NCBI RefSeq assembly: GCF_029623755.1
Contig: NZ_CP121106.1
Coordinates: 1,437,001-1,501,000, forward strand
Direction: 5' to 3'
DNA from: Altererythrobacter sp. CAU 1644
Lineage (GTDB): Bacteria > Pseudomonadota > Alphaproteobacteria > Sphingomonadales > Sphingomonadaceae
Length of the DNA: 64,000 nt
Shown here: piece by piece, positions 1 through 64,000 of the stretch
Layout of the letters: every line of letters starts with the position of its first letter
Numbering within the stretch: position 1 is the stretch's first letter
Program-made: the position numbers and the translations under genes
Notes under the pieces: generated by a model
The model's input: the letters and a program-made list of their open reading frames with translations, nothing else
Told to the model about the DNA's origin: nothing
The model's database searches: none

Positions 1-1
1 G

Positions 2-43
2 GTGCCCGTGCCGCTCGCCACCATGTGGAAGAGGATCGGCTGA
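2..43 (+). CDS. C-terminal tail of an unidentified plus-strand gene (partial)
   Basis: An open frame runs in from the left edge and stops at TGA 41-43, ending with residues VPLATMWKRIG. It would be convergent with the YkvA-like gene, whose stop codon begins four bases further on; this tail-to-tail packing is common here. Fourteen codons are too few to identify a family, and the frame could be a chance opening. Confidence 0.25.
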   Translation: MPVPLATMWKRIG

Positions 44-47
44 AGCC

Positions 48-371
48 CTATCCTGATCGTGGCCAAAACCACCAGGCAAGCGCTGCGATCGCGATAATCC
101 ATATCCCCACCACTGCAATTGTTCCGGCAAGGGAACGCGGTCGATCCTGCAAGCTATCCGCCTTTGCGCGGTAGTCCCGCATCAGATCGGGCGGAATCAT
201 TCGCAGCACGAGCCAGATCCCGAGCGGAAGCAGAATGACATCGTCGAGCAACCCCAGCACCGGAATGACATCAGGAATGAGGTCGATGGGGCTGAGCGCA
301 TATCCGGCCACGGCGAGCGCCAATAGCCGCGCCGCCAGTGGTGTGCGCCTGTCGCGCGCTGCGATCCACAA
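48..371 (-). CDS. YkvA-like DUF1232 small membrane protein
   Basis: The small protein carries the DUF1232 core (LSPIDLIPDVIPVLGLLDD), a hydrophobic stretch through the conserved SPIDLIPD segment and a C-terminal transmembrane helix (AVVGIWIIAIAALAWWF). Its biochemical role is unknown. The start is uncertain: the only standard candidate is TTG at 371, yet the same frame stays open upstream and encodes LKAWAKALKRDILAL, which resembles the usual N terminus of these proteins; a CTG at 422 would overlap the end of the GMC oxidoreductase gene. It is the last gene of a minus-strand run that starts at 3394. Family assignment is firm; the start is not. Confidence 0.8.
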   Translation of the reverse strand: MWIAARDRRTPLAARLLALAVAGYALSPIDLIPDVIPVLGLLDDVILLPLGIWLVLRMIPPDLMRDYRAKADSLQDRPRSLAGTIAVVGIWIIAIAALAWWFWPRSG

Positions 372-414
372 TGCGAGAATGTCCCGCTTGAGCGCTTTGG
401 CCCAGGCCTTGAGC

Positions 415-2004
415 CTATCCAGCCGTCGCCGCCTTGACGAAGTCGGCGCAGCGCTCGCCGATCATGATGCTCGGCGCGTTGGTGTTGCCGCTGATAAGGC
501 GCGGCATGATCGAGGCATCGGCGACCCATAGGCCTTCGATGCCGCGCGCCTTGAGCGTAGGGTCGACCACATCGTTATCATTCGGCCCCATGCGGCAGGT
601 GCCGACTGGGTGATAGATAGTGTCTGAGACTTCGCGGATACGTGCTTCGAGAGCGTCATCGTCATCGTAATCGATTGGATTGCGATCCTTTGCTCCGGTC
701 TCTGACAGTGGGGGTGTGTCCGCGATCCGTGCCATCAGCCGTGCGCCTTCCTTCATCAATTCCATATCGCGCTCGTCCGAAAGGAAATTGGGATTGATTG
801 CCGGGGCATCGGCCGGATCTGCGCTATTGAGCCTCACCCAGCCCCGGCTTTCGGGGCGCAGCACGCAGACATGGAGGGAATATCCATGCTCTCGCAGCTT
901 CTCGCGGCCATGGTCCTGAATGATGGCGCGCATGAAGTGATACTGCACGTCGGGAGCGGGTGCGTCCGGCCGGATCTTAGCGAAGCCGCCGGTCTCAGCG
1001 ATATTCGATGTCAGCAGGCCGGTGCGGTGACGACGATGTTCTATGAACGCTTTGGCGACCGCGATGATGCCGCGCAACGAACCGCCGAACAGGCTCATGT
1101 CGTTGAGCTCATAACTGGTGAGGTAATCGCAATGGTCCTGCAGGTCGGCGCCCACCGCTGGTTTTTCCAGCTTCACCTCGATGCCATGACGCCGCAATTC
1201 CTCGCCTGGGCCAACGCCTGAAAGCATGAGGATCTGTGGTGATCCAAAAGCGCCTGCGGAGAGGATGACGCCTGCATTGGCGCGAATCGTTTCTCGCTTG
1301 CGCCCGCGGCGAATGGTGACCCCGGTTGCGCGGCCGTCCTCGATCTCGATCTTCTCGACCATCGCGCCAGTTCGGATGTCGAAATTCGGCCTTCCCTCCA
1401 GCGGCTCGACAAAGGCGCGGGCCGCGGACCAGCGTTCGCCATTGCCTTGCGTCACCTGGTAGACGCCGAAGCCTTCCTGCCGGGCTCCGTTGAAATCAGT
1501 GTTGTGCGGGAGTTGCAGCCGAGTAGCGGCCTCGACAAATGCCTTACCGATCGGGCTCGGGCTGATCAGGTCGTTGACTGGTAGCGGGCCGCTGCCGCCG
1601 TGATATGCATCGGCTCCGTGGGCGTTGTTTTCCTGCCGCTTGAAGACCGGCAACACGTCTTCCCAGGCCCAGCCGGTGCAACCGAGCGCGGCCCAGTTGT
1701 CATAGTCCCACGGGTTGCCGCGAATATAGACCATCCCGTTTACCGCAGAAGACCCGCCCAAGCCTCGGCCGCGAGGCTGGTAACCGATTCGACCACCCAG
1801 CGATTCCATAGGTTCCGTATCGAACTTATAGGTGCTTTTCTCCGGCATGAAGCCCAACAGGCCGGGCGTGCGGGTGAAGATATGCTTGTTTTCGCCGCCA
1901 GCTTCCAACAGGCACACGCGCCGCCTACCGTCCTCGGCCAGCTTGGCTGCTGCCGCGCTTCCCGCGCTGCCGCCGCCGATCACTACATAGTCGAACGCGT
2001 CCAT
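415..2004 (-). CDS. GMC-family FAD-dependent oxidoreductase (choline/alcohol dehydrogenase-like)
   Basis: This 529-residue flavoprotein has the N-terminal ADP-binding fold VVIGGGSAGSAAAAKL (residues 7-22), the GMC signature GLGGSSAVNGMVYIRG and the C-terminal HPVGTCRMG segment with the catalytic-histidine region, followed by VADASIMPRLISGNTNAP. These features define the glucose-methanol-choline family, which oxidises alcohols with FAD and passes electrons to a carrier or oxygen. The substrate cannot be read from sequence. It has no signal peptide. It lies 24 nt downstream of a sterol-desaturase-family hydroxylase, so a hydroxylation-then-oxidation sequence on one lipid-like substrate is a reasonable inference. 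Confidence 0.9.
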   Translation of the reverse strand: MDAFDYVVIGGGSAGSAAAAKLAEDGRRRVCLLEAGGENKHIFTRTPGLLGFMPEKSTYKFDTEPMESLGGRIGYQPRGRGLGGSSAVNGMVYIRGNPWDYDNWAALGCTGWAWEDVLPVFKRQENNAHGADAYHGGSGPLPVNDLISPSPIGKAFVEAATRLQLPHNTDFNGARQEGFGVYQVTQGNGERWSAARAFVEPLEGRPNFDIRTGAMVEKIEIEDGRATGVTIRRGRKRETIRANAGVILSAGAFGSPQILMLSGVGPGEELRRHGIEVKLEKPAVGADLQDHCDYLTSYELNDMSLFGGSLRGIIAVAKAFIEHRRHRTGLLTSNIAETGGFAKIRPDAPAPDVQYHFMRAIIQDHGREKLREHGYSLHVCVLRPESRGWVRLNSADPADAPAINPNFLSDERDMELMKEGARLMARIADTPPLSETGAKDRNPIDYDDDDALEARIREVSDTIYHPVGTCRMGPNDNDVVDPTLKARGIEGLWVADASIMPRLISGNTNAPSIMIGERCADFVKAATAG

Positions 2005-2028
2005 ATCCTCTCCTTGTCGAGAGAGACG

Positions 2029-2985
2029 TTAGGCAGGCTCGCCGCTACCCGCAATCGGGTTTTCGCTTGAAACTGTTTTCATATCGCCCTGCTTGCCTTG
2101 CCGAGCGAGCCAGGCATCGCGGATCATGTCGCTGGTCTCGCGGCTTCCATCGTGGGTCCAGCCGGGTTCGCGCAGGAGGTAGGACAGTTTGTGCTTCCAC
2201 GGCGCGCGCCACATGTCCTGGACGATGCCGACCCATTCGTGAAAGACGGCCCACAGCAGGTTGAAGCTGCCGAGCTGCTTGACGATGCCGTAGCGGATCT
2301 TCTCTTCATCGGTTTCGGGCTCGAAGGTGCCGAACAGCTTGTCCCACACGATGAAGACGCCTGCGTAATTGCGGTCAAGATAGCGCGGGTTGGTCGCGTG
2401 ATGGACGCGGTGATGGCTGGGCGTGTTCATCACCGCTTCGAACCAGCGCGGCGTGCGGTCGATCGCCTCGGTGTGGATCCAGAATTGGTAGATCAGGTTG
2501 AAGCCACTGCAGATCGCAATCATGATCGGGTGGAAGCCGAGCAGCACCAGCGGCACTGCGAAGAGAAAGCCGAAGGTGAGGAAATTCGTCCAGGTCTGCC
2601 TGAGCGCGGTCGACAGGTTGTAATGCTGGCTCGAATGGTGGTTCACATGGGCCGCCCACATCCAGCGAATCCGATGGCCCGCTCGGTGCACCCAGTAATA
2701 TTTCAGATCGTCGAGCACGAAGCACAGCGGCCAGGCCCACCACACGGCCCACCACTCCGGGCCGAAATCGATCAGGCGATATTCCCAGACCGCAAGGAAC
2801 AGGACGAAGAAGAACCCGCCGAACAGCAGACCGGATACGGTGCTGCCGAGTCCGAAGGCAAGGCTGGTCAGCGTATCCTTGGGCTCATAGGCGTCGGGGC
2901 GCTTGCGCCACGCCCAGATCATCTCGATCAGGACGAGGAGAACGAAGCCGGGCACGGCATAATCGACTGGCGAAAAATCAGGCAT
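2029..2985 (-). CDS. Sterol desaturase / fatty acid hydroxylase family membrane protein
   Basis: A 318-residue integral membrane di-iron enzyme of the fatty acid hydroxylase superfamily. The histidine clusters are visible in order: HRAGH, HVNHHSSQH and the C-terminal HHRVHH, between at least four hydrophobic segments. Family members hydroxylate or desaturate lipids, sterols or carotenoids using oxygen; the exact substrate is unknown. Translation starts 4 nt downstream of the preceding gene's stop, with a GGGA-type ribosome site inside that gene's end, so the two are probably coupled. A second family member lies at 30120-30965. Confidence 0.88.
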   Translation of the reverse strand: MPDFSPVDYAVPGFVLLVLIEMIWAWRKRPDAYEPKDTLTSLAFGLGSTVSGLLFGGFFFVLFLAVWEYRLIDFGPEWWAVWWAWPLCFVLDDLKYYWVHRAGHRIRWMWAAHVNHHSSQHYNLSTALRQTWTNFLTFGFLFAVPLVLLGFHPIMIAICSGFNLIYQFWIHTEAIDRTPRWFEAVMNTPSHHRVHHATNPRYLDRNYAGVFIVWDKLFGTFEPETDEEKIRYGIVKQLGSFNLLWAVFHEWVGIVQDMWRAPWKHKLSYLLREPGWTHDGSRETSDMIRDAWLARQGKQGDMKTVSSENPIAGSGEPA

Positions 2986-2989
2986 GGTG

Positions 2990-3394
2990 CTATCCCTTTA
3001 CCGCCTCGAACGCTCGCACCCAAGCTGAAGGATCCTTCAGTGCCAGCGTAAAGGCGCCGTAGCGCCTCTCTCCGGTGTCTATCACAAGTTGCTCCCCTTC
3101 CTGGCTCAGCCTTGCCAGCGGTGTCAGGATACGCCCTGCGAAATGGCTGCCGTGAGGGCGCAGCAACAACAGCCGGCCGGCCGCATCGCGCATGATCGCA
3201 CCGCGGCCATTCTGGTCGAGGCCGATCTCGACCGGGTCGAACCCGCTGACCGCCTGGTCGGCGGCAATGCGCGCTTCCTCCGGACTTTCGATGCGGGGCT
3301 GTGGACCCAGCTTGAGCCAGAGCGCAATCCCGGCGAGCGCCAGGATGGCGATCAGCGAACCAAGGAATTTGAGGACGTCGGGCGGAATTTCCAT
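2990..3394 (-). CDS. Membrane-anchored hypothetical protein
   Basis: I do not recognise a named family. The 134-residue protein starts MEIPPDVLKFLGSLIAILAL, giving one N-terminal transmembrane anchor (about residues 8-26), followed by a soluble domain of about 105 residues (IGLDQNGRGAIMRDAAGRLL, then a stretch ending in WVRAFEAVKG). The frame stays open upstream, but ATG 3394 fits the anchor-first layout and leaves room for a divergent promoter with the M20 gene at 3454. It is the first gene of the run leading into the hydroxylase and GMC oxidoreductase, and may be an accessory of that system (inference). Confidence 0.7.
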   Translation of the reverse strand: MEIPPDVLKFLGSLIAILALAGIALWLKLGPQPRIESPEEARIAADQAVSGFDPVEIGLDQNGRGAIMRDAAGRLLLLRPHGSHFAGRILTPLARLSQEGEQLVIDTGERRYGAFTLALKDPSAWVRAFEAVKG

Positions 3395-3453
3395 GCGCGC
3401 CGGATTGGCATGGCCCGCGGTTTGCGGCAAGCATCCGCGCAAGGGAGTATGCC

Positions 3454-4881
3454 ATGAATCGAATCGCCGCCATTTCCGTTGGCTTTCTCGCTTGCGCGGC
3501 AACGCCGCTCTTGGCGCAGTCCGTTCTGGACCCGGTCGCCACAGTCGAGGCGCAACATAACCGCACCACCCGCGTAGCGCAGCAGCTGTGGGATTGGGCA
3601 GAAGTGGGGTATCTCGAAACCCGCTCCAGCGCTCTATTGCAGAGCGAACTGGCCAGCGAGGGCTTCAGGATCGAGAGTGGCGTTGCCGGCATTCCCACCG
3701 CATTCGTTGCGGAATGGGGCAAGGGTGGTCCGGTCATTGCAATCCTGGCCGAGTACGATGCCTTGCCGGGTATCAACCAATCCGCTTCGGCCAGCCGCGA
3801 TCCGATCGAGAGCAAGGGGGCAGGTCATGCTTGCGGGCATAATCTCTTCGGAGCGGGCTCACTGACCGCGGCGATTGCGGTCAAGCGGTGGCTCGAATCC
3901 ACCGGCACGCGCGGACGCATTCGGCTTTACGGCACGCCCGCCGAGGAAGGCGGATCGGGCAAGGTCTATATGACTCGCGAAGGCCTGTTCGAAGACGTCG
4001 ATATCGCGATTCATTGGCATGCCGACGACGAGAACAGCGCGGCAGCCCGCACGAGTCTCGCGAATCGGTCGGCCAAGTTCCGCTTCACCGGGTTCTCTGC
4101 CCATGCAGCTGGCGCACCCGAGCGCGGAAGAAGCGCGCTCGATGGCGCCGAGGCCATGAACATGATGGCCAACATGATGCATGAGCACATGCCGCAGGAT
4201 GCGCGCATGCATTATGTCATTACCTCGGGCGGAAATGCTCCGAACGTCGTGCCGGATTTCGCCGAAGTGTTCTACTATGTTCGTCACCCCGATCCGAAGG
4301 GCGTAGACGAGATCTGGGAGCGGCTCGAGAACGCAGCGCGCGGGGCCGCGCTCGGGACCGGCACGAAGGTCGCGTGGGAAGTGATTCACGGCAACAACCC
4401 CCTGCTGGTGAACGAGACACTCGCCAGGGTGATGGACGCCAAGCTGCGCCAGGTGGGCGGCGTGAATTACACCGAAGAAGAGCGTGCCTGGGCGGCCGAA
4501 ATCGCAAAGAGCCTAGGCGATGCGGCTGAGCCGCTGGAGAACGCGGCGCGCATCGAGCCATACAATAAGTCGCTTGGATACGGCTCGACGGATGTCGGCG
4601 ACGTCTCATGGGCCACGCCCACCGTCGGCTTGCGCGCCGCCACCTGGGTGCCAGGCACGAGCGCGCACAGCTGGCAGGCGGTCGCGGCGAGCGGCAACTC
4701 GATCGGCTTCAAGGGAGCCCAGGTTGCAGCAAAGGCGATGACGCTGATGGCAGTCGAGCTCTTCACCAATCCCGAATTGCGAGGTGCCGCCCGGGCCGAA
4801 TTCGACGCTTCGCGCGGGCCCAACTACCAATATAGCTCGCTGCTCGGTGATCGGGACCCTCCGCTCGATTATCGCGAGTGA
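3454..4881 (+). CDS. Secreted M20-family amidohydrolase/peptidase (AbgB-like)
   Basis: A 475-residue metallopeptidase with a signal peptide (MNRIAAISVGFLACAATPLLAQ, cut near residue 22). The M20 metal-site motifs appear in order: AEYDALPG, GHACGHNLFG and the catalytic-base segment TPAEEGGSGK, with the dimerisation/lid domain in the middle. The long form with a C-terminal SAHSW segment matches the p-aminobenzoyl-glutamate hydrolase subunit B branch, so the substrate is probably an N-acyl or amide-linked amino acid in the periplasm. Ribosome site AAGGGAG lies just upstream. The gene is transcribed divergently from the run at 48-3394 and appears to be alone. Confidence 0.88.
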   Translation: MNRIAAISVGFLACAATPLLAQSVLDPVATVEAQHNRTTRVAQQLWDWAEVGYLETRSSALLQSELASEGFRIESGVAGIPTAFVAEWGKGGPVIAILAEYDALPGINQSASASRDPIESKGAGHACGHNLFGAGSLTAAIAVKRWLESTGTRGRIRLYGTPAEEGGSGKVYMTREGLFEDVDIAIHWHADDENSAAARTSLANRSAKFRFTGFSAHAAGAPERGRSALDGAEAMNMMANMMHEHMPQDARMHYVITSGGNAPNVVPDFAEVFYYVRHPDPKGVDEIWERLENAARGAALGTGTKVAWEVIHGNNPLLVNETLARVMDAKLRQVGGVNYTEEERAWAAEIAKSLGDAAEPLENAARIEPYNKSLGYGSTDVGDVSWATPTVGLRAATWVPGTSAHSWQAVAASGNSIGFKGAQVAAKAMTLMAVELFTNPELRGAARAEFDASRGPNYQYSSLLGDRDPPLDYRE

Positions 4882-5114
4882 ATCGGGCCAAGCATCTGCA
4901 AACAAGCGTTTCTTTGTGAAAATGTCACAATTTTGCGCCAGGGATTGCCGCAACGTTAAATCATTCGCATAGCGCGTTATTCTGCGCTATGAACGTTTGT
5001 TCAGGAGGTGGGGGATTCCGCATTGCCGGATAGCCTGCCGTGTGAGTTTCGGCCGTCGTCCGCCGTTTCCGCACAAGCAATACAGGGGCGGCGGGACAAG
5101 GTACGACGTAGATT

Positions 5115-5876
5115 ATGGGTTACGATAGAGGGCGCCGCCGGGGCCGGGACAAGCGCGACGGTTTCGGCGAGGACGGCTTCGATCCCTTCGGCGGCGGCAT
5201 GGACAGCTTCCAACCGCCCCAAAATTTTGGTGGCGATCGTTTCAATGACGACAGGCGCGGTGGCGACCGTGGCCCCGGTGGTGGTGACCGTTTCGGCGGT
5301 GGCGATCGCTTCGGTGGCGGTGGTGGCCGCGGGCGTGGCCCGGGCGGAGGCGGCGGTGCTGGTGGAGGCGGATTCAACCGCATGCCGGCGCAAGTTGTCG
5401 GCACCGGCAAGGGCACTGTGAAGTTCTTCAACTCGCAGAAGGGTTTCGGCTTCATCCAGCAGGAGACCGGCGGGGAAGACATCTTCGTACATATCAGCGC
5501 GGTTGAACGCGCCGGACTTGAGGGACTTGCCGAAGGGCAGGAGCTCGAGTTCAACCTGGTCGATCGCGGCGGAAAAGTTTCGGCGCAGGATCTCCAGGTG
5601 GTCGGCGATGTCATTCCGGTCGCTCAGAAGAGCGCCGCGCCGCAACGCGAACTCACCGGCGAGAAGGCAACCGGCACGGTCAAGTTCTTCAATTCGATGA
5701 AGGGCTTCGGCTTCCTCACTCGTGATGACGGCCAGCCGGACGCCTTCGTGCACATTAGCGCAGTCGAGCGTTCGGGCCTTTCGGCCCTCAACGAAGGCGA
5801 GCGTTACGAATTCGATCTCGAGGTCGATCGACGAGGCAAGTACTCGGCGGTCAACCTTGTGCCCGTTCAAGGCTGA
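5115..5876 (+). CDS. Two-domain cold-shock protein with Gly/Arg-rich N-terminal tail
   Basis: The 253-residue protein holds two cold-shock domains, residues 98-164 and 186-248. Each has RNP1 (KGFGFI at 109-114, KGFGFL at 196-201) and RNP2 (IFVHI at 123-127, AFVHI at 210-214), so both should bind single-stranded nucleic acid. The first 95 residues are a disordered tail rich in Gly, Arg, Asp and Phe with repeated GGDRF/RGG-like units, resembling RNA-binding, phase-separating proteins. Doubled cold-shock proteins are known in Alphaproteobacteria; the long RGG-like tail is less usual. The upstream region 4882-5114 has no gene and is a likely 5' untranslated leader. A terminator-like hairpin follows at 5931. 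Confidence 0.9.
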
Positions 5877-5930
5877 CGCCTTCGGCCAATTGCTGGTTTG
5901 ACCGGCGCTTGGCGACAATCTAAACGGTGC

Positions 5931-5984
5931 GAAATGGCGGTTCCTTGAGTCCTAGTGACTTCGGGGCCGCCATTTCTCTTTTAC
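5931..5984 (+). terminator. Probable intrinsic terminator after the cold-shock gene
   Basis: Ten-base perfect inverted arms, GAAATGGCGG (5931-5940) and CCGCCATTTC (5967-5976), enclose a 26-nt segment that can form a smaller inner AGTC/GACT hairpin; the descending arm runs into TCTTTT. It sits 54 nt after the cold-shock stop and before argD, so it probably separates the two transcripts. The loop is long for a classical terminator, and a regulatory leader for argD is an alternative. Confidence 0.5.
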
Positions 5985-6011
5985 CAAACTCGCAAAGTTC
6001 AAAGGTGCCCG

Positions 6012-7199
6012 ATGTCGATCTCCCCCTTGATGCCTGTCTATCCCCGTTGCGGTGTGCGCCCGGTGCGCGGAGAGCACTGCCACCTGATCGATGAGGACGG
6101 CACGCGGTACCTGGACTTCGCGAGCGGGATTGCCGTGAACCTGCTCGGGCATTCGCATCCCGGACTGATTGGCGCGATCCAGAAGCAGGCCGAAACGCTG
6201 ATGCATGTTTCGAACCTCTATGGCAGCCCGCAGGGGGAAGCGCTGGCACAGACGCTGGTCGACAACACTTTTGCCGACACCGTATTCTTCACCAACTCGG
6301 GCGCCGAAGCGGTCGAATGCGCGATCAAGACCGCCCGCGCCTATCACCAGCATCAGGGCGACACGACCCGGTTTGAGCTGATCACGTTCGCCAACGCCTT
6401 TCATGGCCGCACGATGGCGACCATCAGCGCCTCGAATCAGGAAAAGATGCACCACGGCTTCTCGCCGCTGCTCGCGGGGTTCAAGTACGCCGAGTTCGAC
6501 AATCTCGAATCCGCCAAGGCGCTGATGGGTCCCAACACCGCGGGCTTCCTGGTCGAGCCGATCCAGGGCGAAGGTGGCATCCGTCCCGCTTCTGACGAGT
6601 TCATGCAGGGCCTGCGCCAGCTCGCCGACGAGCACGACCTGATGTTGGTGCTCGACGAGGTACAGTGCGGGGTCGCGCGGACCGGAACGCTTTATGCCTA
6701 TGAACAATACGGCATCGAGCCGGACATTCTTGCTACGGCAAAGGGCATCGGTGGCGGCTTCCCGCTCGGCGCATGTCTCGCCACGGAGAAGGCGGCGCGC
6801 GGAATGGGGTTCGGCACGCATGGCTCGACCTATGGCGGCAATCCGCTGGCGATGGCAGCAGGCGGCGCCGTGATGGAAGCCGTGGCGAATGACGAGTTTC
6901 TCGCCTCGGTGCGCGAGAAGGGGGAGCGCCTGCGTTCGCGGCTCGAGCAGTTCATCGGGAACTATCCCGAGCTCTTCGAACTCGTTCGCGGCAAGGGGCT
7001 GATGCTGGGGATCAAGATGAAGGTCGAAAGCCGGCCCTTCTTCGTCCATCTGCGCGACAATCACCAGCTGCTGACCGTGGCTGCTGGCGACAACACGCTG
7101 CGCGTGCTCCCGCCGCTGGTGATCGGCGATGCCGAGATCGACGAGTTTTTCGAGAAGCTTTCTGCCGGCGCGGCGAGCTTCGAAATTCCTGCGGGGTAG
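6012..7199 (+). CDS. argD: Acetylornithine aminotransferase
   Basis: This 395-residue class-III PLP aminotransferase converts N-acetylglutamate semialdehyde to N-acetylornithine in arginine synthesis and may also act on succinyl-diaminopimelate. Visible motifs are the PLP-phosphate loop [18 protein letters not shown], the LDEVQCG segment and Lys244 in ATAKGIGGG, the Schiff-base lysine. The start ATG 6012 is preferred over the longer open frame because family members begin near this point and the upstream stretch includes the cold-shock terminator. argF follows after 4 nt, and this pairing supports argD over other subgroup members. Confidence 0.92.
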
Positions 7200-7203
7200 C
7201 TCG

Positions 7204-8130
7204 ATGCGGCATTTTCTCGACCTGAACGATGCCGGCGGCAATGCCATCGCCGCAATGATCGGGGACGCGATCGACCGCAAATCGGCACGGCAGGATTGGC
7301 CCAAGGGGCGCCCTGATGGCGATGCGCCATTGGCAGGACGCGTGCTCGGCATGGTCTTCGAGAAAAATTCGACCCGCACCCGCATCAGTTTCGACATGGC
7401 GATGCGGCAACTGGGGGGAGGATCGCTGATCCTCGATTCGGCCTCGAGCCAGCTCGGTCGGGGAGAATCGATAGCGGACACCGCACGGGTTCTCAGCCGC
7501 ATGGTCGACGCCATCATGATGCGCACCGACGATCATGCGAAAATCGAGGAAATGGCGCGTTACGCAACCGTTCCGGTAATCAACGGGCTGACCGATCGCT
7601 CTCACCCCTGCCAGATCGTCGCGGACCTGCTGACCATGATTGAACATGGCAAGGCCCTGCCGGGATTGGAGCTGGCATGGTTGGGCGACGGGAACAACGT
7701 TCTCCACTCGATCCTCGAAGCGGCCGGGCTAATGAAGTTCAATGTTCGCGTGGCCACGCCCAAGGGGTATGAGCCCGAACCGGAATTCGTCGAGATGGCG
7801 CGTTCCGGCGGCTCCACAGTCACGCTTACAGACGATCCCGACGCCGCGGCAGCGGGAGCCGACGTCGTGGTGACCGATACCTGGATCTCGATGGGGCAGG
7901 ACCATGCACACAACAAGCTGGCGGCGATGGCTCCTTACCAGGTGAATTCGGCACTGATGGCTGGGGCGAAAGATGAAGCCATCTTCCTGCACTGCCTTCC
8001 AGCGCACGTCGGCGAAGAAGTGAGTGAGAGCGTGTTCGAAGGATCGCAGTCGGTGGTGTTCGACGAGGCGGAGAACCGGATCCATGCCCAGAAATCCGTG
8101 CTCCTGTGGTGCTTCGGCCTGATCGACTGA
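7204..8130 (+). CDS. argF: Ornithine carbamoyltransferase
   Basis: The 308-residue enzyme makes citrulline from ornithine and carbamoyl phosphate in the cytoplasm. The carbamoyl-phosphate loop STRTR is at residues 56-60, HPCQ follows in the first domain, and the ornithine-site HCLP motif with [10 protein letters not shown] lies near the C terminus. The ATG lies 4 nt after the argD stop, so the two are translated from one message; an open frame further upstream overlaps argD and was not used. hslO follows 54 nt downstream. Confidence 0.95.
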
Positions 8131-8184
8131 TCGCCGAACAACAGGGCCTTATTTTCGCTGTGGGCCGCCCCCATATTGGCCGCC

Positions 8185-9075
8185 ATGAACGAACAGGCTG
8201 AAACTTTTACCGACCATTTGCTCGCGTTCACCTTGCCTGACAGGGGTGCTCGCGGGCGTGCTGTACGACTCGACCGGGTGCTCGACGAGATTCTTTCGGC
8301 ACACGCATATCCGGCCCCCATTACGCATCTGCTCGCCGAGGCGCTGGTCGTGGCGGCACTCATGGGTGCGCTTCTCAAGGGGGAAGGCGCCCAGATGACG
8401 ATGCAGGCGCAGACCGAGGAAGGACCGGTTAAGCTGCTGGTTTGCGATTATCGCGGCGGCGAAATGCGCGGCTATGTCGATTTCGATGCCGGTCGGTTGG
8501 CGGAACTCGGCGCTAATCCTTCGCTGTTTGCGCTATTCGGCAAGGGCTTCCTTGCGATCACCTTCGAAACGGAGAAGGGCAAAAGGTATCAAGGGATAGT
8601 TCCTCTTGAGGGTGGATCGCTTGCGGCCGCTTGCGAAAGATATTTCGTCCAGTCTGAACAGGTGCCGACGTTATTGCGGGTCGCTATCCGTTCGGGCGCT
8701 GCTGGCTGCGTGGCAGGTGGGATCCTGCTGCAGCACCTGCCGGATGGAGAGGAGGGCCGTGAGCGGCTGCATGTCACGCTCGATCATCCCGATTGGGAGC
8801 ATGTCGAAACGCTGGCCGCCACGATTAGCCATGACGAATTGCTCGATGAGGCGCTCTCCATGGAGGGGATTGTCTGGCGGCTGTTTCACGAGGAGGAAGA
8901 AATCCGCGTGCGGCAGGGCGACAGGCTTGAAAAGGGTTGCCGCTGCAGTGTCGAGCATTATCACGATGTAATCGCCCGTTTTCCTGCGGATGAGCAGGAT
9001 GCGATGCGCAATCAAGACGGCCTGATCATCGTTGATTGCGCGTTCTGTTCCCGGGAGTTCGTGCTCGAGGCGTGA
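8185..9075 (+). CDS. hslO: Redox-regulated chaperone Hsp33
   Basis: A 296-residue Hsp33-family holdase activated by disulfide formation under oxidative stress. The C-terminal zinc-binding switch is present as CRC followed by CAFC, matching the CxC-CxxC pattern, behind an N-terminal dimerising domain. ATG 8185 is used instead of TTG 8176 nine bases upstream because it gives the usual N terminus. It follows argF on the same strand, a linkage I recall from other Alphaproteobacteria. Confidence 0.92.
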   Translation: MNEQAETFTDHLLAFTLPDRGARGRAVRLDRVLDEILSAHAYPAPITHLLAEALVVAALMGALLKGEGAQMTMQAQTEEGPVKLLVCDYRGGEMRGYVDFDAGRLAELGANPSLFALFGKGFLAITFETEKGKRYQGIVPLEGGSLAAACERYFVQSEQVPTLLRVAIRSGAAGCVAGGILLQHLPDGEEGRERLHVTLDHPDWEHVETLAATISHDELLDEALSMEGIVWRLFHEEEEIRVRQGDRLEKGCRCSVEHYHDVIARFPADEQDAMRNQDGLIIVDCAFCSREFVLEA

Positions 9076-9163
9076 ACCATTCGTCGCTGTTAAGCAACGG
9101 TTTATCGCATGCATGCCATGGCATACAAGGATGTTGGCGACCAAACGCCAATTAAGAGACTGA

Positions 9164-9580
9164 ATGAAACACGGATTGAGACTGAAGATCGGCAGACTTG
9201 CCGTCACCGGGGCTGCCTTCGCGGCAGGACTTTCTGTGCCTGGTACGGCGCAGGCGCCTGGTCTCGTCATGCTCGACGGGCTGGCGAAAGGCGAATGGAC
9301 GATCAAGTCTCGCGATGGAACGATTGACCGGAGGGTCTGCGTCCGGACAGGGCGCGAGCTTATCCAGCTCAAGCACGGCGGCCCGGAATGTAGTCGCTAT
9401 GTCGTGGAAGACAGCGCCGGAGAGGTGACCGTGCAGTATACCTGTACGGGAGACGGATACGGGCGGACGAATATTCGCAAGGAAACCGCGTCCCTCGTCC
9501 AGCTTCGCAGCCAGGGGATCTCGGGCGGTCTGCCTTTCCAGTTTCAGGCGGAGGCTCGCCGGACCGGTTCCTGCCGCTAA
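9164..9580 (+). CDS. DUF3617-like periplasmic protein
   Basis: A 138-residue protein with a signal peptide (RLAVTGAAFAAGLSVPGTAQA) and a small domain of the DUF3617 type: GEWTIKSRDGTIDRRVCVRTG, then cysteine-containing segments with GPECSRY and VTVQYTCTGDGYGRT. The paired cysteines suggest periplasmic disulfides. No biochemical function is established for the family. It stands between hslO and queC with short gaps on both sides and may be transcribed alone. Confidence 0.75.
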   Translation: MKHGLRLKIGRLAVTGAAFAAGLSVPGTAQAPGLVMLDGLAKGEWTIKSRDGTIDRRVCVRTGRELIQLKHGGPECSRYVVEDSAGEVTVQYTCTGDGYGRTNIRKETASLVQLRSQGISGGLPFQFQAEARRTGSCR

Positions 9581-9642
9581 ACCAGGTCGAAAATTGCCGG
9601 AGGCGATTGCATCGTCCGAGGGGTCCGCTAAGCCCTTGAGCG

Positions 9643-10335
9643 ATGAACGAGATTAGTCACGGACGCGCCAGTGCAGTGGTGTTGCTTTCAGGCGGGCTCG
9701 ATTCGATGGTGTCGGCCGCGATTGCAAAGTCCCGGGGCTATGAGGTCCACGCGCTTACGATTGATTACGGGCAACGCCACAGACGCGAGATCGACGCCGC
9801 GCGGGTGATCGCGCAGCGCCTCGATCTGGCGTCGCATCGCGTGCTCGCATTGGATTTGAGCGCCTTCGGTGGATCGGCGCTGACAGATGACATTCCGGTG
9901 CCGAAACACGGCGTTGGTGACGATATTCCAATAACCTATGTCCCGGCGCGCAATCTGGTTTTTTTGGCGCTGACGGTAGCCTGTGCCGAGGCGTCCGGCG
10001 CGTCGGATATCTTCATCGGGGTCAATGCGCTCGATTACTCCGGGTATCCGGATTGCCGTCCCGAATTCATCGCCAGCTTTGCAGAGACTGCGCGGCTTGG
10101 CACCAAGGCGGGTGTCGAAGGCGCGCCCTTCAACATCCACGCTCCGCTGCAACACATGACCAAGGCCGACATCGCGACGGAATGTGCCCGATTGGGCCTC
10201 GATCCTGCCTGGAGTTGGTCCTGCTACGACCCCACGCCAGAAGGAATGGCTTGTGGTGAGTGCGATTCGTGTCGATTGCGCAAGAAGGGCTTCGCAGAGT
10301 CCGGACAAGAAGACACCACAACCTACGCAAGTTGA
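9643..10335 (+). CDS. queC: 7-cyano-7-deazaguanine synthase QueC
   Basis: The 230-residue enzyme converts 7-carboxy-7-deazaguanine to preQ0 with ATP and ammonia, in queuosine tRNA-modification synthesis. The PP-loop SGGLDS is at residues 16-21; the zinc site is formed by WSCYDP and CGECDSC near the C terminus, matching C-x8-C-x2-C-x2-C. The other queuosine genes are not in the window and I saw no preQ1-type riboswitch upstream. Confidence 0.95.
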   Translation: MNEISHGRASAVVLLSGGLDSMVSAAIAKSRGYEVHALTIDYGQRHRREIDAARVIAQRLDLASHRVLALDLSAFGGSALTDDIPVPKHGVGDDIPITYVPARNLVFLALTVACAEASGASDIFIGVNALDYSGYPDCRPEFIASFAETARLGTKAGVEGAPFNIHAPLQHMTKADIATECARLGLDPAWSWSCYDPTPEGMACGECDSCRLRKKGFAESGQEDTTTYAS

Positions 10336-10374
10336 GGCTGAGGCTGCGGCTAAGGCATCGGATCGGGAAGGATC

Positions 10375-12000
10375 ATGATGAGCGAAAATTCCAGCGAGAC
10401 TACGGATTCTGGCACGATCAAGCCACCCCTCGCGGATCAGCCGGTTCCGCCATACAGCTGGTATGCACTGAGCGTCTTGGTGCTCGTCTATGTGTTGAAT
10501 TTCATCGACCGCCAAATCCTTTCGATCCTTGCCAACGATATCAAGGCCGACTTGGGGGTGGACGACGCCTACCTTGGCTTCCTCTACGGCACGGCCTTTG
10601 CGATATTTTATGCGCTCTTCGGGATCCCACTCGGCAAGCTGGCCGACAGTTGGAAGCGCGTCAGACTGATGACGATTGGCTTGGCGCTCTGGTCGGCCAT
10701 GACCGCATTCTCGGGATTTGCGAAGGATGCCGCGACTCTTACCGTCGCGAGGATCGGTGTCGGTGTTGGCGAAGCGACTGCAAGCCCCTCGGCCTACTCG
10801 CTGATCTCTGACTGGTTTCCGGCGCGACTGCGGGCCACGGCTCTCGCGATCTACAGCTCGGGACTTTATATTGGCGGCGGCATCTCGCTCGCCATCGGCG
10901 GAGTGATCGTCGATCGGTGGAACGCTGCCTTCCCTGCAGGTGACCCCTGGCTTGGCTTCGTTGGTTGGCAGGCTGCGTTCATTGCCGTCGGACTGCCGGG
11001 CCTGTTGCTGGCAGTGTGGGTCTTTACACTGCGTGAGCCTGTGCGCGGAGCAATCGACGGGCTGCCGACCGAAGAAGACCCGCAGCCGTTCAAAGGGTTC
11101 ATGGGAGAACTCTACACGATCATTCCGGGCTTTACGTTTTTCGGTGCAGCGGCCCGGGGAATGCAGAGCCTGGCCATCAATGTGGCGGCTTTTCTCGGCG
11201 GGATGGCGATAGCCTACGGCCTGACCCTGGTGCTGGAATCGGGCCCGGGCCGAATTTTCCCACCCATCACCGACCAATGGTTCTTGCTTGCGATTGGATA
11301 TTACGCGGTCTTTTCCTGGGCGAGTGCCCTGCGCGTGCGCGACTATCCCACCTTCCGACTGACTTGGGGGTCGCCCGCCTTTCTGTGCACGATCCTTGGT
11401 TATGGCACCGTCGCCTTCATGGCCTACTCGGCCTCCTATTGGGGCGCACCCTATGCGGAACGTGTGTTCGACGTCTCGAAAGCAGAGCTTGGCTTCTGGC
11501 TCGGTGGAGGAGGTGCAGCGGGCGGCTTCCTGGGTGTGATCCTTGGCGGGCGGATGGCCGATGCGCTGTTCATTCGGCACAAGTCCGGGCGCGTGTGGGT
11601 CATTCTGTTCGGATTGCTCAGCCCGATCCCCTTCGCCATCGCACAATATACGACGGAAGGCTTCTCGCTCTTCATCATCCTCAATGTGGTGGTCGGGGCA
11701 CTCGCTGCGTCGGCGCTGGGAGCTGCCGCCGCGACGAGCCAAGCCCTGGTTCTGCCGCGAATGAGAGGCACTGCGACGGCAACATTCTTCCTGGCGACGA
11801 CTTTGGTAGGCCTGGCTCTTGGCCCCTATACCGCCGGCTATGTGTCCGCCCAGAACAACGGTGATCTGAGTGCTGGTGTCTTGTCGACGCTTTGGATTAC
11901 GCCGATCGGGCTGCTGCTCTTGATTGCCGCCATCCGGCTAGTTCCGGCAGCAGCGGCATCGGTTCTGGATCGAGCCAGATCTGCCGGTGAACCTGGCTAG
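10375..12000 (+). CDS. Spinster-type major facilitator superfamily transporter
   Basis: A 541-residue inner-membrane protein with about twelve hydrophobic helices. The N-terminal NFIDRQILSIL, GTAFAIFYALFGIPLGKLAD and later GVGEATASPSAYSLISDWFP are typical of the spinster-like MFS branch common in sphingomonads. The substrate is not predictable; organic acids or lipids are the usual guesses. Tandem ATGs occur at 10375 and 10378. It begins 39 nt after queC and may be cotranscribed. A 7-bp inverted repeat 44 nt downstream could end the transcript. Confidence 0.85.
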   Translation: MMSENSSETTDSGTIKPPLADQPVPPYSWYALSVLVLVYVLNFIDRQILSILANDIKADLGVDDAYLGFLYGTAFAIFYALFGIPLGKLADSWKRVRLMTIGLALWSAMTAFSGFAKDAATLTVARIGVGVGEATASPSAYSLISDWFPARLRATALAIYSSGLYIGGGISLAIGGVIVDRWNAAFPAGDPWLGFVGWQAAFIAVGLPGLLLAVWVFTLREPVRGAIDGLPTEEDPQPFKGFMGELYTIIPGFTFFGAAARGMQSLAINVAAFLGGMAIAYGLTLVLESGPGRIFPPITDQWFLLAIGYYAVFSWASALRVRDYPTFRLTWGSPAFLCTILGYGTVAFMAYSASYWGAPYAERVFDVSKAELGFWLGGGGAAGGFLGVILGGRMADALFIRHKSGRVWVILFGLLSPIPFAIAQYTTEGFSLFIILNVVVGALAASALGAAAATSQALVLPRMRGTATATFFLATTLVGLALGPYTAGYVSAQNNGDLSAGVLSTLWITPIGLLLLIAAIRLVPAAAASVLDRARSAGEPG

Positions 12001-12408
12001 GAGAATCCGTCCGACACGCAATTCCCACTGATAGGATTGGGACCGCTGCTAAAGGTGCTCGGGCCAGCAGCGTCGTTGGGATGTATCGATTGATGGACGG
12101 GACCGAGTCGCACCAATGTAGTTGTGACATCGCGAAGCGGTGAACGCGGATTCACCGGTACCTTGCGTCATTTCGGTCCTGGCTACCCACGGTGGGGCGC
12201 CGCCCGTATGTCATAATGATGGCAAGATTTCACCGGCGGGCTCAAGTCGGATGATTGAGCCTGCCGCTGCCCAGCCTTGAGCAGCATGTCTGAGGGTAAG
12301 CCTCTCGATCCTCTTGGGGTCAGGCTTGTAACTGACATTGCTCTTGGGGGGTATGCGCAAGCTGTCGGCGGAGGGTAGCGATCACCTTTGTGGGACTTGA
12401 TGGCCCTC
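12001..12408. other. Gene-free stretch with several inverted repeats
   Basis: No convincing coding frame is present between the MFS transporter and the ompA terminator. Three inverted repeats are visible: CGCTGCT/AGCAGCG (12044-12050 and 12066-12072), GGCTCA/TGAGCC (12239-12244 and 12256-12261) and AAGCCT/AGGCTT (12298-12303 and 12322-12327, with an inner imperfect GATCC/GGGTC pairing). The first may end MFS transcription. The others could belong to an unannotated small RNA, but I recognise no known RNA family. Confidence 0.4.
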
Positions 12409-12440
12409 CAAAAGAAAAGGGGCCGGATTGCTCCGGCCCC
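12409..12440 (-). terminator. Intrinsic terminator of ompA
   Basis: On the minus strand a 9-bp GC-rich perfect stem (arms at 12432-12440 and 12419-12427, loop of four at 12428-12431) is followed directly by a T-rich run, CCTTTTCTTTT. It begins 26 nt after the ompA stop codon. This is a textbook rho-independent terminator. Confidence 0.9.
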
Positions 12441-12465
12441 TTCGTATCGTCTGCTGTGAAGCGAC

Positions 12466-13587
12466 TTACATGCCCGAACCCGGACCGTAAGTGATTTCCA
12501 CGCGGCGATTCTGCAGTTCGCGAACGCCATCGGCGGTCGGAACGCGCGGCTGCGATTCACCGAACGCTTCGCTGGCGATGCGGTCGTCAGGAACGCCGCG
12601 GCCAGTGAGGTAGTCACGCACGGCGGCGTTACGACGCTCGGATAGGCCGACGTTGTAAGTGGTCGAACCCGAACGGTCAGCGTGACCAGCAAGCATGACG
12701 CTGGCAGTGCCGCAATCAGCATAGGCGCTAACCGCGTTGTCGAGGATGGTCGCTGCCTCAGGCGTGATGTCCGATTCGTCCCAGTTGAAGAAGACGATGT
12801 ACGGCCCCGTGTTGCACACCGCAGCCGGCGGAGGCGGCGGAGGCGGCGGAGGCGGCGGGGGCGGCGGAGGCGGCGGGGGCGGCGGAGGAGGCGGCGGAGC
12901 CTCTTCACCACCGAAGTTGTAGATCAGCGAACCCAGCAGCGAGTGGCTCGTCAGGTCGCCAGCAACATCTCCACCTGCGGTATCAACGAAGTTCAGGTCT
13001 GGGGCGTTGAAGTAACGATACTTCAAACCTACGTCCCAATTTCCGCTCAGCGGAGCGCGAACGCCAGCGAGCAGTTGCCATGCAAAGCCGCTGTCCGAAT
13101 CGTCGATCGCGCCAGGGCCATTGACGTTGAAAGTGCCTTCGATCGAAGTCCGCGCAACGCCGACGCCGCCACCGACGAAGCCCTGAAGGCCGTCATCGTC
13201 TCCGAAATCGAGCAAGCCGTTCAGCATGAAGCTGAGGACATTGGTTTCACCGATCGCATCGACCAAACCACCGGTTGAACGAGCCGCAGGGTTGGCGCCA
13301 ATGAGACCGACGTTTCCGAGGTTGAACTGTTCGATATCAGCTTCACGGTAGCTGGCTTCTGCTTCGAGACGGAAGCCGCCGAAGTCGTGGCCGACTACTG
13401 CACCGAAGTCATAGCCGGTATCGTGATCGACAGAAGTGCCATCCGAAGTACCGTTGATCTTGAGATCAGTGTCTTCGACAAGCATTACACCGCCGTCGAC
13501 ACCGACATACCACTCATTGTCGCGAGCAAACGCCGGCGCGGAGAGCGCCGTCGAAGCCATCGCCATTCCTATGACGAGTTTGCGCAT
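12466..13587 (-). CDS. OmpA-family outer-membrane protein with polyproline linker
   Basis: A 373-residue protein: signal peptide 1-21 (ending SAPAFA), an eight-strand-type beta-barrel of about 210 residues (WYVGVDGGVML onward), 24 consecutive prolines at 231-254, and a C-terminal OmpA peptidoglycan-binding domain with GHADRSGSTTYNVGLSERR and QNRRVEITYGPG. It should tie the outer membrane to the cell wall. ATG 13587 is chosen because it opens the signal peptide; the frame is open further upstream. An EcfG-type promoter lies 163 nt upstream, a hairpin lies in the leader, and a strong terminator follows. Confidence 0.93.
   Translation of the reverse strand: MRKLVIGMAMASTALSAPAFARDNEWYVGVDGGVMLVEDTDLKINGTSDGTSVDHDTGYDFGAVVGHDFGGFRLEAEASYREADIEQFNLGNVGLIGANPAARSTGGLVDAIGETNVLSFMLNGLLDFGDDDGLQGFVGGGVGVARTSIEGTFNVNGPGAIDDSDSGFAWQLLAGVRAPLSGNWDVGLKYRYFNAPDLNFVDTAGGDVAGDLTSHSLLGSLIYNFGGEEAPPPPPPPPPPPPPPPPPPPPPPPPAAVCNTGPYIVFFNWDESDITPEAATILDNAVSAYADCGTASVMLAGHADRSGSTTYNVGLSERRNAAVRDYLTGRGVPDDRIASEAFGESQPRVPTADGVRELQNRRVEITYGPGSGM
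12826..12897 (-). repeat. Low-complexity CCG/CCT/CCC tract coding 24 prolines
   Basis: Seventy-two bases in the ompA frame read only proline codons, mostly in a CCG-CCG-CCT/CCC nine-base periodicity. Such tracts are prone to slippage in multiples of three and could vary in length between strains; slippage by other lengths would disrupt the cell-wall-binding domain. Confidence 0.9.
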
Positions 13588-13722
13588 TATAATATTCCCC
13601 TTCTTAGCGAACTGGAGCCACCAGCCAGTGTCTAACTTTTCCGCTGGATGGTGGCAAGCAGGCATTCCGCCCAAACTGTTGCAAATTAGCCTCTATTTTA
13701 AACAGAACAGCCTTATGACTGA

Positions 13723-13741
13723 TCACGACCATTAGTCGTGA
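13723..13741. repeat. Perfect inverted repeat in the ompA leader
   Basis: TCACGAC (13723-13729) and GTCGTGA (13735-13741) flank CATTA. On the minus strand it falls a few bases after the start site expected from the promoter at 13750-13774, so it would be a 5'-terminal stem-loop of the ompA message. It also lies 35 nt after the last GTA gene and could instead end that transcript, though no T-run follows. Confidence 0.55.
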
Positions 13742-13749
13742 GTGGGCAA

Positions 13750-13774
13750 AACGCCGCAAAGGAATGAAAGTTCC
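13750..13774 (-). promoter_or_regulatory. EcfG-type (general stress sigma) promoter for ompA
   Basis: On the minus strand GGAAC (13770-13774) and CGTT (13750-13753) are separated by exactly 16 bases, matching the published alphaproteobacterial EcfG consensus GGAAC-N16/17-CGTT. Orientation and position fit ompA, giving a leader of about 155 nt. A second exact match occurs at 49732-49756. Confidence 0.55.
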
Positions 13775-13775
13775 G

Positions 13776-14234
13776 CTAATTTCTTGGAAAAATTCCAAAT
13801 TGGCGAAGCGCTTCGACAACCTCGGAGAGGGCCTGCCGAACTTCGATATCGACAACTGAGCCGCCGTCGGGTGCTATGGGAACTCCAGCGGCGGTCCACC
13901 CGTCATCGAAGAACATTCGAACCTGATCCTGAAGATTGAGCAGCACCATTCCAGGTCGCGGAGGCGCGAAATGCCAGGTTCCGCCGGCAAAGGTGCAAAG
14001 ATGGTGATCAAATCCCGACCACGCGCCATCAGCCTGTTCGCCGGCCAACCACGTATCGCCTTCCTGCGGCGATGGCGGGGGAGTCGTCGCCACCCCGGTC
14101 ACCTCCGTGTGTAGCAAGGCATCGATCAAAGCATGCGCTTCGTTGACCGAAAATTCTTTCTGAGCCTGCCCCGGGTGAAGCAGGGGAAGTTCAAATCTGG
14201 GAGTCCGCGAAGAAAATGCTGTCGCCTCTGCCAT
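13776..14234 (-). CDS. DUF2793 protein at the distal end of the GTA cluster
   Basis: A 152-residue protein with the DUF2793 features FELPLLHPGQAQKEFSVNEA and a following beta-rich stretch (GDTWLAGEQADGAWSGFDHH, WHFAPPRPGMVLLN). The domain is found at the end of prophage and GTA tail modules and may decorate the tail tip or capsid; the function is not proven. It starts 22 nt after the hub gene stop on the same strand, so it is read as the last gene of the GTA transcript. Confidence 0.78.
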   Translation of the reverse strand: MAEATAFSSRTPRFELPLLHPGQAQKEFSVNEAHALIDALLHTEVTGVATTPPPSPQEGDTWLAGEQADGAWSGFDHHLCTFAGGTWHFAPPRPGMVLLNLQDQVRMFFDDGWTAAGVPIAPDGGSVVDIEVRQALSEVVEALRQFGIFPRN

Positions 14235-14256
14235 GTCGTAAGTCTCGCAGTAGTTT

Positions 14257-16449
14257 CTAAATGAGGTCGGTGATCAAGGTGGCAGGAGAGCGCCCGTAGG
14301 TGCCAATCTGACGCACCCACACCGGCGCGCCTGGAAAGCTGGCCAGAAGCGACGCAACTTCCGCCGCTGGAAGATCGAGACCTTCGCTGGCGACCGTCCA
14401 GGAAACGGACGGGCTCTCGACCGAACCGACACCTACTTCGAAAGACTGGGTCTCCTCGACGAGCGGCGTGTCGACATGATCAGGCCAGAGCCATTGGCCG
14501 CGTGCCCGGCGAACCCAACCCAGATTCCAGCCGCCATCCTGCGTCAACCTTTGGGAGGTGTGCACCGGCGAGAGGGGGCGCCGAGTGGCGTCGCCAGCAG
14601 CCAGGTTCGCTATGACGGGCGCTTCGTCGCCTAAGCCGATCGCAGCGATTCGCGTTTCCGGTGTCGCTGGAACTTCGGCCGGGTCGAGAGGAACCAAGGA
14701 ATTGTCGAGCAAGATGGCAGAAGTTCCGGCGGCGTGGCCTGCTGCAGCCAGATGTTCAGTCCCGCCTCGCCCGCGCAGCAGTCCCGATAGGCGCCAGATA
14801 CGGGAAGAAATCTGTCTCGCATCGAGAAACTGCAGGATCTCTTCACCCACCAGCAGACGGTTTTCTCCGTCTCCAATCCCGGCAGCGGTGGTGGTCGCGA
14901 ATTCGAGATCGTCCCCAACCAACTCGACCTCTAGGGCAGCTTCGCGCTCGAAAAAATTCGCGCTCGAGGGGCGGAGCGCGCTCACCAGATGCCCGGCAAC
15001 CGCGCGTCTGGTCGCCGCCTGGTCGAGATCGACCAGTTTACCCATTCGGTCGAGGTAAAGCGCACTTCCCCGCCACGCTGCGTTCTCCGCCGAAGCGGCC
15101 GCAAAGATCATGCGAGCGCTGGAGGATGAGGCTCCGTCCCATGGCAACTCGAACACCCACAGTTTGCTGGCGGGTTGCTGCTGGTCTGTAGGTGGAACGA
15201 TCGCCCCCGAATCCGAAGACAAGACAGCGTCCGCCGCGGCCTGCACGCGCTCAAGCGAAAGCTGGATGCCGCGATCATGCCATTCCCAATTGCGCACCAG
15301 CCACAGGCCGGGTTTGCCCGGGAGCTTCACGATCGAACCGGGCTGAATCGATGGGTCCAGCTCGGCGATTGCCCAGTCCAGCTGTTCAGTCCGCCACCGC
15401 GCTCGGCGTGTAATCCGGTTGCAAAGTCTGACGGCCGCCGGAGCGTCGAAGACCGCCGGTAGTTCCACGACCTCCTCGCGTCCCGTCCCGGCCTGTCCGA
15501 CCGAACGCTGGACGCCAGGTTGGTAATCCCGCGATCTATCATAATAACGCAGTGATCTTGGCGCTGCGCGTTCGTTTGCCGCCCGATGGATGTAGCCGCT
15601 GCTGCTGTAATCATTCCCTTCTTCGTCGCTGCCGAAATCGATCATCGGGGGCAGCATTTGCGGATTTCTGCGAGCCGTCTCGAGCAGGGCCAGTTCCACC
15701 CCGTCTCGCGAATTGATGCAGAGAAGCGGATAGCCTTGCTCCAACAGTTCCAGGTTGGAGAGTAGTGACCCTCCTTCATCGCTGAAGCCTGACATGTCCT
15801 TCAGTTCGAGAGTGGCTTGACCGAGACCTAGGTCGGGTACGATTTGATCGAGAGCGACTTGCTCGAACCGGTCGGCGATAACTTCGAAAGTCAGTGCGGG
15901 AATTCGGTTGCCGAAATCTTCCAGTTGAAGGTCCTCGAAGACGACATAGGCTGTGTCGCGAAAGCCGGGGCAGGTTTCATCGATAGCCCCGCTCAGCAGA
16001 GGATCGGGGAATTCGTCGCCGTCGCCGCGATACCATCGCATTTGGCCCCCGACCTTGAGATCCCCGGCTATGCCTCGCAACAATTTACCATCGGCCCAGA
16101 TCCTACCGAGCGCGTTGATCGGACGGCTGCTCAGGGCCACCGCGAAAGAAGTGCTGTAGCTATAGCTCTTGGTCTTGGGCTTTCCCTTGCCTCCGCCAGT
16201 CGTTTGGGATCTCTCCGCAAGTTCCGCTGCCCAGATGATCGAGCCGGCGACCCGGGTTCGTCCGAAATGGCGCGGAATGGGAACGCCATAGCTGGACGAA
16301 GTCACCGACAGATCCTTGAGCCTTGGCGCAGCGTGCTTGCCGGGCGCGAAGATCCGGCCATCGACTTGCCGTCCAATGACCGCGCCGATCGCACCCCCGA
16401 CGGAACCGCCAATCAATGTGCCGAGGCCGGTTAGAAGAAGCGTCGCCAT
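14257..16449 (-). CDS. GTA terminal tail hub / host-specificity protein (RcGTA g15-type), short form
   Basis: A 730-residue phage-tail protein beginning with a glycine-rich hydrophobic segment (LTGLGTLIGGSVGGAIGAVI) and the hub-type stretch SYGVPIPRHFGRTRVAGSIIWA. The centre and C terminus resemble the tail-fibre/baseplate parts of the Rhodobacter capsulatus GTA g15 megatron, which is about 1300 residues. The central glycosidase-like TIM barrel of the long form is not apparent, so this is a compact version. It follows the NlpC peptidase with a 9-nt gap. Homology to g15 rests on position and end motifs. Confidence 0.8.
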   Translation of the reverse strand: MATLLLTGLGTLIGGSVGGAIGAVIGRQVDGRIFAPGKHAAPRLKDLSVTSSSYGVPIPRHFGRTRVAGSIIWAAELAERSQTTGGGKGKPKTKSYSYSTSFAVALSSRPINALGRIWADGKLLRGIAGDLKVGGQMRWYRGDGDEFPDPLLSGAIDETCPGFRDTAYVVFEDLQLEDFGNRIPALTFEVIADRFEQVALDQIVPDLGLGQATLELKDMSGFSDEGGSLLSNLELLEQGYPLLCINSRDGVELALLETARRNPQMLPPMIDFGSDEEGNDYSSSGYIHRAANERAAPRSLRYYDRSRDYQPGVQRSVGQAGTGREEVVELPAVFDAPAAVRLCNRITRRARWRTEQLDWAIAELDPSIQPGSIVKLPGKPGLWLVRNWEWHDRGIQLSLERVQAAADAVLSSDSGAIVPPTDQQQPASKLWVFELPWDGASSSSARMIFAAASAENAAWRGSALYLDRMGKLVDLDQAATRRAVAGHLVSALRPSSANFFEREAALEVELVGDDLEFATTTAAGIGDGENRLLVGEEILQFLDARQISSRIWRLSGLLRGRGGTEHLAAAGHAAGTSAILLDNSLVPLDPAEVPATPETRIAAIGLGDEAPVIANLAAGDATRRPLSPVHTSQRLTQDGGWNLGWVRRARGQWLWPDHVDTPLVEETQSFEVGVGSVESPSVSWTVASEGLDLPAAEVASLLASFPGAPVWVRQIGTYGRSPATLITDLI

Positions 16450-16458
16450 GGAAATTCC

Positions 16459-16869
16459 CTAAAATTGTCGATCGAGGCGCCAGTGCCTCAGGATTGGCCA
16501 CGGAAGGTCGGCAGCATGCCTCACGATCTTGCCCAGCCCGGCATGCGCGTGGACGAAGCTTCGCTCGCTTTCAGCGATCAGGATGTGGCTCTGAGCTGCT
16601 CCGGGAACGACTAGGAGGATATCTCCGGCGATAACCGGGCCGCGAGCGTCGGTCAGTGAGCTTGCCTTGGCGCAGTTCAGCCAAGGTTCGATACTCAGGT
16701 TGCGCAGCGCATATCCGACGGGATCCGACACGGTCACCTCGGCTCTGGTCAATGCAACAACGAGCAGGCCGACGCAGTCTAGACCGTATTCGGGCTGGCG
16801 ACCGTTCAGTCTGAACCGGGTCCCGATCAATGCGGCGGCTTCCTTCGCCAGCCGCTGGCCGGGTGTCAT
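16459..16869 (-). CDS. NlpC/P60-type tail peptidase (RcGTA g14-type)
   Basis: A 136-residue cysteine peptidase with the nucleophile Cys32 in YGLDCVGLLV and a downstream histidine region, SHILIAESERSFVHAHAG. In phage and GTA tails this enzyme cuts recipient peptidoglycan during DNA delivery. Its ATG overlaps the stop of the preceding hub gene as ATGA, so the two are translationally coupled. Confidence 0.88.
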   Translation of the reverse strand: MTPGQRLAKEAAALIGTRFRLNGRQPEYGLDCVGLLVVALTRAEVTVSDPVGYALRNLSIEPWLNCAKASSLTDARGPVIAGDILLVVPGAAQSHILIAESERSFVHAHAGLGKIVRHAADLPWPILRHWRLDRQF

Positions 16870-17681
16870 TGCCGCGGCGAGGGGTAGCGAGCGAGCAGAT
16901 CATTGCCCGGAAGAAAGGGCTCGCCGCGAAAATTCAGGGCATTACCAAACCGGTAATGACAGGTCGCCAGCGTGTGATCGCAGCCTTGGCGCAGCACCGC
17001 CATCGTTCCGCCCAAGAGGCCTGGCGCGAGCGGCCGGTCGAGAAAGAGCTGCGAGCCCTCCGAGTGAACTACAGAGAATGCTACGCCGACCTGCGGCCCG
17101 CCAAGGAATCGGACGATCCCGTCGATGTATTCTGCTCCGGTAAGGCCTGCGAAGCTGACGGAGTTCGCTTCGTAGTCGACCGCCTCCACCGCTTTGCGAG
17201 AAAGGAATCTCTGGCTCGATAGGCTGCAGCCTTTGCCGCAGAAATCGGCTCGACATACCGGGCTGGTCCTCGGCACAAGGTCGCGCTCGAGCGCAGATTT
17301 CGCTGATTGTAATTCGACGGTAAAGCCATGCTTGCCTCGTTCGATTTGGCCGACCGTGCCGGAATAGAGAGACGTGCTCTCCAGGCTCTCCCAGTCGACC
17401 GCGCCGATCTCGATGTGAGCCCCGTCGTATAGGCCCGCGTCGAGATCGGCTTCCCGGACCGCGTCGTGACTCAGCGCACCGCTGACTTCCGCTGAATCCG
17501 AGGTCAGGTTGGCAGTCTTGCGGATGGCGGAAGGCACCATACCCGGTGCCGCGTGATGCATAACTCCGCCGAAGAAGAGCGCCTGATCGTGACTGGTGAA
17601 GCCCAGACCGATGCCGTCCCGCCGGAAGATCCGCCAATAGGTTGCAACCCCCTCGAGTTCGGTGGCGAAGAAGACCGGCAT
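16866..17681 (-). CDS. DUF2163 tail hub protein (RcGTA g13-type)
   Basis: A 271-residue protein starting MPVFFATELEGVATYWRIFR, with the DUF2163 pattern FTSHDQALFFGGVMHHAAPG and a cysteine-rich C-terminal part, CRADFCGKGCSLS then LRQGCDHTLATCHYRFGNAL. In RcGTA the equivalent is a tail-hub protein with an iron-sulfur-type or metal-type cluster region. The true start is ATG 17681, which shares one base with the preceding stop; the longer frame upstream is not coding. It overlaps the peptidase gene by 4 nt. Confidence 0.88.
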   Translation of the reverse strand: MPVFFATELEGVATYWRIFRRDGIGLGFTSHDQALFFGGVMHHAAPGMVPSAIRKTANLTSDSAEVSGALSHDAVREADLDAGLYDGAHIEIGAVDWESLESTSLYSGTVGQIERGKHGFTVELQSAKSALERDLVPRTSPVCRADFCGKGCSLSSQRFLSRKAVEAVDYEANSVSFAGLTGAEYIDGIVRFLGGPQVGVAFSVVHSEGSQLFLDRPLAPGLLGGTMAVLRQGCDHTLATCHYRFGNALNFRGEPFLPGNDLLARYPSPRQ

Positions 17682-20005
17682 CACTCGACCTCGCGAATTT
17701 CGACCATGGGAACGGAGGGCGCGTCGCCGGCGGCGAAGTTGACCGCGGAGACATCCAGTCGGTCCTCGGCAAAGCGCACGGGGACGTCGAACAGGAACCC
17801 CGCGCGGACCTCCGCTCCTTCGGGCGGAGCACTTGCCAGACGGACTCGCCCGTTGGCTTCCAGCGACCAGTCGCTCTCGATGACCCCGTTCACGCTTACA
17901 ATGATTGTTTCCGCTTTGGGACGCGAGATCGGTCGGACCTGCGGTTCCTCGCCGTCGCCGTAGCGCTTTACCAACTGGAAATCCGCCTTCAGTCCATCGC
18001 CCATTCCGATAAGCTGATCGGTTGCCGACGGTGTTCCGATCATGCCGCTGGAACTGAAATCGAAGGGGTCTGTGAAGCGAAATCCGCGGGCCGCGCCGCG
18101 CCGCGCCCGGAAGAAGGCCAACAACTCGGCCAGTTCGTCCTCCGAGCGGATGCCGGGCCCCGCATCGAAGTGCATGCGGGCATCCGACCACAGCGAGTTC
18201 CTGCGCTCGTGCCCCGATGCGGTGACCACTACCGAAGTCGAGAACTCGGGGCTGGCCGAGGCATCGCGGCCGAGTGCAAAGGGATAGAGCACATCATCGA
18301 AGGCTTGCATGTCGTCATCCTGTTCGAAGGAGGGTAAGCGCACATATCCGTCGCGCGAGATTTGCGGCAGCGCCCAGACGAAACGACGCGACACGCCGCG
18401 CGCTTCTGCCTCGTCGAGCGCGGCATCGATACGGGGCCAGAGCGCTTCGCTGTCTTCTGCCCTGAGCACGAAGCCCGAGAGATAGTCCTGCGCAGCGATA
18501 GGATAGCCGAGCCGCTGGTCGACTTGGGCATAGGCATTCCGGCGCGCCGCATCGGCACCCGCAGTGACCCAGTCGTAATCCTCCAGCTGCAGCCGGTCGA
18601 AGGCCGGGTAGGCCCAGCCGCTCGGCAGATTGGCGCGATGGAGCTCGGGCATCTGCGGATCGAGTATCGTCGGTGTGAAGGCGAGGAGCAGGACCTCTGC
18701 ACCGCCCGTCGCGGCCTCGCGCACGGCCTGTGCGACGCTGGCGGTTGATTGCGCGAGCAATGTCCCGGCATGGTCGAGCAGCGCGGTCTGCGCAGAGGAC
18801 AATGGCGCGCGCATATCGGTGATGACCGCTGGCGAGCCGCCGAATGCTGTCATCGCCGCTTCGTCATAGAGGCACGGCCGCCCGTCGGCAGCCACCCACC
18901 ACCAGGGCTCGCCAATCTGAAAGCGGACCGGCAGGCCGGCCTGCTCCTGCAGCAAGACGAACGCGGTCGCCGCCTGCTGCAGCCACTGCATCGCCTCCGC
19001 TTGGGCAGGCGAGAGGAGGGTAGAGGGCGGCACCCAGCCGGTCAGCGCGGCCTCGCCATCATGCGTGCGCTGTTTCCAGTCTGCGGGGCAATACTCGTCG
19101 AACAGCTCGTAGGAGAGCGAGGCGATCACCTCGAATTCGTTGTCGCGGCAATGCCCGAAGAAACTGCGGTGCCATTGCTCGGCAGGGGACGAGATGACTG
19201 CTGGCGCGACCACTTCGACCAACCCGCCAACGGCGGCCAATCGCATGAAGTGGCTCATGCCGACGTAGTGCAATATCTCGTCGCGATAGCCGAGGCCGAT
19301 CGCGCTGCGGACCAGCCGTGCAGGCGTCTGGTTGTAGGCGTCGTCATAGGCAGTGGCGATGCGGACCCCGTGCGTTGGCGTGAGCACATCGCCCGTCTCG
19401 AGCATCGAATGCGCACCGTCGCAGGAAATGCCGCTGATCGTGACCGAGCCGTTGGCGCGCGACGCCAAGGGAACTTCGCTCCCCGACACATAGCCCGGCG
19501 GCACCAGCGAAATGAACATCCGGTCGATCGCGGAGGGATGGACCTTGTCGCCCGGCAGGAACCATCCGCCCTCGAGGTCGGAGAAGCGGAGTTCGATTTG
19601 CGCGTCGGTCGGGCTGCCAGTGGCATAGTTCCACAGCCGGACATACCAGGTTCGCGCGTTGCCTGACGCGTCGCGCCCCTCGATCGTCAGCGTCGGGCCA
19701 TTAGCCTGGTCGAGCGCGATCAGGCCGGTCGATTGCCAGCGGAAACGCAGGGCCGTGTGGGCGTAATTGCGCCTGGTCTCGTAAGCGAGCAGCGGATGAT
19801 CCCACTTGTCCTCGCTGTCCCAGATCAGCCCGACCAGTTCGCCTGCATGGTGAAATTCGCAATCCACCCGCATGCTATCGGGGCCGGTCGTGACGACCGA
19901 AGCGAGCGCGGGGCGGGGGAAGTCGACGGTCCAGAAACGCGGATCGAACCGCTGGATCCAGCTCGTTTCCTGCCCCCGCCTTCTGCTGGCGAGCCAAAAT
20001 GCCAT
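17681..20005 (-). CDS. GTA distal tail protein: DUF2460 fused to a large TIM-barrel-like N-terminal module
   Basis: 774 residues, against about 210 for RcGTA g12. The C-terminal part (about 568-774) is a DUF2460 distal-tail domain (FFRARRGAARGFRFTDPFDF, then VRPISRPKAETIIVSVNGVI). The preceding ~560 residues comprise a beta-rich N-terminal part (IQRFDPRFWTVDFPRP onward) and, from about 215, a segment with glycoside-hydrolase-like features: FQIGEPWWW at 362-370, alternating helices and strands, RFVWALPQ near 541. This layout matches the non-contractile tail-sheath-type proteins described in siphophages, from memory of that family. It has one frame with no sign of assembly error. It overlaps the hub gene by one base. 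Confidence 0.82.
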   Translation of the reverse strand: MAFWLASRRRGQETSWIQRFDPRFWTVDFPRPALASVVTTGPDSMRVDCEFHHAGELVGLIWDSEDKWDHPLLAYETRRNYAHTALRFRWQSTGLIALDQANGPTLTIEGRDASGNARTWYVRLWNYATGSPTDAQIELRFSDLEGGWFLPGDKVHPSAIDRMFISLVPPGYVSGSEVPLASRANGSVTISGISCDGAHSMLETGDVLTPTHGVRIATAYDDAYNQTPARLVRSAIGLGYRDEILHYVGMSHFMRLAAVGGLVEVVAPAVISSPAEQWHRSFFGHCRDNEFEVIASLSYELFDEYCPADWKQRTHDGEAALTGWVPPSTLLSPAQAEAMQWLQQAATAFVLLQEQAGLPVRFQIGEPWWWVAADGRPCLYDEAAMTAFGGSPAVITDMRAPLSSAQTALLDHAGTLLAQSTASVAQAVREAATGGAEVLLLAFTPTILDPQMPELHRANLPSGWAYPAFDRLQLEDYDWVTAGADAARRNAYAQVDQRLGYPIAAQDYLSGFVLRAEDSEALWPRIDAALDEAEARGVSRRFVWALPQISRDGYVRLPSFEQDDDMQAFDDVLYPFALGRDASASPEFSTSVVVTASGHERRNSLWSDARMHFDAGPGIRSEDELAELLAFFRARRGAARGFRFTDPFDFSSSGMIGTPSATDQLIGMGDGLKADFQLVKRYGDGEEPQVRPISRPKAETIIVSVNGVIESDWSLEANGRVRLASAPPEGAEVRAGFLFDVPVRFAEDRLDVSAVNFAAGDAPSVPMVEIREVE

Positions 20006-20017
20006 GTCGGAAACTCC

Positions 20018-20587
20018 TCAGCTGTCTTGCAATGCGCGGCGCACCGCGCTGGCCACCTGGCGTGACGAGCGGCGCAGCGAGGTGGGGGCGGAGGCACCGC
20101 GCGGCGTGGCCAGCTGGATCGAAACCCGAACATCGCGCCCCGATGGCTGGCCGGGCATGCCCGCTTCGACCCGGCCCGCGCTGGTCGGCACGAACAGCTC
20201 CGGCCCGCGTTCGCCAACCACATAGCCGCGGCCCGGCGACACCGGACCGCCGGTCGCGCGCCCCGGCAGTCCGAGCAGCGACGTCAGCAAGCCGCCGACC
20301 GCGCCGCCCGTTCCTCCAGAGCTGCCGAAGATCGCATCCAGGCCCATCTGCAATGCGCGTGATGCAATCTCGTCAAGCGCCTGCATGGCGTTGCGTTTGA
20401 GTTCGCCGAAGCCCAGGCTGCCGCTGCGGATCGCCTTCGCCAGCCCGCGCTCGAGCACCGAACCCGCGCGCTCGAAGCCATCGAGCAACGTGCTGTCGAA
20501 AGCGCCGCGCATCTGCGCCAAATCACTGGCGAAGCCGTTGGTCGCCGCGCGTACCTCGACCACCAGTTCGTCCATCGGTTCATCCAT
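20018..20587 (-). CDS. Short tail tape measure protein (RcGTA g11-type)
   Basis: A 189-residue protein, MDEPMDELVVEVRAATNGFA, with an amphipathic N-terminal half, a glycine-rich hydrophobic centre (GSSGGTGGAVGGLLTSLLGL) and the conserved tape-measure-like motif GYVVGERGPELFVPTSAGR. The length is close to the small RcGTA tape measure and implies a short tail. The start is either ATG 20587, favoured by family N termini, or GTG 20596; both overlap the upstream chaperone gene's stop at 20580. Confidence 0.8.
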   Translation of the reverse strand: MDEPMDELVVEVRAATNGFASDLAQMRGAFDSTLLDGFERAGSVLERGLAKAIRSGSLGFGELKRNAMQALDEIASRALQMGLDAIFGSSGGTGGAVGGLLTSLLGLPGRATGGPVSPGRGYVVGERGPELFVPTSAGRVEAGMPGQPSGRDVRVSIQLATPRGASAPTSLRRSSRQVASAVRRALQDS

Positions 20588-20780
20588 TGCGGTCACGCTC
20601 CATCAGGGTTTCAAGATCGCTGCGGCTCAGCGCCCCCTCGGCACCAGGCGCGCGCGGATCGGCCAGCGAGGTGGCCAGTTCTTCGGGCGTGGCGCGCCAG
20701 AACTCGTCGGGTTTCCAGCCGAGCGCCTGGGCGCTCACGGCTGCGAGTTCCCGGGCCGAGCGCGCAAAAGTGTCGCTCAC
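20580..20780 (-). CDS. Tail assembly chaperone (RcGTA g10.1-type)
   Basis: A 66-residue protein starting with GTG at 20780 inside a GTGA overlap with the gp10-type gene. It contains AVSAQALGWKPDEFWRATPE, typical of the small phage tail assembly chaperone of this cluster. The longer frame upstream runs antiparallel-free through the gp10 coding region and is not used. The end overlaps the tape-measure start. Confidence 0.82.
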   Translation of the reverse strand: MSDTFARSARELAAVSAQALGWKPDEFWRATPEELATSLADPRAPGAEGALSRSDLETLMERDRNG

Positions 20781-21109
20781 CTGCCGCCCTTGAGCACTTG
20801 AGAAAGGATTGTGCGGATCGGCTGGGTCGCCCGGACCAGGCCCATCGCCATCAGCGCTTCGCCCACTTCGCTGCGATCGGGGCGCTGTTCGCGCGGCAGG
20901 CAATGCCACGCCAGCGCGCCCATCTCGCCAAGCGTGAGCTTCCCTTCCGAAGCGCGCTCGACCAGCGCGAAGAGCGGGCCCACTTCCTCTTCAGCGGCAA
21001 CCAATGCTTCGAAGCTGGGGCGCAGGGTGAACAGACGCCCCGTGATCGCGATGCTGGCCTCGCCGCGATGCGGATTGGCCGGATTCTTGTCCGTGGCGGC
21101 CTCGCTCAC
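20777..21109 (-). CDS. GTA gp10-family protein
   Basis: A 110-residue protein of the gene transfer agent gp10 family: NPHRGEASIAITGRLFTLRP followed by FEALVAAEEEVGPLFALVER and the C-terminal LSQVLKGGR. It is thought to be a tail-assembly component, possibly a chaperone partner of the downstream 66-residue protein. The start overlaps the major tail stop by 4 nt (ATGA). Confidence 0.86.
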   Translation of the reverse strand: MSEAATDKNPANPHRGEASIAITGRLFTLRPSFEALVAAEEEVGPLFALVERASEGKLTLGEMGALAWHCLPREQRPDRSEVGEALMAMGLVRATQPIRTILSQVLKGGR

Positions 21110-21513
21110 GCGGGCACCACCGGGCCGGAACTTTCGAGCTGGAGCGTGTAGTTGCGCTCGCCGTTGAAGTCGCCCGCGTAGTCGAGCCGCTGGACGAGGA
21201 ACCTGCCGCGCAGCTTCGCGCCATCTTCGAAAGAGAGTTCGTAATCTTCGATCGTCCCGGAGAGGGCATGCGACCGGACGGAATCTTCGGCGGCCGAGCC
21301 GAGGAAGATTCCGGCCGCGCTGACCGAGACCGAGCGCGTGCCCGCGCCCGACAACAGCTCGCGCCAGCCGCCCGATTCCTTGTGCGTGACAACCACCGTG
21401 TCACCGTTGATCGACATCTGCGTGGTGCGCAGCCCGGCGACGGTTTCATAGGCAGGCGGCTGGGTGCCGTCTCCGATCTTGAGGAGGAAGGCAGAGCCTT
21501 TCTGGGCAGTCAT
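21106..21513 (-). CDS. Major tail protein, TP901-1 family (RcGTA g9-type)
   Basis: A 135-residue tail-tube subunit, MTAQKGSAFLLKIGDGTQPP, with VAGLRTTQMSINGDTVVVTH and the C-terminal RFLVQRLDYAGDFNGERNY, as in TP901-1-type major tail proteins. It polymerises around the tape measure to make the tail tube. It starts 6 nt after the tail terminator gene and couples to gp10. Confidence 0.9.
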   Translation of the reverse strand: MTAQKGSAFLLKIGDGTQPPAYETVAGLRTTQMSINGDTVVVTHKESGGWRELLSGAGTRSVSVSAAGIFLGSAAEDSVRSHALSGTIEDYELSFEDGAKLRGRFLVQRLDYAGDFNGERNYTLQLESSGPVVPA

Positions 21514-21519
21514 GGGCGG

Positions 21520-21915
21520 TTACTCCGTTGGGGTTTCGAGAAGGCGGAAACGGTATTCGAGCAGGACCGCGCGCATATTGTTCGGGCGGCGTTCGGCGCG
21601 GGCGCGCAAGAACCGTATGGTGACGAGCTCGAAGCCCGGTTGCGCGGGCGGCATGGCTTCGATCCGGCGGCCGATCTGGTTGATCGTGCTGCCGTCTGCG
21701 GCAGCATCGTCGCCACGGGTGAACAGTTCGAGCGCGACGCGGATTTCGCGACCGGTTCGATCCTTGGTGCTCCAGTCGATCGAGGCGCTGGCCGCGATGC
21801 CGAGCCAGGGCGGACTGACCGACAGCGGGCTCTCCTCCTCGACCGCATTGAGGTGGGCGAGCGCTGTGTCGGTGCGCAGCCAGTCGATCAGCGCGGCGCG
21901 CAATTGGTTTTCCAT
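21520..21915 (-). CDS. DUF3168 tail terminator (RcGTA g8-type)
   Basis: A 131-residue DUF3168 protein, MENQLRAALIDWLRTDTAL, with the ending FELVTIRFLRARAERRPNNM and RAVLLEYRFRLLE. The family caps the tail and joins it to the head. It follows the 57-codon ORF by 3 nt. Confidence 0.88.
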   Translation of the reverse strand: MENQLRAALIDWLRTDTALAHLNAVEEESPLSVSPPWLGIAASASIDWSTKDRTGREIRVALELFTRGDDAAADGSTINQIGRRIEAMPPAQPGFELVTIRFLRARAERRPNNMRAVLLEYRFRLLETPTE

Positions 21916-21918
21916 GAG

Positions 21919-22092
21919 CTAGTGCTCCCTTCCGAAAAGCGGCCAAAGCAGGCGGGCATCGCGCCAATGCGAGCCGTCCTGCTTCGCGGCGCGGCGAAGA
22001 CTTGCGCTCCGCGCCTCGGCCAGTCCGACCAGCTTCGTCGCCATGCGCGACTGCAGGGCACGGCTGGCGAGCGCGAGCCGGGCGCGGATCAT
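21919..22092 (-). CDS. 57-residue basic hypothetical protein in the head-closure position
   Basis: The ORF starts with ATG at 22092 inside an ATGA overlap with the connector gene and stops 3 nt before the tail terminator, the same coupling used by its neighbours. The product, MIRARLALASRALQSRMATK onward, is strongly basic (many Arg and Lys) and predicted helical. RcGTA has its ~110-residue head-closure/stopper gene (g7) at this position, and I see no similarity to it. It may be a degenerate stopper or a different small structural protein. Confidence 0.6.
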   Translation of the reverse strand: MIRARLALASRALQSRMATKLVGLAEARSASLRRAAKQDGSHWRDARLLWPLFGREH

Positions 22093-22634
22093 GCGAGGCG
22101 CAGCCTGCGCCAAGGTCGCCACAGTGCGGCGACGCTCGCGGGCGGGCCGAGCGGCTCGCTCGCATCGCGGTCGCGGTAGTTGTGCGCGGCAAGGCGGATG
22201 ATGCCGTGGCGCAGGGCATCGGGCAGGCTGGCCCATTCGGGCGCGATTCCCGCCACGAAAGAGACAACCAGTGTTCGATCTGATGGCTCACCGGTCAGGC
22301 GGATTTGCCCAAGCCCGGTCGCGCCGATCTCGATCTCGTATTCGCCTGTTGCAAGCGCGTTGCGCGATCCGTCGGCAGTGAGCGTTTCGACCGAGGTGAT
22401 GGCGCGCACCGGTCGCGTGTCGAGAGCAAGCCAGCCTTGCGTTGCCGCAAGGCGCTCCTCGCAACCCTGTTCCAGTGGCATTTGTGCAGTGAAACTTTCG
22501 CACAGTTCGAGGCTGGCGCTCAGCAGCATTGCCAGCTGGACACTTTCATTCGCGCTCGAGATCCCGAGCCATTGCTTGAACTCGGCAAGGGCCGCGCCCG
22601 ATAGATCGGCAGGTTGGACGATCGTCCGCTTCAT
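22089..22634 (-). CDS. Head-tail connector/adaptor protein (RcGTA g6-type)
   Basis: A 181-residue protein, MKRTIVQPADLSGAALAEFK, with FKQWLGISSANESVQLAMLL and a C-terminal DALRHGIIRLAAHNYRDRDA, matching the phage gp6-like connector fold. It forms a ring under the portal. ATG 22634 is used because it matches family N termini; the open frame upstream crosses the intergenic gap. A 234-nt gap with a hairpin separates it from the capsid gene. Confidence 0.85.
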   Translation of the reverse strand: MKRTIVQPADLSGAALAEFKQWLGISSANESVQLAMLLSASLELCESFTAQMPLEQGCEERLAATQGWLALDTRPVRAITSVETLTADGSRNALATGEYEIEIGATGLGQIRLTGEPSDRTLVVSFVAGIAPEWASLPDALRHGIIRLAAHNYRDRDASEPLGPPASVAALWRPWRRLRLA

Positions 22635-22829
22635 CGCGGTCTCCCTGAGAATGGGTCGGATTGGGTGCGCCCGCACCGCCTTCGCTTCGCGGGGGAGGTG
22701 CAAGAGGCGGGCAGTGCGGGCGCGGGGTGCGGCGAGGGAGGAAAGGGGCGTCCTCTACCTCGCCGGGAGAAACGCAGTCTGGTTCAGGCTCAGTGCCGAC
22801 GCGCCGCGCCTACTGGCGCGAAAGCCTAA

Positions 22830-22845
22830 GGGGCCGGATGGCCCC
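22830..22845 (-). terminator. Hairpin after the capsid gene, possible attenuator
   Basis: On the minus strand GGGGCC-ATCC-GGCCCC is followed by TTAGGCTTT. It lies 24 nt after the capsid stop inside the only long gap of the GTA cluster (22635-22868). The T-run is broken, so partial termination that keeps capsid above downstream genes is more likely than full termination (inference). Confidence 0.5.
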
Positions 22846-22868
22846 GCCGGCGACTGAGGCCAATCAAA

Positions 22869-24008
22869 CTACGCTTCGATCTTGAGGAGCTTGATCGCGT
22901 TGGAGTCGAGCACCTGCCCGCCGACGCGCTTGGTGGCGTAGAAGTGGACGAAGGGCTTGTTGGTATAAGGGTCGCGCAGGATCTGCGTGGCCCCGCTCTC
23001 GGCGATCAGATAGCCGTGGCGGAAATTGCCGAAGGCGATCGGGAAGGCGCCGCCCGTGATATCGGGCATGTCCTCGGCCTCGACCACCGGATAGCCGAGC
23101 AGGCGGTCGGGCTGGCCTTCGACCAGGCCCGGCTGCCACAGGAAGGCACCGTCGGCGGTCTTGAGCTTGCGCACCTCGGCGAGCGTTGCGGAGTTCATCA
23201 CGAAGCTGGCACCCTGGCGGTGACCCGATTTCATCGTGTGGATGAGGTCGACGAGCCGCGCATCGGGCGCAGCGTCGAAACCGGTCGCATCGCCCGATCC
23301 GATATACTGGATCGAGCCGAAGACGCGGACAGCGTCCTCGGCAGTCGAGGTCGGCGCGGTCAGGAAGCCGGCGGGCTGGTTGACGCCGCTGCCATTGACG
23401 AAGGCCGAACCTTCGGCGCGGGCGAACTCCATGGCGATCTCGCTCGCCAGCCAGCCCTCGATATCGAAGTCGGCATCGTCGAGCATGGCCTGGCTTGCCG
23501 CCGGATTGGCGTAGAGCTCGCCGGTCGGCGGGGCGATCTCGGTGAACTGCGGCGTATCTGTTTCGGGCCGTGCGGCGGTTTCGCTGACCCAGCCCGAGGC
23601 GGTGCCGCCGGTCGCCATCAGCTTGCGATAGCCCGAGGAGCCGGTCTGGACGACCTGCGCCAGCGCGCGGATCGGGCTGATCTCGGCCAGCTCGCTGGCG
23701 ATGCGCTGGTCGACCTGCTGCGGCACGGCATAGCCGCCGTCCGCCGGCACCGCGCCGCTGACCGATTTGATCTCGCTTTCGCGGCCGCGGCGGAGGTAGC
23801 CGTCGACGAAGCCCTTGATCTCGGGTGCAGCGTCGGTGGAGCCGATCGCGGGGCGGGCGGCGGCACGACCGATCTTGTCGATGCGGGCTTTCACCTCGTC
23901 GACATCGCTGCGCAGGGTCGCGATGGCTTCGTCGGCCTTATCCTGGCGGGCGACGATGTCGAAGCTCTCTTCGAGCTGGTCGGTCTGGGAAGTGGAGTGA
24001 ATGTCCAT
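22869..24008 (-). CDS. HK97-type major capsid protein (RcGTA g5-type)
   Basis: A 379-residue capsid subunit. An N-terminal coiled, Asp/Glu/Arg-rich delta-like domain (about 1-60, ATLRSDVDEVKARIDKIGRA) precedes the HK97 fold with AVPADGGYAVPQQVDQRIAS, NGSGVNQPAGFL and a C-terminal part containing YLIAESGATQILRDPYTNKP. It builds the small GTA head after cleavage by the protease encoded just upstream. It begins 24 nt after the protease stop. Confidence 0.94.
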   Translation of the reverse strand: MDIHSTSQTDQLEESFDIVARQDKADEAIATLRSDVDEVKARIDKIGRAAARPAIGSTDAAPEIKGFVDGYLRRGRESEIKSVSGAVPADGGYAVPQQVDQRIASELAEISPIRALAQVVQTGSSGYRKLMATGGTASGWVSETAARPETDTPQFTEIAPPTGELYANPAASQAMLDDADFDIEGWLASEIAMEFARAEGSAFVNGSGVNQPAGFLTAPTSTAEDAVRVFGSIQYIGSGDATGFDAAPDARLVDLIHTMKSGHRQGASFVMNSATLAEVRKLKTADGAFLWQPGLVEGQPDRLLGYPVVEAEDMPDITGGAFPIAFGNFRHGYLIAESGATQILRDPYTNKPFVHFYATKRVGGQVLDSNAIKLLKIEA

Positions 24009-24032
24009 GGGGGTCCTTTCTTGGGGGGCATT

Positions 24033-24428
24033 TCAGGCGACGAGGTGGACGCGCGCCGCGTGCTGGAGCGGGTGCGTGACGAGGCTCACCTCGAAGAGGT
24101 CGATCTCTTCGAGCACGCGGCCCGATTGTTCGTGGCGGAAGGAGCGGGCGCGGTAGCCGAAGCTGAGACCGCTCACGGCGCCGTGCTTGAGCATGGCCGC
24201 CGCGCGGCCAGTGGGATTGTCGATCCGGGCGATGACGCGCAGGCCCCTGGGATCTTCCTCGGCGCTTTCGACCAGGCCGATCGGCTGGTCGGGCCGGTGC
24301 TGCCAGTAGAGCGGGAGGGGCTCGCGCCGCGCCGCGAGCGTGCGCGCAAAGGCGCCCGGCAGGATCGTATCGCGCGCGCCGTCAGGCTGGCCGAACAGCG
24401 CCGCATAGCCCGCAAATCTCAGGCTCAT
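24033..24428 (-). CDS. HK97-family prohead protease (RcGTA g4-type)
   Basis: A 131-residue U35-type maturation protease. It starts MSLRFAGYAALFGQPDGARD and has the catalytic-region motifs LYWQHRPDQPIGLV and GAVSGLSFGYRAR, then EIDLFEVSLVTHPLQHAA. It trims the capsid delta domain during head maturation. The start overlaps the preceding DUF6127-type gene by 4 nt; the longer frame upstream was rejected. Confidence 0.9.
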   Translation of the reverse strand: MSLRFAGYAALFGQPDGARDTILPGAFARTLAARREPLPLYWQHRPDQPIGLVESAEEDPRGLRVIARIDNPTGRAAAMLKHGAVSGLSFGYRARSFRHEQSGRVLEEIDLFEVSLVTHPLQHAARVHLVA

Positions 24429-24733
24429 TGCAGCAACTCCCCGACGCCCAGCCGCACCGCGATCCCGATCAGCAGCAGCGCCAGCGCGCCGCGCACCGCC
24501 CAATCGACGAAGGCCTTCCAGGCGGAAGCCTTGGCATCGCGCCAGGCCCGCAGCAGCTCGCGCAATTCGTCGAGATCGTCCTGCGCGCCGCTGTCCGACA
24601 GGCCGAGGCGCTGGAGCACCCGGTCGGCGGTCATCTCGCTGGTTTCCTCGACGATAGCGCGCAGCGTCACCAGTTCGCCGCCTTCGCTGACGGCCTGCGC
24701 CATCAGTCGCGCGAGCAATTCTTCGCGGGTCAT
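24425..24733 (-). CDS. DUF6127-type small membrane protein (RcGTA g3.5 position)
   Basis: A 102-residue protein, MTREELLARLMAQAVSEGGE, with a helical front half and one C-terminal transmembrane segment, WAVRGALALLLIGIAVRLGV. It sits between portal and protease like g3.5 of RcGTA and looks like the DUF6127 family (recalled, not searched). The function is unknown. It overlaps the genes on both sides by 4 nt. Confidence 0.75.
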   Translation of the reverse strand: MTREELLARLMAQAVSEGGELVTLRAIVEETSEMTADRVLQRLGLSDSGAQDDLDELRELLRAWRDAKASAWKAFVDWAVRGALALLLIGIAVRLGVGELLQ

Positions 24734-25887
24734 TGCGTCTCTCCTTCAGGTTCGAAGCCAAGCATCGCGCGTTTCTCCGCGCGGGTGAGGAAGTCGGCCT
24801 CGGACAGCTGCTTCCACAGCCGCTCGCGATCCTCCGACAGCGCCGGGACGCGGTCGAGATCGACCGCCAGCTTCGCCTCGGGGAACCACGGTGCCAGCCC
24901 TTCCTGCAGTGCCGCCAGCAGCTTGTCCGCGAGCGGCAACAGCGTCAGCCGCCACAGCGCGCGGTTGGCCTCGCGGTAATTGGCGTAGGTGTTGTCGCCC
25001 GGCAGGCCGAGCAGCATCGGCGGGACGCCAAAAGCGAGCGCGATGTCGCGCGCCGCGCTGCTCTTGAGCTCGGCGAAGTCCATGTCGGCGGGCGAGAGCG
25101 CCATCGACTGCCACTTGAGCCCGCCGTCGAGCAGCATCGGCCGCCCGGCATTGGCCTGGCCAGAGAAGGCCGCGGTGAGTTCCGACCTGAGCCGCTCGAA
25201 CTGCTCGCTCGTCAGGCCCGCCCCGTCGGGCGCATCATAGACCAGCGCGCCCGAGGGCCGCGCCGCATTCTCGAGCAGCGCGCGGTTCCACTCGGTCGCG
25301 GCGTTGTGGAGCGCGATCGCCCGGTCCGCGGCAGACAAGGCGCCCGCGCCGTAGTGATCGTCGGCGGGATGCAGCGCCTTGATATGCACGATCTCGGGCC
25401 AGCCATTGTCGTCCTCGAGCGCGATGGTGAGCTTGCCCGCACCGACGCGGTACTCGTAGCCGCAGGGCCAGCCGTCCTCGCCCGCGACGACATTGATCCG
25501 CTTTGGCCGGAGCGCGAACAGCTCGACCGGCCGGCCGGCTCCGTCTTTCAGGATCTGCACATAGCCATTGCCGTGGAGCAGCAGCTGCGCGGCAAGCGTC
25601 TCGACCAGCGGCTGGCCCGCGCTGGTGGCGCTGATCAGGCCGGCCACCGTATCGTCGCTGATCGCAAGCGGCGCGCGTCCGACGCCCTCGGCCACGATCC
25701 GCACCGCGCGCTGCGCAATGGGGTTGGCAAGGAAGCCCTGCCGCACCGCCTCGCGATAGTCGAAGGGGCGGTGGCCCGAGGCATGGCCGACGGCCAGCGC
25801 CCAAGGCGAGGTAAAGCCGCGCGCGAGCGGCACGCGACCTTCGCCCCCGCCCTTGAAGGCGGAAGCGATAGTTTCGAGAAACGACAT
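24730..25887 (-). CDS. Phage portal protein (RcGTA g3-type)
   Basis: A 385-residue HK97-type portal, with NPIAQRAVRIVAEGVGRAPL, LLLHGNGYVQILKDGAGRPV and the late conserved LGLPGDNTYANYREANRALW. Twelve copies should form the DNA entry channel of the head. It starts 21 nt after the large terminase stop and overlaps g3.5. Confidence 0.94.
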   Translation of the reverse strand: MSFLETIASAFKGGGEGRVPLARGFTSPWALAVGHASGHRPFDYREAVRQGFLANPIAQRAVRIVAEGVGRAPLAISDDTVAGLISATSAGQPLVETLAAQLLLHGNGYVQILKDGAGRPVELFALRPKRINVVAGEDGWPCGYEYRVGAGKLTIALEDDNGWPEIVHIKALHPADDHYGAGALSAADRAIALHNAATEWNRALLENAARPSGALVYDAPDGAGLTSEQFERLRSELTAAFSGQANAGRPMLLDGGLKWQSMALSPADMDFAELKSSAARDIALAFGVPPMLLGLPGDNTYANYREANRALWRLTLLPLADKLLAALQEGLAPWFPEAKLAVDLDRVPALSEDRERLWKQLSEADFLTRAEKRAMLGFEPEGETQ

Positions 25888-25908
25888 GAAAGCTCCTTGG
25901 TTGAAGCG

Positions 25909-27237
25909 TCAGATTTGGGTCACGCGCGGTGCGCCGCGACGGGAAAGCATCAATTCACTCAGCGCCCAGACCAGCGCATCGGCGCGGTCAGGGCTGCGCC
26001 CCGGCCCCTCGTAAGCGCCGCCTGCCATCAGCCCGCACAGCTGGTCTTCGAGCCGCGCGAACATCCCGCAATGCTTGACTCGGCCGGCCTCGTAGAGCGC
26101 GGCAACCGGCTCGGCGCGGGCCACCTTGCCGCGGCGCGCGTGCACCAGCTTGAGCGGCAGCGATACGTCAGCCGCGCGCAGCACGCTGGCGACCATTGCG
26201 CCGCCCTGATTGGCTTCGGCGACCACGCGGTCAGCCTGCCAACTGTCGGCGGCCTGCGCGACCGCTCGCGCCCAAGTTTCGGGGCTGGCCTGCTCGACCG
26301 AGCAGTCGGCCAGGACCCGCGCAATTCCATCGCCACCCAGCGCCGCGACGACGATCCCGCAGGCATCGCCGCGCGCGGAGGCAGGTGGATCGACCGCCAC
26401 CACGACCCGGAGATGGTCGCTGGCGGCAGCAGCAGTCTCGCGGCACTGCTCCAGCAGGGCTCGGTGCCACAGGGCGCCTTCGACATCGGCGATGAGCTCG
26501 CCCAGCAGCTCCTGCCGCCCAAGCTGCGTGTCGCCGAATTCGCGTTCGACCGCGTCGATGAAGCTGCGCGGGAGGTTGGCGTGGTTCTCATGCGTCGCTC
26601 CGCCGGTTACCCGCGTGTCCTTGCTGTCGAGCAGCCGCTTGACCAGCGGCACGTTGCGCGGCGTCGTTGTCGCGACGATGCGCTGGTCCTCGCCCAGTCT
26701 CAGCCCGAGCAGCAGATTGTCCCAGCAGCGGCTCGCGCGTTCGTGCGAGAGTGGCCACTTGCCGATCTCGTCGCACCAGGCGTGCGAATGCTGAGGTCCG
26801 CGCAGACTTTCCGGCTCGGCAGCCGAGTAGAGATAGGCCTGCGCGCCATTGGGCCAGCGCAGCCGGTGGAGCGATGGTTCGAATACCGGGCGACGCTCTT
26901 CGGGCGAGCAGGCGATCAACCCGCTTTCGCCTTCGACCATCACGCTGCGCGCCTCGGCCAGCGATGCGGCGACCAGCGCGATCCGGGCGCGTTCGTTGTT
27001 CTCGGCGACCATGCGCACCCATTCGGCCCCGGCGCGGGTCTTGCCAAAGCCGCGCCCGGCCATGAGCAACCAGACCAGCCAGTCGCCGTCTGGCGGCAAC
27101 TGCCCGGGATGAGCGGTGTTGAGGAAATAGCTTTCCCATTCATTGCGCTCGTCCTGGCCCAGCTTGGCGATGAAGCGGCTTCTCTGCGAGGGTGATGCGG
27201 CGGCGAACAGTTCGGGCCGCGAGGCCGGCTCGCTCAC
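25909..27237 (-). CDS. Terminase large subunit (RcGTA g2-type)
   Basis: A 442-residue DNA-packaging motor. The Walker A motif GRGFGKT is at 61-67, Walker B with the catalytic acid is AWCDEIG (about 153-159), and the C-terminal nuclease half has VVVAVDPPAS and the late acidic DRADALVWAL. It packages genomic DNA by headful. The start is GTG 27237 in a GTGA overlap with the small subunit; the much longer open frame upstream overlaps that gene and is a shadow. Confidence 0.93.
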   Translation of the reverse strand: MSEPASRPELFAAASPSQRSRFIAKLGQDERNEWESYFLNTAHPGQLPPDGDWLVWLLMAGRGFGKTRAGAEWVRMVAENNERARIALVAASLAEARSVMVEGESGLIACSPEERRPVFEPSLHRLRWPNGAQAYLYSAAEPESLRGPQHSHAWCDEIGKWPLSHERASRCWDNLLLGLRLGEDQRIVATTTPRNVPLVKRLLDSKDTRVTGGATHENHANLPRSFIDAVEREFGDTQLGRQELLGELIADVEGALWHRALLEQCRETAAAASDHLRVVVAVDPPASARGDACGIVVAALGGDGIARVLADCSVEQASPETWARAVAQAADSWQADRVVAEANQGGAMVASVLRAADVSLPLKLVHARRGKVARAEPVAALYEAGRVKHCGMFARLEDQLCGLMAGGAYEGPGRSPDRADALVWALSELMLSRRGAPRVTQI

Positions 27238-27827
27238 CGTTCCTTGCGCGCCCGTTCGGCGGAGACCTGCTGGCGCAATGCCTCGACCTTGCGATCGATC
27301 GAGGCGCGCACTTCGGCGGCGCTGACATTGGTGCGCACCGCGCGTTCTTTGGCGATGGTTTCCTTGTGCGCGGCGAGCAGGCGCAGCGCGGTGGCGACGT
27401 CCATTTTCCGCTTGGGATCCGGATCGCGCAGGAAGCCGAGCACTTCCATCTCGAGATTGACGTAGCCTTCGTAGAGCGCCGCCTGCCACTTGCGCGCGAA
27501 TTCGCGATCCTCGCGCCGCAGCTTGTAGACTTCGCGGGTCGAGGTCCCGGCGCGTTCGGCTGAGGCGGTGACGTTCGACGTCTCTCCCAGCGCCTCCAGA
27601 AAGGTGCGCTGTATTTGCGATGGCGAGGGTGCGCGACCGAACCTGACGACGCTGTCCAGTACGCGCTCGCATTCGCGCTTGAAATTCGGGTTGCGATCGA
27701 TCTGACCGTAATAGGCGCCAGTGGTAACGCCGGCTTCTTCGACCGCACGCTTGATGATTCCGATCTCGGCCAATGCCTTGAAGAAGGCCGGTTCCCACGC
27801 CAGGCGCGGCTTGTAGGTCGTGCTCAT
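27234..27827 (-). CDS. Terminase small subunit (RcGTA g1-type)
   Basis: A 197-residue DNA-binding protein. Two helix-turn-helix-like segments are visible (FFKALAEIGIIKRAVEEAGV and ETSNVTASAERAGTSTREVY), then a charged coiled-coil C terminus (ASIDRKVEALRQQVSAERAR). The position as first gene of the cluster matches the TerS of RcGTA. ATG 27827 opens the conserved start; the earlier in-frame codon lies in the leader. Confidence 0.84.
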   Translation of the reverse strand: MSTTYKPRLAWEPAFFKALAEIGIIKRAVEEAGVTTGAYYGQIDRNPNFKRECERVLDSVVRFGRAPSPSQIQRTFLEALGETSNVTASAERAGTSTREVYKLRREDREFARKWQAALYEGYVNLEMEVLGFLRDPDPKRKMDVATALRLLAAHKETIAKERAVRTNVSAAEVRASIDRKVEALRQQVSAERARKER

Positions 27828-27929
27828 TGTTGCGCTCCCATCGTTCGGTCCGGCTGGCGGAAAAGCAAAGGGGCGCAGCACCTTGCGGTGCCCGCCCCGT
27901 TCGAATCACATTATCGCGATGTTCCTGAT

Positions 27930-27958
27930 ATGTACCTAAAGAGCGTGACGATGTCAAT
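27930..27958 (-). promoter_or_regulatory. Candidate housekeeping-type promoter of the GTA cluster
   Basis: On the minus strand a perfect TTGACA (27953-27958) is followed after 17 bases by TACATA (27930-27935), a modest -10 element. The resulting leader would be about 95 nt. No other gene on this strand lies between it and the cluster. In Rhodobacter the cluster is driven by the GafA activator, so extra upstream sites are expected but were not identified. Confidence 0.45.
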
Positions 27959-28050
27959 AAGAAAGTGCCAAAACGGTTAATTCTAATTGCAGTTGCGCGG
28001 GCACGCCCTCTGCCCTAATCGCCGCAATTCCTCGCGAAAGGTTCCCCGCA

Positions 28051-28701
28051 ATGCTGATGAAGCCGCTCCGCGGTCTCTACGATTGGACCATGGACAAGGC
28101 CGCACACCCGCATGCGCAGGGGTGGCTGGCCTTCTTCTGTTTCATCGAGGCGAGCTTCTTTCCGATCCCGCCGCACCCGCTGCTGGGCCTGATGTGCCTT
28201 GCCGAGCCGCAGAAGGCGATCCGCTTCGCCATCATCGCCACGCTTGCTTCGGTCGCCGGGGCCGTGCTCGGCTATGCGATCGGTTGGGGCCTTTACGACA
28301 CGGTGGGCGAGCCGCTGCTCGGCCTGCTGGGGCTGCGCGAAAGCTTCCCGGTCGCGGCCTGCTACCTGCGCGAATACGATATCGAGGCGATCCTGATCGC
28401 CGGCGCGACCCCCGTTCCGTTCAAGCTGCTGACCATCACGGCCGGCTTTATCGAGATGGCCTTTGTGCCCTTCGTGCTCGCCAGCCTGGCTGCGCGCGCG
28501 CTGATCTTCATGACCGTGGGGATCCTGTTCCGGGTCTTCGGGGCGCCGATCAAGCGGATGATCGACAAATATCTCGGCACGGTCACGACGCTGTTCATCG
28601 TGCTCGTGGTCGGGGGTTTCATTGTCCTCACGCAGTTTTCGGGCAGCGACGAAGAGGTGAAGGACAAGTGCGAGGCGGCCACCACGGTGAAGCCAGCCTG
28701 A
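28051..28701 (+). CDS. YqaA/VTT-domain (SNARE-associated) inner-membrane protein
   Basis: A 216-residue polytopic protein with about five hydrophobic helices and the YqaA-branch VTT/DedA-like features: FFCFIEASFFPIPPHPLLGL near the start and LIAGATPVPFKLLTITAGF in the centre. Family members are thought to flip or scramble lipids or to support envelope homeostasis. It is divergent from the GTA cluster, and the aquaporin gene follows after one base. Confidence 0.85.
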   Translation: MLMKPLRGLYDWTMDKAAHPHAQGWLAFFCFIEASFFPIPPHPLLGLMCLAEPQKAIRFAIIATLASVAGAVLGYAIGWGLYDTVGEPLLGLLGLRESFPVAACYLREYDIEAILIAGATPVPFKLLTITAGFIEMAFVPFVLASLAARALIFMTVGILFRVFGAPIKRMIDKYLGTVTTLFIVLVVGGFIVLTQFSGSDEEVKDKCEAATTVKPA

Positions 28702-28702
28702 C

Positions 28703-29398
28703 ATGGACGGGGCGGCAAGGCCGGACCTGTCGCGGCGCCTCGCCGCCGAAGGGATCGGAAGCTTCTTCCTCTTTGCCGGGGTGATCGGCTCGGGCGTGAT
28801 GGCCGAACAGCTGGCGGGCGGTAACGTGGCCATTGCGCTGCTCGCCAATACCATCGCGACGGGGGCGATCCTCTACGTCTTGATTGCCATGCTCGGTCCG
28901 ATCTCGGGCGCGCACTTCAACCCGGCAGTGACGCTGGCCTTCGCCATCCGGCGCGAAATCTCGCTCGCGGCGAGCGCGGCTTTTGTCGCGGTCCAGCTGG
29001 CAGCCGGGGCAATCGGCGCCTTCGCCGTCCACGTGATGTTCGACCTGCCGGTCCTGCAGTTCTCGACCAAGGCGCGCGCCGGGATCGGCCAGTGGACCGG
29101 CGAACTGATCGCGACCTTCGGCCTGGTGCTCACGATCCTGCTGCTGGTTCGGCTGAGGCCCGCAGCCATCCCGGCGGCAGTCGGGCTCTACATCGCGAGC
29201 GCCTACTGGTTCACCTCGTCGACCAGTTTCGCCAATCCTGCGATCACCGTGGTTCGCAGCCTGTCCGACACCTTCGCCGGGATCGCTCCTGCCGACGTGC
29301 CGATGTTTATTGCCGCGCAACTCGTCGGGGCGGTGATCGCCACCTTCGTGGCTGGCTGGATGACCGCTGGAGCTGAAGGCTCAGCCGAGCGCGGCTAG
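28703..29398 (+). CDS. Aquaporin / MIP-family channel
   Basis: A 231-residue channel with the two half-helix NPA motifs, HFNPAVT and FANPAIT, and six hydrophobic segments. The substrate could be water, glycerol or metalloid hydroxides; the selectivity residues cannot be assigned with confidence. It is coupled to the YqaA gene (1-nt gap) and its end overlaps the convergent Crp-type gene by 18 nt. Confidence 0.92.
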   Translation: MDGAARPDLSRRLAAEGIGSFFLFAGVIGSGVMAEQLAGGNVAIALLANTIATGAILYVLIAMLGPISGAHFNPAVTLAFAIRREISLAASAAFVAVQLAAGAIGAFAVHVMFDLPVLQFSTKARAGIGQWTGELIATFGLVLTILLLVRLRPAAIPAAVGLYIASAYWFTSSTSFANPAITVVRSLSDTFAGIAPADVPMFIAAQLVGAVIATFVAGWMTAGAEGSAERG

Positions 29399-30070
29399 CG
29401 CCAGCTCCTCGGGCGCGAGGATTTCCACCTTGCCATAGCTGCGGCGGATTGCGCCCTGGCTTTCGAGTTCGCCGAGCGCGAGATTGACCGTCGCGCGGGT
29501 CAGGCCCAGCAGCTCGCCCAGCTCCTGCTGTGTGGTCGTGACGGTGGTTGCGGCCCCTGCCGACAGGTTGACGAGCAGCCCGGCGATCCGCGCGAGACCG
29601 GTGCCGCGCCGGATTCCGGCGATGATGTCGAGCATCTCCTGCAGTTGCAGCGCCATTGCGCCGAGCATCACTTGCGCGGTTTCGGGCCGGGCGGCGAACA
29701 GCTCCTCGATCGCCCGCGCCGGTACGAAGCGCAGTTCGCTCTCCCCGCGCGAGATCGCGTCGACGACCCGCGGGCGGCCCGAGAGCATGGCGAGCTCGCC
29801 ATAGGAATCGCCTGGCCCCAATAGTGCCACGCGGCGGAATTCCCCGTCGGGATGGAACCGCCCGACGGTGACCGCACCGCGCTCGATCCACCACAGGCCT
29901 TCGCCCTTGTCGCCGCGCTGCTGGATAATCTGGTCGGGCGCGAAGCGGCGCAGCGAACTGCGCTGGCGGAGGAAGTCCTGCGCCGCCTCGTCGAGCACCG
30001 AAACCAGCATCGGCGCCACCAGCGAGCGCTGGCGGCGCGGCCGCTCCGACGATTGTAAGATTTCCGACAT
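29381..30070 (-). CDS. Crp/Fnr-family transcriptional regulator
   Basis: A 229-residue protein with a cyclic-nucleotide-like sensor fold (residues ~30-140, GEGLWWIERGAVTVGRFHPD, SYGELAMLSGRPR), a dimer helix and a C-terminal winged helix (TTQQELGELLGLTRATVNLA). It has no N-terminal cysteine cluster, so an Fnr iron-sulfur sensor is unlikely. The ligand is unknown. ATG 30070 is used. Its start faces the sterol-desaturase-family gene at 30120 with a 49-nt spacer, so that gene is a plausible target. Confidence 0.88.
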   Translation of the reverse strand: MSEILQSSERPRRQRSLVAPMLVSVLDEAAQDFLRQRSSLRRFAPDQIIQQRGDKGEGLWWIERGAVTVGRFHPDGEFRRVALLGPGDSYGELAMLSGRPRVVDAISRGESELRFVPARAIEELFAARPETAQVMLGAMALQLQEMLDIIAGIRRGTGLARIAGLLVNLSAGAATTVTTTQQELGELLGLTRATVNLALGELESQGAIRRSYGKVEILAPEELALAALG

Positions 30071-30119
30071 TTCGTGTGAGCGATACCCGCTAAGAGTCGC
30101 GAGGTCAAAGGAGAGGACC

Positions 30120-30965
30120 ATGCCCGCCTACACTTACGCCGTGCTCGGCATCTATCTCGGTTACGCGCTGCTCGAACTGTTTCGATCGAACCTGTTCGCG
30201 AAGGCCGAGCAGACCCGCGACGACGGGATCGTGGAAGCGATCAGCATGACCATGCTCCTCGCCTTCACCCAGCCGGCGGTGCTGTTCCTGTCCGCCGGAT
30301 TGATGGCAACCTTTGCGCCTCAGCTCGAAGGCGCCTTGTCGGACATCAACTTGTTTGCGGCGATCGCGCTGTTCCTCGTGCTCGACGACATGACCCAGTA
30401 TTGGTGGCATCGCGCGAGCCACAGCTTCCACTGGCTGTACAACCTTCACCGGGCGCATCACAACGCGAAGTACATGTCTGTGCGGCTCGTATACCGCAAC
30501 AACGTCATCTATTATGCGATGATGCCCGGGATCTGGCTCTCCGGCGCGCTGATCTACATGGGCCTCGGTTGGGTGTACGCCGGTTATCTCGTGGTCAAGA
30601 TGGCGGTGATCATCGGCGCGCATTCGGACGTCGCCTGGGACAAGCCGCTCTATCGCATCAAGTGGCTCTCGCCGGTGATGTGGCTGGTCGAACGCACGAT
30701 CTCGACCCCGTCGACCCATCATGGGCACCACGGCCGCCACGCCGACGATCCGGCGGTCAACTACAAGGGCAATTACGGCAATTTGCTGTTCTTCTGGGAT
30801 GTGCTCTTCGGCACCGCCAAGATCACCCGCAGCTATCCGCACAGCTACGGCGTCGAGAACCTCGCGCCGGCCACGCTCGGCCAGCAGCTGCTGTGGCCGA
30901 TCTTTCCGGAGAACAAGGAAATGCCCAAAGAGGTTGGGGAGAGGGCGGCTCTCGAAGCCGCCTGA
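30120..30965 (+). CDS. Sterol desaturase / fatty acid hydroxylase family membrane protein (second copy)
   Basis: A 281-residue membrane enzyme. The di-iron histidine motifs are HRASHSFHW, HRAHH and the C-terminal STHHGHHGRH, with about four transmembrane segments. It is distinct from the copy at 2029-2985 and closer to the branch with the THHGHHG ending. The Shine-Dalgarno AAAGGAGAGG precedes ATG 30120; an open frame further upstream was rejected. Divergence from a Crp-type regulator suggests conditional expression. Confidence 0.86.
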   Translation: MPAYTYAVLGIYLGYALLELFRSNLFAKAEQTRDDGIVEAISMTMLLAFTQPAVLFLSAGLMATFAPQLEGALSDINLFAAIALFLVLDDMTQYWWHRASHSFHWLYNLHRAHHNAKYMSVRLVYRNNVIYYAMMPGIWLSGALIYMGLGWVYAGYLVVKMAVIIGAHSDVAWDKPLYRIKWLSPVMWLVERTISTPSTHHGHHGRHADDPAVNYKGNYGNLLFFWDVLFGTAKITRSYPHSYGVENLAPATLGQQLLWPIFPENKEMPKEVGERAALEAA

Positions 30966-30970
30966 AGGGC

Positions 30971-31004
30971 GGCGGCCGGGGTTTGGGAGAGGACCCTGGC
31001 CGCC
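30971..31004. terminator. Hairpin between convergent genes
   Basis: Twelve-base arms, GGCGGCCGGGGT (30971-30982) and ACCCTGGCCGCC (30993-31004), pair with a single G-U wobble around a 10-nt loop, in the 68-nt gap between the hydroxylase stop and the TauE-type gene stop. Neither side has a strong T-run, so it may be a 3' stabiliser or weak bidirectional terminator. Confidence 0.6.
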
Positions 31005-31033
31005 GTTGACCATCGAAGGCGAGGGGCGCGAAC

Positions 31034-31819
31034 CTAGAGGAATGCCTGGCCGGCAACCCACAGGCCGATCGCGATGACCATGATGGCAAAGCCGATCTCG
31101 AGCACCCGCTTGCGGCTCGCCAGACGCGTGCCGATCCAGCGACCGAGGGTGCTCCCGGCGATACCGCCTAAGACAAGCCACATGATCAGGCCCCAATCGA
31201 GCAGGCCGGATACGGCGTAGGAGACGGCGGTCGTCGCCCCGAGTGCGGTGATGACGAATAGCGATGTGCCGATCGCGAGGCCGATCGGCATCGCAGTCGC
31301 GAAAATCAGCCCGGGCACGATTAGGAAGCCGCCGCCGATCCCGAAGAAGCCCGATAGCAAGCCGACGGCTAGGCCGGTCGGCAGGATCCGTGCCAGCATC
31401 GTACGAGCGTTCTGCATCGTCAGGCGAACCTCGGGATTCTCCGCGGTCTTGCGCTTGCGCATCATCATCAGCCCGACGATCACCATCAGGATCCCGAAGA
31501 GGCCGACCAGCCGCTCGCCATCGAATGCCTTACCCAGTTCGGCGCCGATGGCTGCACCGACCATGCCCGCGAGCGCAAAGGCCAGCGCGCAGCGCCACCG
31601 GACATTGCCCTGCCTTGCATGCCCGATCAGGCCCGCAAGCGCGTTCAGCGTGACGGCAAGCGCCGAGGTCCCGATCGCATAATGCGGCTGCCCCACGCCC
31701 ACGAAATAGACGAGCAGGGGCACGGCGAGGATCGAGCCGCCGCCGCCGACCAGGCCCAGCACGAACCCGATCAGCGCGCCGCTTAGTAATGCGGCGAAGG
31801 CGATGCTCGCGGGCTCCAT
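31034..31819 (-). CDS. TauE/SafE-family sulfite/sulfur anion exporter
   Basis: A 261-residue inner-membrane protein with about eight helices and the duplicated family motif visible as GFVLGLVGGGGSILAVPLLV and GLLSGFFGIGGGFLIVPGLI. The family exports sulfite, thiosulfate or organosulfonates. It is the second gene after the ArsR-type repressor on the same strand; with the divergent persulfide dioxygenase, removal of sulfite or thiosulfate made from sulfide is the likely role. Confidence 0.88.
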   Translation of the reverse strand: MEPASIAFAALLSGALIGFVLGLVGGGGSILAVPLLVYFVGVGQPHYAIGTSALAVTLNALAGLIGHARQGNVRWRCALAFALAGMVGAAIGAELGKAFDGERLVGLFGILMVIVGLMMMRKRKTAENPEVRLTMQNARTMLARILPTGLAVGLLSGFFGIGGGFLIVPGLIFATAMPIGLAIGTSLFVITALGATTAVSYAVSGLLDWGLIMWLVLGGIAGSTLGRWIGTRLASRKRVLEIGFAIMVIAIGLWVAGQAFL

Positions 31820-31880
31820 CGGCTCAACTCACAGGGTGCACACTGGCTGCGAGGACGACATTCAGGCGAGGCCGCATCTT

Positions 31881-32210
31881 TCAGTCCTCCCGGCAATAGA
31901 GCTGGTGCAGCGTCGCGAGCAGGCTCTCGCAGCGCGGATCGGCAATCCGATACCACAGCGCCTGGGCTTCGCGCCGATACTCGACGAGACCCTCGGCCCG
32001 CATCTTCGCCAGATGCTGCGACAGCGCCGATTGGGACAGGGCGACCTCGTTCGCCAGATCGTTGACGCGCATCTCTCCGTGTTCGGCGAGCTTGCACATC
32101 ACCATCAGGCGTTTGCGATTGCCCAGCGCCTTGAGCAGCGCGGCAACCTCGGCGGCATTCGCCTCGAAACTGGCGAGGTCGAGCGGGGTGGGGGTAAGGA
32201 CCTGTTTCAT
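31881..32210 (-). CDS. ArsR-family repressor, BigR/SqrR-like persulfide sensor
   Basis: A 109-residue winged-helix repressor with the ArsR DNA-recognition helix region LSQSALSQHLAKMRAEGLVE. Cys39 (VMCKLAEH) and Cys106 (HQLYCRED) occupy the positions of the two redox cysteines of BigR/SqrR, whose persulfide bridge releases DNA; a third, Cys94, is present. The metal-binding ELCVCDL-type motif is absent. ATG 32210 lies two bases from the operator palindrome, with no room for a Shine-Dalgarno site, so the message may be leaderless. The target is probably this divergent sulfur module. Confidence 0.88.
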   Translation of the reverse strand: MKQVLTPTPLDLASFEANAAEVAALLKALGNRKRLMVMCKLAEHGEMRVNDLANEVALSQSALSQHLAKMRAEGLVEYRREAQALWYRIADPRCESLLATLHQLYCRED

Positions 32211-32211
32211 T

Positions 32212-32248
32212 AGCACTTGCTAATTAAGCAAATGCTCATATATGTCAA
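32212..32248. promoter_or_regulatory. Operator palindrome and promoter of the sulfur module
   Basis: Ten-base arms AGCACTTGCT (32212-32221) and AGCAAATGCT (32227-32236) pair at nine of ten positions around AATTA. On the minus strand TTGACA (32243-32248) lies about 17 bases upstream of AT-rich bases inside the palindrome, so repressor binding would cover the -10 region. Placement between divergent repressor and dioxygenase genes fits autorepression of both. Confidence 0.6.
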
Positions 32249-32258
32249 GGGCATTGCT

Positions 32259-33155
32259 ATGGAGACCAAGATGAAGACCCCCGCAATCCGCGCCTTCTTC
32301 GATGAGCCGACCTACACTGTCAGCTATCTGGCATGGGACGAGGAGACCAAATCCGGTGCCGTGATCGATCCCGTACTCGATTTTGACCTCCCCTCGGGCG
32401 AGGCGGATGTGCGCTCGGCCGAAGCCATCCTCGCAGCAGCAAGGGAGGAGGGCATAAGCATTGAATGGGTGCTCGAAACCCATGCCCATGCCGACCATCT
32501 TTCCGCTGCACCCTTCATCAAGCAGCAGACCGGCGCCAGGATCGGGATCGGCCGGCACATCACCGAGGTCCAGAAGATCTTCCGGCCGGTCTTTGCTCTT
32601 GCCGGACAAACCACCGACGGGAGCGACTTCGACCGCTTGTTCGATGACGGCGACAGGTTCGAAGTCGGCGGGCTCGAGGTCGAGGTCCTGCATGTTCCCG
32701 GTCATACGCCCGCCGACGTTGCCTATCTGATTGGGGACGCGGCTTTCGTCGGGGACACGCTGTTCATGCCTGACTACGGCACCGCACGCGCGGACTTCCC
32801 CGGCGGCGACGCACGCCAGCTTTACCGATCGATCCGCAAGCTGCTCGACCTGCCCGAAAAGACACGGCTGTTCATGTGCCACGATTACAAGGCACCGGGC
32901 CGCGACGAATTCGCATGGGAAACCACCGTGGGTGCGCAGCGGCGCGGCAGCGTCCACGTGCACGACGGCGTAAGCGAGGATGAGTTTGTCGCCATGCGCG
33001 AAGCGCGTGACGCCGGTCTGGCCGTGCCGCGCCTGTTACTGCCCTCGATCCAGGTGAACATTCGGGCCGGGAAATTTCCCGAGGCCGAGGACAATGGGAT
33101 CGCTTATCTCCGCATCCCGGTGAAGCCGGTCCGACATGGCGTCGCTGCAGATTAG
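32259..33155 (+). CDS. ETHE1-like persulfide dioxygenase (metallo-beta-lactamase fold)
   Basis: A 298-residue metallo-beta-lactamase-fold enzyme with THAHADHLSAAPF and the later GHTPADVAYLIGD and FVGDTLFMPDYGTARADFPG, matching the ETHE1/BLH branch that oxidises glutathione persulfide to sulfite using non-haem iron. It has no rhodanese domain. ATG 32259 or 32271 is possible; both have weak GGAG/AAGGG sites. It overlaps the convergent spt gene by 4 nt at the stop. It is divergent from the BigR-like repressor. Confidence 0.9.
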   Translation: METKMKTPAIRAFFDEPTYTVSYLAWDEETKSGAVIDPVLDFDLPSGEADVRSAEAILAAAREEGISIEWVLETHAHADHLSAAPFIKQQTGARIGIGRHITEVQKIFRPVFALAGQTTDGSDFDRLFDDGDRFEVGGLEVEVLHVPGHTPADVAYLIGDAAFVGDTLFMPDYGTARADFPGGDARQLYRSIRKLLDLPEKTRLFMCHDYKAPGRDEFAWETTVGAQRRGSVHVHDGVSEDEFVAMREARDAGLAVPRLLLPSIQVNIRAGKFPEAEDNGIAYLRIPVKPVRHGVAAD

Positions 33156-34402
33156 ATAATCCCGACCGCTTTCCCGGCGCGTTCGAACATGCCGAGGATG
33201 GTGTTGACTTCCTCTTCGGTATGTTCGGCGCACAGCGAGCAGCGCAGCAGCGTCATGTTGGCGGGCGTTGCCGGCGGGCGCGCAAGGTTGACGTAGAGGC
33301 CCTCCCTCAGAAGCGCTTCCCACATCGCCGCGCCGCGCTCGAGATCGGGCATGATCACCGCGATGATCGCGCTTTGCGGTTCCTCTGTACCAAGCTGGAA
33401 GCCGAGATCGGCTAGCCCCTTGTGCAGGTTCTTCGAATTCTCCCACAGGTGGGCGCGCTTGTTCGAGCCGTGCATCAGCTTGCGGATCGAGGTCGCCGCA
33501 GTTGCCACCACCGAAGGCGGCAGCGAAGCGGTGAAGACATAGGGGCGGCAGACCAGCCGCATGATCTCGAACTTGGGATGGTTCGAAACGCAGAAGCCGC
33601 CAACCGTGCCCACGCTCTTCGAGAACGTACCGATGATGAAATCGACATCATCGATCACGCCCTGGTCTTCGACAACGCCGCGACCGTGTTCGCCGATGAA
33701 GCCCATCGAGTGCGCTTCGTCGACCAGCACCATCGCGCCATATTTCTTGGCAACCGCAACCATTTCCTTGAGCGGGGCAACGTCGCCGAGCATCGAGTAG
33801 ACGCCCTCGAGCACGACGAGCTTGCCCGCACCTTCGGGAATACGGCGGAGGCGCTTTTCCATTGCCTCGATGTCGTTGTGCTTGAACGGGACAACTTCGG
33901 CATTGCCCATCGCGCAGCCGTCCCAGATCGAGGCGTGGCTGTCGATGTCGAGCACGATGTAATCGCCCTTGCCGGCGATAGTCGAGATGATCCCGAGGTT
34001 GGCCTGGTATCCGGTCGAAAACACCATGGCATGATCCATGGCGTAGAATTCCTTGAGCGCTTCCTCGCACTCCTTGTGACCCTGGTAGGTGCCGTTGAGC
34101 ACGCGGCTGCCGGTGGTGCCCGAACCGAAATCGGCCAGCGCCTGCTTGCCTGCCTCGACCACGTCGGGATCGAAGGTCATGCCCATGTAGTTGTAGGTGC
34201 CGAGCAGGATCGTGTCGCGCCCGTTGCAGATCGCGCGCGTCGGCGACAGCACTTTCTCCATCACCAGGTTGAACGGATCCTCGACCCCGCTCGCGAGCAG
34301 GCCCTCGCGCATTTGGATCAGGTCGTCGAACTTGGAGAACAGATCCTTCCCCTCGCCTTCGATTGCGACCGGCTGGTCGGGTTGGCTGATGCCTTCGCTC
34401 AT
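33152..34402 (-). CDS. spt: Serine palmitoyltransferase
   Basis: A 416-residue PLP enzyme of the alpha-oxoamine synthase family that condenses serine with a palmitoyl thioester, the first step of sphingolipid synthesis. The Schiff-base Lys262 is in GTFSKSVGTVGG, the serine-site His156 in DIDSHASIWDG, and VDEAHSMGFIGEHGRG is present. It is close in length to the soluble Sphingomonas enzyme. The acyl carrier protein gene 14 nt upstream supports SPT over biotin or haem synthesis paralogues. Sphingolipids replace lipopolysaccharide in sphingomonads. Confidence 0.93.
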   Translation of the reverse strand: MSEGISQPDQPVAIEGEGKDLFSKFDDLIQMREGLLASGVEDPFNLVMEKVLSPTRAICNGRDTILLGTYNYMGMTFDPDVVEAGKQALADFGSGTTGSRVLNGTYQGHKECEEALKEFYAMDHAMVFSTGYQANLGIISTIAGKGDYIVLDIDSHASIWDGCAMGNAEVVPFKHNDIEAMEKRLRRIPEGAGKLVVLEGVYSMLGDVAPLKEMVAVAKKYGAMVLVDEAHSMGFIGEHGRGVVEDQGVIDDVDFIIGTFSKSVGTVGGFCVSNHPKFEIMRLVCRPYVFTASLPPSVVATAATSIRKLMHGSNKRAHLWENSKNLHKGLADLGFQLGTEEPQSAIIAVIMPDLERGAAMWEALLREGLYVNLARPPATPANMTLLRCSLCAEHTEEEVNTILGMFERAGKAVGII

Positions 34403-34416
34403 GCTGGGGGCGCCTC

Positions 34417-34659
34417 TCAGTTGTCCTGGAGCTTGGTTACGGCGTCGACCAGTTGACCGTAATTCTCGATCTCGGCCTGCTGGTTCATGCTGATGATCAC
34501 ATCGAATTCGTCTTCGATCTCGGCGACGAAATCCATCACCGTCAGGCTGTCGAATTCAAGGTCGCCCGCGAAGGTGGTGGCTTCGCTGATCTCGACGCCC
34601 TTCTTGTTGAATGGCTCGATCAGCGAGCGGATGCGGGTGTCGACTTCGGCACGATCCAT
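34417..34659 (-). CDS. Acyl carrier protein for sphingolipid synthesis
   Basis: An 80-residue ACP with phosphopantetheine Ser38 in EFDSLTVMDF. It is not the fatty-acid-synthesis ACP (which is DSLD/E-type and next to fab genes); placement immediately upstream of spt on the same strand makes it the dedicated carrier described for Caulobacter (acpR) and sphingomonads. A TTGACA-like element lies on the minus strand near 34742-34747, but its -10 is unclear. Confidence 0.88.
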   Translation of the reverse strand: MDRAEVDTRIRSLIEPFNKKGVEISEATTFAGDLEFDSLTVMDFVAEIEDEFDVIISMNQQAEIENYGQLVDAVTKLQDN

Positions 34660-34818
34660 GTGTGAACTCTCTTTCTCAGATCTCGTCGGCTGGCGGCGCC
34701 TGCCACGTTATTGCGGCGGAAAAGCGGTTGTTGGCCGCGCTTGTCAAGCTTTGAGCCTACCGGCAGGTTCCGCGGGCCGGACCGCCCTCGGGGCAATCCT
34801 TTGGTTTAATGGGGTTTT

Positions 34819-35181
34819 TCAGAGCAGGGCCTTCACCGCATTCATGAAGGGCACGATCGAGACCGGCTTGGCAAGATAGCTCGCCGCGCCCGCATCGCGA
34901 ATGCGCTCTTCATCGCCCTTGCCGGCATAGGCGGTCACTGCCAGCACCGGGATCTCGCGCAGGGTCAAGTCCCGCTTGGCCTGCTCGATCAGGTCGACGC
35001 CCGAAACATTGGGCAGCTGGATGTCCATGATGATGAGATCGGGCGACACGCGCCGCGCAGTGTCGAGCGCCTGCTCGCCGTCGGCTTCCGGCTCGACTTC
35101 GAATCCATTGGCCTTCAAAACATCGCAGAACAATTTCCGGTTGAGGTCGTTGTCCTCGACAACCAGGATTCTCTTTGCCAC
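34819..35181 (-). CDS. divK: DivK-type single-domain response regulator
   Basis: A 120-residue receiver domain with no output domain. The phosphorylation site is Asp53 in LIIMDIQLP, the acidic pocket EDND is at residues 9-12, and KPVSIVPF near the end carries the conserved lysine. Sequence order and the SxVxF C terminus match Caulobacter DivK, which controls the PleC/DivJ/DivL/CtrA cell-cycle relay. The start GTG 35181 begins VAKRILVVEDN; the longer frame was rejected. ctrA is in the same window at 62343. Confidence 0.9.
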   Translation of the reverse strand: MAKRILVVEDNDLNRKLFCDVLKANGFEVEPEADGEQALDTARRVSPDLIIMDIQLPNVSGVDLIEQAKRDLTLREIPVLAVTAYAGKGDEERIRDAGAASYLAKPVSIVPFMNAVKALL

Positions 35182-35225
35182 TGGCACTAGCGCTCCCACA
35201 TTCGGCACCTAACTAGATTAATGGA

Positions 35226-35522
35226 ATGAACCCCACAATTCGCAATTCGACTGAATCCCCCAAGGATACCGGCGCCGAACCTTCCACCTTGGCGCTGGCA
35301 GCGCTCGGCTGGGTGCTGCAGGACGGCGATCGGGCCGATCGGTTTCTCTCGCTCACCGGCCTCGATCCGGACACCTTGCGGACAAGCCTCTCGGAACGTG
35401 GCGTACAGGCATCGGTGCTGGAATTCCTCGCCAATCACGAGCCGGACCTGATCCGCTGCGCCGAGGCGATGGCGGTCACGCCCGAGGAATTGGTCGCCGC
35501 GCACCGGGAACTGGCCCGATGA
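35226..35522 (+). CDS. DUF3572 protein
   Basis: A 98-residue protein with ALAALGWVLQDGDRADRFLS and the C-terminal CAEAMAVTPEELVAAHRELA, features of DUF3572, which often stands divergently from divK in Alphaproteobacteria. The function is unknown. It is the first gene of the operon that continues with HAD, RidA, GDPD and acyltransferase genes; its stop overlaps the HAD start by 4 nt. Confidence 0.85.
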   Translation: MNPTIRNSTESPKDTGAEPSTLALAALGWVLQDGDRADRFLSLTGLDPDTLRTSLSERGVQASVLEFLANHEPDLIRCAEAMAVTPEELVAAHRELAR

Positions 35523-36145
35523 GTCGCCCGCTGATCATCAGCGATTGCGACGAAGTGCTGCTGCACATGGTCGCGCCCTTCAAGGACTGGCTCGAAGAAA
35601 GCCAGGGCGTGTCGTTCAATCTCGTCGGCAACAACTTCGGCACTGCCATGCGGTGGAAGGAAAGCGACGAGTTGGTCGCACATGACGACGTCTGGCGCCT
35701 GCTCAACGGTTTCTTCGATACGGAGATGCATCGCCAGATGCCAATCGACGGCGCAGTGCACGGCATCAACCGGCTGGCCGAGGATTGCGACGTGGTCATC
35801 CTTACCAACCTGCTCGACAAGCGCCGCGACAACCGGGCGCGGCAATTGGCCGACCATGGCGTGCATGTGCGCGTCTTCACCAATCAGGGCCCGAAGGGGC
35901 CGACGCTCAAGGCAATCGTCGAGGAATACGCCCCCTCGCACGCGATCTTCATCGACGATCTGGCCCAGCACCATCAATCAGCCGCCGAGACGGTGCCGCA
36001 CCTGACCCGGCTGCACCTGTGCGGCGAACCCATGATCGCCGGGCGCATTCCCTGCGCCCATGAAGCGGGGCACGCCCATGCGCGGATCGACAACTGGGCC
36101 GAGGCGCTTCCCTGGCTGCTCGGCGAGCTTGAAAAGGACCAATGA
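35519..36145 (+). CDS. HAD-family hydrolase
   Basis: A 208-residue HAD protein with the nucleophile motif ISDCDEVLL (Asp9 and Asp11), motif II VILTNLL and motif IV FIDDLAQ. The substrate is unknown; small phosphorylated metabolites are typical. It sits between coupled genes with 4-nt overlaps at both ends, which suggests a shared housekeeping-repair role. Confidence 0.86.
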   Translation: MSRPLIISDCDEVLLHMVAPFKDWLEESQGVSFNLVGNNFGTAMRWKESDELVAHDDVWRLLNGFFDTEMHRQMPIDGAVHGINRLAEDCDVVILTNLLDKRRDNRARQLADHGVHVRVFTNQGPKGPTLKAIVEEYAPSHAIFIDDLAQHHQSAAETVPHLTRLHLCGEPMIAGRIPCAHEAGHAHARIDNWAEALPWLLGELEKDQ

Positions 36146-36603
36146 TGAGCATCGACGCGCGTTTGGAAGAACTGGGAATTACCCTGCCCGAGGCAGCCGC
36201 TCCGGTGGCGAGCTATGTGCCGGTCGTGGTCGCGGGCGGCTTCGCCTATGTCTCGGGCCAGGTCTCCTTTGTCGACGGCCAATTGCTCAAGGGCCGCCTG
36301 GGCGACGATGTTTCGCTCGATGACGGGGTCAAGGCAGCGCGTGGCTGCGGCTTGATGATCCTCGCCCAACTGAAAGCCGCCCTGGGCTCGCTCGACCGGG
36401 TGGAGCGGATCGTGAAACTTGGCGGCTTCGTCAATTCGACTCCCGAATTCGCCGACCAGCCCAAGGTGGTGAACGGCGCGTCCGACCTAATGCTCGAGGT
36501 GTTCGGCGAGGCGGGCAAGCATGCGCGCGCTGCAGTCGGCGCTCCGTCGCTGCCGCTCGGCGTCGCGGTCGAGGTCGATGCGGTGGTTGCCGTTCGCGCG
36601 TGA
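36142..36603 (+). CDS. RidA-family (YjgF/YER057c) protein
   Basis: A 153-residue RidA-like protein, GGFAYVSGQVSFVDGQLLKG and RVERIVKLGGFVNSTPEF, ending LPLGVAVEVDAVVAV. Canonical members hydrolyse reactive enamines/imines; the catalytic arginine of the active subfamily is not where I would expect it, so this may be a diverged YjgF-like member. It is coupled to HAD and GDPD genes by overlaps. Confidence 0.86.
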   Translation: MMSIDARLEELGITLPEAAAPVASYVPVVVAGGFAYVSGQVSFVDGQLLKGRLGDDVSLDDGVKAARGCGLMILAQLKAALGSLDRVERIVKLGGFVNSTPEFADQPKVVNGASDLMLEVFGEAGKHARAAVGAPSLPLGVAVEVDAVVAVRA

Positions 36604-37328
36604 CTGGCAGGACCGCTCCCGACTGGCTGACGCAATGGGAATATGCCCATCGCGGCCTGCACGGGAACGGCATACCCGAAAACTCGCTCGAGGGTGCGCG
36701 GCGGGCGATCGCGGCCGGGATGGGCATCGAATGCGATATCCAGCGCAGCGCCGACGGATCGCTGATGGTGTTCCACGATTGGGACCTGCTGCGGCTCACC
36801 GGTACCGAGGGGCTCACCGAAGGGCGCACTGCGCTCGAACTGCGTGAGTTGCGCTATCTCGACAGCGACGAAAGCCCGGCCACGCTGTCGGACCTGCTCG
36901 GTGAAGTAAACGGCCAGGCGCCGCTGCTGATCGAGATCAAGTCGAAGCGCGGCTATGATGTCGAACACACCTGCAAGCTGGTCGCAGAGGCGCTCGCCAA
37001 CTATCGCGGCCCCCATGCGGTGATGAGCTTCGACCCGCGGGTCTCGCGCTGGTTTCGGCGCAGTTCAACAGGCACGCCCTATGGCTTGGTCATGCGTGAA
37101 GACGAGCACGGCTATACGCAGCAGGCGTGGCAGCGGCGGCTGGCCTTCGCGATCGCGCGGCCGCAGTTTCTCGCCTATCATATCGCGGCGCTGCCCAATC
37201 CATGGGTGGCTGGACTGCGCGCCAAGGGTCTGCCTGTCCTCACCTGGACGGTGAATTCGCCCGAGACCCGCGCGCGTGCACTCACTTGCACCGACGCGCT
37301 CATCAGCGAGGGCGCCGGGCTGGCATGA
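36600..37328 (+). CDS. Glycerophosphodiester phosphodiesterase
   Basis: A 242-residue cytoplasmic enzyme starting with GTG. The metal-site motifs are YAHRGLHGNGIPENS, ECDIQRSADGSLMVFHD and LIEIKSK. It hydrolyses glycerophosphodiesters to glycerol-3-phosphate and an alcohol. GTGA overlap with the RidA gene and ATGA overlap with the acyltransferase gene place it in one translational unit. Confidence 0.92.
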   Translation: MTGRTAPDWLTQWEYAHRGLHGNGIPENSLEGARRAIAAGMGIECDIQRSADGSLMVFHDWDLLRLTGTEGLTEGRTALELRELRYLDSDESPATLSDLLGEVNGQAPLLIEIKSKRGYDVEHTCKLVAEALANYRGPHAVMSFDPRVSRWFRRSSTGTPYGLVMREDEHGYTQQAWQRRLAFAIARPQFLAYHIAALPNPWVAGLRAKGLPVLTWTVNSPETRARALTCTDALISEGAGLA

Positions 37329-38461
37329 GCAGCGAAGAGCTGACCGTCAAACTCTCGCCCTCGGTCGGCGCGTTCGATGCCGCCGAATGGAATGCCTTGG
37401 GCGGTTATCGCAATCCTTTCGTTAGCCATGAATTCCTCAGCGCACTCGAAGATTCGGGCAGCGTGGGTAGCGGTACCGGCTGGGATCCCGTGCCGATCGT
37501 GATCGAGGATGACGCGGGAAAGCTGCTCGCGGCCATGCCGAGCTACGCCAAGGGACATAGCCAGGGCGAATATGTATTCGACCACGCCTGGGCCGACGCG
37601 CTCGAGCGGGCCGGGGGGCGCTATTACCCCAAGCTGCAGATCGCGGCGCCTTTCACCCCTGCCAACGGTCCGCGGCTGCTGCTGAAGGACGAGAGCCTTG
37701 CCCCGCAACTGCTCAAGGCGGCGTCCATCGTTTGCCATCAGAACGGTCTGTCATCGGCGCATGCGACATTCATCGAGGACGCCCAACTGCACCTGTTCGA
37801 AGAGGCCGGCTGGCTGATGCGCAGCGATATCCAGTTCCACTGGCACAATCGCGGCTACGGCTGTTTCGACGATTTTCTCGGCGAGCTCGCATCGCGCAAG
37901 CGCCGGAGCCTGCGCAAGGAGCGCGCTGCGGCGCAGGAAGGTGTCGAGATCGTTCGGTTGACCGGCGACGATATCAAGCCACACCACTGGGACGCCTTCT
38001 GGATCTTCTACCAGGATACCGGGGCCAGGAAGTGGGGCTCACCCTATCTGACGCGCGAGGCCTTCAGCCTGTTCGGCGAACGGATGGCCGACCGGTTGGT
38101 CCTGATCCTGGCGCAGATCGAAGGTCAGCCGATCGCCGGTGCGCTCAATTTTATCGGGAGCGATGCGCTTTATGGGCGCTATTGGGGGTGCACGCTCGAC
38201 AAGCGCTTCCTGCATTTCGAGCTTTGCTATTATCAGGCAATCGATCTGGCGATTGAGCTGGGACTGGACCGGGTCGAAGCCGGCGCCCAGGGCGGACACA
38301 AGCTCGCGCGGGGCTATGAACCGGTCAAAACCTGGTCGGCGCACTGGCTGGCCAACCCATCCTTCAGTGAAGCTGTTGCCGATTTTCTCGAGCGAGAACG
38401 CGAAGGCGTTGCACTCGACCAGAATTACCTCGGCATGAGAACGCCCTTCAAGAAGGGCTAA
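37325..38461 (+). CDS. GNAT-like DUF482 protein (peptidogalycan-type acyltransferase)
   Basis: A 378-residue member of the FemAB/GNAT-like DUF482 family (VSHEFLSALEDSGSVGSGTG, GYGCFDDFLGELASRKRRSL, GRYWGCTLDKRFLHFELCYY, GGHKLARGYEPVKTWS). Relatives transfer aminoacyl groups or are annotated as peptidogalycan-biosynthesis proteins; the acceptor is unknown. ATG 37325 overlaps the GDPD stop. It is the last gene of the operon that begins at 35226. Confidence 0.86.
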   Translation: MSSEELTVKLSPSVGAFDAAEWNALGGYRNPFVSHEFLSALEDSGSVGSGTGWDPVPIVIEDDAGKLLAAMPSYAKGHSQGEYVFDHAWADALERAGGRYYPKLQIAAPFTPANGPRLLLKDESLAPQLLKAASIVCHQNGLSSAHATFIEDAQLHLFEEAGWLMRSDIQFHWHNRGYGCFDDFLGELASRKRRSLRKERAAAQEGVEIVRLTGDDIKPHHWDAFWIFYQDTGARKWGSPYLTREAFSLFGERMADRLVLILAQIEGQPIAGALNFIGSDALYGRYWGCTLDKRFLHFELCYYQAIDLAIELGLDRVEAGAQGGHKLARGYEPVKTWSAHWLANPSFSEAVADFLEREREGVALDQNYLGMRTPFKKG

Positions 38462-38470
38462 AGGCGAATT

Positions 38471-38800
38471 TCAGGCGGCCTTGCGGCGTTCGTCGGCCAG
38501 CCATTCGCGCGCGCGGCGCTGGGCTTCGGCAATTTCGCGTGCGCACATCTCGTCGGAGATGTCGGCGCGGCACCAGCTTGCTTCCTCGTGACCCTTCGAA
38601 GCGGCGAGGTTGAACCACTTGTGCGCTTCGATCAGGTCGCAATCGGCGCCATGGCTGCCGGTCGAGAAAGCGACGCCTAGGTCGAAATAGGCCGAGATGT
38701 CACCTTGCGCCGCAGCGGCAAGGCAGCGCGCGACCAGCAGGTCGCCCTGGTTTGTCTTCAGTTCCGTGGCTGCGCCACCATCGATACCCTTCAGTTCCAT
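38471..38800 (-). CDS. Short Sel1-repeat protein
   Basis: A 109-residue protein with one clear Sel1/TPR-like repeat, DLIEAHKWFNLAASKGHEEA, and a preceding half-repeat ending AYFDLGVAFSTGSHGADCDL. It has no signal peptide. Such proteins act as protein-interaction adaptors. It is convergent with the acyltransferase gene, 9 nt apart. Confidence 0.75.
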   Translation of the reverse strand: MELKGIDGGAATELKTNQGDLLVARCLAAAAQGDISAYFDLGVAFSTGSHGADCDLIEAHKWFNLAASKGHEEASWCRADISDEMCAREIAEAQRRAREWLADERRKAA

Positions 38801-39169
38801 ATTTGGTCCCCCTGTGGTCGGCAGCCCGAGCCCCCTTTGCGCTGACTGCCTGACCCGGAGATCGCCCCAACATGGTCAACAAATGGTTAATTGGTGATGC
38901 AATTATTCATCATGCTATCCGGGCAAATGATCGAGGAGCGCGCTGCGCAGGAGGCGCTCACCGATGAATTCATCGCTTTTGGGCGTTCCGTAATGATTAA
39001 TTTTTCCACGCTAAAGGACTTCCCGGTCAAACCGTCTTGTATGGCAATCCGGCCCCGCCTATAGGCGCGCCAATCGACCAAAGCCTGGGGTCGGACCGCG
39101 CTACCGGAAAAATCCGGGGCGTCACTATTGGACGGTCTGACAGGTTAGCGATTGGGGTACGAGGACCAA
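38801..39169. other. Intergenic stretch upstream of dksA
   Basis: This 369-nt stretch between the divergent Sel1 and dksA genes contains no frame I can support. It is more AT-rich than its surroundings near 38877-38915 and 38994-39012 and carries TTAA motifs (about 38885 and 38998) that could be half-sites for CtrA, but no full TTAA-N7-TTAA. It presumably holds the two divergent promoters. Confidence 0.5.
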
Positions 39170-39628
39170 ATGGCCACTGCGGCGTCTAACGACATCGACA
39201 TTCTCGCTAAAGCAAAGCGCATGCTCGCCGAGGACTACGTTCCGAGTGAGGACGAGCCCTATATGAACGAGCAGCAGCAGAACTATTTCCGCATGCTGCT
39301 GATCGAATGGAAGCGCTCGATCCACAGCGCGGCCGACCAGACCTTGCATGCCTTGCAGGATGGCCCGATCCGTGAGCCCGACCTCAATGACCGCGCATCG
39401 AGCGAGACCGACTGGGGGATCGAACTGCGGACGCGTGACCGGCAGCGCAAGCTGATTTCCAAGATCGACTCGGCGTTGCGCCGGATCGACGAAGGCGAGT
39501 ACGGATATTGCGAAGTAACCGGCGATCCGATCGGCCTGAAGCGCCTGATCGCGCGTCCGGTCGCGACCATGACGGTCGAGGCGCAGGAAGCGCACGAGCG
39601 CAAGGAGAAGATCTCGCGCGACGATTGA
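39170..39628 (+). CDS. dksA: DksA-type RNA polymerase-binding transcription factor
   Basis: A 152-residue DksA homologue with the coiled-coil domain (YFRMLLIEWKRSIHSAADQT) and the tip region. The zinc finger is degenerate: only Cys114 is left of the four, giving C114-x2-T117 then 17 residues and T135-x2-A138. That CXXT-x17-TXXA layout is the one described for the zinc-independent DksA of Rhodobacter sphaeroides. The start ATG 39170 has GAGGA upstream. It should modulate rRNA and amino-acid promoters together with ppGpp. Confidence 0.92.
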   Translation: MATAASNDIDILAKAKRMLAEDYVPSEDEPYMNEQQQNYFRMLLIEWKRSIHSAADQTLHALQDGPIREPDLNDRASSETDWGIELRTRDRQRKLISKIDSALRRIDEGEYGYCEVTGDPIGLKRLIARPVATMTVEAQEAHERKEKISRDD

Positions 39629-39810
39629 GGCGCGAGTTCTTCCACCACCCAGATATTGTCTTGAGACCCGCTGCGCGCTGCGACCAGCGGTGCCGCGAAG
39701 GTTTAGGTTAAAGCTTCCTTAGGCTCTTCGGGTTAGCTTCCCAAACATACGTCCGATGATGGGCGTATTGGTGCTTAACGCGAGGATTTTGGTAAGGATC
39801 TCGATCAGAC

Positions 39811-40182
39811 ATGGCTGGTGTAGAAACTCGGAATCTGGCCCGTGAAAGCCTGATCATGATGGCGGACATGCGGGTCGAGAACGTGGTTGCGAACTACCGT
39901 ATCAAGGTACGCAACCTGTCGCCTGGCGGCATGATGGGCGCCGGAGAGGCGCGGGTCGTACTCGGTTCGCGAGTTACCATAACCCTGCGCGGACTCGAGC
40001 CGGTCAACGGAACCGTTGCCTGGGTGCAGGGCGATCGGTTCGGCGTGGCATTCGATGTCGAGGTCGATTGCGAACACGCCAAGCACGTCTATTTCAACAG
40101 CGCCGCCAGCCGTTCGCTTGAAAGCGCCATTGTCGAGCGCCCGGGCGGCTCGACCCGGCACGAGAAGTACCGCCCGATCTGA
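39811..40182 (+). CDS. PilZ-domain protein
   Basis: A 123-residue PilZ-domain protein with VRNLSPGGMMGAGEARVVLG, corresponding to the [D/N]xSxxG c-di-GMP motif, and AWVQGDRFGVAFDVEVDCEH at the C-terminal barrel. The N-terminal RxxxR ligand motif is not clearly in its usual place, so c-di-GMP binding is uncertain. It stands alone between dksA and the lipoprotein gene. Confidence 0.82.
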   Translation: MAGVETRNLARESLIMMADMRVENVVANYRIKVRNLSPGGMMGAGEARVVLGSRVTITLRGLEPVNGTVAWVQGDRFGVAFDVEVDCEHAKHVYFNSAASRSLESAIVERPGGSTRHEKYRPI

Positions 40183-40243
40183 CGGGCGATATCGCGATCA
40201 AACTTCGCTGACCTTTGCTGCGCATGCTGCTAACGCCGGTCGC

Positions 40244-41713
40244 ATGGTGCGATTCTGGCTGGCCTTCCTGCTGCTTGTGACGACCGCCGCTTGCGGCCAG
40301 TCCGGCGGCGGCGGGCCGGTCAATGTGGCGGTGATCGGCGAGCCCGCCAGCCTGTTCCAGAAGGGCGTGCGGCTGTCCTACGGCGCGCAACACTTGCGGT
40401 CGGCCACGCATGAAGGGCTGATCGGCTTCGACGCCACCGGTCAAGTCGTTCCCGCGATTGCCGAACGCTGGCTCGTGACCGACGACGGGTTGAGCTACAT
40501 CTTCAAGCTGCGCGACTCCACCTGGCCGGGCGGCGAGCGGATTTCCTCACGCGACGTCCAGCGCCTGCTGCGCGAGAATATCCGCCAGCTCGAAGGGACG
40601 TCGCTGGGGCACGATCTCGCCAAGATCTCAGACATCCGCGCGATGGCGGGGCGGGTTATTGAAATCCGCCTGTCGAGCCCGATGCCCGAATTCCTTCGCT
40701 TGCTGGCGCAACCCGAGATGGGGCTGATCCGCGGTGGGGAAGGGACTGGGCCCTTCGCCCTCACCCGCGAGGATAACAGCAGCATCGCTCGCCTTGCCCT
40801 CTTGCCACCGGAGCTGCGTGGGTTGCCAGCAGCCGACGACTGGCGCGGCCGCAGCCGCGATTTGACCTTTCGCGCGCTCCCTGCCGGTCAGGCGGTAACC
40901 GCATTTTCCAATGGGGAGGTCGATCTGGTCCTTAATGGGCGGCTGGCAGAACTGCCGCTGGTTGATACCGGCCCCCTGACCCGTGGCACCGTCAGGCTCG
41001 ACCCTGCCCTCGGACTGTTCGGACTGCTCGTCCGGAGCAACGAGGGATTGCTGGCCGATCCGCGCATGCGTGAAGCCCTGTCGATGGCGATCGACCGCGA
41101 TACGATGATGCAGCCCTTCAGCATCGGCGGCTGGCGCCCTTCCTACGAGATTGTCCCGCGCGAGCTGTGGGGCGACGTCGTCCCACAACGCGTGGTCTGG
41201 GAGGACTGGACGATGGAGCAGCGCCGCGCCGATGCGCGCAATCGGATCGGGAGCTGGGCGCGCTCTCAAGGCGGTAACGCTGTCGTCTCGGTCAGCCTTC
41301 CCTCAGGCCCCGGTAGCGACCAATTGTTCGAACGGATCGCGCGCGACTTCCAGGCGATCGGCGTGACAGCACGGCGCGCCGCCGCGGGCCAGCGAGGGGA
41401 TCTGGAGCTGTTCGATAGCGTCGCCCGCTATGCCTCTCCGCGCTGGTTCCTCAACCAGTTCAATTGCGGTATTCGGTCGGGCCCGTGCTCGCCGCAAGCC
41501 GATGCGATGGTCGCCGAATCGCTCAATGAGGCTGACCTCAACGAGAAATCGGCGACTCTGGCCGAGGCGCAGCTGGAACTGCGCGCTTCGAATATCTTCA
41601 TTCCCTTCGGGGCGCCGATCCGCTGGTCGCTCGTGCGCGGGACGATTGCCGGGTTCGAAGACAATGGCTGGGTGCTGCACCCCTTGTCCCCGCTCGCGGA
41701 ACCCACCAATTAG
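40244..41713 (+). CDS. Peptide/solute-binding lipoprotein of an ABC transporter (SBP_bac_5)
   Basis: A 489-residue lipoprotein: signal LAFLLLVTTAACGQS with the lipobox Cys17, then the family-5 binding protein fold (RSATHEGLIGFDATGQVVPA, ALSMAIDRDTM). Substrates are typically peptides or similar solutes. No permease or ATPase genes are adjacent, so it is an orphan component. The start MVRFWLAF (40244) is chosen for the lipoprotein signal; the longer frame runs back into the PilZ gene. Confidence 0.85.
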   Translation: MVRFWLAFLLLVTTAACGQSGGGGPVNVAVIGEPASLFQKGVRLSYGAQHLRSATHEGLIGFDATGQVVPAIAERWLVTDDGLSYIFKLRDSTWPGGERISSRDVQRLLRENIRQLEGTSLGHDLAKISDIRAMAGRVIEIRLSSPMPEFLRLLAQPEMGLIRGGEGTGPFALTREDNSSIARLALLPPELRGLPAADDWRGRSRDLTFRALPAGQAVTAFSNGEVDLVLNGRLAELPLVDTGPLTRGTVRLDPALGLFGLLVRSNEGLLADPRMREALSMAIDRDTMMQPFSIGGWRPSYEIVPRELWGDVVPQRVVWEDWTMEQRRADARNRIGSWARSQGGNAVVSVSLPSGPGSDQLFERIARDFQAIGVTARRAAAGQRGDLELFDSVARYASPRWFLNQFNCGIRSGPCSPQADAMVAESLNEADLNEKSATLAEAQLELRASNIFIPFGAPIRWSLVRGTIAGFEDNGWVLHPLSPLAEPTN

Positions 41714-41731
41714 GTGGGAAAGGAGAATCCG

Positions 41732-42148
41732 ATGAACGGCCCTGAGCGTCCTCGCCCCATGGGCATGGCAATTCCAACCGGTAACGACCCTCATTCGGTT
41801 CGCCAGCGGATCGAGGCGATGGAGAACTTGTTAGAACGCAGCTTCCGCATTCCCGGCATCAATTACCCGGTCGGCCTGGACGCGGTGGTCGGGCTGATTC
41901 CGGTTCTCGGCGAGATCGTCACTACCGCGATGGGCGCCTATCTCGTCTGGGAGGCCCGCAATCTCGGGATGCCCAAGTGGAAACTGTGGCGGATGGCTGG
42001 CAACGTCGCATTTGATACTGCGCTGGGCGCAGTACCGATCGTGGGCGACGCGGCCGACTTCTTGTTCCGTTCGAACACGCGCAACCTCAAGATCGTCAAA
42101 CGCCACCTCGACAAGCATCACCCCTCGACACAGATCATCGAGAGCTAG
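41732..42148 (+). CDS. DUF4112 small membrane protein
   Basis: A 138-residue protein with the DUF4112 motifs GLDAVVGLIPVLGEIVTTAM and FDTALGAVPIVGDAADFLFR, which form two hydrophobic hairpins. Its role is unknown. ATG 41732 has a strong AAAGGAG site 7-8 nt upstream, better than the GTG at 41714. The kyn operon follows after 35 nt. Confidence 0.88.
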   Translation: MNGPERPRPMGMAIPTGNDPHSVRQRIEAMENLLERSFRIPGINYPVGLDAVVGLIPVLGEIVTTAMGAYLVWEARNLGMPKWKLWRMAGNVAFDTALGAVPIVGDAADFLFRSNTRNLKIVKRHLDKHHPSTQIIES

Positions 42149-42183
42149 TTTCATTTGCTACTAGTCTGGGTTAGGGCTCGCCT

Positions 42184-42975
42184 ATGAGTCAAGACGTCAC
42201 CTACTCCAGCTATCTCGATCTCGACCGGGTCTTGTCCGCGCAGCACCCATCGTCCGACGCGCATGACGAGATGCTTTTCATCATCGTTCACCAGGCGAGC
42301 GAGCTGTGGCTCAAACTGTGCCTGCACGAGCTTACCGAAGCGCGCGATCATATCGCCGCGGACAATCTGCGCCCTGCCTTCAAGATGCTCGCCCGCGTGG
42401 CCCGCGCGCAAGGGCAGTTGATCCAGAGCTGGGACGTGCTGAGCACAATGACGCCGCATGACTACTCGACCATCCGTCCGCATCTCGGCTCGTCGAGCGG
42501 GTTCCAGTCGGCGCAGTACCGCTTGATGGAATTCATGCTCGGCGGGCGCAATCCGGACATGATCGCGATCCACGAAGCCGTGCCGGAAACCGCCGGAAAA
42601 CTCCGCGCGGAAGCCGCCCGACCGAGTCTTTACGACGAGGCAGTGCGGCTGCTTGCACGGCGCGGATTTGCGATCGACCCATCGGTCCTCGAGCGTGACG
42701 TGGAGACGCCCTACGAACACTCCCCTAGCGTCGAGGCTGCCTGGGCCGAGGTCTATCGCCATCCCAACAAGCTGTGGGATCTGTACGAACTGGCCGAGAA
42801 GCTGGTCGACCTCGAGTACCATTTCCAGCGCTGGCGCTTCGGCCACCTCAAGACAGTCGAGCGGATCATCGGTTTCAAGACCGGGACCGGGGGAACGCCG
42901 GGCGTGCCCTATCTCGCGGGCGTGCTGAAACGCGCCTTCTTCCCCGAATTGCTGAGCGTCAGGACTGCGATCTGA
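42184..42975 (+). CDS. kynA: Tryptophan 2,3-dioxygenase
   Basis: A 263-residue haem dioxygenase that converts tryptophan to N-formylkynurenine. Features are MLFIIVHQASELWLKL, STMTPHDYSTIRPHLGSSSG and QYRLMEFMLGGRN. It has no signal peptide. It is the first gene of kynA-kynB-kynU, sharing bases with the next start as TGATG. Confidence 0.95.
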   Translation: MSQDVTYSSYLDLDRVLSAQHPSSDAHDEMLFIIVHQASELWLKLCLHELTEARDHIAADNLRPAFKMLARVARAQGQLIQSWDVLSTMTPHDYSTIRPHLGSSSGFQSAQYRLMEFMLGGRNPDMIAIHEAVPETAGKLRAEAARPSLYDEAVRLLARRGFAIDPSVLERDVETPYEHSPSVEAAWAEVYRHPNKLWDLYELAEKLVDLEYHFQRWRFGHLKTVERIIGFKTGTGGTPGVPYLAGVLKRAFFPELLSVRTAI

Positions 42976-43610
42976 TGGCGGAGAGGCGGATCTGGGACAT
43001 TTCCCAACGCCTCCGTCCGGGGATCCCCGTGTGGCCGGGCGATACTGAGTTCCAGCAGGCCGGCACCTGGCAGATGGGTGAGGGATCGCCGGTCAACGTT
43101 TCGGCCCTGACGCTCTCGACACATACCGGCGCGCATGCGGATGCCCCGCTGCACTATGCCGCAGGTGCGCCCGACATCGCCAGCGTGACGCTCGAACCCT
43201 ATCTCGGCGAATGCGTGGTAATCGACGCCCGTCAATGCGGCGACCTGATCGAGCCGCAGCATGTCGTCGACCTTGGCGGTGCGCGCAGGGTGCTGTTCCG
43301 TAGCTACGAAGCCTTTCCAGATGATCGCTGGGAGGAGCTACACACCGCCATCGCGCCGGCAACGATCCGGGCGCTGGCCGATGCTGGCGTAATCCTTGTC
43401 GGCATGGACGGTCCATCGCTCGACCCGCAGGATTCGAAGACCATGGATGCGCACATGGCGGTGTTGGCGGCGGACATGCGCGTGCTCGAAGGCCTGGTGC
43501 TCGATGATATCGCGCCGGGGCGCTACGAACTCATCGCCCTGCCGCTGCCAATTGTTGGCGGAGATGCCTCGCCCGTGCGCGCTGTGTTGCGGGAACTGCC
43601 CGATGCTTGA
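42975..43610 (+). CDS. kynB: Kynurenine formamidase (arylformamidase)
   Basis: A 211-residue cyclase-family metal hydrolase that removes formate from N-formylkynurenine. The metal-binding motif HTGAHADAPLHY and IWDISQRLRPGIPVWPGD are typical of the bacterial KynB family. ATG 42975 overlaps the kynA stop; the end overlaps kynU by 8 nt. Confidence 0.94.
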   Translation: MAERRIWDISQRLRPGIPVWPGDTEFQQAGTWQMGEGSPVNVSALTLSTHTGAHADAPLHYAAGAPDIASVTLEPYLGECVVIDARQCGDLIEPQHVVDLGGARRVLFRSYEAFPDDRWEELHTAIAPATIRALADAGVILVGMDGPSLDPQDSKTMDAHMAVLAADMRVLEGLVLDDIAPGRYELIALPLPIVGGDASPVRAVLRELPDA

Positions 43611-44820
43611 TCGGGCGCGGGAACTCGACGCGGCCGATCCGCTGAGCGGCTACCGCGACCGGTTCGATCTGCCCGATGGCGTGATTTACCTCGACGGCAA
43701 TTCGCTCGGCGCGCTGCCCAGGGCGACCTCTGCGCGCATGCAGCAGGTCATCCGCGAGGAATGGGGCGAGGGGCTGATCCGGTCGTGGAACGATGCCGAC
43801 TGGATCAGCGCGGCGCGCCGCGTCGGCGGCAAGATCGCCCCGCTGATCGGGGCGGGTCCGCGCGAAGTCGTCGCTTGTGACAGCACCAGCGTGAACCTGT
43901 TCAAGCTGATTGCAGCCGCGCTCGATATGCGCTCAGGCAGGAAGGTGATCCTCAGCGAGCCGGGTAACTTCCCGACCGACCTTTACATGATTGCCGGACT
44001 GGAACGGCAGGGACTGGCCGAGCGTCGGCTGGCCGAGCGCGACAAGCTGATCGGGGCGCTCGACGACGACGTGGCGCTGCTGCTGCTGACGCAGGTTCAC
44101 TACAAGAGCGGCGCGATGCACGACATGGCAGGGCTGACCAGCGCTGCACACGGCGCGGGCGCGCTGGTCTTATGGGACCTGTCGCATTCGGGCGGCGCGA
44201 TGCCGGTGGACCTCAATGCCTGCCACGCGGATTTCGCCGTCGGCTGCGGCTACAAATATCTCAACGGCGGTCCCGGCGCGCCAGCCTATGCCTTCGTTGC
44301 CGAGCGGCACCATGCCGCGCTGCATCAGCCGCTGACCGGCTGGTTCGGGCATGCTGCGCCGTTCGAGTTCAGCGATGACTATGCGCCCGCCCCGGGCATC
44401 GACCGCCTGCAATGCGGCACCTCGCCCATACTCGGCCTCGCGGCACTCGAAGTGGGTGTCGAACTGATCGCCGAGATCGGGGTCGACCGGCTTTTCGGCA
44501 AGTCGCGCGCCCTGTCAGAGTTCTTTCTTGAATGTCTCGTCGAGCAGGATCTCAAGCTGGAGCTTGTCAGTCCGCAGGATAGTGCCGAGCGGGGGAGCCA
44601 GCTCTCCTTCCGCCACCCTGAAGCCTACGCCATTTGCCAGGCGCTCATCGCGCGCGGCGTGATCGGCGATTTCCGCGATCCCGATATCTTGCGGCTGGGC
44701 TTTGCCCCTGCCTATCTGCGGTTCGAGGATATGGCCGAGGCGGCGCGGCATCTGGCCGAGGTCCTGCGCACCGGCGAGTGGGAGCGGCCCGAGTTCCGCG
44801 AACGGGCGGCAGTCACCTAG
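43603..44820 (+). CDS. kynU: Kynureninase
   Basis: A 405-residue PLP enzyme that splits kynurenine to anthranilate and alanine. Motifs are IYLDGNSLGALPR, the phosphate-loop CDSTSVNLFKLIAAAL, LWDLSHSGGAMPVDL and the PLP lysine in GCGYKYLNGGPGAPAY. It completes the anthranilate branch of tryptophan breakdown. The upstream open frame overlaps kynB and is not used. A hairpin follows the stop. Confidence 0.95.
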   Translation: MLDRARELDAADPLSGYRDRFDLPDGVIYLDGNSLGALPRATSARMQQVIREEWGEGLIRSWNDADWISAARRVGGKIAPLIGAGPREVVACDSTSVNLFKLIAAALDMRSGRKVILSEPGNFPTDLYMIAGLERQGLAERRLAERDKLIGALDDDVALLLLTQVHYKSGAMHDMAGLTSAAHGAGALVLWDLSHSGGAMPVDLNACHADFAVGCGYKYLNGGPGAPAYAFVAERHHAALHQPLTGWFGHAAPFEFSDDYAPAPGIDRLQCGTSPILGLAALEVGVELIAEIGVDRLFGKSRALSEFFLECLVEQDLKLELVSPQDSAERGSQLSFRHPEAYAICQALIARGVIGDFRDPDILRLGFAPAYLRFEDMAEAARHLAEVLRTGEWERPEFRERAAVT

Positions 44821-44823
44821 GGG

Positions 44824-44856
44824 CAGGCGATCCGCGCGGCGCGGAACCCTCGCCTG
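44824..44856. terminator. Hairpin between convergent kynU and P1 peptidase
   Basis: Arms CAGGCGA plus TCCGCG (44824-44836) pair with CGCGGA and TCGCCTG (44840-44845 and 44850-44856), leaving an ACCC bulge. It fills the 45-nt gap between convergent genes and has no T-run, so it may act on both sides without being a classical terminator. Confidence 0.5.
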
Positions 44857-44865
44857 GACCTCAAG

Positions 44866-46092
44866 TCAGTTCTTCGGCGCGGGTCCCGTCTGTTCAACCA
44901 GCCGCCCGTACTTGCGCAGCGCAGCTTGCAGGCGGTCATGCGGTATTGCGTGCGCCGTGTTGCCGTTGATGCCTGTCATGGTCTTCGCCGCGACAAGGGC
45001 GTTGATCACTGCCTCTTCGGTCGCTTCGACGGTCGCCCGGAAAATCGGGCTCAGCGAGTCGTTCGACAGGCTCGCGACCTTTGCCGTTTCCTCCCTGCTC
45101 CACGCGCCCGGGTTGCCGGTCGAAAAAGCAATGAAGATGTCGCCCGAACCGTTTGAGGCGTAGGAGCCGTTGCGGGCGACGCCCATGGTCGCGCGCTGCG
45201 CCACGCGCTTGAGCTGGTGCGGCAACAGGGGCGCATCGGTGGCGATCACGATGATGATCGAGCCCGTTTCCTGGTTATGATCGCCATAGGTCGCGGTGAG
45301 GTCCGTGATCTCCCGGCCGACCGGCACGCCTGCGACGGTGAATGTGTCCCTAATCCCGTAGTTGGACTGGACCAGCACGCCCACGGTGAACTCGCCGCCG
45401 CCGGTGGTCACGACACGCGACGACGTACCGATCCCGCCCTTGAAGCCGTGGGTGATCATCCCTGTGCCGCCGCCGACATTGCCTTCGGCAACCGGACCGC
45501 CCTTCGCGCCGTCAAGCGCGGCGAAGACATGCTCCTTCTTCACATGGAAGCCGTTGATGTCGCTCAGATCGCCATCATAGGTCTCGCCTACGACCGGGAG
45601 CATCCAGAAGGTATCTGGTTCGCCCGCCAGCGGCGCGAAGAATTTGCGCTGGTGCGCCCATTCGATGGTCGAATCGCGCACGGTGCCGACGCTGTGCGTA
45701 TTGGTGATCATCACCGGCCCTTCGAGCCAGCCCGATTCCTCGACCCAGGTGGTGCCGGTCAGTTCGCCATTGCCATTGAGCGCATGCCAGCCGGCATAGA
45801 CCGGATCATAGGTCTTCCCGCGCGGCAGGATCGCGGTCACGCCCGTACGCACTGGTCCCTTGCCGGTCACCAGTTTGCCTTCACCCGCGATCAGCGTGGT
45901 GTGCCCGACTTCGATCCCCGGCACATCGGTGATCGCATTGAGCGGACCAGGTGTCCCGTCGAAGGGAACGCCGAGATCCCGTGCGCGCACAGTTTGAGCG
46001 GCGGGCGGTGAGGTTTCGGCCTCGCTCATCGATGGCAATACAGCCAGAGCCGCGACAAGCGAAACGGCCATTGCCCGAGCAAAAATTAGCAT
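44866..46092 (-). CDS. Secreted P1/S58-family aminopeptidase (DmpA/BapA-like)
   Basis: A 408-residue protein with a signal peptide (ending near MSEAE, ~25). Family motifs are GGGTGMITHGFKGGIGTSSR, VLVQSNYG and DAPLLPHQLKRVAQRATMGV. The predicted self-cleavage is Gly277-Ser278 in ETGSIIIVIATD, very close to the position in BapA beta-peptidyl aminopeptidase of Sphingosinicella. It should be a periplasmic N-terminal-nucleophile peptidase acting on D- or beta-amino acid peptides. Confidence 0.9.
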   Translation of the reverse strand: MLIFARAMAVSLVAALAVLPSMSEAETSPPAAQTVRARDLGVPFDGTPGPLNAITDVPGIEVGHTTLIAGEGKLVTGKGPVRTGVTAILPRGKTYDPVYAGWHALNGNGELTGTTWVEESGWLEGPVMITNTHSVGTVRDSTIEWAHQRKFFAPLAGEPDTFWMLPVVGETYDGDLSDINGFHVKKEHVFAALDGAKGGPVAEGNVGGGTGMITHGFKGGIGTSSRVVTTGGGEFTVGVLVQSNYGIRDTFTVAGVPVGREITDLTATYGDHNQETGSIIIVIATDAPLLPHQLKRVAQRATMGVARNGSYASNGSGDIFIAFSTGNPGAWSREETAKVASLSNDSLSPIFRATVEATEEAVINALVAAKTMTGINGNTAHAIPHDRLQAALRKYGRLVEQTGPAPKN

Positions 46093-46273
46093 TCGTTTCC
46101 CCCATTTCCCATCGATGCATTCCCTCCGGCCCTAGCGATCCGGCAGCTTGCTGATCCGGCTGTCTAAATAACGCTACCGACTGGACTCTTGGTGGGAATA
46201 GGTGGCCCCGGATAACGTCACAGGCAACAGATTCATGCGCAGATCTTTCCGTTGATCTCGTGGGATCTGAGCC

Positions 46274-46882
46274 TCACTCCTCCAGCTCGATGTCCCAGTA
46301 AAGGTAATCGCGCCAGGTTTCGTGGAGGTGGTTGGGCGGGAAGAGTCGGCCGCGTTGCTGCAATTGCCAGCTGGTCGGGCGAATCGGCTTCTCATAGAGA
46401 TGCATCTGGGCCTGCTGGGGCGTACGCCCACCCTTCTTGGCATTGCAGGGCGCGCAGGCCGTGACGATGTTCTCCCAGGTGGTCTTGCCGCCCAATCGGC
46501 GCGGCATCACGTGATCGAAGGTCAGGTGGCTGTGGCTCCCGCAGTACTGGCACTGAAAGCTGTCGCGCAGGAACAGGTTGAAGCGCGTGAAGGCGGGGAA
46601 CTCGCTCTGCTTCACATATTGCCTGAGCGCGATTACGCTCGGGATCTTCATGTCGAGCGAGGGCGAATGGACCTCGCGGTCGTAGCTCGCCACGATATCG
46701 ACCCGGTCGAGAAACACCGCCTTGATCGCCGTCTGCCACGGCCACAGGCTGAGGGGGTAATAGGACAGCGGCGTGTAGTCCGCATTGAGCACGAGCGAAG
46801 GGCATGCCGACAGGTTCCTTGTCGGATCTTCATCGGCGCTGCGAAAGCGCGCGGCCCGTTCGATCAGTTCGGCCTTGAACAA
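46274..46882 (-). CDS. HNH endonuclease family protein
   Basis: A 202-residue HNH protein: FQCQYCGSHSHLTFDHVMPR then TACAPCNAKKGGRTPQQAQM, with paired CxxC zinc ligands. The N-terminal region LVLNADYTPLSYYPLSLWPW is the conserved front of the widespread bacterial HNH proteins with unproven cellular role. It has no toxin or restriction partners nearby, so a housekeeping role is likelier than defence. Confidence 0.9.
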   Translation of the reverse strand: MFKAELIERAARFRSADEDPTRNLSACPSLVLNADYTPLSYYPLSLWPWQTAIKAVFLDRVDIVASYDREVHSPSLDMKIPSVIALRQYVKQSEFPAFTRFNLFLRDSFQCQYCGSHSHLTFDHVMPRRLGGKTTWENIVTACAPCNAKKGGRTPQQAQMHLYEKPIRPTSWQLQQRGRLFPPNHLHETWRDYLYWDIELEE

Positions 46883-46971
46883 ATCTTGGCTCCCTCCCTG
46901 ACTGATGCCAGAGAATCATTTGCTGCCAAAAGCGTCAACCCCGTTACAAAGATGCTTTCCACAAGAGGGAT

Positions 46972-47841
46972 TTGACTGAAAGCGTGAGCGAATCGCAATT
47001 CGAGTCAAGCGCGGCGGTTACCCGCTTTGCGCCTAGCCCCAATGGCATGCTGCATCTTGGCCACGCCTATTCGGCCGTCGTTGCGCATGACCTGGCGCGA
47101 GAGCGGGGCGGGCGCTTCCTGCTGCGGATCGAGGATATCGACGGCGCGCGCAGCCGCCCAGAACTGGCCGCCGAGTTCCACCGTGACCTCGAGTGGCTGG
47201 GGCTGGAATGGGACGAGGTGTCAGCCCAGTCATCGCGGTTGGCCAGCTATGAGGAAGCAGCGACCCGCCTGGTTCAAGAGGGGCTGGTCTACCCCTGTAC
47301 CTGCACTCGCAAGCAGATCGAGGCTGCCAAGCCGCGATTGGGGCCGGACGGCCTGATCTATCCCGGGACCTGCAAGGGACGATTGCTGGATCCCGCCAGG
47401 CCTGCCGCATTGCGGCTCGATATCGAGAAGGCCCTGATGCAGGTCGGCGAGCTCTCCTGGTTCGACGAGCTGGCGGGCGAGCAGTCAGCCGACCCCCTCC
47501 AGTTCGGCGATGTGGTGCTGGTGCGCAAGGACGAGCCGGCGAGCTATCACCTGGCGGCCACGCTGGACGATGCGGCGGACGGGGTCACACTGGTGACGCG
47601 CGGGGCCGACCTATTCGCGGCCACCCACATTCACCGGCTGCTGCAGGCGCTGCTCGGCCTGCCCGTGCCGCGCTGGCATCACCATGCGCTGCTGCTCGAT
47701 GAAACCGGCAAGAAGCTGGCCAAGCGCAGGGAAAGCCCCTCGCTTGCCGAAATGCGCGAAGCCGGCGAGGATGGGCTGGCACTGGCGGACCGATTGCGGG
47801 CGGGGAACCTTCCCGCTGGAATTTCGCTTGGGAGTCCCTAG
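46972..47841 (+). CDS. gluQ: Glutamyl-Q tRNA(Asp) synthetase
   Basis: A 289-residue truncated glutamyl-tRNA synthetase paralogue that loads glutamate onto queuosine of tRNA(Asp). HIGH-like motif LHLGHAYSAV, KMSKS-like KKLAKRRES and the zinc-site CTCTRKQIE/YPGTCKG are present, and the anticodon-binding domain is absent. The start may be TTG 46972 or GTG 46984; the Shine-Dalgarno AGAGGGA spacing is poor for both. queC at 9643 belongs to the same modification pathway. Confidence 0.9.
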   Translation: MTESVSESQFESSAAVTRFAPSPNGMLHLGHAYSAVVAHDLARERGGRFLLRIEDIDGARSRPELAAEFHRDLEWLGLEWDEVSAQSSRLASYEEAATRLVQEGLVYPCTCTRKQIEAAKPRLGPDGLIYPGTCKGRLLDPARPAALRLDIEKALMQVGELSWFDELAGEQSADPLQFGDVVLVRKDEPASYHLAATLDDAADGVTLVTRGADLFAATHIHRLLQALLGLPVPRWHHHALLLDETGKKLAKRRESPSLAEMREAGEDGLALADRLRAGNLPAGISLGSP

Positions 47842-47853
47842 ATAGGACCAACC

Positions 47854-48084
47854 ATGACAACGCTTCTCATCATCGTTCTCGCCATCCTGTGCCTGATGGT
47901 CGTCGTCTCGCTCGTGCGCGGCATCATCGCCTTTCTGCAGACCACCAAGGTCGATCTGGAGAACAACACCAGCGAGAACATCACCGAGATGCAGCTGATG
48001 CAGAACCGCGCGATGTTCGCCCGGATCAAGTATCAGGCGCTGGCGGTCGTAGTGGTGGCCATCATCCTGATGATCAGTCGCTAA
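47854..48084 (+). CDS. HIG1-type twin-transmembrane protein
   Basis: A 76-residue protein with two transmembrane helices (LLIIVLAILCLMVVVSLVRG and ALAVVVVAIILMI) joined by a polar loop with a QNRAMFARIKYQAL motif similar to HIG1-domain proteins of Alphaproteobacteria, which associate with cytochrome oxidase. It follows gluQ after 12 nt and precedes the adenosyltransferase gene. Confidence 0.8.
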   Translation: MTTLLIIVLAILCLMVVVSLVRGIIAFLQTTKVDLENNTSENITEMQLMQNRAMFARIKYQALAVVVVAIILMISR

Positions 48085-48110
48085 CCTGCCCGGATTGCGG
48101 GGGAGGGCGC

Positions 48111-48686
48111 ATGGTCAAGCTCAACAAGATCTATACGCGCACCGGTGATGATGGTTCGACCGGCCTGGTCGACGGATCGCGCACCGCGAAGCATTCTGCG
48201 CGCATCGTCGCCATCGGCAAGGTCGATGAGGCCAACTCGTCGATCGGGCTGGCAGCCGCCGCGCTCGGAGAAAGCGAACACGCTGCCGCGCTTTTCCGCA
48301 TCCAGAACGACATGTTCGACCTCGGCGCCGACCTTGCGACGCCGAGCGAGGACGGCGACTTCGCGCCATCGGAAATGGTGCTGCGGGTCGTCGCGAGCCA
48401 AGTGGCGTGGCTGGAGCAGGCGATCGACGCGCTCAACGAAGGGCTCGAGCCGCTGACCAGCTTCGTCCTGCCGGGCGGTAGTGAAGCCGCTGCCCGCACG
48501 CATGTTGCCCGCGCCGCATCCCGCGCGGCTGAACGTGCGGTGGTAGCCTTGGGCGATAGTGAACCGATAAACCCGCAGGCACTCGCCTATATCAACCGAC
48601 TTTCCGATTACCTTTTCGTGCTCGCGCGAGTGCTCAATGACAACGGGTGTGCCGACGTAAAATGGGTCCCTGGCGCCAATCGATAG
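48111..48686 (+). CDS. ATP:cob(I)alamin adenosyltransferase, PduO type
   Basis: A 191-residue PduO/MMAB-type enzyme that adenosylates corrinoid. Motifs are KIYTRTGDDGSTGLVDG (ATP site), GKVDEANSSIGLA and the C-terminal INRLSDYLFVLARVLND. The start ATG 48111 has GGGAGG upstream. Adenosylcobalamin supports methylmalonyl-CoA mutase; the adjacent 3-hydroxyacyl-CoA dehydrogenase is consistent with acyl-CoA metabolism. Confidence 0.93.
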   Translation: MVKLNKIYTRTGDDGSTGLVDGSRTAKHSARIVAIGKVDEANSSIGLAAAALGESEHAAALFRIQNDMFDLGADLATPSEDGDFAPSEMVLRVVASQVAWLEQAIDALNEGLEPLTSFVLPGGSEAAARTHVARAASRAAERAVVALGDSEPINPQALAYINRLSDYLFVLARVLNDNGCADVKWVPGANR

Positions 48687-48777
48687 CGCGTCGGGCAAAC
48701 CCGCCCAAACAGCACTAGCCACACCCTTGCCGAGCCGCTAACAGGCGCACTTTGCTGCAGGTGCGAAGGGATTTCAG

Positions 48778-49647
48778 ATGCGAACAGTCGCGGTCATCGG
48801 TGCGGGCCAGATGGGAACGGGCATCGCCCAGACTATCGCCCAGCATGGCATGCAGGTGCTGCTGTCGGATGTCGATCTCGCCCGCGCCGAGGCGGGCAAG
48901 GAAAGCGTCGACAAGGCACTGACCAAGCTGGTCGGTCGCGGCAAGCTCGAAGCCGCCGATGCCGAAGCGACACTAACGCGGATCACGCCGGTCGCCGACT
49001 ACTCACCCATGACCGATGCCGAACTCATCATCGAGGCGGCGACCGAACGCGAAGAGATCAAGAAGAGCATTTTCGAGGCTGCCGGCAAGATGTTGGGGCC
49101 GGACGCCATCATGGCTTCGAACACCAGCTCGATCCCGATCACCCGGATGGCGAACTATTCACCCGATCCGCAGCGCTTCATCGGGTTGCACTTCTTCAAC
49201 CCAGTGCCGGTGATGGGATTGATCGAGGTGATCCCCGGCCTTGCCACCGCACAGAACACCACCGACCGGATCACCGCCTTTGCCGAAAACCTGGGCAAGC
49301 AAGTGGTGCTGAGCCAGGACGAACCCGGCTTCGTGGTCAATCGAATCCTCCTGCCGATGATCAACGAGGCGATCTTTGTGCTTGGTCAATCGACCGCCGG
49401 CATCGCCGATATCGACAAGGGCTGCCGCCTCGGGCTCAACCATCCGATGGGACCGCTCGAACTGGCCGATTTCGTGGGGCTCGACACCTGTCTCGACATC
49501 ATCATGGTGCTGTACAAGACGACGCGCGACGCGAAATACCGGCCCGCGCCGTTGCTCGTGAAGTATGTCGAGGCCGGTTGGCTGGGTCGAAAGACGGGCC
49601 GCGGCTTCTACGATTATTCAGGCGAAGCTCCTGTTCCGACACGGTAA
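48778..49647 (+). CDS. 3-hydroxybutyryl/3-hydroxyacyl-CoA dehydrogenase
   Basis: A 289-residue NAD(P)-dependent enzyme. The Rossmann motif [10 protein letters not shown] begins at residue 8, the catalytic His is in [12 protein letters not shown], and the C-terminal domain has [18 protein letters not shown] and [20 protein letters not shown]. It acts in beta-oxidation or polyhydroxybutyrate turnover. An 11-base CCTACC/GGTAGG hairpin follows the stop. Confidence 0.92.
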
Positions 49648-49658
49648 TATCCAGATTG

Positions 49659-49674
49659 CCTACCAGAAGGTAGG
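49659..49674 (+). terminator. Small hairpin after the hydroxyacyl-CoA dehydrogenase gene
   Basis: CCTACC (49659-49664) and GGTAGG (49669-49674) pair around AGAA, 11 nt after the stop. The following bases are not T-rich, so termination efficiency is doubtful. Confidence 0.4.
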
Positions 49675-49731
49675 GTAAGTGCAGGCGGCGTCCGGTTTCT
49701 CCCTATCTATCGGTAGGTTCGAGGGTTAACC

Positions 49732-49756
49732 GGAACGCTGGCCGTGCTGGCCCGTT
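49732..49756 (+). promoter_or_regulatory. EcfG-type promoter for the small acidic protein gene
   Basis: GGAAC (49732-49736) and CGTT (49753-49756) are separated by exactly 16 bases, matching the general-stress-sigma consensus. The start site expected near 49763 leaves a 16-nt leader containing AAAGGAG before ATG 49779, a textbook arrangement. Confidence 0.65.
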
Positions 49757-49778
49757 GGTCTGGCAAAGGAGAATTTGC

Positions 49779-50120
49779 ATGACCGAAGGTATGCCCAAGA
49801 TCAAAGAAACCGAGTCCGAACTCGCGCCTGAAACGCACAATAGCGAACAGGACGATGCGATGAGCCAGGCACATAATATCGCCCAGCAGGCGCGCGAACA
49901 CGCCAATGCCGTCGCCGGTGCGACGGAAAGCGTGAAGGGTCCGAATGGCAGCGATATTCTCGGCAATTCGACCCAGGACACCATCGATCACATGCGCGAT
50001 ATGGAGAGCTCCGGACGCATCGATATGGATGCCTTCGCGGGCGAGCCCAACCATGACGACAACGTCGACAAGTATGGCGAGAGCAACAAGCTCGACGACT
50101 TGCCGGGCGACGGCTCCTAG
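49779..50120 (+). CDS. Small acidic hydrophilic protein, probable general stress regulon member
   Basis: I do not recognise the family. The 113-residue product is acidic, hydrophilic and probably unstructured, with many Asp, Glu, Asn and His and no membrane segment (ESELAPETHNSEQDDAMSQA, NIAQQAREHANAVAGATESV). Such hydrophilin-like proteins accumulate under desiccation or osmotic stress. The exact EcfG promoter 23 nt upstream supports this. It overlaps the convergent DUF202 gene by 4 nt. Confidence 0.82.
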   Translation: MTEGMPKIKETESELAPETHNSEQDDAMSQAHNIAQQAREHANAVAGATESVKGPNGSDILGNSTQDTIDHMRDMESSGRIDMDAFAGEPNHDDNVDKYGESNKLDDLPGDGS

Positions 50121-50533
50121 TCAGGCGCGAGCGTTCCGTCGCTCAACACCCAGAAGGCTACGATCAAGAGCACTGCACCAATCGAGATCGAATAAGCGAT
50201 CAACTTGATGTTGGGTAGTTTGGGCGCGTCAACCGCGTGCGACGTCAGTCGATCGAAGGCGCGGCATGCTCTCCGCTCTGCACCGAGCGCGAACAGGATC
50301 GACAGCAACAGGAACCCGGTGGCGATCGCCTTGGCCAGCCAAGGCGGGTCGAATTCCCCGAACAGCGCACGAAACCCTATCCCGATGGCGATGGCTGCGA
50401 AGGAGGTACGCATCCAACCGGCGAAAGTCCGCTCGAGCGCCATGATCGTGCGGTCTTCCGCCCAATCCGTGCGATCCTCCGCCATCTTGGTGCTGGGGTC
50501 TGAGGGTTGGGTGGTGTCGTCGGTTTCGGCCAT
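50117..50533 (-). CDS. DUF202-family membrane protein
   Basis: A 138-residue YidH-like DUF202 protein: DRTIMALERTFAGWMRTSFA is the signature front, followed by about three membrane segments (IAIGIGFRALFG, AIATGFLLLSILFALG, LIAYSISIGAVLLIVAFWV). The function is unknown. It is convergent with the acidic protein, sharing the stop region. Confidence 0.88.
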   Translation of the reverse strand: MAETDDTTQPSDPSTKMAEDRTDWAEDRTIMALERTFAGWMRTSFAAIAIGIGFRALFGEFDPPWLAKAIATGFLLLSILFALGAERRACRAFDRLTSHAVDAPKLPNIKLIAYSISIGAVLLIVAFWVLSDGTLAPD

Positions 50534-50605
50534 ATCAAGCTAGGCTAGTGCCTTGACCCAAAAGGACAAGGCGCAAGACTTGGCTGCAATGCACCGGGAA
50601 GCTGC

Positions 50606-50977
50606 TTAGGTATCCGGGCCGTCGATGCCGGGGCGCATCATTGCCCCGTTGACCGAGCCGGCAAATGGGTCCCGCTCGAAGATCGCATTGGTCGGACTGG
50701 TATCGTCTGGCGTCGGATCGAAGCCTTCCGGATCCGTGCCTTCGTAGTCGGACTCCTCGCCGTAGCGCCCAAGGTCGGCGTCTTCGCTCTGCCCGAACAA
50801 GCGTTCGGAGCGATCGCGCTCGTCGACGATGTCTTGCGGCTCGTAAGCATACTCCGGACCAGCCGCGTCGAAGGCGGTCTCTCCGCTATTCGAATCCACG
50901 GTCATGATCACGCCAAAGACGATCGCCCCCGCAAAGAAGAGGGCCTTCTTGGAATCGGTGAGCATTTCGATCCGCAT
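50606..50977 (-). CDS. Hypothetical acidic protein with an N-terminal membrane anchor
   Basis: A 123-residue protein I do not recognise. One hydrophobic segment (KKALFFAGAIVFGVIMTV) is followed by about 95 acidic, disordered residues rich in Asp, Glu, Gly and Pro. It should be an envelope protein with its tail in the periplasm. The start could be ATG 50977 or ATG 50965. It lies directly after mutS on the same strand, 26 nt apart. Confidence 0.6.
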   Translation of the reverse strand: MRIEMLTDSKKALFFAGAIVFGVIMTVDSNSGETAFDAAGPEYAYEPQDIVDERDRSERLFGQSEDADLGRYGEESDYEGTDPEGFDPTPDDTSPTNAIFERDPFAGSVNGAMMRPGIDGPDT

Positions 50978-51003
50978 GGTGCGGAAAATTAGCGGCGGGG
51001 CGG

Positions 51004-53649
51004 TTAACTTTCGGTAGATTGCGCCATGCGCTTCAATTCATAAAGAAATTCAAGTGCTTCGCGCGGAGAAAGTGCGTCGAGATCGGTGTCTGACAGGCGA
51101 ATCGTCACCGAATCCGCTGGATCGACCTCTTCCTCGTCGGCCAAGGTCGCAAATAGCGGCAATTCGCCCAATCCTGCCGCGAGGCCGCCCGTTTCGGCCC
51201 GACCTTTCTCAAGCTTGTCGAGCACCTGCTTCGCCCGCTTCACCACGGGGTTGGGAACGCCGGCAAGCCGTGCGACTGCAAGGCCATAGCTCCGGTCCGC
51301 TGGCCCCTCGGACAGTTCATGGAGCAGCACGAGATCACCCTTCCATTCCCGTGCCCTGACATGGTGCAACGACAGCGCCTCACAACTGTCCGCCAATCGC
51401 GCGAGTTCATGGTAATGCGTTGCGAAAAGGCAGCGGCACTGGATGGTGGAATGCACCGCTTCGACCACCGCCCAGGCCAGCGCCAGCCCGTCGTAGGTCG
51501 ACGTGCCGCGCCCGACCTCGTCGAGAATGACGAAGCTCCGCTCGCTCGCTTGGCTGAGGATGGCAGCGGTCTCGACCATCTCGACCATGAAGGTCGAACG
51601 CCCGCGGGCCAGATTGTCCGATGCGCCCACGCGGCTGAACAGCCTGTCGACAAGCCCGATCGTGGCGCTGTCCGCCGGGACGAAACCGCCTGCCTGCGCC
51701 ATCAGGACTATCAATGCGTTCTGGCGCAGGAAGGTCGACTTGCCGCCCATGTTGGGGCCGCCGATCAGCCATAGACGGTCGAAGGTCGATAGCGAGCAGT
51801 CGTTGGCGACGAAACGCTCGCCCTGCCGCGCCAACGCCGCCTCGACCACTGGATGTCGGCCTGCAGTAATGTCGAGCATCGGACGCTCGTCGATATCGGG
51901 GCGGCACCAGCCCCCTTCGGCCGCGCGCTCGGCCTGTCCGGCGCTGACGTCGATGCGGGCGAGGGTGGCAGCGGTGGTCGCAATGGGAGTTGCCCTGGCG
52001 CAAACCTCGGCAACCAGTTCCTCGAAATGCGCCTCCTCGGCAGCAAGTGCGCGTCCACCGGCTTCGGCGATCCGCGTTGCCTCCTCGTGCAGAGCGACCG
52101 AGTTGAAGCGCACGGCACCTGCCATGGTTTGGCGGTGGGTAAAGCCGCTGTCAGGCGCCATCAGCGCATCGGCATGTTTCGCAGGTACTTCGATGAAGTA
52201 CCCCAGCACCCCGTTGTGCTTGATCTTCAGCGCAGTGATGCCGGTGTCGTCGCGATAGCGCGCTTCCATCGCGGCTATCGCGCGGCGGGCGTTGCCCGAG
52301 ATTGCGCGCAGTTCATCGAGCGAGGCGTCGTAACCTTCCGCGATATAGCCCCCGCTCTGGCGCTCTGTGGGTGGCGAGGAGACCAGCGCTCGGTCCAGCA
52401 AGTCGGTCAATGCGCCATGTCCGGTGAGCCGCGGCAAGAGTTCGGCCAGCAGTGCGGGCGTGTCGGGCAATGCGCCAAGCATCTCTCCGATGCGACGCGC
52501 GTCCGAGAGTCCGTCGCGCACCTGGCCGAGATCGCGCGGGCTGCCGCGCCCGGCGACCAGGCGTCCGAGCGCGCGACCCAGGTCTGGCACGGCGCGCATT
52601 GCCTCGCGCAATTGTGCGCGATTGAGCGGATCGACGTGCAGCCAGTGCACCAGGGCCAGCCGCGCCTCGATCGACGCGCGGTCGAGCAAAGGGGATGACA
52701 GGTCTTCCGCCAGCAGCCGTGCGCCTGCCCCGGTCACGCAGCGGTCGATCGCCGCCATCAGGCTTCCTTCCCGCCCGCCGTTCTGCGCAGCGAGAATCTC
52801 GAGGCTCGCACGCGTTGCCTCGTCCATCAGCATGGCCTGCCCGCTCGCGCGCAGGGCGGGCGGGAGCAGCAGCGGCAAACTGCCACGACCAACGTGTTCT
52901 AGATAGGCGATGAGGCCGCCAGCTGCCGCCAGCATGGCCCGTGAGAAGGTGCCAAACCCGTCCAGCGTGGCGACGCCGTGCAATTTCTTCAACCGGGCCT
53001 CGCCGTCGTCGCTCGAGAATTCATGACGTGGGCGCTCGATCACATCGTCGATGCCGCATTCGAGTTCCTCGGCCGCGACCAGTTCACTCGCCCCGATCCG
53101 TGCCAGTACCGCACCAAGCTGTCCGGGCTCGCATTCCTCGAGCACCATTGCGCCGGTGGAGATATCGCAGCTGGCAATGCCAATGGCTCCGCGCACCTCC
53201 GCAATGGCTGCAAGCATGTTGGCGCGGCGCGGTTCAAGCAGCGCCTCTTCGGTCAAGGTGCCTGCCGTGACGAAGCGAACGATATCGCGCTTGACCAGTG
53301 CCTTGGACGAGGGTGTCCCTTCGCGCTTGGCGCGCGCCTTGGCCTCATCGGGCGTTTCGACCTGCTCGGCGATCGCGACGCGGCGCCCGGCCTTGATCAG
53401 CCGCGCCAGATAGCCCTCCGCCGCATGCACCGGCACACCGCACATCGGCACGGGCTCCCCGCCGTGTTCGCCGCGTGAGGTCAGCGCGATGTCCAGCACG
53501 CCTGCAGCATCGCGGGCATCGTCGAAGAACAGCTCGAAGAAATCGCCCATGCGATAGAACAGCAGGCAGCCTTCCGCCTCCTGCTTGAGGGCGAGATATT
53601 GCTCCATCATGGGAGTGGGCTTGGCCCCGGTGGCAGACGTTGCAGCCAT
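51004..53649 (-). CDS. mutS: DNA mismatch repair protein MutS
   Basis: An 881-residue protein with the mismatch-binding Phe-x-Glu in YRMGDFFELFFDDARD, connector and core domains, and the ABC-type ATPase with Walker A IGGPNMGGKSTFLRQNALI and Walker B FVILDEVGRGTSTYDGLALA, then FATHYHELARLAD. Normal MutS length, no frameshift. No other mismatch-repair genes are adjacent. Two GANTC sites lie in the 117-nt region between mutS and maeB (53676, 53720). Confidence 0.96.
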   Translation of the reverse strand: MAATSATGAKPTPMMEQYLALKQEAEGCLLFYRMGDFFELFFDDARDAAGVLDIALTSRGEHGGEPVPMCGVPVHAAEGYLARLIKAGRRVAIAEQVETPDEAKARAKREGTPSSKALVKRDIVRFVTAGTLTEEALLEPRRANMLAAIAEVRGAIGIASCDISTGAMVLEECEPGQLGAVLARIGASELVAAEELECGIDDVIERPRHEFSSDDGEARLKKLHGVATLDGFGTFSRAMLAAAGGLIAYLEHVGRGSLPLLLPPALRASGQAMLMDEATRASLEILAAQNGGREGSLMAAIDRCVTGAGARLLAEDLSSPLLDRASIEARLALVHWLHVDPLNRAQLREAMRAVPDLGRALGRLVAGRGSPRDLGQVRDGLSDARRIGEMLGALPDTPALLAELLPRLTGHGALTDLLDRALVSSPPTERQSGGYIAEGYDASLDELRAISGNARRAIAAMEARYRDDTGITALKIKHNGVLGYFIEVPAKHADALMAPDSGFTHRQTMAGAVRFNSVALHEEATRIAEAGGRALAAEEAHFEELVAEVCARATPIATTAATLARIDVSAGQAERAAEGGWCRPDIDERPMLDITAGRHPVVEAALARQGERFVANDCSLSTFDRLWLIGGPNMGGKSTFLRQNALIVLMAQAGGFVPADSATIGLVDRLFSRVGASDNLARGRSTFMVEMVETAAILSQASERSFVILDEVGRGTSTYDGLALAWAVVEAVHSTIQCRCLFATHYHELARLADSCEALSLHHVRAREWKGDLVLLHELSEGPADRSYGLAVARLAGVPNPVVKRAKQVLDKLEKGRAETGGLAAGLGELPLFATLADEEEVDPADSVTIRLSDTDLDALSPREALEFLYELKRMAQSTES

Positions 53650-53766
53650 AAACTTGGCCTAACCCCGCTCTAAGCGATTCGAAATGGTGCGGCCCGCGGC
53701 TTTCCCCTATCGCTTGCGAGAATCACGCTGTAGGGCGCCTGACGTTACGTAAAGGAAGGTTCGAAA

Positions 53767-56031
<2,265 letters not shown>

Positions 56032-56064
56032 AGCTGTCCCGACATTATCCGGCTCGGGCCAGCT
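56032..56064 (+). terminator. Hairpin right after the maeB stop
   Basis: Eleven-base arms AGCTGTCCCGA (56032-56042) and TCGGGCCAGCT (56054-56064) pair with one mismatch around an 11-nt loop, immediately after the TAG stop. There is no T-run, so it may be a weak terminator or 3'-end stabiliser. Confidence 0.5.
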
Positions 56065-56198
56065 GGAACAACACCTTCGCATTTCGCCTTTGAGGGGCGC
56101 TGACCGAAGCATCAGCGCGCCAAAAGACAATTCGATACAAATTGCGACGTCGCACTTGCCCAAACCCGATTAAGGTCTGCGGGGTAGGAGAAGATGCG

Positions 56199-57644
56199 AT
56201 GCGCGGCACGACAACCACTGCATTCAATCGCTTCGGGCTGGGGGCTCGTCCGTCCGACCATGTCGGGGGCGGCGCGCGAGATTGGTTGCTCGACCAGTTG
56301 ACGCGGTTCGAAGTCCAGCCCGCCGCACTGGCGGGCCTGCCCACCCGCGCCACGCTGGTGACTACCTTTCGAGACTATCGTGAGCGTGTCGTGGCCGCGC
56401 GCGATCGCCAACAGGACGCCGCTCAGATGAGCGAGAATCCGGATGATCCGCAGGCTTCTGAGAACAGGCCGCGCAATCTGGGCGAACTTAACGGCATTCG
56501 CATGGCCTATATCGAAGCGAGCAACGCGCGCCTTGCCTCTGCCCTGCAAAGCGATACTCCCTTTGTGGAGCGGCTGGTGCATTTCTGGGCAAACCACCTG
56601 GCGGTATCGGCAGACAAGCAGCCCGTTGTGCCATTGGTCGGCAATTACGAGTTCGAGGCGATCCGCCCCAATATCATGGGGAGTTACTTCGATCTTCTGA
56701 AAGCGGCGGTGCTCCATCCGGCGATGCTCCTGTATCTTGATCAGGCGCAATCGGTGGGGCCGTCGAGCGAACTGGCGGAGCGCCGCCGGAGCCGCGGCGG
56801 GGCGCGCAAGATCGGCCTCAACGAGAATCTTGCCCGCGAGATACTCGAACTGCACACGCTGGGTGTGCGGACCGGATATTCGCAGAGCGATGTGACCGAA
56901 CTGGCTCGAGCGCTCACCGGCTGGACAGTCGCGGGATTGCGCCGCGGGCCACTGGAACGGCTGGCGCGCGACGCCGAGCCGGGCGAGGCACTGTTCGTTG
57001 CCGCCCTGCATGAACCGGGTGAGCGGACGATCATGGGCAAGCGCTATCGGGAGGGCGCTGCGGATCAGTCGCTGGTGATCCTCAAGGATCTTGCGCGCTC
57101 TCCCATTACCGCACGTCACGTTGCGACCAAGCTGGCACGGCACTTCGCTGCCGACGACCCGCCGCAAGCCATGGTGGCGCGGCTTGAGACTGCGTATCTC
57201 GACAGCGACGGTGATCTGCCGGCGCTTTACCGCGCGCTCATTGCCTCGCCAGAGGCGTGGGATGGCGTCAACGTCAAGTTCCGCAGCGCATGGGACTGGG
57301 TCGTTGCATCGCTGCGCGCTACGGGGATTGAGCGGCTGCCCGGGAAACGCGGAGCCACGGCCATCTTTCAGCAACTTGGTCAGCCGATCTGGCGACCCGG
57401 TAGCCCGGCCGGGTGGGGCGATACGGCCGCCGATTGGGCCGGACCCGGCGCCCTGATGAGCAGGGTGGAGGTCGCGCAGCAGCTTTCGGACAGGATCGGA
57501 AGTGCAATCGATCCTCGTGCTATCGCGACATGGATCATGCCCGACGGCTTTGGCGAAGCGACATTGCAGGCCATCGCGCGGGCCGAGTCGCCATCCACTG
57601 GCCTCGCCCTGCTGCTTGCCAGCCCCGAGTTCTTGCGGAGATGA
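56199..57644 (+). CDS. DUF1800 protein
   Basis: A 481-residue DUF1800 protein. Family features are AFNRFGLGARP, VERLVHFWANHLAVSADKQP, GLNENLAREILELHTLGVRT and TELARALTGWT. DUF1800 genes occur next to DUF1501 genes in many bacteria and the pair is thought to act on secreted substrates; the mechanism is unknown. ATG 56199 is taken because the N terminus matches the family. Confidence 0.88.
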   Translation: MRGTTTTAFNRFGLGARPSDHVGGGARDWLLDQLTRFEVQPAALAGLPTRATLVTTFRDYRERVVAARDRQQDAAQMSENPDDPQASENRPRNLGELNGIRMAYIEASNARLASALQSDTPFVERLVHFWANHLAVSADKQPVVPLVGNYEFEAIRPNIMGSYFDLLKAAVLHPAMLLYLDQAQSVGPSSELAERRRSRGGARKIGLNENLAREILELHTLGVRTGYSQSDVTELARALTGWTVAGLRRGPLERLARDAEPGEALFVAALHEPGERTIMGKRYREGAADQSLVILKDLARSPITARHVATKLARHFAADDPPQAMVARLETAYLDSDGDLPALYRALIASPEAWDGVNVKFRSAWDWVVASLRATGIERLPGKRGATAIFQQLGQPIWRPGSPAGWGDTAADWAGPGALMSRVEVAQQLSDRIGSAIDPRAIATWIMPDGFGEATLQAIARAESPSTGLALLLASPEFLRR

Positions 57645-57648
57645 GACT

Positions 57649-58761
57649 ATGACCACCGCATTCAATCGCCGCCTCTTGCTCAAGCTCGCCGGTGCCGCGG
57701 GCACAGCACTTGCCTTGCCAGGCATGGCCTTTGCCGCGGCTCCGACCGCCAAGCGCCTGGTCTTCATCATCCAGCGCGGGGCCGCGGATGGCCTGGCGAT
57801 CCTGCCACCCTTGGGCGATCCCGACCTGCCCCGTTTGCGCGGCGCGCTGATGGATGAAGAGGCAGTCAAGCTCGATGCAATGTTCGGACTGCATCCGGCG
57901 CTCGGCACCATGGCGGAGCTGTTCCAGTCAGGCGAGGCGCGCGCCTGCCATGCTGTCGCCACGGCCTATCGCGACCGTTCGCATTTCGATGGACAAAACG
58001 TGCTCGAGAACGGCGCCAGCGAGCCTTATGCGAGTGAAACAGGTTGGCTTGGCCGGCTGCTGCCGATGCTGCCCGGTGACCAGGCGCGTGGACTGGCTCT
58101 AGCGCCGGCGGTGCCGCTGGCGTTGCGCGGACCGATCCCGGCGGGAACCTATGCGCTCAACGGCTTGCCCGATGCCAGCGAGGATCTGCTGCTGCGCCTG
58201 ACCGGCCTCTATGACGAAGACCCGCTGCTCGCGCCAATATGGAGCGAAGCGATGAAAACGAAGGGGCTGGCGGGCGATATCGGCGGGAATGGCGGTCGCA
58301 ACGGTGGCAAGCTCGGCAAGCTGGCAGCGTCGCTGCTTGCACCCGATGATGGCGCGCGCGTCATGATGATCGAAACGAGTGGCTGGGACACGCACTCGAA
58401 CCAGCGCGGCAGATTGGCGAACCATTTGCAAGGCCTCGACCAGATGCTGGCCGCGCTCAAGTTAGGTCTTGGCCCGGCCTGGCGTGACACTCTGGTGATC
58501 ATTGCGACCGAATTCGGCCGAACCGCTGCGGTCAATGGAACGCAGGGGACCGATCACGGCACCGCTTCCGCCGCGTTTCTTCTGGGCGGTTCACTGGCGG
58601 GAGGGGCTGCAGTCACCGGCGATTGGCCGGGCCTGTCGCAGCCCGCCTTGTTCGAGGGCAGGGACCTGCGGCCCACGACGCGGTTCGGCGATTTTGCCTC
58701 GGCCGCGTTGGCGCAACACTTCAACCTTGATCCACGCGAGGTCGCATCGCTGTTCGCCTAG
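57649..58761 (+). CDS. DUF1501 protein with Tat-type signal
   Basis: A 370-residue DUF1501 protein (related to the alkaline phosphatase/sulfatase fold) with a twin-arginine start NRRLLLKLAGAAGTALALPG and cleavage near AAAA. Motifs are FIIQRGAADGLAILPP, ETSGWDTHSNQRGRL, IIATEFGRTA and GTDHGTASAAFLLG. It should be exported folded. It starts 4 nt after the DUF1800 stop, so the two are one functional unit. Confidence 0.9.
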   Translation: MTTAFNRRLLLKLAGAAGTALALPGMAFAAAPTAKRLVFIIQRGAADGLAILPPLGDPDLPRLRGALMDEEAVKLDAMFGLHPALGTMAELFQSGEARACHAVATAYRDRSHFDGQNVLENGASEPYASETGWLGRLLPMLPGDQARGLALAPAVPLALRGPIPAGTYALNGLPDASEDLLLRLTGLYDEDPLLAPIWSEAMKTKGLAGDIGGNGGRNGGKLGKLAASLLAPDDGARVMMIETSGWDTHSNQRGRLANHLQGLDQMLAALKLGLGPAWRDTLVIIATEFGRTAAVNGTQGTDHGTASAAFLLGGSLAGGAAVTGDWPGLSQPALFEGRDLRPTTRFGDFASAALAQHFNLDPREVASLFA

Positions 58762-58768
58762 GCGCCGA

Positions 58769-59470
58769 TTACAACCGCCGGTAGCGGAAGTACCATACCT
58801 CATGCCCGTAGACCGTGCGGGCCTTGTGCTCGTAGCGCGTCTCGGGCCAGCCGGACGGGCGCTGTTCCCAGCTTGAGCGATCCTTGACCTGCCATTCGAA
58901 CGTGTCGGTGTGACGTTGCATCACCATCAGCGCATGTCGCAGGTAGATCGGGTGGTCGGTGCCGAAGCGGAACTCGCCGCCGGGTTTGAGCTTGGCAGCG
59001 AACATCTGCACCGGGCCATCGTTCATCATTCGGCGCTTGGCATGCTTGTTCTTGGGCCAAGGGTCCGGATGGAGCAGGTAGAGCATGGTAAGTGAGTCGT
59101 CGGGAACGCGGCTCAACACCTCGAGCGCGTCGCCCATATGGAGGCGCACGTTGGCGAGCTTCTGATCCTCGATATGGGTCAGCGCCTGAGCGACGCCATT
59201 GACGAAGGGCTCTGCCCCGATGAACCCGTGATCGGGTAGCAGATCGGCGCGAAAGGCGAGGTGCTCGCCCCCGCCGAACCCGATCTCGAAATGCAGCGGG
59301 CGTTCATCGCCGAACAGCGTCTGCGATGTGACCGGCCCTTCTTGCGGCACTGCGATCTGCGGCAGCAGATTATCGACCAGCCCTCGCTGGCGGGCACGCA
59401 GCGGCTTGCTCTGGCTGCGCCCATAGAGCCGGTTGAGCGTTGTCGGGTCGCCTTCCTTGAATGCTGACAT
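58769..59470 (-). CDS. trmB: tRNA (guanine-N7)-methyltransferase TrmB
   Basis: A 233-residue class-I methyltransferase that methylates G46 of tRNA. The SAM motif FEIGFGGGEHLAFRA, IGAEPFVNGVAQAL and the tRNA-binding LLHPDPWPKNKHAKRRM are characteristic. It is convergent with the DUF1501 gene, 7 nt apart. Confidence 0.94.
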   Translation of the reverse strand: MSAFKEGDPTTLNRLYGRSQSKPLRARQRGLVDNLLPQIAVPQEGPVTSQTLFGDERPLHFEIGFGGGEHLAFRADLLPDHGFIGAEPFVNGVAQALTHIEDQKLANVRLHMGDALEVLSRVPDDSLTMLYLLHPDPWPKNKHAKRRMMNDGPVQMFAAKLKPGGEFRFGTDHPIYLRHALMVMQRHTDTFEWQVKDRSSWEQRPSGWPETRYEHKARTVYGHEVWYFRYRRL

Positions 59471-59519
59471 GGGCGGCGCGCTATGCCAATTAGCACCCGT
59501 TTGTCCAGAAGGTCGCGCG

Positions 59520-60353
59520 TCAAGCCTCAGCGATCAGAACGTGCGCGGTCATTGGTGCGAGCAAAGCACCGTCGGTTTGACGAAAGGGCGCGGTCGCATC
59601 GCTGACACGGGCGATCAATCGCTCGATTATCGTATCGTTTGCGGGATCGGCGAAATCCAGGATCGGTTGCAGCGTACCGTCGGCCGCAGGACGTCCGAGA
59701 AACGAGATGTCGAACAGCACAAAGGTGCGAACGTCAGGTAGCGGAGAGAGGCGGCTCTCTTTTTCGAGAGACACAACCTTGAAACCGGCGTCACTGGCGA
59801 GGTCCTCGATCTCCCACCGATTGCCGAATGAAAACGGTCCGAATGGAAGGAGATCCGGGCCCAATTCTTCTGCAATGATCTGCTCGAACGCATCGAAAAC
59901 GGGATTGCCGTCGGCCGCAAAGGTCCAGGTTGAGATGGCTGCTTTCGCGCCGCTTCCCAAAACGCGCCGTATCTCTTTCATCGCGGCGAGACGATCGGGG
60001 AAGAACTGCAGTCCTTGTTGGCAATAGGCGCACTCAAATTCGCCGTCGCGAAACGGGAGGTCGTCGGCGCTTGCCATTGAATACTCAATTTTGGACCCTC
60101 GACCTAGGCCGAGGCCTTCCGCCTTGGAAATCATTGGCGGAGCAACGTCGATCGCCTTGATTGCGTCAACGGCTCCATCTTCGGCCACCTTGCGGCTGAC
60201 GAGTCCGGTCCCGCAAGCGATATCAAGTACGAGGCCTTGCGGAGGCAGACTCTCTAGCAGGGCATTTGCCCAAGGCTCGAACGCAGGCGAAAGATATTCG
60301 TGATAAAGATCGGGCGGGGTTCGCCCGGCGAAGAATTCGGGCAGCAATGGCAT
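59520..60353 (-). CDS. Class I SAM-dependent methyltransferase
   Basis: A 277-residue methyltransferase with LVLDIACGTGLVSRKVAEDG (motif I), IKAIDVAPPMI and ADDLPFRDGEFECAYCQQGL, features of the ubiquinone/phospholipid-type Methyltransf_11 group. The substrate is unknown. ATG 60353 follows AGGAGG at ideal spacing; the earlier in-frame ATG at 60380 lacks one. Confidence 0.88.
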   Translation of the reverse strand: MPLLPEFFAGRTPPDLYHEYLSPAFEPWANALLESLPPQGLVLDIACGTGLVSRKVAEDGAVDAIKAIDVAPPMISKAEGLGLGRGSKIEYSMASADDLPFRDGEFECAYCQQGLQFFPDRLAAMKEIRRVLGSGAKAAISTWTFAADGNPVFDAFEQIIAEELGPDLLPFGPFSFGNRWEIEDLASDAGFKVVSLEKESRLSPLPDVRTFVLFDISFLGRPAADGTLQPILDFADPANDTIIERLIARVSDATAPFRQTDGALLAPMTAHVLIAEA

Positions 60354-60434
60354 TCGTGCCTCCTGTGTGGAGGTGTGCAATCATCGCAGCTTGCAGGACC
60401 TGCGTCCAGCGAGGGCGCTGCATGGCATGCCGCA

Positions 60435-61499
60435 CTAGTCTCGGTTGTGCGTTTCTAGCGTGCGGAGCCACTCGGCGACCGGCGTCACGAACAGCTCGGG
60501 CCGGGCGGTGCGGTTGGCGAAAGACAAGGCATCATAGGGATTGGCATAGGTCCCCAGATCGTGTCCGGCCTGGGGAATCTCCAGCCATGTCGCGCTTCCC
60601 GGTCGCAGCCGATTGATTGTGTCGACGATGACCCGATGGCCATGCCGGCTCTCGAACTGCTCGTACTCACCAAAGACGACCATGACCGGCGCCTCGACCT
60701 GCGCCCAGGCAGCAAGCCAGTCCTTGTCGGCTGCCTGCCAATGCCAGGCAAACGGGCGGCCGTAATGTGGCTCCTCGTCGGTACCGCGCAGCGACCTCCA
60801 CACCCCGGCAAGTTGGGGATGGCGCTGCTCGACTTCTGTCGGCGTAAGCTTGCCGTGGAGGTAGTGAAGTTGGAATTCGATCCGGCGGCGCATCTCTCGG
60901 TCGAGCGACAGCGGATCGAAAACCGGCTGACGCTCGAGCTCGATGCGATCGAAATGCAGCATCCGTTCGAAGTAGGTCAGCGCCCCGGCGCCCTGCACGA
61001 TCACCCCGGCAACTGGCTTGCCCAATGCGACGAGCGGCGCGGTGGTCGAGCCGAGGCTGCTGCCGAAGACGACCATGCGCTGGCGATCCACCCAGGGGTG
61101 CGAGGCGAGCTGGTCGAAGGCCTCGCGATAATGCCGGACCTCGGTATCGTAATCGAGCTTGTCGCAGCCTGGCCCATCGCTGTCACCCGTGCCGGCGCGA
61201 TCGACCCGAACCAGCGCGTAGCCAGCGGCGAGCGCCACCCGCTCCTCCATGCTGGTCCGCGCGGGATTGGGCTTGATCGTCCCGCACGACACCCATTGCG
61301 TCAGGAACAGGGCAGGGCGCGGCGCCGAACTCCCAGTGGGCCGCGAAACATAGGCGGCGAGCGAAAGCCCTTCCGTCGTGGTGACGCGAATGCTGTCATG
61401 TTCAAGCGAGGTGGCAGCGCTCTCGGCCCTGGCTGCTGCTGGCGACCAGGCGAGGATCACTGCGGCGAGCGTGGCGACAAGCCGGGGCAATCTGTTCAT
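60435..61499 (-). CDS. Secreted alpha/beta hydrolase (dipeptidyl-peptidase/acyl-esterase type)
   Basis: A 354-residue protein with a signal peptide (MNRLPRLVATLAAVILAWSP, cut near ARAE) and the alpha/beta-hydrolase nucleophile elbow VVFGSSLGSTTAP (Ser of GxSxG), VRVDRAGTGDSDGPGCDKLD and a late His in IPQAGHDLGTYAN. The substrate is unknown. It lies 59 nt downstream of a membrane-bound LytTR regulator on the same strand, which may control it. Confidence 0.82.
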   Translation of the reverse strand: MNRLPRLVATLAAVILAWSPAAARAESAATSLEHDSIRVTTTEGLSLAAYVSRPTGSSAPRPALFLTQWVSCGTIKPNPARTSMEERVALAAGYALVRVDRAGTGDSDGPGCDKLDYDTEVRHYREAFDQLASHPWVDRQRMVVFGSSLGSTTAPLVALGKPVAGVIVQGAGALTYFERMLHFDRIELERQPVFDPLSLDREMRRRIEFQLHYLHGKLTPTEVEQRHPQLAGVWRSLRGTDEEPHYGRPFAWHWQAADKDWLAAWAQVEAPVMVVFGEYEQFESRHGHRVIVDTINRLRPGSATWLEIPQAGHDLGTYANPYDALSFANRTARPELFVTPVAEWLRTLETHNRD

Positions 61500-61558
61500 G
61501 CCCACCAGGCAAACAGCCGGCACGCAGCCGTTCAAGCCACTTGGGACGAAGGGACGAG

Positions 61559-62245
61559 TTAGAGCGCGTCGAGCGGAGCGCGGAAGGCGTTGCCGATGGG
61601 AATCCTGGTCCCGTCCCGCAGGCGCACATGCGCGCGCTCGACCCTGGCGATGTGGTCTGGCGCCACCGCGAAGGAGCGGTGAACACGCAGCAACGATGCG
61701 TCCGTCTCGTCGACCAGGCTCGCCAGCGTCGTGCGCACCAGCCGGGGCTTCCGGCCGCGCGCATGTAGCTCGACATAATTGCCGGCGGCGCGCGCCCAGT
61801 CGCAGGACAGGCTCTCGGCGGTCGCAGTCGTGGCGGCAGCCTGTTGGCTGACGCGATGGCTGCGCCAGAGCTCGAGCACGGCGAGGACCGCGATCGTGGC
61901 CGCCGCCCCGGGAATCCGGCGGATGATCGCGAACCCGTCGGGCAATTCGCCGCCGATCATCGCGCCCAATGCCAGTGAGATGGCCGCCGCGGCGAGGATG
62001 ACGAGCCCGACCATAAGCTTGCGCGTCACCTGCCGCCCCAGTTCCACCGCCGCAATCCACGGCGCGATGTTGATCACGCCCCACCAGAAAGCTTCGGTCA
62101 AGGTCTCGGGATGGCCTGCGCTATAGGTGTAGGCGAGGCAGTAGAGCGCGTTCAGGATCACCGCGACGCCCATCGCCAGCACCAGGCGAAGCAGCGGATC
62201 ATAACCTTCATAGCGGATCAGCAGGGCGTTCATCGCGCCCATCAT
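61559..62245 (-). CDS. Membrane-embedded LytTR-type transcriptional regulator
   Basis: A 228-residue protein with four hydrophobic helices in the first 125 residues (LVLAMGVAVILNALYCLAYT, VINIAPWIAAVELGRQVTRK) and a LytTR DNA-binding domain at the C terminus (LVRTTLASLVDETDASLLRV, RSFAVAPDHIARVERAHVRL). It lacks a receiver domain, so it is probably controlled by the membrane part or by protein-protein contact. Such membrane LytTR proteins are common in sphingomonads. Confidence 0.86.
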   Translation of the reverse strand: MMGAMNALLIRYEGYDPLLRLVLAMGVAVILNALYCLAYTYSAGHPETLTEAFWWGVINIAPWIAAVELGRQVTRKLMVGLVILAAAAISLALGAMIGGELPDGFAIIRRIPGAAATIAVLAVLELWRSHRVSQQAAATTATAESLSCDWARAAGNYVELHARGRKPRLVRTTLASLVDETDASLLRVHRSFAVAPDHIARVERAHVRLRDGTRIPIGNAFRAPLDAL

Positions 62246-62273
62246 ATGGAAGGAAGTTCACGCTGCAAGCGCG

Positions 62274-62308
62274 CAAAGAAAAACGCCCGAGGCTGGAAGC
62301 CCCGGGCG
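62274..62308 (-). terminator. Intrinsic terminator of ctrA
   Basis: On the minus strand an 11-bp stem with one mismatch (62298-62308 against 62284-62294, three-base loop) runs straight into TTTTTCTTT. It begins 35 nt after the ctrA stop codon and separates ctrA from the LytTR gene. Confidence 0.92.
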
Positions 62309-62342
62309 CCTTGTCCCCATCCCCTAGGAAATTCGGGTGTCG

Positions 62343-63038
62343 TCAGGCAGCTTCGGCCTGCTCTTCGGGGTCGCGCAGCACGTAGCCGCGGCCCCAGACG
62401 GTTTCGATGTAGTTCTCGCCGCCGCATGCATGGCTGAGCTTCTTGCGCAGCTTGCAGATGAAGACGTCGATGATCTTGAGTTCCGGCTCGTCCATCCCGC
62501 CATAGAGATGGTTGAGGAACATTTCCTTGGTCAGCGTAGTGCCCTTGCGCAGCGAAAGCAGCTCGAGCATCGCATATTCCTTGCCGGTCAGGTGAACGCG
62601 GGCACCATCGACCTCGACGGTCTTGGCATCGAGGTTCACGGCCAACTTGCCGGTGCGGATGATCGACTGGCTGTGGCCCTTCGAACGGCGCACCACGGCG
62701 TGGATGCGAGCGACCAGCTCTTCGCGGTGGAAGGGCTTGGTCACATAGTCGTCGGCACCGAAGCCGAACGAGCGAATCTTGCTGTCCATCTCGGCAATGC
62801 CCGAGAGGATCAGTACCGGCGTCTGCACCTTGGCGACGCGCAACTTCTTGAGCACGTCATAGCCATGCATGTCGGGCAGGTTCAGGTCGAGCAGGATGAT
62901 ATCATAATCATACAGCTTGCCCAGATCCAAGCCTTCCTCGCCGAGGTCGGTCGAATAGACATTGAAGCCTTCGGTCGTGAGCATGAGCTCAATGGCCTTG
63001 GCCGTTGTCGGTTCGTCCTCAATCAAAAGCACGCGCAT
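62343..63038 (-). CDS. ctrA: Cell-cycle response regulator CtrA
   Basis: A 231-residue OmpR-type response regulator, the same length as Caulobacter CtrA. The receiver has Asp51 in [16 protein letters not shown] and [20 protein letters not shown]; the winged helix is [20 protein letters not shown], then [20 protein letters not shown]. CtrA represses replication initiation and activates division, motility and, in several lineages, GTA genes. ATG 63038 gives the standard start. Strong GANTC and CtrA-box signals precede it and a strong terminator follows. Confidence 0.96.
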
Positions 63039-63128
63039 GGGTGGTCCCCCTTTGCCCCAAAGCTTGCGGTAACCTCGCGATAAGAGAGGTTGCCTTGAAT
63101 TAACCACACAAGGTCTGAACGGAAAAGG

Positions 63129-63143
63129 TTAATTTCTCGTAAA
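63129..63143 (-). promoter_or_regulatory. CtrA-like box upstream of ctrA
   Basis: The sequence TTAA-N7-TAAA (63129-63143, plus-strand order) deviates by one base from the CtrA consensus TTAA-N7-TTAA. A further TTAA half-site is at 63100-63103. Together they fit CtrA autoregulation. Confidence 0.55.
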
Positions 63144-63149
63144 CCGAGG

Positions 63150-63189
63150 GAATCCGGCGAGTCGCGGCCGATTGTGAGTCTTTTGAGTC
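63150..63189. promoter_or_regulatory. Cluster of four GANTC methylation sites upstream of ctrA
   Basis: GAATC at 63150-63154 and GAGTC at 63159-63163, 63176-63180 and 63185-63189 lie 112-151 nt before the ctrA ATG. GANTC is the CcrM methyltransferase site; methylation state at such sites times ctrA expression in Caulobacter, where one site is in promoter P1. Four in 40 bp is far above background. Confidence 0.8.
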
Positions 63190-63218
63190 ACACTTATCCA
63201 CAGCGCCTCGGGCGAGTG

Positions 63219-64000
63219 TCAGAGCCCCTGCAGCTTCTTCTGTCGCCGCCGCTGGGCGCTTGAGCCGATCCCGATCGCCTCGCGATATTTTGCGACCGTG
63301 CGCCGCGCCAGATCGAAGCCTTCCCCCTTGAGGATGTCGACCAGTTTCTGGTCCGACAGGATCTTCTTGGCGTCCTCGCCATCGACTAATGCCTTGATCC
63401 GCGCCTTCACCGCTTCGGCGCTGGCGCCCTCTCCATCGGCCCCTTCGCCAACCCGGCCGACCCCACTGGAGAAGAAGTATTTGAGCTCGAAACAACCGCG
63501 TTCACAATGGAGGTATTTGTTGCTGGTAACGCGGCTAACCGTCGATTCATGCATGTCGATCTCTTCCGCCACCTCGCGCAAGGTCAGCGGACGCAGTTCG
63601 GACACCCCGCGCCGGAAGAACCCTTCCTGCTTCTTCACGATCTCGGCGGCGGTCTTGAGAATGGTCTTCTGGCGCTGGTCGAGCGCCTTGATCAGCCAGT
63701 TGGCGTCGGCCAGCTTTTCCCGCAGCCAGCTCTGGGCTTCCTTGCCGGGTGAGCCGTTGCGCAGCTCGACATAGTAGTCGCGATTGACGACGAGGCGCGG
63801 CAACGTCGCCTCGTTGAGCTTGATATCCCAACTGTTGTCGTCGCCCCGCGTCACGAGGATATCCGGCACCACCGCGCTCGCCTCGCTGCGGCCGTACGCA
63901 AGGCCGGGTTTCGGGTTGTAGCTGCGCAGCTCGGCCAGCATTTCGGCGAAGTCCTCGTCGTCGACGTCACACATGCGCTTGAGCCGCTGGACCTCGCCGC
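63219..64000 (-). CDS. rpoN: RNA polymerase sigma-54 factor, 3' part (partial)
   Basis: The frame is open to the right edge, so the N-terminal part is outside the window. The visible part contains the core-binding and DNA-binding domains: LRPLTLREVAEEIDMHESTV followed by SRVTSNKYLHCERGCFELKY, and the RpoN box ARRTVAKYREAIGI. It ends with GSSAQRRRQKKLQGL. It directs transcription from -24/-12 promoters with enhancer-binding activators. It is followed by ctrA on the same strand with a 180-nt gap. Confidence 0.95.
   Translation of the reverse strand, partial: GEVQRLKRMCDVDDEDFAEMLAELRSYNPKPGLAYGRSEASAVVPDILVTRGDDNSWDIKLNEATLPRLVVNRDYYVELRNGSPGKEAQSWLREKLADANWLIKALDQRQKTILKTAAEIVKKQEGFFRRGVSELRPLTLREVAEEIDMHESTVSRVTSNKYLHCERGCFELKYFFSSGVGRVGEGADGEGASAEAVKARIKALVDGEDAKKILSDQKLVDILKGEGFDLARRTVAKYREAIGIGSSAQRRRQKKLQGL

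Follow-up and report, generated by a model that had tools for sequence, protein, structure and literature searches.

The solved gene transfer agent (GTA) particle that we found is that of Rhodobacter (RcGTA), and its tail tip is one of the closest known counterparts of the one considered here. The structural account of RcGTA describes a single hexameric ring of distal tail protein (Dit), with Ala2 at the contact with the hub and the megatron, and assigns residues 230-744 of the g15 megatron to a peripheral domain (PMC7296036). A preprint calls this domain a TIM barrel, places three megatron peripheral barrels and a detachable TspA tailspike in the tip zone, and reports that, outside the Rhodobacterales, species with the megatron lack TspA (PMC13420450). 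In coliphage N4, heterodimers of gp64 and gp65 are described as a six-fold sheath around the tail, with gp65 as the receptor binder (PMC12633501, PMC12892993). For the Sphingomonadales, the Methods of a 2020 study mention deviating lengths of g12 and g15, and that section states no reason (PMC7360931). This length difference, the Pfam families discussed below and fused proteins in the databases are already known; the literature searched, outside of which lies a 2017 paper on the order's 'ancient prophage', yielded no published identification of the module in a GTA.

In the window (the whole 64,000-nucleotide stretch analysed here, from Altererythrobacter sp. CAU 1644), head and tail genes are clustered over about 13.5 kb and follow each other as in RcGTA, the Dit, hub, peptidase and megatron genes among them (Table 1). 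Profile matches lie above curated cut-offs for the portal, prohead protease, capsid, connector, tail tube, Dit and hub, and below them for the terminase, rcc01693-type protein, tape measure, NlpC-like protein and megatron (353 bits for the megatron profile on g15 vs a cut-off of 800). Among the best 80 of the 539 stretches that encode a relative, which are close relatives of the locus (about 61% identity or more), queC lies nearby in 56 of the 57 loci over 18 kb. A DUF6456 gene is present elsewhere in the same genome, and gafA is listed as a DUF6456 protein (PMC9765227). Together, the gene order, the 192-aa tape measure, the fixed queC neighbour and the DUF6456 gene support the identity of the locus as an RcGTA-like GTA of alphaproteobacterial type I.

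Table 1. Features of the predicted tail-tip genes, in window coordinates
Feature	Position	Strand	Basis or remark
g12 homologue, fusion of NCTSP_N, NCTSP TIM barrel and DUF2460 distal tail protein (Dit)	17681..20005	-	ATG start, 774 aa
NCTSP_N domain, mostly beta, residues 17-205	19391..19957	-	Pfam, predicted model
(beta/alpha)8 barrel, NCTSP type, residues 210-554	18344..19378	-	Pfam, predicted model, N4 matches
Linker, residues 555-567, low-confidence hinge	18305..18343	-	pLDDT < 50 at 563-566; least conserved stretch
Complete distal tail protein, residues 568-774	17684..18304	-	RcGTA gp12 alignment begins at its residue 2
E300, just after barrel strand 3	19106..19108	-	318/318 module ORFs
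GEPWWW, residues 365-370: E366 after barrel strand 4 and Trp triplet	18896..18913	-	E366 in 316/318, other 2 gapped
E475 (QLEDYDW motif), at the end of barrel strand 6	18581..18583	-	315/318, other 3 gapped
g13 baseplate hub (TIGR02218), separate ORF	16866..17681	-	Profile match; module-fused in some phages/prophages
g14 NlpC/P60-like peptidase	16459..16869	-	19.7 bits (below the Pfam threshold, 23)
g15 megatron homologue, 730 aa, core kept, without RcGTA-type peripheral (TIM) domain	14257..16449	-	Profile, spacing
g11 tape measure, 192 aa (short tail)	20018..20596	-	Profile match below cut-off

An earlier note on this DNA, made from the letters alone, had pointed out that g12 is 774 residues long with DUF2460 only at its C terminus, against about 210 residues in RcGTA, and both observations hold: Pfam places DUF2460 at residues 570-771 (E 5e-75, 251.9 bits vs a cut-off of 30.4), and RcGTA gp12 (Rcc01695; 6tba_6B), a Dit of 210 aa without the module, aligns solely to residues 568-771. 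The C-terminal part belongs to the Rcc01695 family of distal tail proteins (DUF2460/TIGR02217; 213.5 vs an NCBIfam cut-off of 136.65). Both domains in front of it exceed their Pfam cut-offs of 27 bits, NCTSP_N with 310.9 bits (E 2.8e-93) and TIM-barrel_NCTSP with 557.9 bits (E 1.1e-167), and their models, PF23844/PF23845, are families of the N4-type non-contractile tail sheath, as befits the sheath-like front half that the same note had proposed. Its further suggestion of a TIM barrel with glycosidase-like features agrees with a confident AlphaFold2 model of g12 (pLDDT 93.5), in which structure comparison recognizes a glycosidase-type barrel; carbohydrate-active enzymes make up most of the non-phage fold neighbours listed. 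One Foldseek match, over 591 columns, is to the CBM22-GH10 xylanase 2wys, and it hints at a carbohydrate-binding-type sandwich for NCTSP_N, residues 1-210 being scarcely covered by a second structure comparison (VIA). The RcGTA and R4C megatron chains are absent among the 50 listed neighbours of the model, an absence that carries no weight. Across 93 full-length fused proteins (alignment A1), conservation is similar in the module (0.72 and 0.66) and in the Dit (0.71).

The front ~560 residues of g12 are homologous to the non-contractile tail sheath of coliphage N4 (PDB 9lc0, 9yf4, 9yf5), with which they share NCTSP_N and TIM-barrel segments. In family-profile comparisons, residues 109-411 of gp64 correspond to g12 residues 270-559, and residues 45-130 and 343-416 of gp65 to g12 residues 6-91 and 185-257. 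In the predicted model, gp65 343-416 covers the first two barrel strands and gp64 the other six, so the N4 heterodimer looks like the g12 module cut inside the barrel. The GEPWWW and QxEDYDW motifs are kept in gp64; unlike in g12, the N4 unit is split over two proteins without any Dit fusion, and gp65 bears many extra domains. This pattern suggests that the g12-type module is an intact single-chain relative of the N4 sheath.

Related modules also occur in other tail proteins. Prophage-like and viral loci (L086-L088, L269-L276) carry the same module as the Sphingomonadales fusion on a similarly short linker (12-15 aa, n=12, for module to hub; 11-20 aa, n=296, median 13, for module to Dit), but attached to the hub g13. 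Wherever the contig extends far enough, these loci have a Dit of its own upstream and, where g15 is covered, a short g15 without peripheral domain, like that of the window. In Acinetobacter phage Loki, LOKI_17 (phrog_6040 type) combines NCTSP_N and TIM barrel in 900 aa directly after a 205-aa distal tail protein to which, unlike in g12, it is not fused. Its position and the weak C-terminal match of phrog_6040 to the window hub suggest a hub fusion here too; a direct hub match in LOKI_17 was not found, and the gene order is the same as in the hub-fused loci. Phage phi92 gp142 aligns over its NCTSP_N and TIM barrel to residues 18-562 of g12 (31.3% identity) and is named among glycosidases in the table of a review (PMC5380687); unlike g12, it is a 719-aa protein with no Dit or hub match, encoded beside a tailspike gene in a contractile-tail phage. 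In a midpoint-rooted tree of 62 module sequences the hub-fused forms cluster together (support 100/98) and the Dit-fused forms make up one clade of uncertain support (80/94); two ORFs within the latter, L311 and L332, gave no Dit match. There are three addresses for a tip module: g15 in RcGTA-type clusters, the hub g13 in prophage-like and viral loci, and the Dit in Sphingomonadales GTAs.

To place the fusion in a wider context, domain lists of 289 genomes from across the class, including that of the window, were cross-tabulated by hand. DUF2460 was found in 50 of these genomes, GTA_TIM in 32 and the NCTSP barrel in five. Twenty-nine have DUF2460 with GTA_TIM, 16 have DUF2460 with neither barrel, three have GTA_TIM without DUF2460 (G078, G131, G263), and the five with DUF2460 and NCTSP comprise four Dit-fused cases from the genome's own family and one hub-fused case (G133). 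Both barrels were found together in none of the 289. The earlier note had regarded the locus as a possible GTA subtype with a covered or enzymatic tail tip, a tip that stays hypothetical here, and had named the same long form in RcGTA-type clusters as counter-evidence; the fusion of module and Dit does recur in Sphingomonadales GTAs, and NCTSP is found in none of the 29 class-sample genomes with DUF2460 and GTA_TIM.

Among 157 genomes sampled from the Sphingomonadales, 78 have NCTSP and 81 DUF2460, the three with DUF2460 only (G305, G317, G341) encoding forms of 204-232 aa, and GTA_TIM was found in none of the 157. A scan of genome contigs returned 539 stretches encoding a relative, and the three-domain fused ORF is present in all of the best 80; at the protein level, 5350 of 8000 scored candidates match g12 at E<=0.001, and all 120 listed carry the three Pfam domains. 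Many loci in these counts overlap or are close relatives. The fusion is thus usual in Sphingomonadales GTAs and not peculiar to one genome, and both chance and an assembly artefact of a single genome are rejected by the same counts (78/157 order genomes, 80/80 best loci, 5350/8000 candidate proteins).

In at least seven of the 78 order genomes with NCTSP (G297, G315, G323, G348, G394, G402, G406) the gene encoding the module is broken in some way (split, truncated, interrupted by a stop or with an internal gap), possibly through decay of the GTA or sequencing error. Relatives are also encoded by at least 600 stretches in IMG/VR, of which 80 were kept (L186-L265), on contigs of about 4-17 kb, such short contigs being as expected for GTA clusters taken for viruses. 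A record named 'Bacteriophage sp.' from human faeces (MT840053.1, L268) encodes a Dit-fused relative in two ORFs (47.9% identity), followed by the hub and the N-terminal part of g15, and looks like a fragment of a GTA cluster rather than a phage.

Presence of the module goes along with a shortened megatron. Unlike RcGTA gp15 (Rcc01698), g15 lacks the peripheral domain in all 227 measured loci with the module, as judged from sequence spacing and alignment; the match of the window's g15 to 6tba_8A cannot probe this domain, as no more than 439 residues of that chain are modelled. Loci with neither barrel yielded 15 g15 ORFs, of which 12 (L058, L060, L066, L171-L173, L175-L178, L181, L182) have a different insert of 419-500 aa at the peripheral position and three have just 151-203 aa there, which indicates that not every tail tip needs a TIM barrel. 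The 419-500 aa insert is a putative third tip module: the set resembles the corresponding stretch of GTA_TIM loci solely over the last ~91 columns, a shared flank, shows no match to the NCTSP barrel and, in the six of 12 ORFs scanned, has no Pfam match at E<=0.01. Two further g15 homologues with little peripheral insert (L059, L179) bear adhesin-like C-terminal extensions, with Gp38 below cut-off in L059 and fn3 in L179.

The earlier note had supposed that a module may have moved between tail-tip proteins, that is, that the RcGTA g15 barrel was relocated to g12. Both are TIM-barrel families and their distributions are complementary, but GTA_TIM (PF13547) has no match in g12 at E<=1, the two barrels are separate Pfam models that hhalign relates with a probability of 0.8%, and the g12 module has the additional NCTSP_N and its nearest kin among N4-, phi92- and Loki-type phage proteins. 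We reject relocation on the negative profile comparison and leave it almost no probability; on this evidence the barrel was replaced rather than moved, and it looks as if the g15 barrel was lost and another gained in its place. That the locus is instead a decaying or active prophage, and the fusion a phage tail variant, would fit the related module proteins in phages (phrog_6040, Loki), the viral contigs with such clusters in IMG/VR and the broken module copies. We nevertheless consider it very improbable, given that the Dit-fused forms stand apart from the hub-fused phage forms (at a fork with the 80/94 support noted above, under midpoint rooting), that the cluster follows RcGTA order, that the chromosomal neighbour is conserved, that the genome has a DUF6456 gene, and that the module is present in 78 of the 157 sampled genomes of the order.

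Three glutamates at strand ends of the barrel are essentially invariant. We compared 318 ORFs with both module domains, comprising 292 Dit-fused and 12 hub-fused ORFs (near-duplicates included) and 14 without partner in the ORF (seven phi92-like, Loki and six GTA-type copies ending before the Dit). When 105 sequences of GTA, prophage and phi92-like forms are aligned, E300, E366, D381, E475 and W368-W370 are invariant; the FQIGEPWWW motif singled out in the earlier note does lie at residues 362-370, and Q363, G365, E366, P367 and W368-W370 are invariant columns. A profile alignment shows that N4 gp64 keeps all three glutamates matching E300, E366 and E475. In clan GH-A barrels the acid Glu usually follows strand 4 and the nucleophile Glu follows strand 7. 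The (beta/alpha)8 barrel of g12 has a conserved Glu after strand 4, as in the GH-A type, and catalysis by this barrel is likely. It is not firm, because the third conserved Glu, E475, comes after strand six, counted along the predicted model, and not after strand seven; g12 is not filed as a GH-A member. The accounts of N4 gp64/gp65 (PMC12633501, PMC12892993) describe a sheath and a receptor binder and, in the parts concerned, do not call either an enzyme, though gp64 has the same glutamates.

If the Dit assembles into a six-fold ring where the tail tube ends, as it does in RcGTA, each particle would carry six modules, and these should emerge at the contact of Dit, hub and megatron because the alignment to RcGTA gp12 starts at residue 2 of the latter. 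Sitting on short hinges at this junction, they would make up a collar with six petals or a short sheath, which would bind polysaccharide of the cell surface or of a biofilm, probably cleave it, and thereby bring the tip to the outer membrane. In this role they may replace the peripheral barrel of the RcGTA megatron and possibly also the Rhodobacterales TspA tailspike. We think it fairly probable that the Dit hexamer bears six glycan-binding and probably glycan-cleaving sheath units, a reading in which we infer copy number, placement and activity. A continuous tail sheath of g12 alone was rejected: every copy is covalently joined to a Dit, of which the RcGTA particle is described as having a single hexamer (PMC7296036); a short collar or a folded-back sheath is possible. 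The same module could alternatively be a purely structural or receptor-binding collar, its barrel having the glycosidase fold but no catalytic activity and attaching to a glycan or to an outer-membrane protein, in the way that N4 gp65 binds NfrA. Its closest solved relatives are indeed N4 sheath subunits with a receptor-binding role, and the third conserved Glu is off the canonical strand, but the invariant E300, E366, D381, E475 and W368-W370 exceed what a bare scaffold needs, and carbohydrate-active enzymes prevail among the listed non-phage neighbours; we regard a dead collar as rather unlikely. Beyond the glycan-cleaving collar, we tentatively suggest, at less than even probability, that Sphingomonadales GTAs are a distinct delivery subtype in which six tethered N4-type units at the tip cut kin-specific capsule or biofilm glycan, a phage receptor-binding sheath having been domesticated as the recipient-recognition device of a DNA exchange system under host control. 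The N4 heterodimer would in that case be a split relative of the single-chain unit.

Another order thus appears to have a tail tip that differs from the solved Rhodobacter one in both the barrel and the protein that anchors it, as the data suggest, with six barrel copies, by the reasoning above, vs three in Rhodobacter. The module would account for the printed g12 and g15 length differences in the Sphingomonadales. In this bacterium and many of its relatives throughout the order, a virus-like carrier of host DNA appears to have a sheath-related, sugar-enzyme-like module fused to its tail-end ring protein, instead of the different module that RcGTA has on another protein, and this yields concrete, testable predictions on the choice of recipients by GTAs and their passage through capsules or biofilms.

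Two other genes lie near the megatron. A DUF2793 gene (window 13776-14234), a candidate tail-fibre or adaptor, directly follows g15. Of the 22 Dit-fused loci compared within the Sphingomonadales, 21 have it downstream of g15 and the other stops at a contig edge. At window 12466-13674 is the gene of an OmpA-type outer-membrane protein, named by eye, in which a long, unbroken stretch of prolines precedes the C-terminal domain.
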